This document shows, one piece after another, positions 1 to 32,771 of a stretch of 32,771 bases of DNA (the stretch's first letter is position 1; the number at the start of each line of letters is the position of its first letter). The stretch is from positions 1 to 32,771 of the IMG/VR virus record IMGVR_UViG_3300033182_000883. The stretch is one strand, 5' to 3'. Origin of the DNA: a virus. Made by a program: the position numbers and the translations under genes. The notes below the pieces were generated by a model that saw only the letters and a program-made list of their open reading frames with translations, was not told where the DNA came from and ran no database searches.

Positions 1-2
1 CA

Positions 3-1058
3 GGTGATACCATTGACGACACTAAAGCAATCTCAGTAGGCCAGGTGCTTGACGCACACGGTCGTTCATACTTTGCTATGTCGCAGATGATGAACCTTGT
101 GCAGATGATGCGCAACGGCGAGTGTACGGGCGAGGACGTAGTATTCTTTGAGGATATGTTCCAGCCAGGTATGGAATCATTACCATACATTATGTGCCAG
201 ATCCCAGAAGAGGATCGTCCACAAATTTATGTACGTTGTTTAGCACAAGCAATTGACCCAGATGACTTTGTTCACGTTTGGGGTATGAGCAAGTGGATGT
301 CGCTTTACGAGCAAATGGTAAATGAGATTCCAAATGTTCATGTATTAGCAACTAATGAAGAGATGGTTGCTCATATGCGTATTGCTAACTGGACTGCTCC
401 TATCTACAACATTGCAGGGTTATCGTTTGGCAAAGAAGAAGTACAATCGCGTGTAGATGCTATTAAGCCATTCCACGAACGCAAGAGTCGTGTAGTGTTT
501 GGCGCACGTTGGGACCAAGAGAAGCAACCAGACTTCTTTATGGACATTGTTGAAGAAATGAAACAAACTTTCCCAGAGATGGAGTTTGCTATTTGCCAAG
601 GTGGTCCACTGCGTTCAAACAATCCAAAGTACATTGAACGTGCTCGTAAACTGGAAGCAGAAGGCAAACTAAAGATTTACGAAAACTTAGAGAAGAACGA
701 GTATTACAACATTGTAAATGATTCGCGTGTTATGTTTAACTGTGCATTGCAGGATTGGGTATCCAACACTGTAAGTGAAGCAGACGCACTAGGTTGTAAC
801 GTAGTATATCCTGCTTATCGTTCGTTCCCAGAAACATTTGCTAACGACTATACTCGTATGTATGTGCCTTGGAGCAAAGAAGATGCTATTAACAAGATTC
901 GCCAAAGTGTAGCAAGCCCAAGCAAGTTGCAAGGCAAGATCTCAGATTGGAACGACGGTACTATTGATCGCATGATTGATATTATGACAGGCGAAGGTGA
1001 GCATTTGAATCGTGCAGGTAATCGCTATCGCGATCATGTTGCGGAGAGCAAATACTAA
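3..1058 (+). CDS. Glycosyltransferase, GT-B type (5' end outside window)
   Basis: The reading frame is open from base 3, so the gene starts upstream and the GTG at 45 is probably internal. The product has an N-terminal half with scattered aromatic residues and a C-terminal half typical of GT-B enzymes: 'VVFGARWDQEKQPD' resembles the start of the nucleotide-sugar domain, and 'VSNTVSEADALGCNVVYP' resembles the conserved Glu-containing block that binds the donor sugar. It ends in a TAATG overlap with a GalE-like gene, so the two are probably co-translated. Likely role: glycosylation of phage surface structures or host glycan. Donor and acceptor cannot be told from sequence. Confidence 0.7.
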   Translation, partial: GDTIDDTKAISVGQVLDAHGRSYFAMSQMMNLVQMMRNGECTGEDVVFFEDMFQPGMESLPYIMCQIPEEDRPQIYVRCLAQAIDPDDFVHVWGMSKWMSLYEQMVNEIPNVHVLATNEEMVAHMRIANWTAPIYNIAGLSFGKEEVQSRVDAIKPFHERKSRVVFGARWDQEKQPDFFMDIVEEMKQTFPEMEFAICQGGPLRSNNPKYIERARKLEAEGKLKIYENLEKNEYYNIVNDSRVMFNCALQDWVSNTVSEADALGCNVVYPAYRSFPETFANDYTRMYVPWSKEDAINKIRQSVASPSKLQGKISDWNDGTIDRMIDIMTGEGEHLNRAGNRYRDHVAESKY

Positions 1059-2041
1059 TGCGTTTTGAAGGAATGAAAATCTGTGTAACTGGCGGTATGG
1101 GCTTCGTTGGTGCTCACACTGCTAAAAGCCTACGAGCAATGGGTGCGTATGTAGTTGTTGTTGATCGCCGCTATACAGGCATTCCTGAAAGTTTTTATGA
1201 TGAGTTTATTCGTAGCGACTTTGCAGATACTGCAACACTACGTCATCTAAACGAAATTGGTGTGCAAGGTTTTGTACATTGTGCTGGCTCTAGTTTAGTT
1301 GGCCCGTCAATGACAAATCCAAGCGACTACTATAACAACAACGTAGCAAAGAATATCAAATTCTTGGACTACTTGGCAACAGATTGGCTATACACAAAAC
1401 CTTGGATTGTGTTCTCAAGTAGTGCAGCAACATACGGCAACCCTACTAGTGTGCCTATCTTTGAGGATGATTCGCAAAAGCCCATTAATCCATACGGCGA
1501 AACTAAACTTATTATGGAACACCTGTTGCGTGACTACAGTGCGGCATATGGTATTCGTAGTTTTAGTTTACGCTACTTTAATGCGTGTGGTGCGGACTAC
1601 TGGGGTCAAGAATGGGGTCCAGAAAAAGGCGATACACATTTGATCCCACGCTTGTTTGAGATGGATCCTTTCACACTATTTGGAACAGACTATGACACAC
1701 ACGACGGCACTTGTGTTCGCGATTATATTCACGTTAGTGACTTGGCACTTGCACACGCCACTGCTTGCAATGCTTTAAGCGAAGGCGCAGCGACAGACTA
1801 CTTTAACTTAGGCACAGGCAAAGGCTATTCAAACCAGGAAGTCATTGATACATATCATGCGATTGCAGGACCTAAGCAGATACTTAAACAAGAACGTAGG
1901 GCAGGCGATCCTGACGAGCTAGTAGCAGATGGCACTAAGTTCCAAGAACGTTTTAACTGGAAACCTTACTTTTCAGACCTAAATACAATCGTTAATGATA
2001 CTATGAAGTGGTACGAAAAGAGTGGCATTCTCAAAGATTAA
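1058..2041 (+). CDS. galE: NAD-dependent epimerase, GalE-like (UDP-glucose 4-epimerase family)
   Basis: Extended short-chain dehydrogenase of 327 aa, close to GalE length (about 340). The Rossmann motif 'TGGMGFVGAHT' is at the N-terminus, the 'SSSAATYG' strand carries the catalytic Ser, and 'YGETK' supplies the Tyr-x-x-x-Lys pair. 'RYFNACGAD' and 'GTCVRDYIHVSDLA' are typical GalE blocks. It should interconvert UDP-hexose epimers to feed the neighbouring glycosyltransferase. Start ATG overlaps the previous stop (TAATG). The exact substrate could differ (UDP-Glc, UDP-GlcNAc or a uronic acid). Confidence 0.9.
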   Translation: MRFEGMKICVTGGMGFVGAHTAKSLRAMGAYVVVVDRRYTGIPESFYDEFIRSDFADTATLRHLNEIGVQGFVHCAGSSLVGPSMTNPSDYYNNNVAKNIKFLDYLATDWLYTKPWIVFSSSAATYGNPTSVPIFEDDSQKPINPYGETKLIMEHLLRDYSAAYGIRSFSLRYFNACGADYWGQEWGPEKGDTHLIPRLFEMDPFTLFGTDYDTHDGTCVRDYIHVSDLALAHATACNALSEGAATDYFNLGTGKGYSNQEVIDTYHAIAGPKQILKQERRAGDPDELVADGTKFQERFNWKPYFSDLNTIVNDTMKWYEKSGILKD

Positions 2042-2621
2042 AGATTTTGAACTAGCATTAGCAGAGTACACAGGTGCTCCGTATGCAGTTATGACTGACT
2101 GTTGCACCCACGCTATTGAGCTGTGTTTGCGAATTGAAAAACCTAAGTTGGTTTCGTTTACTGCGTTAACCTATTTGAGTGTGCCAATGACAATGCACAA
2201 ATTAGGCATTGAATATGAACTGTATGATTGGTTTTGGATTGGTGAATACCCTATTGCTGGCACCAGGGTCTGGGATAGTGCAAGACGACTAGAACCTGGT
2301 ATGTATGAAAAGAACACCTTGAAATGTCTATCATTTGGTTTTGACAAGCCACTTGATATTGGTCATGGCGGTGCTATACTACTGGACAATCATGACGAAT
2401 ATGAACGACTATTACGAATGCGTTATGACGGTCGCGACTTAACTGTAAGTCCCTGGGCTTGCCAGCAAACGTTTGAAGTGGGCTACCACTATCGTCCTAC
2501 TATTGAGGATGCAGAAAAAGGTCTAAAAATGTTAGACCTTTACAAACAACGAAGCGCAGAAGAAACTCAGCCTGTATTTGTTGACTACCCCGACTGTCGC
2601 AAAATTATAATTAATGATTGA
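2022..2621 (+). CDS. Compact DegT/DnrJ/EryC1/StrS-type aminotransferase
   Basis: PLP-dependent sugar aminotransferase family, but only 199 aa against about 370-400 for normal members. Conserved blocks are in order: N-terminal 'FELALAEYTGAPYAV', 'VWDSARRLEPG' with the Asp that contacts the PLP ring nitrogen (D85), 'SFGFDKPLDIGHGG' with the Schiff-base Lys (K109), and a C-terminal 'YHYRPTIEDAEKGL' block. The missing part is mainly the segment between the substrate-binding strand and the Asp block. It starts with GTG inside the galE gene (20-base overlap); no ATG fits. It probably makes an amino sugar, or has drifted to a binding role. Confidence 0.7.
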   Translation: MAFSKIKDFELALAEYTGAPYAVMTDCCTHAIELCLRIEKPKLVSFTALTYLSVPMTMHKLGIEYELYDWFWIGEYPIAGTRVWDSARRLEPGMYEKNTLKCLSFGFDKPLDIGHGGAILLDNHDEYERLLRMRYDGRDLTVSPWACQQTFEVGYHYRPTIEDAEKGLKMLDLYKQRSAEETQPVFVDYPDCRKIIIND

Positions 2622-2646
2622 CAATCATCTAAATAACCTGTATACT
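2618..2646 (+). promoter_or_regulatory. Sigma70-type promoter for folE
   Basis: TTGACA at 2618-2623, 17-base spacer, TATACT at 2641-2646. It overlaps the end of the aminotransferase gene. The predicted start near 2653 leaves a leader of about 40 bases with GGAG at 2680-2683, 9 bases before the TTG start of folE. Confidence 0.85.
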
Positions 2647-2692
2647 ACACAAGTATTAAGGGATCCACCCCTTTAACTCGGAGAAATTTACA

Positions 2693-3376
2693 TTGAAAAA
2701 ATTTAAACAAATTACTGAACAACTTAAGACTAGCGGTAAGCGTTACTGGGCCGGCGATAACATTTCTGACTTTGTGTCTGAAGAAGACAAAGCAGTTCTC
2801 ATTGAAGAAGCAACAGAAGCGTTCGAAGGTGTGCTAGATGCACTGCTTATTGATAGAGAAAACGATCCAAACTCAAAAGGCACAGCACATCGTTTAGCAA
2901 AGATGTATTACAATGAGATTATGGCAGGTCGCTATGATCCAATGCCTAGTGCAACTGCTTTCCCCAACGATTCAGAAGATCGTTATGCGGGTATGCTAGT
3001 AGTTCGTTCAGAATTGCGTAGTATGTGTTCGCATCACCATCAGCCTGTTGTAGGCACAGCATACATTGGCATTATTGCTAGTGAGAAACTAATTGGTTTA
3101 AGTAAATACACTCGTATTGCACAGTGGTGCGCACGTCGTGGCACACTACAAGAAGAACTTGCGAACGATATTGCTCGAGAAATTAAAAAGGCAACTGGTG
3201 CAGTAGATTTAGGTGTTTACATTCAAGCAACGCATGGTTGCTGTGAGAATCGCGGCATCATGGCACACTCAAGTCTAACACAAACCACAGTATTAGAAGG
3301 TTCATTTAAAACTGATCCAGGTACAAAGAAAGAGTTCTTTGACAATATCAAACTACAACAGGAGTTTGCTTGCTAA
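2693..3376 (+). CDS. folE: GTP cyclohydrolase I
   Basis: 227 aa, normal FolE length. It converts GTP to 7,8-dihydroneopterin triphosphate, the first step of both folate and 7-deazaguanine synthesis. Zinc ligands match E. coli FolE: C112 and H115 in 'CSHHHQP' and C183 in 'HGCCENRG'. 'GLSKYTRIAQW' and the C-terminal 'SLTQTTVLEGSF' stretch are also conserved. The start is TTG at 2693, chosen because GGAG lies 9 bases upstream and a strong promoter precedes it. The next genes include two QueD-like proteins, and queE lies downstream, so the product more likely feeds a deazaguanine pathway than folate. In phages this can supply preQ0-type bases for DNA modification. Confidence 0.95.
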   Translation: MKKFKQITEQLKTSGKRYWAGDNISDFVSEEDKAVLIEEATEAFEGVLDALLIDRENDPNSKGTAHRLAKMYYNEIMAGRYDPMPSATAFPNDSEDRYAGMLVVRSELRSMCSHHHQPVVGTAYIGIIASEKLIGLSKYTRIAQWCARRGTLQEELANDIAREIKKATGAVDLGVYIQATHGCCENRGIMAHSSLTQTTVLEGSFKTDPGTKKEFFDNIKLQQEFAC

Positions 3377-3606
3377 TGGCTAAAAAAGTATCAAAGAAAG
3401 TAACCAAAAAGGTTACTAAAAAAGTTACAAAGAAAACTACTAAAAAGAAAGTTACAAAGAAAAAGACCAGTAAGAAAAAAGAAACTTGGCCACAAGTAAC
3501 AAAAGGTAGTCATTTAACAGTAACCAAATATGAAGATGGTCGCTGCGATCTTGAATGGGATTGGGAACAACTTGAAAAAGATGTTGCCGCTGTATTGAGC
3601 AAATAA
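3376..3606 (+). CDS. Small Lys-rich protein with histone-tail-like repeats
   Basis: 76 aa, starting at the ATG that overlaps the folE stop (TAATG). Residues 4-35 are almost only Lys, Val and Thr in 'KKVTKK'-type repeats, like histone H1-type tails in bacteria. The C-terminal half is acidic and Trp-rich ('DGRCDLEWDWEQLEKD'). No family recognised. The basic tail suggests nucleic-acid binding; the acidic part could contact a partner. Position between folE and queD-like genes ties its expression to deazaguanine synthesis, but a role there is only inferred. Confidence 0.75.
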   Translation: MAKKVSKKVTKKVTKKVTKKTTKKKVTKKKTSKKKETWPQVTKGSHLTVTKYEDGRCDLEWDWEQLEKDVAAVLSK

Positions 3607-3607
3607 A

Positions 3608-4198
3608 ATGGCACTTAAAGTAAAATCAACAAAGGTATTTCGCAACTTACCGTGTGGACACGCACAATTCTTTGACAAGGAACCAGATGGTTCGCCAGGA
3701 CAGTGTGCAAGCGTACACGGATATGACAGACATGTTGAAGTTACGTTTGCAGGTGAGCCAGATGATATGGGTTGGATTGTAGCATTTGGTGATGCTACTA
3801 AACCTATTAAAGCATGGCTAGAATATTACTTTGATCATGTTACAGTATTACCTGCAAATGATCCACGTCTTGGCGAGATTCCGCCAACGCTAACTGAGCA
3901 AGGTAACTTGCTTGGTACATTGCGTGTATTACCAAGCGGTGTATCAATGGAAATGAGCAGCGTGTTTGCGTGGGAATGGATTAACCATTATGTATACAAA
4001 ACCACAAAAGGTCGTTGTTATGTAGAACGTGTGCGCATCTACGAGCACGAACGCAACGATGCTATGTGCGAAGTAGACGAAGAAACAGCAAAGCGCGATG
4101 CTACTCGCAAAAATGTAGCAGGATTAGAAGCGTTGCCAGAGCAACGTTATTGGGATTGGGAATCACCTAAAGACCTATTGGAGCGTATCAATGGTTAA
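3608..4198 (+). CDS. queD: QueD/6-pyruvoyl-tetrahydropterin synthase family protein, long version
   Basis: 196 aa. The expected reaction is dihydroneopterin triphosphate to 6-carboxytetrahydropterin in queuosine/7-deazaguanine synthesis. Visible landmarks: H18 in 'CGHAQF' (first zinc His), C33 (catalytic Cys position), H37 in 'VHGYD', D76-H77 in 'FDHVTVL' (catalytic Asp-His) and E115 in the 'SMEMSS' helix. The usual HGH zinc motif is HGY here, so the third zinc His is replaced by Tyr. It has about 50-70 residues more than typical QueD, mostly at the C-terminus. It overlaps a second QueD-like gene by 8 bases. Family is fairly sure; activity is not. Confidence 0.75.
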   Translation: MALKVKSTKVFRNLPCGHAQFFDKEPDGSPGQCASVHGYDRHVEVTFAGEPDDMGWIVAFGDATKPIKAWLEYYFDHVTVLPANDPRLGEIPPTLTEQGNLLGTLRVLPSGVSMEMSSVFAWEWINHYVYKTTKGRCYVERVRIYEHERNDAMCEVDEETAKRDATRKNVAGLEALPEQRYWDWESPKDLLERING

Positions 4199-4580
4199 AG
4201 AGTACTATGATTTAAATTGTGTTTATCGCGATTGGCGACAAGCACCCGGCGCAAAGTCATACCTACATGGCTACTGTTTATCAGTTAAAGTTGGCTGTGA
4301 GAATGATGATAACCTAGATGGTTTTGAACAGTGGCTAAAGAATACATTTGATCATAATGTATTAATTGCTTACGATGATCCGTTTGGCGCACTGTTTGCC
4401 GGATTACCTAGCACAACTGCACGAGTAGTTAATGTAGAACGTGTGGGTGCAGAAGCATTTGCACAAATGATTTTTGAACGTGCTCGTGACGCAAATCCAA
4501 CTGTAGAAACAGTTGAAGTAATCGAACACGGTGCTAATACAGCAACCTACTCAGATGAGTTTAAGGGTTCTGAGGGTTAG
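4191..4580 (+). CDS. Second QueD/PTPS-like protein, short and divergent
   Basis: 129 aa, typical QueD length. It shares with the upstream gene 'LHGYCLSVKV' (H26, Y28), 'FDHNVLI' (D54-H55), 'VGAEAFAQ' (E88) and a C-terminal 'VEVIEHGANTATY' block. The N-terminal zinc His is not evident (Tyr/Trp-rich 'NCVYRDWR') and the catalytic Cys is Ser (S23). It begins inside the first QueD gene, so both should be translated together and could form a mixed oligomer, or this copy may have moved to another pterin-like substrate. Its end overlaps a convergent small gene by 20 bases. Confidence 0.65.
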   Translation: MVKEYYDLNCVYRDWRQAPGAKSYLHGYCLSVKVGCENDDNLDGFEQWLKNTFDHNVLIAYDDPFGALFAGLPSTTARVVNVERVGAEAFAQMIFERARDANPTVETVEVIEHGANTATYSDEFKGSEG

Positions 4581-4725
4581 AATCAGTTGAGCCAGATTCT
4601 GCAGGTTTATATTCTGTAGGGTTTGGCTCGTTTTTAACGTTGTCCATACCACTAAGACGCTTGATATCATTTAACCAATCAGCGTAACGACCATCATCTT
4701 CGGGTGTGTTGTTTTCTTCACTCAT
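4561..4725 (-). CDS. Small hypothetical protein, 54 aa
   Basis: Minus strand, ATG at 4725, stop at 4561. It is acidic and Pro/Asn/Ser-rich at the C-terminus, with 'WLNDIKRLSG' near residues 17-26 that resembles 'ELKRLAG' in the next upstream gene product. It is the last gene of the minus-strand block and its 3' end overlaps the convergent QueD-like gene. No family recognised. Confidence 0.6.
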   Translation of the reverse strand: MSEENNTPEDDGRYADWLNDIKRLSGMDNVKNEPNPTEYKPAESGSTDSNPQNP

Positions 4726-4731
4726 AGTATA

Positions 4732-4950
4732 TTACTTACCAACAGGTTTTTCACCTGTCAAATAAGGCTTACTAAACCATAGTTGAAACCATTCTGGTGT
4801 GCCTGGTTTTATGTTGTGCTTACGCTCTAGTTCGCGTTTTTCTGTGCCAGTTACGCTTATATTTGAACCTTCGTCAACAGGAATAGTGTAAGGTGTTAAA
4901 CCTTTGTATTCATTTACTCCTGCCAATCGTTTAAGTTCTTCTAGGTTCAT
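4732..4950 (-). CDS. Small hypothetical protein, 72 aa
   Basis: The N-terminus 'MNLEELKRLAGVNEYKG' is an amphipathic helix; the middle 'IKPGTPEWFQLWF' is aromatic. The start ATG at 4950 lies within the end of the upstream 58-aa gene (20-base overlap), so translation is probably coupled. No enzyme motif. It could be a small virion or assembly protein given the late-promoter block it belongs to. Confidence 0.65.
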   Translation of the reverse strand: MNLEELKRLAGVNEYKGLTPYTIPVDEGSNISVTGTEKRELERKHNIKPGTPEWFQLWFSKPYLTGEKPVGK

Positions 4951-5107
4951 CTATTAATTCTGCTGTTAGGTTATCAAACATCAATGATAACTGGTTATCC
5001 CTACAGGCTGCGTGTATAGCACACGTTGCGTTTAGCCCGCGGTATTTGCCAACTAACTCTCCTTTAGAATACACATTGTAAAGTTGAGTTAGTCGCTCTG
5101 GGATCAT
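4931..5107 (-). CDS. Small hypothetical protein, 58 aa
   Basis: Minus strand, ATG at 5107 overlapping the previous stop as ATGA, stop at 4931. The sequence begins 'MIPERLTQLYNVYSKGELVG' and has two Cys in the middle. The tight overlaps at both ends support it as a real gene. Function not recognisable. Confidence 0.6.
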   Translation of the reverse strand: MIPERLTQLYNVYSKGELVGKYRGLNATCAIHAACRDNQLSLMFDNLTAELIDEPRRT

Positions 5108-6504
5108 TTCTTTTTCTTTTTGCCGCCTTTCATGTTAGCACACCAATGGTACATTCGCCCTCGTTCGCCACCATACTTTTTGGCCATTGAGCGCAAGTGC
5201 GAAACTGAACCTTGGCAACTTGCGCCAGCCCGCTTAACACGACCAGGACGACTTTTGCCTTTCTTTTTACCATCAGCGAAGTTTTCGTTGAGTTCATTCA
5301 AACCAACATAACCTTTAATGGTTTTGTCGCCTCGTGCCAATGCTGCTGCTACGCGATGATGGCCGTCAATGATCCAGTAGTTTGTACCGTCTACAACAAT
5401 AGGCGGTGCATTCTTTTGTTTTATATAACTCTTTGCTTTGTCTGCGTTAATGTTTGATTGAGACACTTTTAGTTTAGACAGTGGAATATCTTTAAGTTCA
5501 TATTTGTCAAAAGAACCAACCCACTGCTGAAACTCTTCGTCTGTTTCAATGTCATTGTGTCCTGTATGAATGTCAGAAATCATATAAAAGATATCGTCTG
5601 GTGTTGCCGCTTCCCAAACTTCTTTCTTGCCCCAAAACGCAGCGCCTTTGTCTGTTTGTGCTGTGCTTGGCTTGATAGGTGCGTCTAACTTTGTTTTAGC
5701 AAAGTCATACATTGCTGATGCTACACCTTGTCTGCGGAACCTAGTTTCTACAAATACGTCGTCTGCTTGATAACAATCGCAGTCCGAATCGTAGCGGAAC
5801 ATTACAGCACCCATTGCTTGATCGTATGCTGAATACGCATAGATTTGGAACAAGTCGTAAGCATAACCATACACAAGTTTCATACCACCATACTCAGTTC
5901 GCTTGAAACGATTGCGTTTAAAGAAGTCATCGTCTGGTTCAGGTATATCAACACTTTCCTTTAAAGATTCATCTACACTTGTAATAGTGTCTGTAGTTGC
6001 TACTAATAGCCCTTTGTTAGCTCGCCATTTCTCTACGCCATATACACTGCCACTATCTCGAGGATCATACTCGCCGTGGAATGTCTTATCTGAGTGGTTG
6101 TAGATATAAACATTTACATCCGGACGTTCTGCAAGTTGTTTCCAGATATACTCGCCGCCTGGTGACTGTTCAAAATCAGAGACTAATGTGTAACCTAATT
6201 CTTTTATAGCATACACATACAGAGGAACAGCAAGTTTCTTGCCTTGTAGTTCGGGAGCAAAGTCTACTGTAGTTTGGAACATGCCGTGGAATCGATCAAG
6301 TTCTAATCGTCCTAAGAAACCTTCGTCGTTGGGATCTTTAATTAAAAGCCAGATTGGTATAATGCCGCCACCGTCAATATAGATCTCATAGCCGCCAATT
6401 GTTTTACCAGTTGGCTTGGCATTACCAATCGAATCTTCCCACGACTTTGGTGTTGCATCATCTTTTCCAACATTGTCAATTCTTCTTATTTCGCTTAAAC
6501 GCAT
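5104..6504 (-). CDS. Fusion protein: two GNAT-like domains, ParB/Srx-like domain, basic Cys-containing tail
   Basis: 466 aa. Residues about 35-130 look like a GNAT acetyltransferase fold ('LDRFHGMFQTTVDFAPELQG' then 'PLYVYAIKELGY'). About 205-290 is a clearer GNAT domain with the acetyl-CoA loop 'RFRRQGVASAMYDFAK'. About 338-400 resembles a ParB N-terminal/sulfiredoxin-like domain with 'IPLSKLKVSQ' and 'IIDGHHRVAAAL' (DGHHR at 380-384). The tail (412-466) is Lys/Arg/Gly-rich with C430 and C455 and ends in a run of Lys. TAATG overlap with the lysozyme gene upstream. The block has a late promoter, so it may be a virion-delivered effector that modifies host proteins or DNA; this is inference. 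Confidence 0.7.
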   Translation of the reverse strand: MRLSEIRRIDNVGKDDATPKSWEDSIGNAKPTGKTIGGYEIYIDGGGIIPIWLLIKDPNDEGFLGRLELDRFHGMFQTTVDFAPELQGKKLAVPLYVYAIKELGYTLVSDFEQSPGGEYIWKQLAERPDVNVYIYNHSDKTFHGEYDPRDSGSVYGVEKWRANKGLLVATTDTITSVDESLKESVDIPEPDDDFFKRNRFKRTEYGGMKLVYGYAYDLFQIYAYSAYDQAMGAVMFRYDSDCDCYQADDVFVETRFRRQGVASAMYDFAKTKLDAPIKPSTAQTDKGAAFWGKKEVWEAATPDDIFYMISDIHTGHNDIETDEEFQQWVGSFDKYELKDIPLSKLKVSQSNINADKAKSYIKQKNAPPIVVDGTNYWIIDGHHRVAAALARGDKTIKGYVGLNELNENFADGKKKGKSRPGRVKRAGASCQGSVSHLRSMAKKYGGERGRMYHWCANMKGGKKKKK

Positions 6505-7076
6505 TATAGTCCTGCCGTTTGGTCGCCTTGTGGCTCGCCAATCATTCGCGTTACTGTTTGGCCGCGAGTCTTAACTTGTTTATACCATTTAGAATTGCGT
6601 AGCTCGTTTGCTGCTGTTTTCCAGTCACCCTTAGCCGCAGCAGCACTAAACTTTGGAAACTTCTTGTGCCAACTGCCGCCCATGTTATATGTGAGATCTA
6701 CCATAGCACGACGCTGTTTTGGCGATGCAAGATCCCAACCAGGAGTTTTGGTTGCTGCTTGATAATGATGATCAAAATCTTTGTCAAACAATTCGTCTGC
6801 TTGTTGCTGCGTGATACCAGCAGAATAATCTTCACCTGGCTTTACCAAATGACCATACCCGATGGTATCTAAACCTAGTGTATCTTTGTACACTTCAAGG
6901 CGGTTGCCTTCGTGCTGTTTAATCATGCTCTTTAGAGCATCAACATCGCCTACTGCTGCGTATGGATCTTGGTCCGCAGTTGCTTCTGCTATTTGTGTGG
7001 TTGCTAATACACCAGCAACTGTAAATTCTCTTGCTCGCATCTTAACTAGTTTTATTACCTTTTGTAAGAGAGACAT
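6504..7076 (-). CDS. GH24 lysozyme (T4-lysozyme type) with an N-terminal extension
   Basis: Peptidoglycan hydrolase. 'HEGNRLEVYKDTLG' and 'TIGYGH' give E56, D65 and T71, with exactly the spacing of T4 lysozyme E11, D20 and T26. The C-terminal 'QTVTRMIGEP' is also typical. ATG at 7076 was chosen because GGAG lies 6 bases upstream; an ATG at 7088 is also in frame and one at 7040 follows the upstream stop. The extra N-terminus (about 45 residues) contains 'MRAREF' and 'QIAEA', which resemble the capsid-targeting leader and prohead-protease site of T4 internal proteins. It overlaps the sigma-like gene by 35 bases. Confidence 0.9.
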   Translation of the reverse strand: MSLLQKVIKLVKMRAREFTVAGVLATTQIAEATADQDPYAAVGDVDALKSMIKQHEGNRLEVYKDTLGLDTIGYGHLVKPGEDYSAGITQQQADELFDKDFDHHYQAATKTPGWDLASPKQRRAMVDLTYNMGGSWHKKFPKFSAAAAKGDWKTAANELRNSKWYKQVKTRGQTVTRMIGEPQGDQTAGL

Positions 7077-8307
7077 CCATATCTCCATTTTTCTCTGCTA
7101 GCCATTGGTCCATCAATGACTCTACTGTAGGATCGTTTGCTGGCTTCTTAGTAGAAGCAGGCATTGGACGCTTAGACGAAGTTGTCTGCAGCGACTTAAT
7201 AGGTTGATCGATAGTATTGCTTGGCTTTGGTGTTTGCTGAATCTGTGGTTTCATTTCAGGACGATAATCGCCTAAACGTTTCTCAGCATTAGCACGGTTT
7301 TGCATTTGTACTTCTGGAGACTTTTTGCTGGTTGCTTTAGTGCCTGCTTCTCGTGCTGCATCGTGTGCTGCTTTGTCGCGGATCTTTTTAGTAGCCAGGT
7401 AGCGAATAATAGTTGGAATTCCAATCTCGTTTAGTGGTTGTTGCTTTTCTTGTTGCCATTGATCCATCAACTCTTGCTCTACCGCTTCGTTTTTCTTTTT
7501 GGCCATTTTAGTAGCCGTTGCGTATTTCACAGACTCCCAGTCTTTGCCATAACGCTTTTTAAATTCTTTGTCTGGAAGATCGTCCGCATACTTGTCGCGT
7601 GTTTTGATTTCTTTTTTAGATAGTTTACGCTCTGGTACTTCTTGCCTCATAGTAGAATTTAGGTAGTCTTCGCGTTTCTTTTGAATCTTATCATCGCGGT
7701 CCTGGTGCATTTTTGATAACTTGATATTCTTTTGGCGTTGTCCAAACCAGTTTGGATTATCCACATCTCTATTAAACAACGGGCTGTCTACTTCAGGTTT
7801 CCATATTTTGTTAACACTAATAGATGTTCTTAATTTGTTTAATGCTTTAGTCTCAATTTGACGTATTCGTGTTTGATCTACTCCAAATTCTTTTGCAATG
7901 CTTGCTAGAGTCTGCTCATCACGCCCGTATAATCCAAAACGTTTGATGAGAACAACTTTTTCTCTGGTGTTAAGAATTTCCTTGCCAGTCTTATCTGTTG
8001 TGGTTAACATATTAGCGATTACTTTTTCTAACTGCTCTTTTCGAATAGCATCAAGCATTTCTTCGTCACTGTAGGACATTGTTGGATCCAATGGCTCAAG
8101 TTCTACTTCATCGTCTGCTTCTGGTAGCAGATTCTTTTCTTGTAGTTTACGATTGATCTCACGAATGTTTTGTTTAATCAAGTCGCGTGTGTATGGGTCT
8201 TTTGCTTTGCGTAGCATATAGATCATATCTGTTAGATCATCTACTAAGTCCTGATTTGACCTGTCTGCTTCCACTAATTGTTGTAATAATTGGTTAATAC
8301 GATCCAC
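7042..8307 (-). CDS. Sigma70 region 4 domain fused to a long charged tail
   Basis: 421 aa, GTG start with GAGG 7-8 bases upstream. Residues about 110-160 ('LNTREKVVLIKRFGLYG', then 'LASIAKEFGVDQTRIRQIE', 'KALNKLR') are a textbook sigma70 region 4, the helix-turn-helix that reads the -35 element. No region 2 is evident. The remaining 260 residues are highly charged and low in complexity. They include 'SVKYATATKMAKKK' and two related repeats, 'ELMDQWQQEK' (about 281-290) and 'SLMDQWLAEK' (about 397-406). It could redirect host RNA polymerase or be packaged. First gene of the minus block, behind a late-type promoter. T4's known late factor gp55 has no such region 4, so the arrangement is unusual. 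Confidence 0.8.
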   Translation of the reverse strand: MDRINQLLQQLVEADRSNQDLVDDLTDMIYMLRKAKDPYTRDLIKQNIREINRKLQEKNLLPEADDEVELEPLDPTMSYSDEEMLDAIRKEQLEKVIANMLTTTDKTGKEILNTREKVVLIKRFGLYGRDEQTLASIAKEFGVDQTRIRQIETKALNKLRTSISVNKIWKPEVDSPLFNRDVDNPNWFGQRQKNIKLSKMHQDRDDKIQKKREDYLNSTMRQEVPERKLSKKEIKTRDKYADDLPDKEFKKRYGKDWESVKYATATKMAKKKNEAVEQELMDQWQQEKQQPLNEIGIPTIIRYLATKKIRDKAAHDAAREAGTKATSKKSPEVQMQNRANAEKRLGDYRPEMKPQIQQTPKPSNTIDQPIKSLQTTSSKRPMPASTKKPANDPTVESLMDQWLAEKNGDMDVSLTKGNKTS

Positions 8308-8329
8308 GATCTTTCCTCTGTGTTTTTAC

Positions 8330-8337
8330 TATTTATG
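8330..8337 (-). promoter_or_regulatory. T4-late-type promoter (CATAAATA) for the minus-strand block
   Basis: CATAAATA read on the minus strand, one base from the T4 late consensus TATAAATA. It lies 22 bases before the GTG start at 8307 and abuts the -35 of the divergent plus-strand promoter. Confidence 0.65.
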
Positions 8338-8366
8338 TTGACTTCAGGCCTAAATAATGTTATAAT
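8338..8366 (+). promoter_or_regulatory. Sigma70-type promoter giving a leaderless mRNA
   Basis: TTGACT at 8338-8343, 17-base spacer, TATAAT at 8361-8366. The first base after the usual 6-base gap is the A of the ATG at 8373, so the transcript should have no 5' leader. No Shine-Dalgarno sequence is present. Confidence 0.85.
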
Positions 8367-8372
8367 AATCCT

Positions 8373-8942
8373 ATGAAAACTGATAAACACAAACTCTATT
8401 ACAACTGGGAGGATATGGAAGCGCAAGTTCACCATATCCAAAAACAAATCTATGCAGACAACTGGCGTCCAGACTATGTTGTTGGCCTAACACGCGGTGG
8501 CTTAACTCCTGCTGTGTTAATGAGTCACTGGCTTGGTTGCCCTATGTATGCTCTACACGTTCGCTTGTTAGACGGCGAGGAAGAGGATTGTGAGCATAAC
8601 ACCTGGATGGCAGAAGACGCACTAGGCGTCGTTAACCACAACGTAGATCCAACTAATGAAGCACGGTGGGATCCAAAGTATCGCAAGAACATTTTAATTG
8701 TAGATGACATTAACGACTCAGGTGCTACTATCAACTGGATCAAGCAGAACTGGCCTTCGGGTTGTTTCCCAGATGGTCCGTGGGATCGTATCTGGGGTCA
8801 TAACGTGCGTTTTGCTACACTTGTAAACAACACAAACTCAGATGCAGAAGTAGACTATGCATCAGTTGACATTGATAAATTAGAAAATCCGGATACCTGG
8901 ATTGTATTTCCGTGGGAAGATTGGGAACAGGATCATGGCTGA
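8373..8942 (+). CDS. Phosphoribosyltransferase (purine PRTase type)
   Basis: 189 aa. 'ILIVDDINDSGAT' (107-119) is the PRPP-binding loop of type I phosphoribosyltransferases, and 'VVGLTRGGLTPAV' is the pyrophosphate loop. Such enzymes join a nucleobase to PRPP, as in xanthine/guanine or hypoxanthine salvage. It overlaps queE by 8 bases; the pairing could mean that it acts on a purine or deazapurine base, but this is inference. The base specificity cannot be read from sequence. Expected to be translated from a leaderless early mRNA. Confidence 0.8.
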   Translation: MKTDKHKLYYNWEDMEAQVHHIQKQIYADNWRPDYVVGLTRGGLTPAVLMSHWLGCPMYALHVRLLDGEEEDCEHNTWMAEDALGVVNHNVDPTNEARWDPKYRKNILIVDDINDSGATINWIKQNWPSGCFPDGPWDRIWGHNVRFATLVNNTNSDAEVDYASVDIDKLENPDTWIVFPWEDWEQDHG

Positions 8943-9813
8943 TAAGAGCTTAAAGATAGCAGAGATTTTTTACAGTGTACAAGGCGAGGGTATCTTCGCA
9001 GGTGTGCCTAGCGTGTTTATTAGAACATTTGGTTGTAACTTTGAGTGTAGAGGCTTTGGATTGCCCGAAGGTAAACTAACAGGCGAACCAGAACTAATTG
9101 CACTTAATGTAGACGACTACGACACATACGAAGACTTGCCACTAGCAACAACAGGCTGCGACAGTTATGCAAGCTGGCATCCCAAGTTCAAGCACTTGTC
9201 GCCCAAGATGACCACAAGTGAGATTTGTGAACGTGTGATGATGGACATTGACGAAGTGAGATTATATCATAGTGCGTCGGGTATGCCTGAGATGCCACAC
9301 ATTATTATCACAGGCGGCGAGCCACTGCTAGGTTGGCAACGTGCATATCCAGAACTCATTGACAAGTTATATGATTTGGGCTTTCGTGAGTTTACATTTG
9401 AAACAAACGGCACACAGCCACTTTCTAAAGACTTTAAAGATTATTTGCTAACTAATAGCATTAAGAATAAAAAGATCAACTTGACGTTTAGTGTTAGTGC
9501 TAAACTGCCTTGTTCAGGTGAGATTTGGGAGCAAGCAATTCGCCCAGAAGTTGTAGCAGAGTATCAAGACTATGGTAAAACATACTTGAAACTAGTAGTT
9601 GCCAACAATCACGACGTACTAGATGCTAACACAGCGGTAACAGAGTTTCAAGCAGGCGGGTTCAACGGTCCTGTGTATTTGATGCCATCAGGCGGCACCA
9701 ACGAGGAATATGACTTAACGTCCTTAGAGGTTGCTAACTTGTGTATGGAATACGGTTATCGTTACTCTCCACGCTTGCAAGTTGATTTGTTTAAGAACGC
9801 TTGGGGTACTTGA
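8935..9813 (+). CDS. queE: 7-carboxy-7-deazaguanine synthase (radical SAM QueE), phage type
   Basis: 292 aa from the ATG at 8935; the first residues match QueE ('IAEIFYSVQGEG', 'GVPSVFIRTFGCNFEC'). It rearranges 6-carboxytetrahydropterin to 7-carboxy-7-deazaguanine using a [4Fe-4S] cluster and SAM. The usual C-x3-C-x2-C is broken: C34 and C38 are followed by 'RGFGLPEG' and the likely third ligand is C75 in 'TTGCDSYASW', after an insertion of about 35 residues. 'IIITGGEPLLGW' and 'ETNGTQ' are the SAM-binding blocks. Together with folE and the QueD-like genes it completes the route to CDG; queC is not in the window. Overlaps the PRTase gene by 8 bases. Confidence 0.88.
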   Translation: MADKSLKIAEIFYSVQGEGIFAGVPSVFIRTFGCNFECRGFGLPEGKLTGEPELIALNVDDYDTYEDLPLATTGCDSYASWHPKFKHLSPKMTTSEICERVMMDIDEVRLYHSASGMPEMPHIIITGGEPLLGWQRAYPELIDKLYDLGFREFTFETNGTQPLSKDFKDYLLTNSIKNKKINLTFSVSAKLPCSGEIWEQAIRPEVVAEYQDYGKTYLKLVVANNHDVLDANTAVTEFQAGGFNGPVYLMPSGGTNEEYDLTSLEVANLCMEYGYRYSPRLQVDLFKNAWGT

Positions 9814-10205
9814 TGTTTGATAAAATTAAAAACGCATTTAAAAAGAAGCAGACAGAAGTAGAAGAAAAGCCTAAAAAGACTCGCAAAAAGAAAACCGAAA
9901 AAGAACTTGCTACAGAACGTGGCGAGCCATGGGTAAGCATTTTAAGTATGGATGTTGATCCAGAAGATTTAAACTCTGGTTCGTTTGAATTAGATTGGAA
10001 TGAAAAGTTTATTGCGCAATTAATGCGTCACGGCTATCAAGGTAAAACAGATCAAGACCTAGTTGATCAATGGTTCCAAAATGTATGTAGGCACGTTGTA
10101 CTAGAAACATACGAGCAAGAGCAAGCAAATGTTAACAGAGAAACAGGCGATGCTCGCTTTCATAAAAAGCGCAACCTAGGTGACGGACGTTCGGAGATTT
10201 CATGA
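9813..10205 (+). CDS. Conserved phage-type hypothetical protein, 130 aa
   Basis: Start ATG overlaps the queE stop (TGATG). The N-terminus is basic ('FDKIKNAFKKK' and a Lys/Glu-rich run to about residue 35). The rest is mixed helix with 'WVSILSMDVDPEDLNSGSF' and 'FELDWNEKFI'. No enzyme motif seen. Ends in an ATGA overlap with the SGNH-like gene. It looks like a protein common in T4-like marine phages, but I cannot name a function. Confidence 0.7.
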   Translation: MFDKIKNAFKKKQTEVEEKPKKTRKKKTEKELATERGEPWVSILSMDVDPEDLNSGSFELDWNEKFIAQLMRHGYQGKTDQDLVDQWFQNVCRHVVLETYEQEQANVNRETGDARFHKKRNLGDGRSEIS

Positions 10206-10876
10206 AACTATTTTTAAATGGCGATAGCAACACTGCCGGAACAGACGTTGACTTTGAAGACTCTATTCCGTACTTCTTAGAACAAGGACTGGGTGCAACC
10301 AATGTTACTAACCTAGCACTAATGGGAGCATCAAACGACTACATCTACGAAACCACCATGGAATATCTTCGGGATAACGCACCCGATTTTGTAATCATTG
10401 GCTGGTCGGATCCGGGTAGGTTCCAATGGTTTGATTCTGAAACTGGAAAAACAGCGCAGATTAATAGATTAAACATGTCTGAGATTAAAGTTGTTCCCGA
10501 AGAATATCGTGAGATTGAATATCTGATTAGAAATTTAACACATCCTGGTTCAGAATTTTATAGTCAAATGGGCCTGTATTGGCACATACAGATTTTTAAT
10601 TTACACCAATATCTGCGATACCGTAACATTCCCCATCTATTCTTTAATGCATTTGAGTTGTTTACAGGTAAAGAGTTTAGGCCTAGTGAAATTAGAGTCA
10701 ATTGGAAGAATCAATACTACAATCCGTATACCATAGATGGCTCGTATGTACAATACTGTATCAAAAATAATTACAAAGACGTAATTGACGGGCATTTTCA
10801 TTTTGAACGTGCTGGTCAACAAGCGTGGGCAAACTTACTTCTAGAACACATCAAAGAAAATGATCTTATACATTAA
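10202..10876 (+). CDS. SGNH/GDSL hydrolase-like protein, copy 1
   Basis: 224 aa. Starts 'MKLFLNGDSNTAG', the GDS-type nucleophile block of SGNH hydrolases; 'LMGASNDYI' fits the block with the oxyanion Asn, and 'DGHFHFERAGQQAW' fits the C-terminal Asp-x-x-His block. Enzymes of this fold remove acyl groups from sugars, lipids or peptidoglycan. A related protein follows with a 17-base overlap. Likely substrates are surface glycans, by analogy with the sugar genes in the window; specificity is unknown. Confidence 0.6.
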   Translation: MKLFLNGDSNTAGTDVDFEDSIPYFLEQGLGATNVTNLALMGASNDYIYETTMEYLRDNAPDFVIIGWSDPGRFQWFDSETGKTAQINRLNMSEIKVVPEEYREIEYLIRNLTHPGSEFYSQMGLYWHIQIFNLHQYLRYRNIPHLFFNAFELFTGKEFRPSEIRVNWKNQYYNPYTIDGSYVQYCIKNNYKDVIDGHFHFERAGQQAWANLLLEHIKENDLIH

Positions 10877-11558
10877 TGGATGCTCACATAGCGCAGCAGC
10901 AGAAGCAGTAAATCAACACGCATTTGCCTGCGACGACGGACAACTGTGGATGATGGGACGAGCTCCACATCCAGATAATGCCAAAGTGTCGTGGGGTCGC
11001 AAAACAGCAAACATACTAAAACTCAACCTACACCTTGATGCTGAATCAGCAAGTTCTAACTACCGCATTATTCGCACCACAGAAGATTGGTTAAACAGAC
11101 ACCCAAGTCACAAGGACGCTATCCTTGCTATACAGTGGTCAACATGGGAAAGAGAGGAGTGGCTAATAGATGGTGAATACTACCAGGTTAACGCAAGTGG
11201 CATTGACATGGTTCCAGAAAGTGCGCAAGAGCGTTATAAAGAATATATTCTCAATGTGGACTGGAACCAAAAGACTCTTGAGTGGCATGATACGATATGG
11301 AACTGGCACCAAGACCTACTTGGACGCGGAATCAAACATCTGTTTTTTAACGGCAACAGTACTTTTGCTGATGTGGGAGATCGTAAAGATTGGGGCATTA
11401 ACTATATTGACCCTTATGGTGATCTTACCTTTGATTCATACATAAGATCGCAGGGCATTGACACTGTAATGCCAGGATCGTACCATTTTGGTCCAGATGG
11501 ACACACTGCTTGGGGCAAATATTTCGCACACGAACTGGTTGACCGCAAGCTCGTCTAA
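10860..11558 (+). CDS. SGNH hydrolase-like protein, copy 2
   Basis: 232 aa, similar in layout to the preceding protein: 'LYINGCSHSAAAEA' in place of the GDS block (Cys before the candidate Ser), 'SASSNYRIIRTTEDWL' as the Asn block, 'KHLFFNGNSTF' matching 'PHLFFNAFELF' of copy 1, and 'GSYHFGPDGHTAWG' as the C-terminal His block. The pair look like a tandem duplication that has diverged. Whether both are active is unclear. Confidence 0.6.
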   Translation: MILYINGCSHSAAAEAVNQHAFACDDGQLWMMGRAPHPDNAKVSWGRKTANILKLNLHLDAESASSNYRIIRTTEDWLNRHPSHKDAILAIQWSTWEREEWLIDGEYYQVNASGIDMVPESAQERYKEYILNVDWNQKTLEWHDTIWNWHQDLLGRGIKHLFFNGNSTFADVGDRKDWGINYIDPYGDLTFDSYIRSQGIDTVMPGSYHFGPDGHTAWGKYFAHELVDRKLV

Positions 11559-11567
11559 TGCTATAAT
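11539..11567 (+). promoter_or_regulatory. Sigma70-type promoter giving a leaderless mRNA
   Basis: TTGACC at 11539-11544, 17-base spacer, TATAAT at 11562-11567, then exactly 6 bases to the ATG at 11574, the same geometry as at 8338-8366. It lies inside the end of the SGNH-like gene. No Shine-Dalgarno sequence. Confidence 0.85.
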
Positions 11568-11573
11568 AGCACT

Positions 11574-12572
11574 ATGAAATACATACTTGTTGATACTGCG
11601 AATACATTCTTTCGCGCTCGCCATGCTGCATTCCGTGCGGCTGATCTTGACACCAAATTAGGCTTTGCCCTGCACGTTACGCTTGCTGCTGTAAACAAGG
11701 TAGCCAAAAAGTTTGACGCAGACCATGTTGTATTTTGTTTAGAAGGACGTAGTTGGCGCAAAGACGTATACGAACCATACAAAGCAAACCGTAAAGTAGC
11801 CCGTGCTAAACTAACTGATTCAGAAATTGAAGAAGATGAGTTGTTTTGGGAGATTTATGAGGATTTGACTAAATACTTGCGAGAGCAAACAAATTGTTCT
11901 GTTCTCCGTCATCCTCAAGCCGAGGCAGACGACCTTATTGCCCGGTGGATCGCTTTGCATCCTGCAGACGACCACATCATTTTAAGTAGTGACACAGATT
12001 ATGTGCAACTACTCTCACCTCAAGTTATGCAATATAACGGTATCACAGAGGAACTACATTCCCTTGACGGCATCTTTGATGACAAAGATAATAGAGTAAT
12101 TGACAAAAAAACTAAGGAGCCAAAGGAGATCCCCAATCCAGAATGGCTTCTCTTCAAAAAATGCATGCGAGGCGATACATCGGACAATATTTTTAGTGCC
12201 TATCCAGGTGTACGAGAAAAGAGTACAAAGAAAAAGGTAGGCTTACTAGAAGCGTTTGAGGATAAGACCAAGCAAGGATACGCTTGGAATAACCTAATGT
12301 TACAACGATGGACGGACCATGATGGTAACGAGCATCGTGTAATTGATGATTATCAGCGCAACGTTGAACTAATTGATCTAACTGCACAACCACAAGAATT
12401 AAAAGACCTATTTGATGCTTCTATTGCAGAGGAAGTCACCACACAAGACATAGGTCAAACAGGCATTCGCTTTATGCGATTCTGTGGTAAACACGACTTA
12501 CAACGTATTTCAGAACAAGCAGCAGATTACGGACGTTGGCTAGGTGCGACATACAAAGGACATTTAGAATGA
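11574..12572 (+). CDS. 5'-3' exonuclease, T4 RNase H / FEN family
   Basis: 332 aa. Removes RNA primers or 5' flaps during lagging-strand replication. Metal-binding acidic blocks are in order: 'ILVDTANTFFRARHA', 'VFCLEGRSWRKDVYEPYKAN', 'PQAEADDLIARW', 'LSSDTDYVQLL' and 'CMRGDTSDNI'. These match T4 RNase H and the 5' nuclease domain of Pol I. Followed by an ATGA overlap. Expressed from a near-perfect sigma70-type promoter, fitting an early replication gene. Confidence 0.88.
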   Translation: MKYILVDTANTFFRARHAAFRAADLDTKLGFALHVTLAAVNKVAKKFDADHVVFCLEGRSWRKDVYEPYKANRKVARAKLTDSEIEEDELFWEIYEDLTKYLREQTNCSVLRHPQAEADDLIARWIALHPADDHIILSSDTDYVQLLSPQVMQYNGITEELHSLDGIFDDKDNRVIDKKTKEPKEIPNPEWLLFKKCMRGDTSDNIFSAYPGVREKSTKKKVGLLEAFEDKTKQGYAWNNLMLQRWTDHDGNEHRVIDDYQRNVELIDLTAQPQELKDLFDASIAEEVTTQDIGQTGIRFMRFCGKHDLQRISEQAADYGRWLGATYKGHLE

Positions 12573-13024
12573 TTGAAGCAAAAACAATAGTAAACGATAA
12601 GTTTTGGATACTACGCGATGGTGGTCGCAAGGTGGGCGAACTTAACTTAGAGCAAGAAGGCTATCGTGTTAAAACCGTACGTGGTACACGACACTTTAAG
12701 AACCTAGATGCAGTACGAGCTAAGGGCATTGTATTTGACAATATTAAAATTCAAGCAGGCAAGCAAAGTGATATTGACGTAGAAGGCTATCCTGCACTGG
12801 GTACAGTATACAATCCTGTATGGGACGTTCAAAAGCGGCTGCCTCTATACACAAAAAAACCAGATTCAAAGAGCTTGTTTGCTGCAGGTTGGTATAACGT
12901 AACTATCAAAGGCAAAACTAAAAAGATGTTTTGCCCTAAACTTATTATTCTTGAGCGTAATGAGTATGAGGGTCCTTTTGTAGAGGAACCGGGTAAGAGT
13001 ATTTTCTACGATTTATTTGAATAA
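12569..13024 (+). CDS. Conserved hypothetical protein, 151 aa
   Basis: Starts at the ATG overlapping the nuclease stop. Beta-rich: 'KFWILRDGGRKVGELNLEQE', 'YRVKTVRGTRHF', 'FAAGWYNVTIKGK'. Position behind the replication nuclease with ATGA coupling suggests a DNA-metabolism partner, but no family is recognised. TAATG junction with the next gene. Confidence 0.7.
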   Translation: MIEAKTIVNDKFWILRDGGRKVGELNLEQEGYRVKTVRGTRHFKNLDAVRAKGIVFDNIKIQAGKQSDIDVEGYPALGTVYNPVWDVQKRLPLYTKKPDSKSLFAAGWYNVTIKGKTKKMFCPKLIILERNEYEGPFVEEPGKSIFYDLFE

Positions 13025-13224
13025 TGCACTCAATCAACACATTTATTGACAAGATTAAATTCTTAGAAAGTAAGAACTCAAAAGAATTCTCAATGACTCT
13101 GCGTGAGGCAAAGGATCTTCACGCTGACATTACTCGTTTGTTACTGGTACTTCAAGAACTCACAGAACGTGAGAACAAAACACAAGAACCAGTACAAATT
13201 GAACTTGGAGGCGGCGGTTTTTAG
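13024..13224 (+). CDS. Small coiled-coil protein, 66 aa
   Basis: Helical throughout ('FIDKIKFLESKN', 'LREAKDLHADITRLLLVLQELTE') with a flexible tail ending in 'IELGGGGF'. A short hydrophobic C-terminal peptide after a flexible linker is how several T4 proteins dock onto the sliding clamp, but the match here is weak. Coupled to the upstream gene by TAATG. Confidence 0.6.
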   Translation: MHSINTFIDKIKFLESKNSKEFSMTLREAKDLHADITRLLLVLQELTERENKTQEPVQIELGGGGF

Positions 13225-13238
13225 CATAAATATATGCT
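13223..13238 (+). promoter_or_regulatory. Late-type promoter box within a hairpin
   Basis: AGCATA (13223-13228) and TATGCT (13233-13238) form a perfect 6-bp inverted repeat. The late-like box CATAAATA lies at 13225-13232, 6 bases before the ATG at 13239. No Shine-Dalgarno sequence lies in the gap, so a leaderless transcript is possible. Confidence 0.55.
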
Positions 13239-13526
13239 ATGAGTCGTCCTAAACCTGAGATCTTAGTAGAATCTGCAGATCGCACAACATTTAAATCAGA
13301 ACAAGTTCTTGCCAGCGAAGGTATATGGACAGTGTTCTACGATGGTCGTCCTATTAACCTACGATCAATGCCAATGTTAGCAGCACACTCAGGACCTAAG
13401 TATAAGAAAGTATCATTTTCAAATCCTGGACATGCTATCAATCTTGCTAAAAAGCTCAACAAGCAGTTTAAAACAGACCTATTCACAGTGGTGTTATTAA
13501 ATGCAGGCGAGCAAGTATATCCTTAA
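13239..13526 (+). CDS. Conserved hypothetical protein, 95 aa
   Basis: Small mixed alpha/beta protein ('WTVFYDGRPINLRSM', 'YKKVSFSNPGHAINLAKKLN'). It carries no obvious catalytic residues. Its start sits directly behind the late-type box with no ribosome binding site. Overlaps the next gene by 26 bases. It resembles small proteins in T4-like marine phages, but I cannot name it. Confidence 0.65.
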   Translation: MSRPKPEILVESADRTTFKSEQVLASEGIWTVFYDGRPINLRSMPMLAAHSGPKYKKVSFSNPGHAINLAKKLNKQFKTDLFTVVLLNAGEQVYP

Positions 13527-13857
13527 AAAACAACTAACTGAACAGATAGTTAAACAATTCCCTAAACTTGATTGGACACTTGAAAAGGCTGTACGCACCT
13601 GGTGGGCTAATCCAAACGGCGGCTGGAAATTAACTTATGCGGGGTTTCGCTGCTTTGACTTACTTGATATTGAAGGTTATGAGTTTGATATTGAAAAACT
13701 TACACCAGCATTAGTAATAAAAGCAGACCGTATACTGGAATCACCATACTATATTAATATGCGTGATAAGATATTGATTCTTTACAGCGGTAAAGAAGCA
13801 ACTGCTCTTAAGATGACTGGCGTAGATTTTGCAGAATACTTAGAAAAATATTGTTAA
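13501..13857 (+). CDS. Conserved hypothetical protein, 118 aa
   Basis: ATG at 13501 inside the previous gene. Contains 'VRTWWANPNGGWKLTYAGF', a Trp/Gly-rich central motif, and a C-terminal 'ILILYSGKEATALKM' strand-helix. No known domain. The stop is followed after 6 bases by a strong promoter. Confidence 0.65.
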   Translation: MQASKYILKKQLTEQIVKQFPKLDWTLEKAVRTWWANPNGGWKLTYAGFRCFDLLDIEGYEFDIEKLTPALVIKADRILESPYYINMRDKILILYSGKEATALKMTGVDFAEYLEKYC

Positions 13858-13863
13858 AATAGG

Positions 13864-13891
13864 TTGACATTTCTTAAAAAGTGTGTATAAT
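13864..13891 (+). promoter_or_regulatory. Sigma70-type promoter upstream of a short RNA
   Basis: Consensus TTGACA (13864-13869) and TATAAT (13886-13891) with a 16-base spacer. Predicted start near 13898. Confidence 0.88.
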
Positions 13892-13897
13892 ATACAT

Positions 13898-13961
13898 CAT
13901 AGGCAATTAGGCAGTTCAAAAATTGCAAAAAAGAGCCGAAAATTAACCCTTTCGGCTTTTA
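13898..13961 (+). ncRNA. Candidate short RNA or leader attenuator, about 64 nt
   Basis: Between the promoter and an intrinsic terminator there is no open reading frame. The RNA would have two hairpins: GCAATT/AATTGC (13903-13908 with 13921-13926) and the terminator stem. Either it is a free small RNA, or it is the attenuated 5' leader of the secreted-protein gene at 14052, since no clear second promoter lies in 13962-14051. Confidence 0.55.
13934..13960 (+). terminator. Intrinsic terminator of the short RNA
   Basis: AGCCGAAA (13934-13941), 8-base loop, TTTCGGCT (13950-13957), then TTTT within an AT-rich tail; preceded by a run of A. The stretch 13962-14051 after it holds only AT-rich sequence and an AAGGAG site at about 14039-14044 for the next gene. 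Confidence 0.8.
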
Positions 13962-14051
13962 TTGTATAAGTAATATTAGTAATTGCTTATATTGTTAAGA
14001 ACTAATGATATAGGTTCAAAAAATTTAACACAAATCTTAAGGAGATTTACA

Positions 14052-14510
14052 ATGAAAAAAATTATCGCAATCGCTGCTATCGTAGCAACAACTAACTCTT
14101 TCGCTTTCTTTGGCGACAACGCTAACACCAACACCAACGGTGCTTTCGCTAACAATGGCGCAGCAGACGTTCGTGGCAACGCTACTGGCGAAGGTGAAGG
14201 TTCATTCTCAATGACTTTTGAAGGTGCTGGCAAAACTAACGGCAAACTAACTGGCAACGGCACTACTAACGGTTCTGCTTCTGGTTTGGCTTCAGACGAC
14301 GTTGATTCAACTGGTCGTGGCACTGGTTACGCAGACGCAGCAGCTAACGGTCGTGGTGACGGTTCAGCAGAAGGTACTGCTCGTTTCTCAATGAGCTTCT
14401 CTGGTCGTGCTAAAGGCAACGGCGACTTTGTTGGCAATGGCAACATGGACAACAACGCTAACGGCACTGCTTACGGCTACGAAACTCCATACTACTACGA
14501 AGCAAAGTAA
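14052..14510 (+). CDS. Secreted Gly/Asn-rich repeat protein
   Basis: 152 aa; ATG at 14052 chosen because AAGGAG lies about 7 bases upstream. The signal peptide is roughly residues 1-18 ('MKKIIAIAAIVATTNSFA'). The mature part is almost all Gly, Asn, Ala, Thr and Ser and contains two repeats about 60 residues apart: 'SFSMTFEGAGKTNG' at 51 and 'RFSMSFSGRAKGNG' at 111. It ends with a Tyr cluster. It has its own promoter region and a strong terminator, which suggests high expression. Such low-complexity exported proteins may form fibres or coat the cell; a likeness to sulfur-globule envelope proteins is only compositional. No family recognised. Confidence 0.8.
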   Translation: MKKIIAIAAIVATTNSFAFFGDNANTNTNGAFANNGAADVRGNATGEGEGSFSMTFEGAGKTNGKLTGNGTTNGSASGLASDDVDSTGRGTGYADAAANGRGDGSAEGTARFSMSFSGRAKGNGDFVGNGNMDNNANGTAYGYETPYYYEAK

Positions 14511-14531
14511 TAGGCTTTTAGGAGTCAAAAT

Positions 14532-14567
14532 AAAAGCCCTGGTAGTTGCAGCTATCAGGGCTTTTTT
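14532..14567 (+). terminator. Strong intrinsic terminator
   Basis: AAAAGCCCTGGTAG (14532-14545), 6-base loop, then CTATCAGGGCTTTTTT (14552-14567): a 13-14 bp stem with one G-U pair and a U tract. Ends the secreted-protein transcript. Confidence 0.92.
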
Positions 14568-14573
14568 AAAAGG

Positions 14574-14615
14574 AAAAAAAAAAAAAAAAAATTATTACAT
14601 CGCTGTAATAATTTT
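14574..14615 (+). terminator. A18 tract plus second hairpin, possible bidirectional terminator
   Basis: Eighteen A in a row (14574-14591), then AATTATTACA/TGTAATAATT (10 bp, loop TCGC) and TTTT. Read plus-wise it is an A/T-only-type terminator; read minus-wise the A tract becomes a long U tract after the same hairpin. No minus-strand gene needs it. Confidence 0.6.
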
Positions 14616-14640
14616 ATTTAGTAAAAGGTAGGGAAAAGGC

Positions 14641-14757
14641 ATGAAAAACAACGGTTGCCCATCATCATTTCCAGGGTGTGTAGAAACTATGCTAGTTGGT
14701 CTAGCAATGGTTATCACACTAGGTATTATGTTTGCGTTTGAAGTGGCGCAATTATAA
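14641..14757 (+). CDS. Small single-span membrane protein, 38 aa
   Basis: ATG at 14641 preceded by AGGGAAAAGG. An N-terminal 13-residue part contains two Cys ('NNGCPSSFPGC'), followed by one hydrophobic helix ('MLVGLAMVITLGIMFAF'). It heads the first sulfur cassette. No family recognised. Confidence 0.6.
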   Translation: MKNNGCPSSFPGCVETMLVGLAMVITLGIMFAFEVAQL

Positions 14758-14791
14758 TATAATAATTTTCTAATTAAGGATAACTAATATA

Positions 14792-14905
14792 ATGAACTTA
14801 GTTTCTAAGGCACTAGTATTTTGGTATGTAAAATGTCCTACTCCGCGCATTTGGCGTTGGGTGACAGACAAACTAGAAGAAATGGCTGCTAAATCATACA
14901 AATAA
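14792..14905 (+). CDS. Mini-protein with Lys-Cys-Pro-x-Pro motif, copy 1
   Basis: 37 aa; AAGGA about 12 bases upstream. 'FWYVKCPTPRIWRWV' holds a Cys-Pro-x-Pro motif (C15) like the active site of TusA, in an amphipathic aromatic helix. A similar 28-aa protein at 30262-30348 shares the W...KCPxP...R-aromatic-V pattern, and both lie beside DsrC-family genes. Too short to be a TusA fold. It may be a partner or regulator of sulfur carriers. The next gene, tusA-like, starts 11 bases on. Confidence 0.6.
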   Translation: MNLVSKALVFWYVKCPTPRIWRWVTDKLEEMAAKSYK

Positions 14906-14916
14906 GGAGAGAAGCT

Positions 14917-15132
14917 ATGGAGCTAGATGCTCGAGGTTTAAACTGTCCACTACCAATCCTTCGCGCTAAGAAAACTATCGCAGGAATGGAATCAGGAGAG
15001 ATTCTAACTATTATTGCTACCGACCCAGGTAGTGTAAACGACTTTGCTTCGTTCTGTAATCAAACAGGACACTCACTACAAAAGTCGGGTCAACTAAATG
15101 GCGAGTTCCATTTTGAGATTAAGAAAAAATAA
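14917..15132 (+). CDS. tusA: TusA-family sulfur carrier
   Basis: 71 aa, near the usual 75-80. N-terminal 'LDARGLNCPLPILRAKKT' is the family signature with active-site C10 in Cys-Pro-x-Pro. TusA proteins carry persulfide sulfur from a desulfurase or rhodanese to partners in tRNA thiolation or sulfur oxidation. AAGGAG is close upstream. Directly followed by a DsrC gene, a pairing known in bacterial sulfur metabolism. The C-terminus is a little shorter than in host forms. Confidence 0.88.
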   Translation: MELDARGLNCPLPILRAKKTIAGMESGEILTIIATDPGSVNDFASFCNQTGHSLQKSGQLNGEFHFEIKKK

Positions 15133-15143
15133 GGAGATATACT

Positions 15144-15458
15144 ATGGCAGATTATGCAGTAGATGAAGAAGGCTACCTAGCCAACATTAACGATTGGACT
15201 CCAGCAATTGCAGAAGACCTAGCAGCAGACGAGAAGATTGAACTAACTGATCGTCACTGGGATATCATTAACTTCCTACGTGAGTACTATGAAGAGTTTC
15301 AAATTGCTCCAGCAGTTCGTGTACTAACAAAAGCAGTAGGCAAGAAGTTTGGTAAGCAGTACGGTACTTCAAAGTATTTGTACGAACTATTCCCATATGG
15401 CCCAGGCAAGCAGGGTTGTAAAATCGCAGGCCTACCAAAGCCAACAGGTTGTATCTAA
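15144..15458 (+). CDS. dsrC: DsrC/TusE family protein with both C-terminal cysteines
   Basis: 104 aa. Family blocks: 'DEEGYLANINDWTP', 'LTDRHWDIINFLREYY', 'SKYLYELFPYGPGKQGC' and the C-terminal arm 'IAGLPKPTGCI'. Both redox cysteines are present: C92 and the penultimate C103, ten residues apart. The two-Cys form is typical of true DsrC, which carries sulfur as a trisulfide for dissimilatory sulfite reductase; TusE (tRNA thiolation) has only the last Cys. Coupled to tusA (11-base gap, AGGAG upstream). Related dsrC genes are known from viruses of marine sulfur oxidisers. Confidence 0.92.
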   Translation: MADYAVDEEGYLANINDWTPAIAEDLAADEKIELTDRHWDIINFLREYYEEFQIAPAVRVLTKAVGKKFGKQYGTSKYLYELFPYGPGKQGCKIAGLPKPTGCI

Positions 15459-15466
15459 ACTAAATA
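15459..15466 (+). promoter_or_regulatory. Weak late-type promoter box
   Basis: ACTAAATA just after the dsrC stop, 24 bases before the ATG at 15491. It shares TAAATA with the better boxes in this window. An AAGGAA ribosome site follows. Confidence 0.35.
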
Positions 15467-15490
15467 TTTTAATACATAAGGAATAGATAT

Positions 15491-15868
15491 ATGAAAAGGC
15501 TATTAACTATTTTGGTTGTAGCCTTTTTCTTTGTAACAACAACTATAAACGCCAAAGAAGAAGGTACACACAACGACCAACAGTTCGTGAATCCGCAGAT
15601 TCCGTGCAACCAGTGGGATATGATTACTCACAACCTAGTAAACGATTATCAGGAGTTTCCTGTAGCAGATGGCACTTCTGCTCTAACCATGCAAGATGGC
15701 ACAGTATTTGGCGGCACACTTGTATTTTTTGTTAACAAAGACACCAGCACATACACAGTGGTTGTCCATTTTGAGGACGTGAATTTGGGCTGCGTAATTG
15801 GCGCAGGCGAGAATTTTGCGCCTGCAGGCAAGAAATATCTGGAACTTTTAGGTGCTGTAAAGATGTAA
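15491..15868 (+). CDS. Exported protein, 125 aa
   Basis: Clear signal peptide (about residues 1-21, ending 'TTTINA'). Mature part of about 104 aa with two Cys ('PQIPCNQWDM' and 'DVNLGCVIGAG') that could form a periplasmic disulfide. Beta-rich middle ('FGGTLVFFVN', 'YTVVVHFEDV'). AAGGAA about 9 bases upstream. No family recognised; likely periplasmic or secreted. Confidence 0.7.
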   Translation: MKRLLTILVVAFFFVTTTINAKEEGTHNDQQFVNPQIPCNQWDMITHNLVNDYQEFPVADGTSALTMQDGTVFGGTLVFFVNKDTSTYTVVVHFEDVNLGCVIGAGENFAPAGKKYLELLGAVKM

Positions 15869-15875
15869 TTAAATA
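15868..15875 (+). promoter_or_regulatory. Late-type promoter box, leaderless geometry
   Basis: ATTAAATA overlapping the previous stop codon, then 5 bases to the ATG at 15881. No Shine-Dalgarno sequence fits at a normal distance. Confidence 0.5.
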
Positions 15876-15880
15876 CAGGC

Positions 15881-16816
15881 ATGAAACCTGCCTGTTTGCG
15901 AATTACTGGTCCAACTATTTTTGAGTTTGACAGTTTCCTGGACCCTGTGTGTGCCATTATTGACGATCACGTTGGCCATGATGGAAATCGTGCAGGATTT
16001 GATCATTTAAATCATTTAATTACAAAATCCCCCAATACTCGGGTATTCATTGAATATTGCAATTCTAATGAGTGCGACACTGCTATACCCATTCCCTGGT
16101 GGGCAATTCAAGAAGTAGAACGACTTAAAAAGCACCCAGAAGCAATGTGGACTGAAAAGACTTCCGCATTTAGCTTTATGATCAACAAACTTAGGCATAG
16201 CCGAGAATTTCTAATGCGGCTACTTGACGAATTGGATATTAGCACCACAACATACTCGCTGGTCTCTTCAGAATTTAACAACCACAAACCAAAGTACTGG
16301 GAACATAGCGATTCTATAACGCTAAAAGACTCTATTAACAATCATAGCTATAGTAACATTGCGATATACAATCAATACACAAGAGATCACATATTTTTCA
16401 CTTCGTATGTGCATTTAATTACCGAACCTGGTTGGCTTGAAGAATCAACATTTATCACTGAAAAAAGCATATTTCCTTTTGATGCAGGTAATATTCCAAT
16501 TTGGTGCGGCGGCTGGAAACAACCATCATATTTTAGAAAAATGGGCTTTGATGTGTTTGACGATATTGTTGATCACAGTTATGAAGATTTAAATAGCCCC
16601 AAAGAACGTATTGTACAAGCCGTTGTGCGTAATAAAAACTTGTTAAAAAACAAGCACTTAGCGGCAGAATTTTTTAACAAAAATCGCGACAGATTTGAGG
16701 CTAACCGTAAACTATTACGGTCAGATTACTTGCTTGATTTTTATGTTAATAAAATCAATGACTTACAGCTAGACGACTACTATAAGAAAAATCTATTAGA
16801 ATTGCTGTACGCATAG
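15881..16816 (+). CDS. Glycosyltransferase-like protein, 311 aa
   Basis: The C-terminal third shows a block seen in many phage and viral glycosyltransferase-like proteins: 'STFITEKSIFPFDAGNIP' (Thr-Glu-Lys), 'GFDVFDDIVDHSYEDL' and a trailing Arg. The block resembles the donor-binding half of GT10-type fucosyltransferases. The N-terminal part has no clear motif. It sits alone behind a late-type box, so it may modify sugars late in infection. Moderate confidence for the family, none for the substrate. Confidence 0.5.
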   Translation: MKPACLRITGPTIFEFDSFLDPVCAIIDDHVGHDGNRAGFDHLNHLITKSPNTRVFIEYCNSNECDTAIPIPWWAIQEVERLKKHPEAMWTEKTSAFSFMINKLRHSREFLMRLLDELDISTTTYSLVSSEFNNHKPKYWEHSDSITLKDSINNHSYSNIAIYNQYTRDHIFFTSYVHLITEPGWLEESTFITEKSIFPFDAGNIPIWCGGWKQPSYFRKMGFDVFDDIVDHSYEDLNSPKERIVQAVVRNKNLLKNKHLAAEFFNKNRDRFEANRKLLRSDYLLDFYVNKINDLQLDDYYKKNLLELLYA

Positions 16817-16837
16817 AAATCTTTTTTCCAAAAAAGG

Positions 16838-16865
16838 TTGCTTTTTTCTTTGTGTCCGCTATAAT
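16838..16865 (+). promoter_or_regulatory. Sigma70-type promoter for the small-gene array
   Basis: TTGCTT (16838-16843), 16-base spacer, TATAAT (16860-16865). Start near 16872; AAGGAG follows before the ATG at 16894. It heads a run of genes reaching to 21072 without a further clear promoter. Confidence 0.75.
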
Positions 16866-16893
16866 AACAGTATAGCAATTAAGGAGCTCAGCA

Positions 16894-17370
16894 ATGAAAC
16901 TAGCATTTTTTACTGAACACAAAGAAAACTACGGCACTGACGAGAACCCCGTCATCAAATACAAGGGCGGTGCTTGTTATATCGTTAACAACGTCAAGGA
17001 GCAGGATAAGGATCGTACCATTGACGCGGTGTTTGCTCTAGTGCATACTGAGTGGGAATCAATCATGAGCGTTGAGTTCTTAGATGACGATGAGAATGTG
17101 GATATCAACGAGGAGCGCGAGTTTCCTTACTACATTACTTACGACCCGTATGGTGGTGAGTGGGTTATCACACAGTTGCGAGTAGGCGACAAGTACGACT
17201 GTTGGTACGATGAGAACAAGGCAGTAGCCCTGTTCAAAATGTGGACTTACGGTTCAGACTTTAAACTCAAGCCTGGCACTTATGTAGAAGAGTTGTGGGA
17301 CGGTGAGACCTATACTGCCCATATCTGGGATAGCAAGAATTATGAAACCAAAGAAAAGGAGTTGTGGTAA
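16894..17370 (+). CDS. Hypothetical protein, 158 aa
   Basis: First gene of the array, with AAGGAG upstream. Acidic and aromatic-rich: 'DAVFALVHTEWESIMSVEF', 'YYITYDPYGGEWVITQL', 'YVEELWDGETYTAHIWD'. Probably a soluble beta-rich protein. No family recognised. TAATG junction with the next gene. Confidence 0.7.
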   Translation: MKLAFFTEHKENYGTDENPVIKYKGGACYIVNNVKEQDKDRTIDAVFALVHTEWESIMSVEFLDDDENVDINEEREFPYYITYDPYGGEWVITQLRVGDKYDCWYDENKAVALFKMWTYGSDFKLKPGTYVEELWDGETYTAHIWDSKNYETKEKELW

Positions 17371-17549
17371 TGAGAACTGTAATGACTGAGTTGGTTGTTA
17401 GTGTTGAGTCAATGCTCAACAAGGGCCTTACACCTCATCGCATTGCTGTTGATGTAGCAGAAGAGTATGGAATCCAATACGAGGATGCTGTAAAATTAAT
17501 TGCACCTATTGCTGAACTCCATAAAGAAATTGTAGGAATGTTTTCGTGA
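17370..17549 (+). CDS. Small helical protein, 59 aa
   Basis: ATG at 17370 overlaps the previous stop. The sequence 'LNKGLTPHRIAVDVAEEYGI' followed by 'YEDAVKLIAPIAEL' reads like a small helix-turn-helix or two-helix bundle. Function unknown. Ends in a GTGA junction. Confidence 0.6.
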   Translation: MRTVMTELVVSVESMLNKGLTPHRIAVDVAEEYGIQYEDAVKLIAPIAELHKEIVGMFS

Positions 17550-17707
17550 AAGAGTCAGATATCAAGTATGACGCTAAAAAAGATATGTGGTATATTTGTA
17601 GCCCACTGGGTGTTTGTATGTATTTTAAGTATCGCGACGAAGCAGTTCGTATTATGGACGAGTTTGCTCCGCCAGGTGAACATAAATTGTTTGGAGAAAA
17701 GAAATGA
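17546..17707 (+). CDS. Small hypothetical protein, 53 aa
   Basis: GTG start overlapping the previous TGA (GTGA). Sequence includes 'DMWYICSPLGVCMYFKYRDE' and 'RIMDEFAPPGE'; strand-strand-helix pattern. Ends in ATGA with the next gene, so the reading frame is fixed by overlaps at both ends. Confidence 0.6.
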   Translation: MKESDIKYDAKKDMWYICSPLGVCMYFKYRDEAVRIMDEFAPPGEHKLFGEKK

Positions 17708-17886
17708 AGCCAATTAAAATGACTTGGGAAATTCGTTTAATCATGCGTGAGCTTACCAAACTATCACGTCGTATTAATCACGAAATCTATATGAACGACG
17801 GCTGCGTTGACGAGCATGTTAAGCGACTGCAAGCAGAGTATGCCGCTAAACTTGAAGAATATAATCAAACTGTGGAGTATGTGTAA
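17704..17886 (+). CDS. Small helical protein, 60 aa
   Basis: Begins 'MKPIKMTWEIRLIMRELTKL' and ends with a helix 'HVKRLQAEYAAKLEEYNQTV'. Likely a helical hairpin. ATGA and TAATG junctions on its two sides. Function unknown. Confidence 0.6.
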   Translation: MKPIKMTWEIRLIMRELTKLSRRINHEIYMNDGCVDEHVKRLQAEYAAKLEEYNQTVEYV

Positions 17887-18110
17887 TGGTTACAGGAACA
17901 TATAAGTTTAAGTTTCCAGTTGACGAATACGGACGTATTGGCGGCTTATACAGTTTAGCTGATGTGCCAGTTAAAGGGTACGAGGTGTTAACTCGCACCT
18001 GCGAATTTTTAGCACACGATCCTACACAAGATCTATACCAAGTTAAAGATCTTGAAAAGGGTTGGGAATTTGTTGTAGAAGCTAACGCAGTAGAAATTGA
18101 CAATGCTTGA
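17886..18110 (+). CDS. Small hypothetical protein, 74 aa
   Basis: Beta-rich: 'TGTYKFKFPVDEYGRIGGLY', 'KGYEVLTRTCEFLAHD', 'KGWEFVVEANAVEI'. TAATG start. Could be a small barrel or SH3-like fold. Overlaps the next gene by 8 bases. Confidence 0.6.
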   Translation: MVTGTYKFKFPVDEYGRIGGLYSLADVPVKGYEVLTRTCEFLAHDPTQDLYQVKDLEKGWEFVVEANAVEIDNA

Positions 18111-18189
18111 TAATATTTTTCTAATCGCAGGTGGTTGGATTCTTGGAATGGTAATCGCTTGGGCATTTATTCATGGTGGCACTAAGTGA
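18103..18189 (+). CDS. Very small membrane protein, 28 aa
   Basis: ATG at 18103. Nearly all one hydrophobic helix ('NIFLIAGGWILGMVIAWAFI') with a short polar tail. The overlaps on both sides (8 bases, then GTGA) support translation. Function unknown. Confidence 0.5.
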   Translation: MLDNIFLIAGGWILGMVIAWAFIHGGTK

Positions 18190-18350
18190 CCTTACAAGAA
18201 GATATGCAGGAAGAACTTGCTTACATTATTGCTCGTGCAGAAGTATTGTATGCTGTGGGCAAAACAGCGGCACCAATAAAGGATCTTGCTACCGCGATCA
18301 CCTATCTCAAACTTGCACAAACAGGTATTCAAAATGAAATTGATCAATAA
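18186..18350 (+). CDS. Small helical protein, 54 aa
   Basis: GTG start in a GTGA junction. Mostly helix: 'EDMQEELAYIIARAEVLYAV' and 'IKDLATAITYLKLAQTGIQ'. Overlaps the following gene by 17 bases. Function unknown. Confidence 0.55.
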   Translation: MTLQEDMQEELAYIIARAEVLYAVGKTAAPIKDLATAITYLKLAQTGIQNEIDQ

Positions 18351-18477
18351 AGTTCGTCGCACAACGCGAGCGCATTATGCCAAACAGGTTGACAAACTTA
18401 TGGATGAACTTGTACAATGTAAAGACAATAAACGTATTGTTGAACTTAAAACTCGTATCAAGGACTTGCAATCATAA
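18334..18477 (+). CDS. Small basic helical protein, 47 aa
   Basis: ATG at 18334. Basic N-terminus ('KLINKVRRTTRAHYAKQ') and a coiled-coil-like C-terminus ('MDELVQCKDNKRIVELKTRI'). Could bind nucleic acid. TAATG junction with the next gene. Confidence 0.55.
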   Translation: MKLINKVRRTTRAHYAKQVDKLMDELVQCKDNKRIVELKTRIKDLQS

Positions 18478-18587
18478 TGGACTGGGTTACTGTTTTACTC
18501 GCTATTTCAGCACTAATCGCGTTTCTCGCTGTTGTTTACGGACTGTGGGACGCAATTGACGAATTCTTTGAGGAGCGAAAGAAATGA
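18477..18587 (+). CDS. Very small membrane protein, 36 aa
   Basis: ATG at 18477. One hydrophobic helix ('VTVLLAISALIAFLAVVYGL') and a charged cytoplasmic-type tail ('DEFFEERKK'). ATGA with the next gene. Confidence 0.55.
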   Translation: MDWVTVLLAISALIAFLAVVYGLWDAIDEFFEERKK

Positions 18588-18754
18588 AATATAATGTAAC
18601 TGTAGAAGTTATCTCACATATGGTTTACCAAGTTGAAGCCAACTCAGAAGACGAGGCTAACAAATTAGCTCAAGATTTTGATGGCGAACTTTTAGAAGAA
18701 TCTGTGCGAGACACAGAAGTTATCCATTGTATTCCAAGTTGGGAGGCAGCATGA
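18584..18754 (+). CDS. Small protein, 56 aa, DpnD/PcfM-like pattern
   Basis: ATGA start. A strand ('YNVTVEVISHMVYQVEA') is followed by 'NSEDEANKLAQDFDGE', a pattern like small DpnD/PcfM-type proteins (beta hairpin, then a helix beginning with acidic residues). Family call is tentative. ATGA with the next gene. Confidence 0.5.
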   Translation: MKYNVTVEVISHMVYQVEANSEDEANKLAQDFDGELLEESVRDTEVIHCIPSWEAA

Positions 18755-18999
18755 TTACCCGCGACGAAGCGTATAGCGTTATCTGCGATTTAAATGAAGA
18801 AGCACACGCTGCAACCTACGATGATTGGGAGGCAGCAGGCGACGACGAAGAGCTTCTTGAAGATGCTAGTAGCAACCAGGCATTTGAGTTTCGAGAAGCA
18901 TTTCAAAGTTTAGATTTGGATACGCAAGAAGCAATCTTACATTATGAAAAAACAGATGCAGACTTTGCTCAAGAATTTAATATGTGGTGGGGACGATAA
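18751..18999 (+). CDS. Small acidic protein, 82 aa
   Basis: ATG at 18751 (ATGA junction). Strongly acidic: 'YDDWEAAGDDEELLEDASS' and 'FREAFQSLDLDTQEAILHY'. Helical. Such acidic phage proteins can mimic DNA or bind host enzymes, but nothing specific is seen here. TAATG with the next gene. Confidence 0.6.
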   Translation: MITRDEAYSVICDLNEEAHAATYDDWEAAGDDEELLEDASSNQAFEFREAFQSLDLDTQEAILHYEKTDADFAQEFNMWWGR

Positions 19000-19190
19000 T
19001 GAAAGTAACATTTGCTACCAAGGAAGCCTGGAAAGAATGTATGCAGGAAATGAGTAACTTGGGTATTGACTACGCTTCAGGTAGTGAGAAAGACTTAACT
19101 GTAACTATCTACTCTGGCGAAGAACTGTTCAAAGATCTCATTGGCAACTGCGAGTGTGCATTTAACCCGTATGAGGATTATCCAAAGTGA
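18999..19190 (+). CDS. Small hypothetical protein, 63 aa
   Basis: ATG at 18999. 'KVTFATKEAWKECMQEMSNL' then a strand 'LTVTIYSGEELFKDLIG' and two Cys ('NCECAF'). Function unknown. GTGA junction with the next gene. Confidence 0.55.
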   Translation: MKVTFATKEAWKECMQEMSNLGIDYASGSEKDLTVTIYSGEELFKDLIGNCECAFNPYEDYPK

Positions 19191-19342
19191 AAATGTACGA
19201 AGCAGTTGTGCGCGATATGAAAACACTCAAAGAAGAGCGCAAACGTATTGGCGCCAATAGTCCAGAAGAGGCACGTCGCTTGCTACAACAGCTCTACGGC
19301 GTTCGTGCTGTTCCTTACTTGCCGCGTCAGGTACCTCAATAA
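19187..19342 (+). CDS. Small basic protein, 51 aa
   Basis: GTG start in a GTGA junction. A helix rich in Lys/Arg ('DMKTLKEERKRI', 'PEEARRLLQQLYG') is followed by a Pro-rich end. TAATG with the next gene. Function unknown. Confidence 0.55.
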   Translation: MKMYEAVVRDMKTLKEERKRIGANSPEEARRLLQQLYGVRAVPYLPRQVPQ

Positions 19343-19647
19343 TGCAATGCAACGTAAATACAAATGTGGAGAATTACAAAGGCTTTGGATGGCCGCAACC
19401 CTACAAAGGATACTGTTATGTTCCGTGGGAAGACTACGAGGACGATGTTTGCAAAATTTTCCACGAAGTATATTACCGTTGCAACAAGCATGGTCGTAAC
19501 CTACAAGTTAAAGCACCAAAGTGGTTTGAAAACCTTTCGCCCTACAGTTACCCAACACAAGAGCAGTTTGAACGTGCTGTCAACGAGTGTTTGTTAGAAA
19601 ACGAAACACTAATATACGATTATGAAAAAAATAATCCACATCAATAA
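19342..19647 (+). CDS. Hypothetical protein, 101 aa
   Basis: Aromatic and acidic: 'GFGWPQPYKGYCYVPWEDYE', 'VYYRCNKHGRNLQVKAPKWF'. Has four Cys spread over the first half. No known zinc-binding spacing. Overlaps the next gene by 26 bases. Confidence 0.6.
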   Translation: MQCNVNTNVENYKGFGWPQPYKGYCYVPWEDYEDDVCKIFHEVYYRCNKHGRNLQVKAPKWFENLSPYSYPTQEQFERAVNECLLENETLIYDYEKNNPHQ

Positions 19648-19873
19648 AAATATTATCCAGTCCAACAACAAGCGTGGCGAAAACAAGCCTGTATGTCGTG
19701 TTGAGATGGGTGGCAAAACCTACTATGGTAGTAAGGTAGATATACTTGGTCCAAGTACAATGATTTACTCACCAGACAAACCACGCTCGTGTGGCGCTCG
19801 CTTATGGATTGAAACAGATGCAGAGGTCGAGATCCACGATCAAACAACTTATAGAGAGATGATGAAACGATGA
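19622..19873 (+). CDS. Conserved phage hypothetical protein, 83 aa
   Basis: Sequence 'IHINKNIIQSNNKRG' followed by 'KTYYGSKVDILGPSTMIYSP' and 'SCGARLWIETDAEVEIHD' gives a compact beta-rich protein of a type seen in many tailed phages; function not known to me. ATGA junction with the next gene. Confidence 0.6.
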   Translation: MKKIIHINKNIIQSNNKRGENKPVCRVEMGGKTYYGSKVDILGPSTMIYSPDKPRSCGARLWIETDAEVEIHDQTTYREMMKR

Positions 19874-20322
19874 AATATTTAATTTTAGCAGCAGCGATTA
19901 CTTCAACCTCGGCACTAGCAGATGGCAGTGTAAACGCAACAGTCGAAGATCACTATAAAAACTATCGCGTGTCTACGCCGCACACAGAACGAGTATGCCG
20001 TGATGTAGAAGTTCCTGTTTATGGGCAGTCAGATAGCACAACTGATGGTACTATCTTAGGTGCTATTGCAGGCGGCATTCTTGGCAACCAAGTTGGTAAA
20101 GGTAATGGCAAAACAGCAGCAACAGCGTTAGGTGCTGTTATTGGAAGTCAAGTAGGTCGCAACTTAGATGCGCAAGACAGCAACAACGTCGTTGGCTACC
20201 GCCGCGAAGAACGCTGCGAAAACAAAACCACGCACAGTTACTCGCACGAGTCACGCTACTCGCACAGCACTATTGAATTTTGGGATAACGGACGTAAGTA
20301 TACATTACGCTACGAAAAGTGA
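19870..20322 (+). CDS. Glycine-zipper outer-membrane-type protein (Rick_17kDa/SlyB-like)
   Basis: 150 aa. Signal peptide 'MKYLILAAAITSTSALA' (about residues 1-17), no lipobox Cys. The middle is a glycine-zipper helix pair ('TILGAIAGGILGNQVGKG', 'AATALGAVIGSQVGRN'), as in the 17-kDa surface antigen/SlyB family. The C-terminus is His/Tyr/Arg-rich with Cys. Likely inserted in the host envelope; could affect membrane integrity or block superinfection. Unusual for its tiny cytoplasmic-looking neighbours. Confidence 0.75.
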   Translation: MKYLILAAAITSTSALADGSVNATVEDHYKNYRVSTPHTERVCRDVEVPVYGQSDSTTDGTILGAIAGGILGNQVGKGNGKTAATALGAVIGSQVGRNLDAQDSNNVVGYRREERCENKTTHSYSHESRYSHSTIEFWDNGRKYTLRYEK

Positions 20323-20558
20323 AAATACAGGAAATTGGCAGTGGCTTGTATGTGATGGACCTTGTGATCAATGTCCACTTTGTACTGAAAAATACCAAAA
20401 GCGGCCGTAGAAAATTCAAACTAAAAAACGGCTTGAAAAAGACACTCAAGAAGTGCGGAGTAAGTTGGTACTTCTTGTGGGGGCATGAGTTTCCTACGCA
20501 AATAGTATTGCGTAAAGTAAAACCTAAAATGCTAACTTACCTGAGTTTACTAAAATGA
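20319..20558 (+). CDS. Small basic protein, 79 aa
   Basis: GTG start in a GTGA junction. N-terminal beta strands, then a Lys-rich middle ('KSGRRKFKLKNGLKKTLKKC') and an aromatic segment. Could bind nucleic acid. ATGA with the next gene. Confidence 0.55.
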   Translation: MKIQEIGSGLYVMDLVINVHFVLKNTKSGRRKFKLKNGLKKTLKKCGVSWYFLWGHEFPTQIVLRKVKPKMLTYLSLLK

Positions 20559-20737
20559 AATGGGTATTGATTTATATTGTTATTAATGGTCCTATGACTG
20601 ACGTTCAACGTGTAGGTGCGTTTGATTCAATGACAGAATGTTTTCGCATACGCGAAGATATTAAAGCAAGCGTAACCAGACAAGAGCTATTTCCGCCCGG
20701 TCATCAAGCAGTTTGTATTAGAGCAGAGGTTGAGTAA
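20555..20737 (+). CDS. Small hypothetical protein, 60 aa
   Basis: Begins with a hydrophobic strand 'MKWVLIYIVI', then 'RVGAFDSMTECFRIREDIKA' and a C-terminal 'HQAVCIRAEV'. Resembles small phage proteins with one N-terminal hydrophobic stretch and two Cys. TAATG with the next gene. Confidence 0.55.
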   Translation: MKWVLIYIVINGPMTDVQRVGAFDSMTECFRIREDIKASVTRQELFPPGHQAVCIRAEVE

Positions 20738-21072
20738 TGGTACTATACTTACATAAAGTAGCGAAACTGTTAGGCTTAAAGCCTAAAGATTTAAAACAGC
20801 ATATTCGCAACGGCGAACTACATTTAGACGATGCAGGCATGGTTGACTGTGATGAGATTAAAATCCTATACCCCCGCGAATGGGAACAGGCACAAACTGA
20901 TCCCCAGATTGAATACCTAAACGCTGTTAAAGAAACTTGCGGCAATTGGAAAAACGGTGCCAGAGAAAAAATGGCAGCCATGGATAAGCATCATCTTGTT
21001 AACACCATACGTCGGTTAGAAGCAGAAAACCACGCACTCAAAAAACGTATAGCAGAACTTGAATCCAAGTAA
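20737..21072 (+). CDS. Possible small DNA-binding regulator, 111 aa
   Basis: Residues about 4-40 ('LHKVAKLLGLKPKDLKQHIR', 'NGELHLDDAGMVDCDEI') look like a MerR/excisionase-type winged helix that reads a short DNA site. Residues about 87-110 form a leucine-zipper-like coiled coil ('LVNTIRRLEAENHALKKRI'), suggesting a dimer. Last gene of the small-gene array. A role as a transcription or replication regulator is inferred from the layout. Confidence 0.5.
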   Translation: MVLYLHKVAKLLGLKPKDLKQHIRNGELHLDDAGMVDCDEIKILYPREWEQAQTDPQIEYLNAVKETCGNWKNGAREKMAAMDKHHLVNTIRRLEAENHALKKRIAELESK

Positions 21073-21090
21073 ATAACTCAAGTAATGTAA

Positions 21091-21987
<897 letters not shown>

Positions 21988-21998
<11 letters not shown>

Positions 21999-22440
21999 GT
22001 ACTTGAGATATATAAACTTGCCAAGAATCCCCGAGGAACTACTAGCAGAAGTGCCTGAGGATCTATCTAAATTTACAAAAAATGACGGTCCTGATTATTT
22101 GCGGAATTATCAATGGAGCGATCAGTTTAATCAGAAAATTAATGCATGGTGTCAAGAAAACATCTGCGCTGATATGTACTGGGCGTTTCAGTTTATGAAC
22201 GGCGATTTAGGCAAGCATGTTGGACGCGAAACCAAGATAAAATTTATATACTTGGTTGAAAAGGGCGGCGACAATGTACACACACGTTTTTGGTCAGACG
22301 ACCACAAAACAGAACTTGCCGACTATGTAGTTGAGCCGCATCGCTGGCATATTCTAAAAGTAGACAAAGTGCATTCAGTTGACGGCATTCCCCCAGGTGC
22401 TGTGCGTTGGGGTATTACTGGCAGACTTTTTGGCGAATAA
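21988..22440 (+). CDS. 2OG-oxygenase-like or cupin protein, 150 aa
   Basis: 'HVGRETKIKFIYLVEKGGDN' followed by 'RWHILKVDKVHSVDGIPPG' and 'RWGITGRLFG' resembles the core of phage 2-oxoglutarate oxygenase-like proteins, with the distal His in 'HSVDG' and an Arg. The usual first His-x-Asp pair appears as His-Val-Gly, so catalysis is doubtful. Overlaps the acyltransferase by 11 bases. Family call is tentative. Confidence 0.45.
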
Positions 22441-22443
22441 TCG

Positions 22444-22471
22444 TTGACAAATTCCTAAAAACGTGTATAAT
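22444..22471 (+). promoter_or_regulatory. Sigma70-type promoter
   Basis: TTGACA (22444-22449), 16-base spacer, TATAAT (22466-22471); nearly the same as the 13864 promoter. Start near 22478; leader of about 43 bases contains a small inverted repeat ATAAGT/ACTTAT. Confidence 0.88.
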
Positions 22472-22520
22472 ACACACTATAAGTTAAACAAGACTTATAT
22501 TTTTAAAGGAAAAATTTTAA

Positions 22521-22664
22521 ATGAAAATCTTAGCAGTACTTTTAGGTTTAGCAGTGGTTGGCGCCGCTGTCGTATTTTACATTTCCAACAATGAAACAGA
22601 AACCGTGGCAGCAGCGGCTCCAGCAGTGGTTGAAGCACCTGCGACTGCACCAGCAGCAAAGTAA
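22521..22664 (+). CDS. Small membrane protein with Ala/Pro-rich tail, 47 aa
   Basis: ATG at 22521, AAAGGA upstream. One hydrophobic helix ('LAVLLGLAVVGAAVVFYI') and an Ala/Pro/Val-rich periplasmic-type tail. It has its own strong promoter, so it is probably well expressed. Function unknown; small holin/spanin-like roles cannot be excluded. Confidence 0.6.
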   Translation: MKILAVLLGLAVVGAAVVFYISNNETETVAAAAPAVVEAPATAPAAK

Positions 22665-22679
22665 CAGGAGAATATCCAA

Positions 22680-22868
22680 ATGAACTTATCTGAAAAACTC
22701 TCAAAAGCAGATGACTCTGTTCAAATCCAAATCTTTGATAACGGCTTCATGGTAGAAGTATCAGGTCGCAACGCAGATGACGATTGGGCAACTGCAAAAA
22801 TCATGTGTGCTACACTTGAAGAAGTAAACGCTGTTGTTGCAGAAGCAGCAGAGATGGAACGTTCTTAA
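22680..22868 (+). CDS. Small hypothetical protein, 62 aa
   Basis: AGGAG 7-8 bases upstream of ATG 22680. Begins 'MNLSEKLSKADDSVQIQIFD', with a strand-turn-strand-helix layout ('GFMVEVSGRNADDDWATAKI', 'LEEVNAVVAEAAEM'). A small alpha/beta protein; function unknown. In the same transcript as the membrane protein. Confidence 0.65.
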   Translation: MNLSEKLSKADDSVQIQIFDNGFMVEVSGRNADDDWATAKIMCATLEEVNAVVAEAAEMERS

Positions 22869-22990
22869 TACCGCAACGTAGTGGCGGTATGCGTATTCAG
22901 TCCGCGAGCAAATAGACTGGATGGTGCCACCTGGGCTAACCTGGGCAAGTTAATAAACTGCCCAAAACTTAAACGGCGTAGATAATACGC
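22869..22990 (+). other. Structured non-coding stretch before the tRNAs
   Basis: Directly after the stop codon come several inverted repeats: TACCGC/GCGGTA (22869-22874, 22884-22889), CAGTC/GACTG (22898-22902, 22915-22919), TGGGCAAGTT/AACTGCCCA (22942-22951, 22956-22964) and GCGTA/TACGC (22976-22980, 22986-22990). It is richer in G+C than its surroundings, has no reading frame and no U tract. It may be a structured RNA or a processing leader of the tRNAs. Confidence 0.45.
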
Positions 22991-22996
22991 TAAATA
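22989..22996 (+). promoter_or_regulatory. Possible late-type box upstream of the tRNAs
   Basis: GCTAAATA directly after the GCGTA/TACGC hairpin, about 14 bases before tRNA-Thr. The last six bases match the late boxes in this window; the first two do not. Confidence 0.35.
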
Positions 22997-23009
22997 ATCT
23001 TAACACTTA

Positions 23010-23085
23010 GCTGGTGTAGCTCAGCAGGCAGAGCGCCACACTTGTAATGTGGATGTCGTAGGTTCGATTCCTATCACCAGCTCCA
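23010..23085 (+). tRNA. tRNA-Thr (TGT)
   Basis: Full cloverleaf: acceptor GCTGGTG/CACCAGC, anticodon stem CCACA/TGTGG with loop CTTGTAA (anticodon TGT), T loop TTCGATT, encoded CCA at 23083-23085. Confidence 0.95.
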
Positions 23086-23093
23086 AACAATTA

Positions 23094-23179
23094 GCCTCAG
23101 TGGTGGAATTTGGTAGACACGCTGGTTTTAGGTACCAGTGCTGCAAGGCGTGGGGGTTCAAGTCCCTCCTGAGGCACCA
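23094..23179 (+). tRNA. tRNA-Leu (TAG)
   Basis: Acceptor GCCTCAG/CTGAGGC, anticodon stem CTGGT/ACCAG with loop TTTAGGT (anticodon TAG), long variable arm as in class II tRNAs, T loop TTCAAGT, encoded CCA at 23177-23179. Confidence 0.95.
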
Positions 23180-23186
23180 ACATATT

Positions 23187-23804
23187 ATGTCAGGTAAGTT
23201 TAATATACAAAACAATCACGGTCTAGCAAGTGACTTTTTAACTGACAGTCAAATAGAAGAATTTGCTGGTCGTTTCAAGTCATACGATCCTATTGCAATT
23301 ACCGAAGGACAATGCTACGGAACCGATATCAATCATCCCGATTTTGAATGGTTTGATCGCGAGTTTTTTCCGCTAATTAAAAAATTCACAGGTAATGATC
23401 GTGTACATCCAATTTTTGCAATGTATGCTGACTTTGATGCTAGTTTTAAAATACATCAAGATATTAAAGATATCCCCGACACTGATCCTAATGCAATACA
23501 GTTTGCAAGTTTTATGATTCCTATTAGTGTTGACTATGATCCAAAACTATGTAACAAAAACTCTACTTTATTCTTTGGACGTTCGCAGCAAAGCGAACCA
23601 GACCCTACTGAAAAACCATGGCACAAATTAGTTCCTGAAGCAAAAAGGCATTTGGCAAAATCTCATATATGTACCGCTAATTATTATTGGTCGCGAGGTT
23701 CAATTATCTGGTGGAACAGCCTTATGTACCATTGCGGTGCCGACATGGAAGCAATTGGTATAACATCTAAGCAAATGTTTGTTATTCATACCTATGTCAA
23801 GTGA
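23187..23804 (+). CDS. 2OG-Fe(II) oxygenase-like protein, 205 aa
   Basis: ATG at 23187, only 7 bases after tRNA-Leu. 'SFKIHQDIKDI' gives a candidate His-x-Asp iron motif and 'SLMYHCGADM' a distal His. 'STLFFGRSQQ' and 'GSIIWWNSLMYHCG' fit the double-stranded beta-helix core. This suggests an oxygenase acting on a metabolite, protein or base; substrate unknown. Overlaps the aminotransferase-like gene by 11 bases, so the two may work in one pathway. Confidence 0.55.
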   Translation: MSGKFNIQNNHGLASDFLTDSQIEEFAGRFKSYDPIAITEGQCYGTDINHPDFEWFDREFFPLIKKFTGNDRVHPIFAMYADFDASFKIHQDIKDIPDTDPNAIQFASFMIPISVDYDPKLCNKNSTLFFGRSQQSEPDPTEKPWHKLVPEAKRHLAKSHICTANYYWSRGSIIWWNSLMYHCGADMEAIGITSKQMFVIHTYVK

Positions 23805-24624
23805 TCCAATTCCAAACACAATTGAGCTACTGGGCAAGGATCCTTTTTTAACATCTATTAGAAATAAAATTATTTCTGGTGAACTGCGTTGCACGTCTGA
23901 TAATCCACATCAAGAATTTGTATCTAAGATGGACCAATGGGTTCAAAAGCATGATCATTTCAAACTCAACGGGTTAAACGCATTTCCAAACACCGACGTG
24001 ATTATTGGATGCCACCATTACCTTGATGGCTTATTAATACAGCACGGGATCAATGGAATCCAAGTGGTTGATCACGATTATCGATACTATAGTCGACTGG
24101 ATCCCACCAAAACATGGGCAGTGCCAGGTGAATTAGAGCCAAACACACCGCTAGTTATTGCAACACCGTTTCCTGGCTATCTAGGGCTACATCCAGACTT
24201 TGACAACTTACTTGATGAAGCAGAACAGAAGAATATTGATGTACACCTAGATATGGCCTGGCTTAGTGCCAGTAAAGGTATTGAAATTGATGTTAACAGG
24301 CCCTGTATTAAAAGTATTGGCATTAGTCTTACAAAAGGCTATGGTGCTTCCTGGAATCGTGTGGGCATTCGTTACACAAAAACAGTCAACGAGCATGATC
24401 CAATTACTATATTCAACGGTGTTAATATGTGCCCTGATGCTGTAGTAAGAAATGGAATACTACTACTTGAAAATATCCCAAGTGGATATTTGTGGGATAC
24501 CTATGAAAATCAGTATCTAGGACTGATTGACCAATACAACCTAGATGTTGGCAATATTATTTTTGCCGCATATGGCAAAGATAGAATTATATACTCACTG
24601 AGTCACTTGTACTTAGAGTCATAA
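23794..24624 (+). CDS. Fold-type-I PLP aminotransferase-like protein, 276 aa
   Basis: ATG at 23794. 'IDVHLDMAWLSASKGIEID' looks like the Asp strand of class I/II aminotransferases and 'SIGISLTKGYGASWNRVGI' the Schiff-base Lys with following Arg. It is shorter than the usual 380-400 aa; the small domain seems reduced. Likely paired with the upstream oxygenase-like gene. Family call moderate, activity unproven. Confidence 0.5.
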   Translation: MSSDPIPNTIELLGKDPFLTSIRNKIISGELRCTSDNPHQEFVSKMDQWVQKHDHFKLNGLNAFPNTDVIIGCHHYLDGLLIQHGINGIQVVDHDYRYYSRLDPTKTWAVPGELEPNTPLVIATPFPGYLGLHPDFDNLLDEAEQKNIDVHLDMAWLSASKGIEIDVNRPCIKSIGISLTKGYGASWNRVGIRYTKTVNEHDPITIFNGVNMCPDAVVRNGILLLENIPSGYLWDTYENQYLGLIDQYNLDVGNIIFAAYGKDRIIYSLSHLYLES

Positions 24625-24627
24625 ATA
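24620..24627 (+). promoter_or_regulatory. Late-type promoter box, leaderless geometry
   Basis: CATAAATA, then 5 bases (CTCTT) to the ATG at 24633. Overlaps the upstream stop codon. No Shine-Dalgarno sequence. Confidence 0.7.
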
Positions 24628-24632
24628 CTCTT

Positions 24633-25058
24633 ATGCGTCTCGAAGAGTTTATAACCCCAACACTATTTGAATCTGTTCTCGTTACAGAATGGATTCTAGT
24701 TGAAGGTAACATATACAAAGGTCGTCTATTTGACAAAACAGTTGCTCGCTTTATTAAAGATCCTCAAGTTACTGCAAAACTAGATGAGTTTATAGCATTT
24801 AAAAGTGCTAACCCTGGTGAGCCGTTTGGTGCTAAAGATTATCCAATGGTAAAGAAAGGTCCGTTTGGTGTAGTGGATGGTTTGCGACATGCTGCTTTAT
24901 CTCAAGACGTGAGTGTGTTTTATTCAGTAAAGGGCGGTGACCTAAAGTTATACGGCCTGTTCACACACAAAGAAGCAGGTATTGGCAATACACCTAATAT
25001 CAAAACTCAAAAGCAACTTGCCAAGACAATGAAGAAGCAAGACTTTAATGAGTACTAA
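24633..25058 (+). CDS. RelE/YafQ-like protein with possible capsid-targeting leader, 141 aa
   Basis: Residues about 72-115 ('VKKGPFGVVDGLRHAALSQD', 'VSVFYSVKGGDLKLYGLFTH') follow the pattern of RelE/YafQ toxins: basic loop, Gly-Leu-Arg-His, a Tyr strand and a Thr-His. The N-terminus 'MRLEEFITPTLFES' resembles the capsid-targeting leader of T4 internal proteins, with LFE/S as a possible prohead-protease site. No antitoxin gene is obvious nearby. Both calls are weak on sequence alone. The leaderless late promoter fits a virion protein. Confidence 0.45.
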   Translation: MRLEEFITPTLFESVLVTEWILVEGNIYKGRLFDKTVARFIKDPQVTAKLDEFIAFKSANPGEPFGAKDYPMVKKGPFGVVDGLRHAALSQDVSVFYSVKGGDLKLYGLFTHKEAGIGNTPNIKTQKQLAKTMKKQDFNEY

Positions 25059-25242
25059 ACACAACAGCCCAGAAAACTCACAAGAGGGTTGTCACGATAT
25101 TGACTTATGCGAAGGCGGTGTTGACTACCTAGCAGCATGGGATGGTTCAGATGCTCCTGATTGGGCCAATCAACGTTCGTGGTATGTCTCAGGTAAGTGG
25201 GATTTAGAACATGACGAATTATCAGTCAACAGTTTTTTCTAA
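25048..25242 (+). CDS. Small acidic protein, 64 aa
   Basis: ATG at 25048, 11-base overlap with the previous gene. Sequence 'CHDIDLCEGGVDYLAAWDGS' and 'WYVSGKWDLEHDEL'. Acidic, two Cys, aromatic. Its position behind the RelE-like gene is where an antitoxin could sit, but it has no recognisable antitoxin domain. Confidence 0.55.
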   Translation: MSTKHNSPENSQEGCHDIDLCEGGVDYLAAWDGSDAPDWANQRSWYVSGKWDLEHDELSVNSFF

Positions 25243-25249
25243 TTAAATA
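25242..25249 (+). promoter_or_regulatory. Late-type promoter box
   Basis: ATTAAATA overlapping the previous stop, 8 bases before the ATG at 25258; no Shine-Dalgarno sequence. Confidence 0.4.
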
Positions 25250-25257
25250 CACTCAAT

Positions 25258-26109
25258 ATGATTCTTACTTTTACTAACATCAAAGATCCCAACGATGTAG
25301 TTGACCTGCGCCTAGAGCCTATAGACAACCAGGTAGTTCATTCCTGGATTGAATATGTACTGTCAAAAGAGGCAACTATGACGGCGGTTCGTTGGCGCGT
25401 CACTGACCAGTGTACAAAATTCAGTATTGGCCATTGCATCGAAAAGTGTACTCAAGCCATTGCAGAACTTGATAAACTTGGCTTACACTGTCCGTATCCT
25501 GTTCCAGAAGAAGATCGTATAGATCAAAAATGGTGTAATCGAGCACATCGATGGTTTACACATCAGTCAAAACGGATGAACCAATTCAGTCGAAATACAT
25601 CTAAAGAATCAAAATGGTTACAACAGCTAAACCACTTTATACACAAAATGGAAGATAACTTCCCTATACATACTGATTGGGAAGCAGATTATGAAATAGC
25701 AGCAGTAGACAGCAACCCAAACTATAATGGTACTGGATGGTGGTACTTCCCATTCAACGAAGTAGTGCGAAAAGACTACCACAGTGCAGATCATTATCAT
25801 GTAATTCTGTGTTCTGAGATCTTAGGAAAATCTACATTGAAATCATTCATTGACGGAGACGATCCTAATGACTGGGACACTAGTGGTCACGACACCAGTT
25901 TTGGTGGAATAAACATTTGTGTAACTGATAGTCGACAGAAGTTATACCAAAGCGAAGAATTCCAACAATGGCTAGATCTCAACAATGCTACTAGCGAAGA
26001 TGTATATTATGATTTTCCAATTGGAAATATTGCTAATATTGACGAGGCTCAAGATCTGCTCAGGCGCATGGATCAAGAAGAATTTACTCTAACATATCAT
26101 AGAGAATAG
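25258..26109 (+). CDS. Hypothetical protein, 283 aa
   Basis: No recognised domain. Begins 'MILTFTNIKDPNDVVDLRLE'. Trp/His/Asp-rich central section ('NFPIHTDWEADYEIAA', 'GWWYFPFNEVVRKDYHSADH') with many possible metal ligands, and 'DTSFGGINICVTDSRQ'. Soluble. Could be a metalloenzyme, but no known motif. The gene is followed at once by the promoter for a tRNA-like element. Confidence 0.65.
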   Translation: MILTFTNIKDPNDVVDLRLEPIDNQVVHSWIEYVLSKEATMTAVRWRVTDQCTKFSIGHCIEKCTQAIAELDKLGLHCPYPVPEEDRIDQKWCNRAHRWFTHQSKRMNQFSRNTSKESKWLQQLNHFIHKMEDNFPIHTDWEADYEIAAVDSNPNYNGTGWWYFPFNEVVRKDYHSADHYHVILCSEILGKSTLKSFIDGDDPNDWDTSGHDTSFGGINICVTDSRQKLYQSEEFQQWLDLNNATSEDVYYDFPIGNIANIDEAQDLLRRMDQEEFTLTYHRE

Positions 26110-26138
26110 TTGACATTCTTCAACATTTCCACTATAAT
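26110..26138 (+). promoter_or_regulatory. Sigma70-type promoter for tRNA genes and HAD gene
   Basis: TTGACA (26110-26115), 17-base spacer, TATAAT (26133-26138): a perfect consensus. Start near 26145, six bases before the tRNA-like element. Confidence 0.92.
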
Positions 26139-26150
26139 AACACAATCATT

Positions 26151-26221
26151 GTCAGGGTGGTGTAATTAGCACGGCAGCGTGTCCAAATGCTGCGGTCGAG
26201 GTGAGAATCCTTGCTCTGACG
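26151..26221 (+). tRNA. Degenerate tRNA-Trp-like element (CCA anticodon)
   Basis: A cloverleaf can be drawn: acceptor GTCAGGG/CTCTGAC, D stem GTGT/GCAC, anticodon stem CAGCG/TGCTG, T stem CGAGG/CCTTG, and a G discriminator as in bacterial tRNA-Trp. The loops are odd: a 5-base D loop without the GG pair, an 8-base anticodon loop with CCA as best anticodon, and a T loop TGAGAAT lacking the conserved T-C. CCT, not CCA, follows. It may be a pseudogene, a tRNA mimic or an unusual tRNA. Confidence 0.5.
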
Positions 26222-26229
26222 CCTGACAC

Positions 26230-26306
26230 GGGCCTATAGCTCAGTTGGTCAGAGCAGTGGACTCATAATCCATTGGTCCTAGGTTCAAGTCCTAGTGGGC
26301 CCACCA
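26230..26306 (+). tRNA. tRNA with CAT anticodon (tRNA-Ile2 or tRNA-Met)
   Basis: Acceptor GGGCCTA/TGGGCCC, anticodon stem GTGGA/TCCAT with loop CTCATAA, T loop TTCAAGT, encoded CCA at 26304-26306. The anticodon-side and T-arm sequence (TTGGTC then GGTTCAAGTCC) resembles E. coli tRNA-Ile2, whose C34 is changed to lysidine; elongator Met remains possible. A paired G1-C72 argues against initiator tRNA. Confidence 0.9.
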
Positions 26307-26324
26307 ACTTAAACAAGGAACATA

Positions 26325-26921
26325 ATGAAAGATAAAGTTATCCTAGTAGACGCAGACGGCGTACTGTTAGATTGGGTATATGCTTTTGACCGCTGGATGG
26401 CACGTCACGGCTATACTATTCACGATCCTACTGACTACTTGATGAGTGTTAAGTATCAGTTAGAGCATAAGGAATCGCGCAAACTGATTCGTATGTTTAA
26501 CGAGAGTGCAAGTATCCGCAAGATTCCGCCACACAAGGACGCAATCAAGTGGGTTAAAAAACTACACACAGACCACGGCTATGTGTTCCATTGTATCACA
26601 TCACAAACAGATGACGAGTATGCTCAACACCTACGCAAAAAGAACCTACAAGAACTGTTTGGTCCTAGCGTGTTTGAAACATTTGAAATCCTGCCCTGCG
26701 GTGCTGACAAAGATGGTGCACTAGTCAAATATAAAGGCACAGGATGCCTCTGGTTGGAAGATAAACCGGAAAATGCTGTTGTAGGTTATGAGTTAGGTTT
26801 GCGAGCAGTTTTGATGGACCATATCCATAATAAAGACTTCTCGCATCCAGAAATTCCGCGAGTTAGAAACTGGCAAGAGATGTATAGCCTCGTGCTTAGT
26901 CAAGATACTTCCAACCACTAA
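26325..26921 (+). CDS. HAD-superfamily phosphatase (deoxyribonucleotidase-like)
   Basis: 198 aa. Motif I 'LVDADGVLLDW' (two catalytic Asp), motif II around 'HCITSQTDDEYAQHLRKKNL', motif III/IV 'GCLWLEDKPENAVVGYELGL' and a Lys between. Layout fits the 5'(3')-nucleotidase subgroup. May remove phosphate from nucleotides during host DNA turnover. AAGGAA upstream. Its 3' end overlaps a convergent homing endonuclease gene by 26 bases. Confidence 0.8.
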   Translation: MKDKVILVDADGVLLDWVYAFDRWMARHGYTIHDPTDYLMSVKYQLEHKESRKLIRMFNESASIRKIPPHKDAIKWVKKLHTDHGYVFHCITSQTDDEYAQHLRKKNLQELFGPSVFETFEILPCGADKDGALVKYKGTGCLWLEDKPENAVVGYELGLRAVLMDHIHNKDFSHPEIPRVRNWQEMYSLVLSQDTSNH

Positions 26922-27543
26922 CACCGCGTTTGATGCGACCGCCTAGTGCTTCAGGCGTTATGCCTAGTGCTTTAGCAGCGGCGTTTCGACTTTTGTATAT
27001 TGTTCCATCAGGACTTATGCAAGGTCGAGATAACGATTCGCTAATCTTTTGTTTAGTTAACTTTGTAGGAGATTTTCGAGACTTAATAATTCTTCCAGGA
27101 GTAAACCCAGCAGGTTGTGTTCCTTCTGAAACATAGATGGTCTCTTTGCCGTTGGTATACCATTTGAGATTTTGTTCTGCTACTGCGCTTCTTCCATACA
27201 TTGAGTTGCGTTTGCCGGATGTATCTCTTTTTGATATGCCTTCTTTATAGGCGTCGCATTGCGAAGTATCGCCCCCGTCGCCCGATTCAGGAATACAGTT
27301 TGCAAATGTTTGATCATTTACTACGTTCCATAATTGAGAATAGTAAAGACCTTGATGTTTTATTTCCAATGGATCAGTTGACTCAAATAATACTTTTGTA
27401 TCAACGTCATTGCCGTGTTTATTTAGATGGCGGCGCCAACGAGTTCCAGATCCACGATATTCATATGGATCCCGGACTGTTTTGCCAAGATACTTTAAAC
27501 CTGTTTGGCGATGAGTTTTTAAGTAGAGATAAATCTTTTGCAT
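26896..27543 (-). CDS. GIY-YIG-like homing endonuclease with NUMOD3 and IENR1/NUMOD1 modules
   Basis: 215 aa from the ATG at 27543. Residues 4-45 ('IYLYLKTHRQTGLKYLGKT', 'GSGTRWRRHLNKHG') are a GIY-YIG-type nuclease variant. 'GKRNSMYGRSA' (about 110-120) is a NUMOD3-like DNA-binding motif. The C-terminal 'SPDGTIYKSRNAAAKALG' is an IENR1/NUMOD1 helix-turn-helix. It runs opposite to its neighbours, typical of a mobile free-standing endonuclease gene. A longer frame from 27594 overlaps the DUF3310 gene and is less likely. Expected to be transcribed from a leaderless late box. Confidence 0.82.
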   Translation of the reverse strand: MQKIYLYLKTHRQTGLKYLGKTVRDPYEYRGSGTRWRRHLNKHGNDVDTKVLFESTDPLEIKHQGLYYSQLWNVVNDQTFANCIPESGDGGDTSQCDAYKEGISKRDTSGKRNSMYGRSAVAEQNLKWYTNGKETIYVSEGTQPAGFTPGRIIKSRKSPTKLTKQKISESLSRPCISPDGTIYKSRNAAAKALGITPEALGGRIKRGVSGWKYLD

Positions 27544-27548
27544 AAATT

Positions 27549-27556
27549 TATTTATG
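27549..27556 (-). promoter_or_regulatory. Late-type promoter box for the homing endonuclease, leaderless geometry
   Basis: CATAAATA on the minus strand, then 5 bases (AATTT) to the ATG at 27543: same geometry as at 24620. Part of a palindromic stretch (27541-27556). Confidence 0.7.
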
Positions 27557-27587
27557 ACGACAAGCCAGAAAACATTTAGGAGGTCTA

Positions 27588-27815
27588 ATGGCAAATAAAA
27601 AGAAAGAAATGGTTGATCACCCAGATCATTATAACAGCACCAAGTTTGAAGTAATTGACATTATTGAAGAATTTGGCTTGGATTTCCACTTAGGTAATGT
27701 AGCCAAATATGTGCTCAGAGCAGGGCACAAAGACGATATCGTCCAGGATTTGAGCAAAGCCCGCTGGTATTTGGACAGAAAAATCGCCCAATTACAGGAA
27801 AAAAATTCAAAATAA
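27588..27815 (+). CDS. DUF3310 small protein (T7 gp1.7-like motif)
   Basis: 75 aa. 'DHPDHYNSTKFEVIDIIEEF' and 'FHLGNVAKYVLRAGHKDD', then 'DLSKARWYLDRKI' are the DUF3310 signature, a domain found in T7 gene 1.7 nucleotide kinase and many phage proteins. It is probably involved in nucleotide metabolism. AGGAGG is close upstream. Confidence 0.9.
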   Translation: MANKKKEMVDHPDHYNSTKFEVIDIIEEFGLDFHLGNVAKYVLRAGHKDDIVQDLSKARWYLDRKIAQLQEKNSK

Positions 27816-27860
27816 TTTGTAAGTCATTGTTTTTATTAGGAATCTTTTTTTGATAAAAGG

Positions 27861-27888
27861 TTGACCATTCTGCTGCATCCGCTATAAT
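27861..27888 (+). promoter_or_regulatory. Sigma70-type promoter
   Basis: TTGACC (27861-27866), 16-base spacer, TATAAT (27883-27888). Start near 27895. AAGGAG precedes the ATG at 27921. Confidence 0.85.
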
Positions 27889-27920
27889 ACACATACTAAC
27901 TAATTAAAGGAGCATAGCAA

Positions 27921-28328
27921 ATGGCAACACGTTCAATTATCGCAGCAGAGTTTGACGCAGAAATGGGCGGCAACATTGTAGCAACTTACTGTCACTATGA
28001 TGGCTACTTAGAAGGTGTTGGCACTACTCTGCTTCGCAACTTCAACGATTCAGAGAAGGCATTTGCTATCGCTGATATGGGCTACTTGAGCTGTTTGTAT
28101 GATACAGTTGAAGAAAACGCTGATCCAACTGAGTTTGGACACGGCGGCCACGCTAACAACGATGATCCAGCATACTTTGACGATGCTGCGGATATTGAAG
28201 CAAACCTAACCAACTATGGTGCAGAATTTGCTTACTTGTTCAAAGACGGCAAGTGGTTTGTGTTTGATCGTTACAACAACCCAAACTGGACGTTGCTTGA
28301 TCGTACTGCGGCAGCAGCAACTCACTAA
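27921..28328 (+). CDS. Conserved phage hypothetical protein, 135 aa
   Basis: N-terminus 'MATRSIIAAEFDAEMGGNIV' and 'TYCHYDGYLEGVGTTLLRNF' are typical of a widespread phage protein family of unknown function (Met-x-Thr-Arg-Ser, then His-x-Asp-Gly-Tyr). Acidic. It has its own strong promoter and ribosome site, so it is probably abundant early. Confidence 0.75.
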   Translation: MATRSIIAAEFDAEMGGNIVATYCHYDGYLEGVGTTLLRNFNDSEKAFAIADMGYLSCLYDTVEENADPTEFGHGGHANNDDPAYFDDAADIEANLTNYGAEFAYLFKDGKWFVFDRYNNPNWTLLDRTAAAATH

Positions 28329-28334
28329 TAAATA
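28327..28334 (+). promoter_or_regulatory. Late-type promoter box
   Basis: AATAAATA at the end of the previous gene, followed by a ribosome site (TTAGGAA) and the ATG at 28348. Here a short leader exists, unlike the leaderless cases. Confidence 0.5.
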
Positions 28335-28347
28335 CTTAGGAATAAAG

Positions 28348-28539
28348 ATGAAACTTTTACTCATTCCTTTAATTGTAACCTTAGTTGGATGTTCGTCACC
28401 TGGTGAAAAGATGACAGTGTTTGAGCAGTACATGATGAAACGTGCAGCAGCGCCAAAACACTACACCACAATTGATGTAGAAGCACCGGTGCCAACCCAA
28501 AACTGCTACATTAACCAAAATTACATTTACTGTAACTAA
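28348..28539 (+). CDS. Small lipoprotein, 63 aa
   Basis: Signal peptide with lipobox 'LVGC' (cleavage before C15), then a short periplasmic part with a Cys-Tyr-Ile-Asn-rich end. Resembles an outer-membrane spanin or a similar small phage lipoprotein, but no inner-membrane spanin partner is obvious beside it. Confidence 0.7.
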   Translation: MKLLLIPLIVTLVGCSSPGEKMTVFEQYMMKRAAAPKHYTTIDVEAPVPTQNCYINQNYIYCN

Positions 28540-28552
28540 TAGGAGAACTACA

Positions 28553-28729
28553 ATGGCTCGTGATAAAGATTTTGATTTTATTGACTTTGATGTAGACGGC
28601 GAAACTGATACTCAATCATATCGCATTGGCTCAGCCTCAGACTCTTGGGGTGCAACCGAATCTAACGCAGATTACTTCTCAATCTCGTCAGACGACTTTG
28701 GTGGGTTTGACGACGACTTTGGTTGCTAA
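28553..28729 (+). CDS. Small acidic Asp/Phe-rich protein, 58 aa
   Basis: ATG at 28553, AGGAG upstream. Asp and Phe dominate ('DFDFIDFDVDGETD', 'SSDDFGGFDDDFGC'). Overlaps the ClpP-like gene by up to 29 bases. Such acidic Phe-rich tails often bind basic protein surfaces; function unknown. Confidence 0.55.
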   Translation: MARDKDFDFIDFDVDGETDTQSYRIGSASDSWGATESNADYFSISSDDFGGFDDDFGC

Positions 28730-29264
28730 ACTCTTACTAGCATTTCTCTTCGCAATGTCCTCGGTTCACGCCGCGGACATTTTTCGCGACGGCGATAAGG
28801 TTTTCATCGAAGGCTACATTGAAGACGGCGATCTAGCTCGACTACGAAAAACCATAGAGGATGGCGATACTATTGTTGCTCGCTCTCCAGGTGGACAAGC
28901 ATTTGAAGGCTACCGTATGGGGCAACTGCTAAAGAGTATGTTTGACATTCACTTTGTTGGGGTAAGGTGTTCGTCAGCCTGTGCTAATATGGCAATGGGT
29001 GCAGACAAGGTTGAGGGTAACTTTGCCTTTCACCTAGCACGGTTTCCAGAAAAAGCACTAGAAACATTGCCTGAAGAGGACAAGCAATACATTCCGCGAA
29101 TGCGTGAATGGTTGGTAACACTCAATGCTCTTATTATAACAGAACTTTGGGAAAACCACTTGACACTTGAGCAAATTGCTAGTATAGTAAAGGACGAATC
29201 AGAAAAGAATCTGATTGATGTTAAATTTGAGGAGATACATTATGGGCTTGGATTTACCTACTGA
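28701..29264 (+). CDS. Exported ClpP/SppA-like serine protease-fold protein
   Basis: About 187 aa. N-terminal signal peptide ('LLLAFLFAMSSVHA'). 'IVARSPGGQAFEGYRMGQLL' is the Gly-rich oxyanion strand and 'VGVRCSSACANMAMGAD' carries the candidate nucleophile Ser (91 or 92); H111 in 'FAFHLARF' fits the catalytic His. The pattern is that of periplasmic ClpP-like proteins (COG3904 type). GTG at 28701 is chosen; TTG at 28719 is also possible and no ATG suits the signal peptide. Translation may depend on the upstream gene. Possible role: degrading or processing envelope proteins. Confidence 0.65.
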   Translation: MGLTTTLVAKLLLAFLFAMSSVHAADIFRDGDKVFIEGYIEDGDLARLRKTIEDGDTIVARSPGGQAFEGYRMGQLLKSMFDIHFVGVRCSSACANMAMGADKVEGNFAFHLARFPEKALETLPEEDKQYIPRMREWLVTLNALIITELWENHLTLEQIASIVKDESEKNLIDVKFEEIHYGLGFTY

Positions 29265-29418
29265 TTTTCGTGCTTGGGTAAACAATCTTTGGGTTGAGAA
29301 CTGCCGCGAACACGACGAGTTTGGAGAACCGCAGTGTGATCCAAAAGAGTATTTCAGCAAATACAAATGGTGGCTTAAACGAGAGTTTAAACATCAACAA
29401 TCACTAAAGGACTCTTAA
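29242..29418 (+). CDS. Small hypothetical protein, 58 aa
   Basis: ATG at 29242 with GAGGAGA upstream, inside the ClpP-like gene's end (23 bases). Trp-rich and charged ('FRAWVNNLWVENC', 'YKWWLKREFKHQQ'). Its last codons overlap the terminator. Function unknown. Confidence 0.6.
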   Translation: MGLDLPTDFRAWVNNLWVENCREHDEFGEPQCDPKEYFSKYKWWLKREFKHQQSLKDS

Positions 29419-29429
29419 GCCCTTTTTTT
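29406..29429 (+). terminator. Intrinsic terminator
   Basis: AAAGGACT (29406-29413), loop CTTA, AGCCCTTT (29418-29425), then TTTT; one mismatch in an 8-bp stem. Confidence 0.75.
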
Positions 29430-29449
29430 ATTAGCCAATGCTTATTTAG

Positions 29450-29953
29450 ATGGTAAATACCATACACGAGTACTTGGTTATTATGGATTTTAAAAAGGTT
29501 GAAAAGATACAAGACGTACCCGACAGTTTAACTGGTCTGTATAAAATAGTATTCTCAGATACTATACACTACGTTGGCCGGTCTACTGATGTGCGCAAAA
29601 GACTGTCAGGACATCGCGGTATGTTTACAAAAGGCAAGCACTATAACAAAAACTTTAACGAAGCATACGCAAAGTTTGGCGAACCAGAGTATCTGTTTTA
29701 TGAAACATCTAACGACAATGTTGATGAAGCTAAAACATTATTAACCGAAGATCCAGCAATTAATATTGCAAAACCAGTATCAAGAGATTATGTTAAGAGG
29801 AAATCAAAACTTAAAGGAGTCTCTTGGTGTGTAGCCGGGCACCATTGGGTTGCCAGATACAAAAATAAAAGAATTAAAGGCAGGTTTGAAACAGAAGAAT
29901 CTGCACACAAGGCTTATTTAGAAGCAAAACAAAACGATATAAGAGGAGATTAA
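29450..29953 (+). CDS. GIY-YIG endonuclease with AP2-like DNA-binding domain
   Basis: 167 aa from ATG 29450; ATG 29483 is also possible. The nuclease part is 'TGLYKIVFSDTIHYVGRS' with Arg and His in 'RKRLSGHRG'. The C-terminal 'GVSWCVAGHHWVARYKNKRI' and 'FETEESAHKAYLEA' follow the AP2/homing-endonuclease DNA-binding pattern. A free-standing homing endonuclease inserted just before the second sulfur cassette. No Shine-Dalgarno sequence for either start. Confidence 0.8.
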   Translation: MVNTIHEYLVIMDFKKVEKIQDVPDSLTGLYKIVFSDTIHYVGRSTDVRKRLSGHRGMFTKGKHYNKNFNEAYAKFGEPEYLFYETSNDNVDEAKTLLTEDPAINIAKPVSRDYVKRKSKLKGVSWCVAGHHWVARYKNKRIKGRFETEESAHKAYLEAKQNDIRGD

Positions 29954-29954
29954 T

Positions 29955-30251
29955 ATGGAACTAAACAGAGATGGCGATGGATTCTTAGTTGACATGAACG
30001 ACTGGACTCCTGAAGTAATGAACGCTATGACCGAGGCAGACGGTGTAGAGCTAACCGAAGAAATGGTTAATCACATCAACCTTGCTCGCGAAATGTACGA
30101 GGAATCATCAATGGTACCTCGCATTAAAGACTTTGGCAAAGCACTAGGCTACGACCGTAAAGCAAAGCCATTGTACGATGCTTGGAAATCAGGCCCTATG
30201 AAGCAAATCGCAAAATACGGTGGCTTGCCAAAGCCAACTGGTTGCGTATAA
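29955..30251 (+). CDS. DsrC/TusE-like protein with one C-terminal cysteine
   Basis: 98 aa. Shares with the protein at 15144 'GDGFLVDMNDWTPEV', the helix pattern and the C-terminal arm 'GGLPKPTGCV'. Only the last Cys (C97) is kept; the position of the second Cys (86) is Ala, as in TusE-type proteins. This form acts in tRNA thiolation relays (TusA to TusBCD to TusE to MnmA) or as a regulator. AGGAGAT upstream. The phage thus has two DsrC types. Confidence 0.88.
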   Translation: MELNRDGDGFLVDMNDWTPEVMNAMTEADGVELTEEMVNHINLAREMYEESSMVPRIKDFGKALGYDRKAKPLYDAWKSGPMKQIAKYGGLPKPTGCV

Positions 30252-30261
30252 GGAGTAGGAA

Positions 30262-30348
30262 ATGAATACAATCTACCAACTGTGGTTGGACAAATGTCCA
30301 CTACCAAAGATGTACCGATTCGTGAAGAGTCAGATTGGCAAAAAATGA
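30262..30348 (+). CDS. Mini-protein with Lys-Cys-Pro-x-Pro motif, copy 2
   Basis: 28 aa, AGGAG upstream. 'LWLDKCPLPKMYRFV' matches 'FWYVKCPTPRIWRWV' of the 37-aa protein at 14792-14905. Both sit next to DsrC-family and other sulfur genes. C12 begins the Cys-Pro-x-Pro motif. Confidence 0.55.
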   Translation: MNTIYQLWLDKCPLPKMYRFVKSQIGKK

Positions 30349-30375
30349 AACGCCACGTAGCATAGGAGAATACTC

Positions 30376-30645
30376 ATGGACTTATGTGCTAAAGTAAAAG
30401 ATTATGTACGCCAAGGATGGCGACTGATTGATGTTCGCACACCTGCAGAATATGCAAGCGGACACATTGAAGGTGCGGAACTGGTTCCAATGCAGGACGT
30501 TCCAAACCTCGCAGAAGGAAAGTATCTAGTGTATTGCCGTTCAGGAGCACGTTCTGGCTCAGCAGCCGCATACCTAGAAAGCAAAGGATTAGAAGCAATG
30601 AATATTGGCGGTATCAACCAATTCATTGCCTGCTTAAAACACTAA
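30376..30645 (+). CDS. Single-domain rhodanese
   Basis: 89 aa, similar to GlpE/PspE-type rhodaneses. Active-site loop 'CRSGARS' with C54; 'LIDVRTPAEYASGHIEGA' is the conserved N-terminal block. Transfers sulfur from persulfide or thiosulfate to acceptors such as TusA or IscU. AGGAG upstream; iscU follows after 11 bases. Confidence 0.93.
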   Translation: MDLCAKVKDYVRQGWRLIDVRTPAEYASGHIEGAELVPMQDVPNLAEGKYLVYCRSGARSGSAAAYLESKGLEAMNIGGINQFIACLKH

Positions 30646-30656
30646 GGAGAACAGCA

Positions 30657-31031
30657 ATGGCCTATTCAGACAAAGTTATTGATCATTACGAGAATCCACG
30701 CAATGTGGGCAACTTGGACAAAGACGCTAAAAATGTTGGCACCGGAATGGTAGGTGCTCCTGCGTGTGGCGACGTTATGCGACTGCAAATTCAAGTAGAC
30801 GATGGTGTCATTACTGATGCTAAGTTTAAGACCTATGGCTGCGGTAGTGCCATTGCTAGTTCATCCTTGCTTACAGAATGGGTAAAAGGCAAAACACTAG
30901 ACGAAGCACAAGAGATTAAAAATACTCAAATCGCAGAAGCACTAGAGTTGCCGCCTGTTAAGATTCACTGTTCAGTACTGGCAGAAGATTGTATTAAGGC
31001 TGCTATTGCAGACTTGAACAGCAAGCAATGA
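30657..31031 (+). CDS. iscU: Fe-S cluster scaffold IscU
   Basis: 124 aa, full IscU length. Cluster ligands C37-x-D39, C62, H104-C105, and the chaperone-binding 'LPPVK' (98-102). It assembles [2Fe-2S] clusters with sulfur from a cysteine desulfurase; no iscS is in the window, so host IscS or the rhodanese would supply sulfur. AAGGAG upstream, ATGA overlap with the next gene. Confidence 0.95.
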
Positions 31032-31348
31032 TTACAGTTACTGAGCAAGCAGCACAAAAGATGGCAAGCAGTCTTGCTGCTCGTGGCCAAGGCATAGGCA
31101 TTCGCTTGGGTGTACAAACATCAGGATGCTCAGGCTATGCCTACAAGATAGAGTTTGCAGACTCAGTAGAAGACACAGACACAGTGTTTGAAGACAAGGG
31201 TGTAACTGTTGTAGTTGACAACAAAAGTCTTGTGTATCTAGCAGGCACAGAAGTTGATTACGGCAAAGAAGGTCTCAACGAAGGTTTTCGTTTTAATAAC
31301 CCTAACGTCAAAGACGAATGTGGTTGTGGAGAAAGTTTTACAGTTTAG
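31028..31348 (+). CDS. A-type Fe-S carrier, IscA-like
   Basis: 106 aa. Three conserved cysteines: C34 in 'TSGCSGYAY', C98 and C100 in 'ECGCGESF'. Takes clusters from IscU to client proteins. Starts inside the iscU stop. HesB/IscA/ErpA family. Confidence 0.93.
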
Positions 31349-31357
31349 GAGAACACA

Positions 31358-31681
31358 ATGGACGTAACTAACGAAGCAGTACGAAAGATTATTGATATAC
31401 TACAAGGTGATCCAGAACTAGAAGGCATGGGCTTGCGTGTTGGCATTGTAGGCGGTGGTTGTTCTGGCTTCCAATACAACTTTACATTTGACAAGCCAAA
31501 CGAAGATGACTGGACTATTCCTCTTGGCGATTATACTTTTATGATTGACCCAATGAGTTATATGTACTTGAATGAAGCAACGCTGGACTACAAAGAAGAT
31601 CCACTACAAGGTGCTTCATTTGTGGTTAACAATCCCAATGCACAAACCACCTGCGGATGTGGTTCATCGTTTAGTGCGTAG
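31358..31681 (+). CDS. A-type Fe-S carrier, ErpA/IscA-like, second copy
   Basis: 107 aa. C35 in 'GGGCSGFQYNF', C99 and C101 in 'TCGCGSSF'. More divergent from the first copy ('MSYMYLNEATLDYKEDPLQG' block is ErpA/HesB-like). Two A-type carriers behind one iscU copy part of a bacterial isc layout. AGGAG upstream. Confidence 0.93.
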   Translation: MDVTNEAVRKIIDILQGDPELEGMGLRVGIVGGGCSGFQYNFTFDKPNEDDWTIPLGDYTFMIDPMSYMYLNEATLDYKEDPLQGASFVVNNPNAQTTCGCGSSFSA

Positions 31682-31701
31682 TATACAACTCCCAGAGAGT
31701 T

Positions 31702-31709
31702 ATTAAATA
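31702..31709 (+). promoter_or_regulatory. Late-type promoter box, leaderless geometry
   Basis: ATTAAATA, then 5 bases (TTGTT) to the ATG at 31715. Preceded by a small AACTC/GAGTT inverted repeat. Confidence 0.6.
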
Positions 31710-31714
31710 TTGTT

Positions 31715-31933
31715 ATGACAGACAATAACCCTCTTATTAAAAATCTAGTTGATGCAAGCAAAGACCTATTAGGTTCATCCAACGACCTGGTCAAGCGTAG
31801 CAAGCAACTATCAAAGCACTCAGATAACGAAGAACTCAACGAAATGGTTCGCCAAGCAGCACTTCAAGCGGTGGACATTATTGAGCGCACAGAAGCCATC
31901 CTAATGGCCATACAATACCTCAAAAAGAAATAG
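31715..31933 (+). CDS. Small helical protein, 72 aa
   Basis: Begins 'MTDNNPLIKNLVDASKDLLG' and is helical with heptad-like spacing ('NDLVKRSKQLSKHSDNEELN', 'ALQAVDIIERTEAILMAIQY'). Function unknown. Leaderless late box upstream. Confidence 0.6.
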   Translation: MTDNNPLIKNLVDASKDLLGSSNDLVKRSKQLSKHSDNEELNEMVRQAALQAVDIIERTEAILMAIQYLKKK

Positions 31934-31944
31934 GCGTAGATAAT

Positions 31945-31967
31945 GCACTAAAGTAGTGCTATAAATA
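31945..31967 (+). promoter_or_regulatory. Hairpin plus perfect T4 late promoter
   Basis: GCACTA/TAGTGC hairpin (31945-31959) directly followed by TATAAATA (31960-31967). Next gene starts at 32004 behind AAGGGA. A 12-base motif before it (31933-31944) also occurs at 22975-22986. Confidence 0.75.
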
Positions 31968-32003
31968 TATTACAAGTTTATACTTTATTAAGGGAATAAT
32001 AGT

Positions 32004-32249
32004 ATGGCACTAGACGATACAGACAAGGAACGATTAATTCGCTTGGAAGAGCGAGTGTTGAACCTACAGGACGATGTTCGTCATATCAACACAACACTAA
32101 CACAAATCAGTCAAACAATACACGCTCAAGAAGTTACTGCGAGCAACAACTCGCTTACTATTTCAAAAGGTGAGCGATTGTTCTGGATTGTTATGAGTGG
32201 TGTAGTTGGTGCTATCATCTTTTTCATTCGCAATGGAGGTGCGGGGTGA
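32004..32249 (+). CDS. Coiled-coil plus C-terminal membrane helix protein, 81 aa
   Basis: N-terminal coiled coil ('RLIRLEERVLNLQDDVRHI') and one transmembrane helix ('LFWIVMSGVVGAIIFFI') near the end. The layout is that of XhlA-like haemolysin/lysis-accessory proteins. Ends in a GTGA overlap with a multi-span membrane protein. Confidence 0.6.
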   Translation: MALDDTDKERLIRLEERVLNLQDDVRHINTTLTQISQTIHAQEVTASNNSLTISKGERLFWIVMSGVVGAIIFFIRNGGAG

Positions 32250-32557
32250 TTGACATTCTCATTGTAGCAAAGATTATCTCTATCCTTGCTTGCACAGCAA
32301 CTATACTTTCAGGTCTTTGGATACTGCGCAACTTCCGTCGCTATACCTGTCCTGTGTTTATCACAAGTGCTACAATGATTGCTAGTACCATTATCTTTAT
32401 GAATCACTCGTGGCAAGAAGCAATACCTAGCTACGCTCTGCAAATGCATATGATAATGGACATTGCATTTATTATGATGAGCTTGGTGCTAACCAAGTGC
32501 GCATACAAACGAGACTATATTCAAAGTCTTTGTAAAACTACCTACAGCAACAAATAA
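32246..32557 (+). CDS. Small multi-span membrane protein, possible holin
   Basis: 103 aa, GTG start in a GTGA junction. About three hydrophobic helices ('DILIVAKIISILACTATIL', 'VFITSATMIASTIIFM', 'MIMDIAFIMMSLVL') and a basic tail. Size and neighbour fit a holin pair, but no holin family is recognised. The lysozyme lies far away at 6504. Confidence 0.5.
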   Translation: MIDILIVAKIISILACTATILSGLWILRNFRRYTCPVFITSATMIASTIIFMNHSWQEAIPSYALQMHMIMDIAFIMMSLVLTKCAYKRDYIQSLCKTTYSNK

Positions 32558-32571
32558 TACTAGCCGTTTTT

Positions 32572-32579
32572 CATAAATA
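32572..32579 (+). promoter_or_regulatory. Late-type promoter box
   Basis: CATAAATA, then AGGAG and ATG at 32605. Late-type box with a normal leader. Confidence 0.6.
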
Positions 32580-32604
32580 CCAGTGTAGAATGTAGGAGTT
32601 CAAC

Positions 32605-32771
32605 ATGGGTATACCTTTTGAAATAATCACAATGTTAGGTTCTAGCTTGCTTGGCGGCGTAATGTCAATGTGGGGTCAAGCACAAAAGAACAAAATGGAA
32701 CGCGAAAAAATGCTTATGCAGAAGCGCGACCAGGAAATGCAAATGGTCGAGGCTGCTCGCAAAGCGGATCC
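32605..32771 (+). CDS. Membrane-anchored coiled-coil protein (3' end outside window)
   Basis: ATG at 32605, AGGAG upstream. A hydrophobic N-terminus ('IITMLGSSLLGGVMSMWG') is followed by a Met/Gln/Arg/Glu-rich helix. The gene runs off the window after 55 codons. Function unknown. Confidence 0.65.
   Translation, partial: MGIPFEIITMLGSSLLGGVMSMWGQAQKNKMEREKMLMQKRDQEMQMVEAARKAD

Follow-up and report, generated by a model that had tools for sequence, protein, structure and literature searches.

Is the 8-base box CATAAATA at 24620..24627 (+), which ends five bases before the ATG of a 141-aa gene with no assigned function (24633..25058, +), a T4-type late promoter that gives an mRNA without a leader? 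Late transcription in T4 is standard textbook material, and its promoters feed leaders that carry a Shine–Dalgarno (SD) sequence. The window, by which we mean the whole stretch of 32,771 bases analysed here, is a virus record and a fragment, and genome-wide counts were made in related contigs of up to 328 kb. Its 5′–3′ exonuclease (11574–12572) has 80 related loci, including contigs of 328, 300, 138, 135 and 119 kb, and shares ~50% identity with its counterpart in cultured jumbo phages, PA5oct and RaK2 among them. For comparison we used the genomes of T4, KVP40, S-PM2, BUCT-ZZ01, PA5oct, HTVC008M, Mosig and Melnitz and 400 kb of Atu_ph07. Genes were called in every genome by the same simple longest-ORF script.

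Six window genes have CATAAATA or ATTAAATA close to an ATG, with gaps (bases between box and start codon) of 5, 5, 5, 5, 6 and 8. The sequence-only reading had placed boxes exactly five bases before the ATG at 15881, 24633, 27543 (minus strand) and 31715 and two more at six and eight bases (13239 and 25258), all without an SD sequence. We located all six, and no gene among them carries an SD core at the usual distance. Besides 24620..24627, the gap-5 boxes are ATTAAATA at 15868..15875 (+), upstream of a 311-aa gene (15881..16816, +) that matches nothing in PHROG or Pfam, CATAAATA at 27549..27556 (−), upstream of a homing-endonuclease-like gene (26896..27543, −; phrog_314), and ATTAAATA at 31702..31709 (+), upstream of a 72-aa gene (31715..31933, +); all four genes are predicted to be leaderless late genes. 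Near-leaderless late genes are predicted behind CATAAATA at 13225..13232 (+), gap 6 to a 95-aa member of the MSRPKP family (13239..13526, +), and behind ATTAAATA at 25242..25249 (+), gap 8 to a 283-aa gene (25258..26109, +). A direct search of viral contigs returned no close relatives of genes 24633 and 25258; a box-bearing homologue of gene 24633 is 42% identical, and the L003/G011 homologue retains the box, at gap 4.

A further four window boxes are of the leadered kind, an SD lying in each case between the box and the start codon: 8330..8337 (−; gap 22 to GTG 8307 of a sigma region 4 protein), AATAAATA at 28327..28334 (+; gap 13, SD taggaa, to ATG 28348), TATAAATA at 31960..31967 (+; gap 36 to ATG 32004) and CATAAATA at 32572..32579 (+; gap 25, SD taggag, to ATG 32605). 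TATAAATA is the T4 late box itself, with which CATAAATA and ATTAAATA agree in 7 or 6 of 8 letters. The window is not enriched in the box 7-mers (13 seen, 19.8 expected); what is non-random here is the position of the box, not its abundance. When the 60 bases before the 45 ATG-started window genes were shuffled in 5000 trials, gap 5 occurred on average 0.03 times (maximum 2) compared with four genes observed, and gaps 4–8 occurred 0.15 times (maximum 3) compared with six.

The box-to-ATG count against chance that the sequence-only reading had proposed was run on the relatives, and the distances there are not random either. Across 13 related records, TAAATA-to-ATG distances peak sharply at gap 5 (37 cases) and gap 4 (19), are nearly absent over gaps 9–15 (8 in total) and form a broad hump at 16–30. 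After collapsing these records into 133 protein families, gap 5 retains 30 and gap 4 retains 10, and no other gap exceeds 10. A scan of all hexamers by position ranks TAAATA at gap 5 as the third most position-locked, behind two forms of the SD sequence, with 39 occurrences against a background of 4.6. The first two letters of the box vary (CA, AT, GA, AA), and families keep box and gap despite changed spacer bases, for example TAAATA-cccat-ATG and TAAATA-ctcgt-ATG.

The gap-5 layout is not general to T4-like phages. With the same gene-calling test, T4, KVP40, S-PM2 and BUCT-ZZ01 have no gap-5 box, and PA5oct and the 400 kb of Atu_ph07 have two each. Of the phages that infect Pelagibacter, an ocean bacterium, HTVC008M has 11 (p ~3e-10 for TAAATA at gap 5) and Mosig 6; Melnitz has 3. 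Whole-genome pattern counts agree with this when set against a reversed control (14 vs 4 in HTVC008M, 11 vs 3 in Mosig); for Melnitz the count is 5, compared with 3 in the 6-mer-reversed control. T4 and KVP40 lack any box 4–8 bases before a gene start, whereas the group studied here has a large class of this kind. The layout is a variant of T4 late promoters that our test did not detect in T4, in KVP40 or in either cyanophage.

Close and distant boxes differ in what follows them. In the relatives, an SD precedes 10% of gap 4–5 genes, 0% of gap 6–8 genes and 81% of gap 16–30 genes; for the whole gap 4–8 class the value is 7%, compared with about 80% in the distant class. Start codons at gaps 4–5 are ATG in 60 of 69 genes, the remainder being GTG (7) and TTG (2). 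We examined the expected transcription start in the leadered class, where a start codon cannot bias the outcome: 58% of these promoters have A as the sixth base beyond the box, the same share as in T4 and KVP40 together (58%), and the fifth base is mostly a pyrimidine. T4 late promoters, which depend on gp55, gp33 and gp45 and likewise have no −35 element, carry the same type of box at −13 to −6 (PMC2988020). The first transcribed base should therefore be the sixth after the box, and a gap of 5 puts the A of the ATG in this place; from this spacing we infer a start at that A, and transcripts from the box at 24620..24627 are predicted to begin with the A of ATG 24633. The sequence-only claim about where transcripts begin is supported as a prediction, with the limit that gaps 6–8 would leave 1–3 bases of leader rather than exactly none. 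Gap 4 needs a start one base upstream of the T4 position.

The apparatus of T4-type late transcription is partly recognizable in the relatives. A gp55 homologue (phrog_234, E about 1e-25) is present in G001, G002 and G004, and its profile matches the solved T4 gp55 (7d7c, E 5e-16); gp55 is absent from the 33-kb fragment that forms the window. These homologues measure ~304 aa, with a long N-terminal extension, and are thus about 120 aa longer than the 185-aa protein of T4. A further difference from T4 is that the sliding clamp gp45 was undetected by its family, phrog_223, in the jumbo relatives and also in PA5oct and RaK2, an absence likewise reported for jumbo phage CBB (PMC5259590). Likeness to T4 extends from the preference for A as the sixth base beyond the box and the gp55 homologue to the targets, since a baseplate wedge protein and virion proteins are among the products of gap 4–5 genes in the relatives.

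The T4-type promoter reading is supported by boxes locked in position in 133 families, by the trough at gaps 9–15, by SD loss confined to the close class, by the preference for ATG, the missing −35 element, the gp55 homologue of the relatives and the structural targets, and by orthologues that pair the same box with an SD leader. We conclude that the boxes are very probably genuine T4-type late promoters whose mRNAs have no leader or almost none, with starts deduced from sequence. Mis-called ATGs, with true starts further downstream and ordinary leaders, would produce a similar picture, and in the G001 homologue of gene 13239 the gap-3 ATG is indeed spurious and an SD-led start lies at gap 18. 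In general, however, SD-led in-frame starts within 30 codons downstream are no more frequent than in ordinary genes (6/72 vs 55/549), and N-termini are conserved among orthologues from the gap 4–5 ATG onwards, which makes systematic mis-calling improbable. Composition is a weaker candidate still: AT-rich spacers combined with the stop–start spacing of operons could place TAAATA at a fixed distance, and in 7/60 gap 4–5 cases, including 24622–24624, the box's TAA doubles as the stop codon of the gene before it. Yet other AT-rich hexamers have no comparable peak, save frames overlapping the box, and neither the depletion at gaps 9–15, the zero counts in T4, KVP40, S-PM2 and BUCT-ZZ01 nor the window shuffles, which stay below the observed numbers, fit a chance origin, which we consider extremely improbable.

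The boxes could also be −10 elements of host-type sigma70 promoters, the more so as this phage group has leaderless sigma70 promoters with TATAAT at gap 6. The two types differ in their upstream elements: a match of at least 5/6 to TTGACA at −35 distance accompanies only 1–2% of late boxes, compared with 65% of TATAAT elements lying 5–7 bases from an ATG. TAAATA and ATAAATA misfit TANNNT, and the same box stands with SD leaders before late-type genes, as in T4, in a group that has a gp55 homologue; we hold a sigma70 identity to be quite unlikely. Little probability also attaches to expression mainly from upstream read-through by SD-independent internal initiation, with the adjacent promoter as an accessory. 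This would agree with the 29/60 gap 4–5 boxes that lie within 60 bases after a same-strand stop codon, but it leaves unexplained both the exact spacing of 4–5 bases and the restriction of SD loss to the close class.

Under the T4-type promoter reading, host RNA polymerase carrying the phage gp55 sigma factor would use the 8-base TATA box, begin transcription at the A of the ATG or 1–3 bases before it and thereby yield an SD-less mRNA that would be translated by the leaderless, 5′-terminal AUG route. One box would then serve two layouts: (i) abutting the start codon (gap 4–8, no SD) or (ii) usually at least 16 bases away with an SD leader. As an expected consequence, SD-less genes would be near-silent on read-through RNA and expressed only from the late promoter. 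More tentatively, the layout may be a regulatory device, in which an SD-less AUG is hardly translated within read-through RNA and is translated as the 5′ end of a late transcript, so that promoter choice is the switch; as a possibility that we rate below even chances, such a device would replace the SD-hiding hairpin of T4-type genes and would have had separate origins in the jumbo group and the Pelagibacter phages.

The family of gene 13239 contains both layouts. We compared 33 distinct upstream regions, that of the window included; 30 of them combine the box with a longer spacer (mostly 17–22 bases) and an SD, and the box stands without leader or SD in the remaining three, namely those of the window (gap 6), L011 (gap 5) and L132 (gap 8). 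On the exonuclease tree, where L132 was placed through L012 of the same contig, these three occupy separate branches among leadered neighbours, and the leader therefore appears to have been lost three times in this family. For the leadered relatives (L002–L081), folding gives a hairpin around the late box, with the box in or near the loop and the SD paired; the modelled hairpin would hide the SD in read-through RNA. This resembles T4 e, soc and 49, whose SD is hidden in read-through RNA and free in late transcripts (PMC3014915). Unlike in those genes, the hairpin is no genome-wide rule here, and the leaderless members have no SD at all: an SD- or AUG-hiding hairpin spanning the box was unsupported genome-wide when compared with shuffled left flanks, folding giving it for the 13239 family only. 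RNAalifold returned no consensus pairs for the 13239-family hairpin, the aligner having left the arms unaligned.

Leaderless promoters of a second type occur in the same genomes. In the window, a predicted leaderless sigma70-type early promoter consisting of TTGACC, 17 bp, TATAAT and 6 bp (11539..11573, +) abuts ATG 11574 of the exonuclease and is conserved in orthologues; a counterpart with TTGACT and the same spacings (8338..8372, +) abuts ATG 8373. Exonuclease orthologues on several branches have TTGAC-17-TATAAT-6-ATG without an SD, and others have a promoter further upstream together with an SD. Gap 6 is the commonest distance from TATAAT to ATG in the group (15 cases), and these viruses appear to use leaderless mRNAs both early and late.

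The phage lambda cI transcript from PRM is a leaderless mRNA. This case, mentioned in a survey of bacterial leaderless genes (Zheng et al. 2011, PMC3160421), shares with ours a leaderless phage transcript but concerns one repressor gene of a temperate phage, compared with the dozens of leaderless late genes predicted here. Bacterial leaderless genes have TANNNT about 12 bases before the ATG (PMC3160421); as in the close class, the promoter abuts the start codon, there is no SD and ATG is preferred. They use a sigma70-type −10 element of the host, a type also present in this phage group as TATAAT-6-ATG, whereas the close class uses the phage late-sigma box. AR9 was considered as a precedent and rejected, its leaders being 26–491 nt long (PMC5312081). 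A literature search whose coverage lacked most subscription journals and all preprints turned up no description of leaderless late genes of the T4 type, and this silence is weak evidence of novelty.

The window contains a set of sulfur and iron–sulfur genes (14917–15458, 21103–21354 and 29955–31681), identified by sequence as TusA, two DsrC-like proteins, ferredoxin, rhodanese, IscU and two IscA-like proteins. This set suggests a sulfur-oxidising gammaproteobacterial host, and the assignment is only suggestive, its identity resting on one comparison, in which the window IscU is 90% identical to a protein of a gammaproteobacterial MAG. Leaderless genes in Gammaproteobacteria have been reported mainly for Xanthomonadales and Legionellales (PMC3160421). 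In 11 candidate host-like bacterial genomes, TATAAT is not clearly enriched at six bases from ATG, and the lack of this enrichment in the candidate gammaproteobacterial genomes gives no support to efficient leaderless translation by the host.

Late promoters fused to start codons would thus occur in two marine phage groups; since one group is represented in culture, by HTVC008M and Mosig on Pelagibacter, leaderless translation during phage growth becomes directly testable. The layout would alter the annotation of late promoters and start codons in marine phages, and it may bear on a published late-promoter search in pelagimyophages that was unsuccessful (PMC7029224); despite that search, HTVC008M and Mosig have late boxes at gap 5 to ATG.

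The protein behind the leadered box at 8330..8337 (7042–8307, −) contains a sigma-70 region 4 domain, and a search of cultured phages gave no match to it. The relative G002 encodes a 744-aa protein (L092:3115-5349, −) that matches a virion family as well as the sigma family of the window protein, and sigma region 4 may travel inside the virion.
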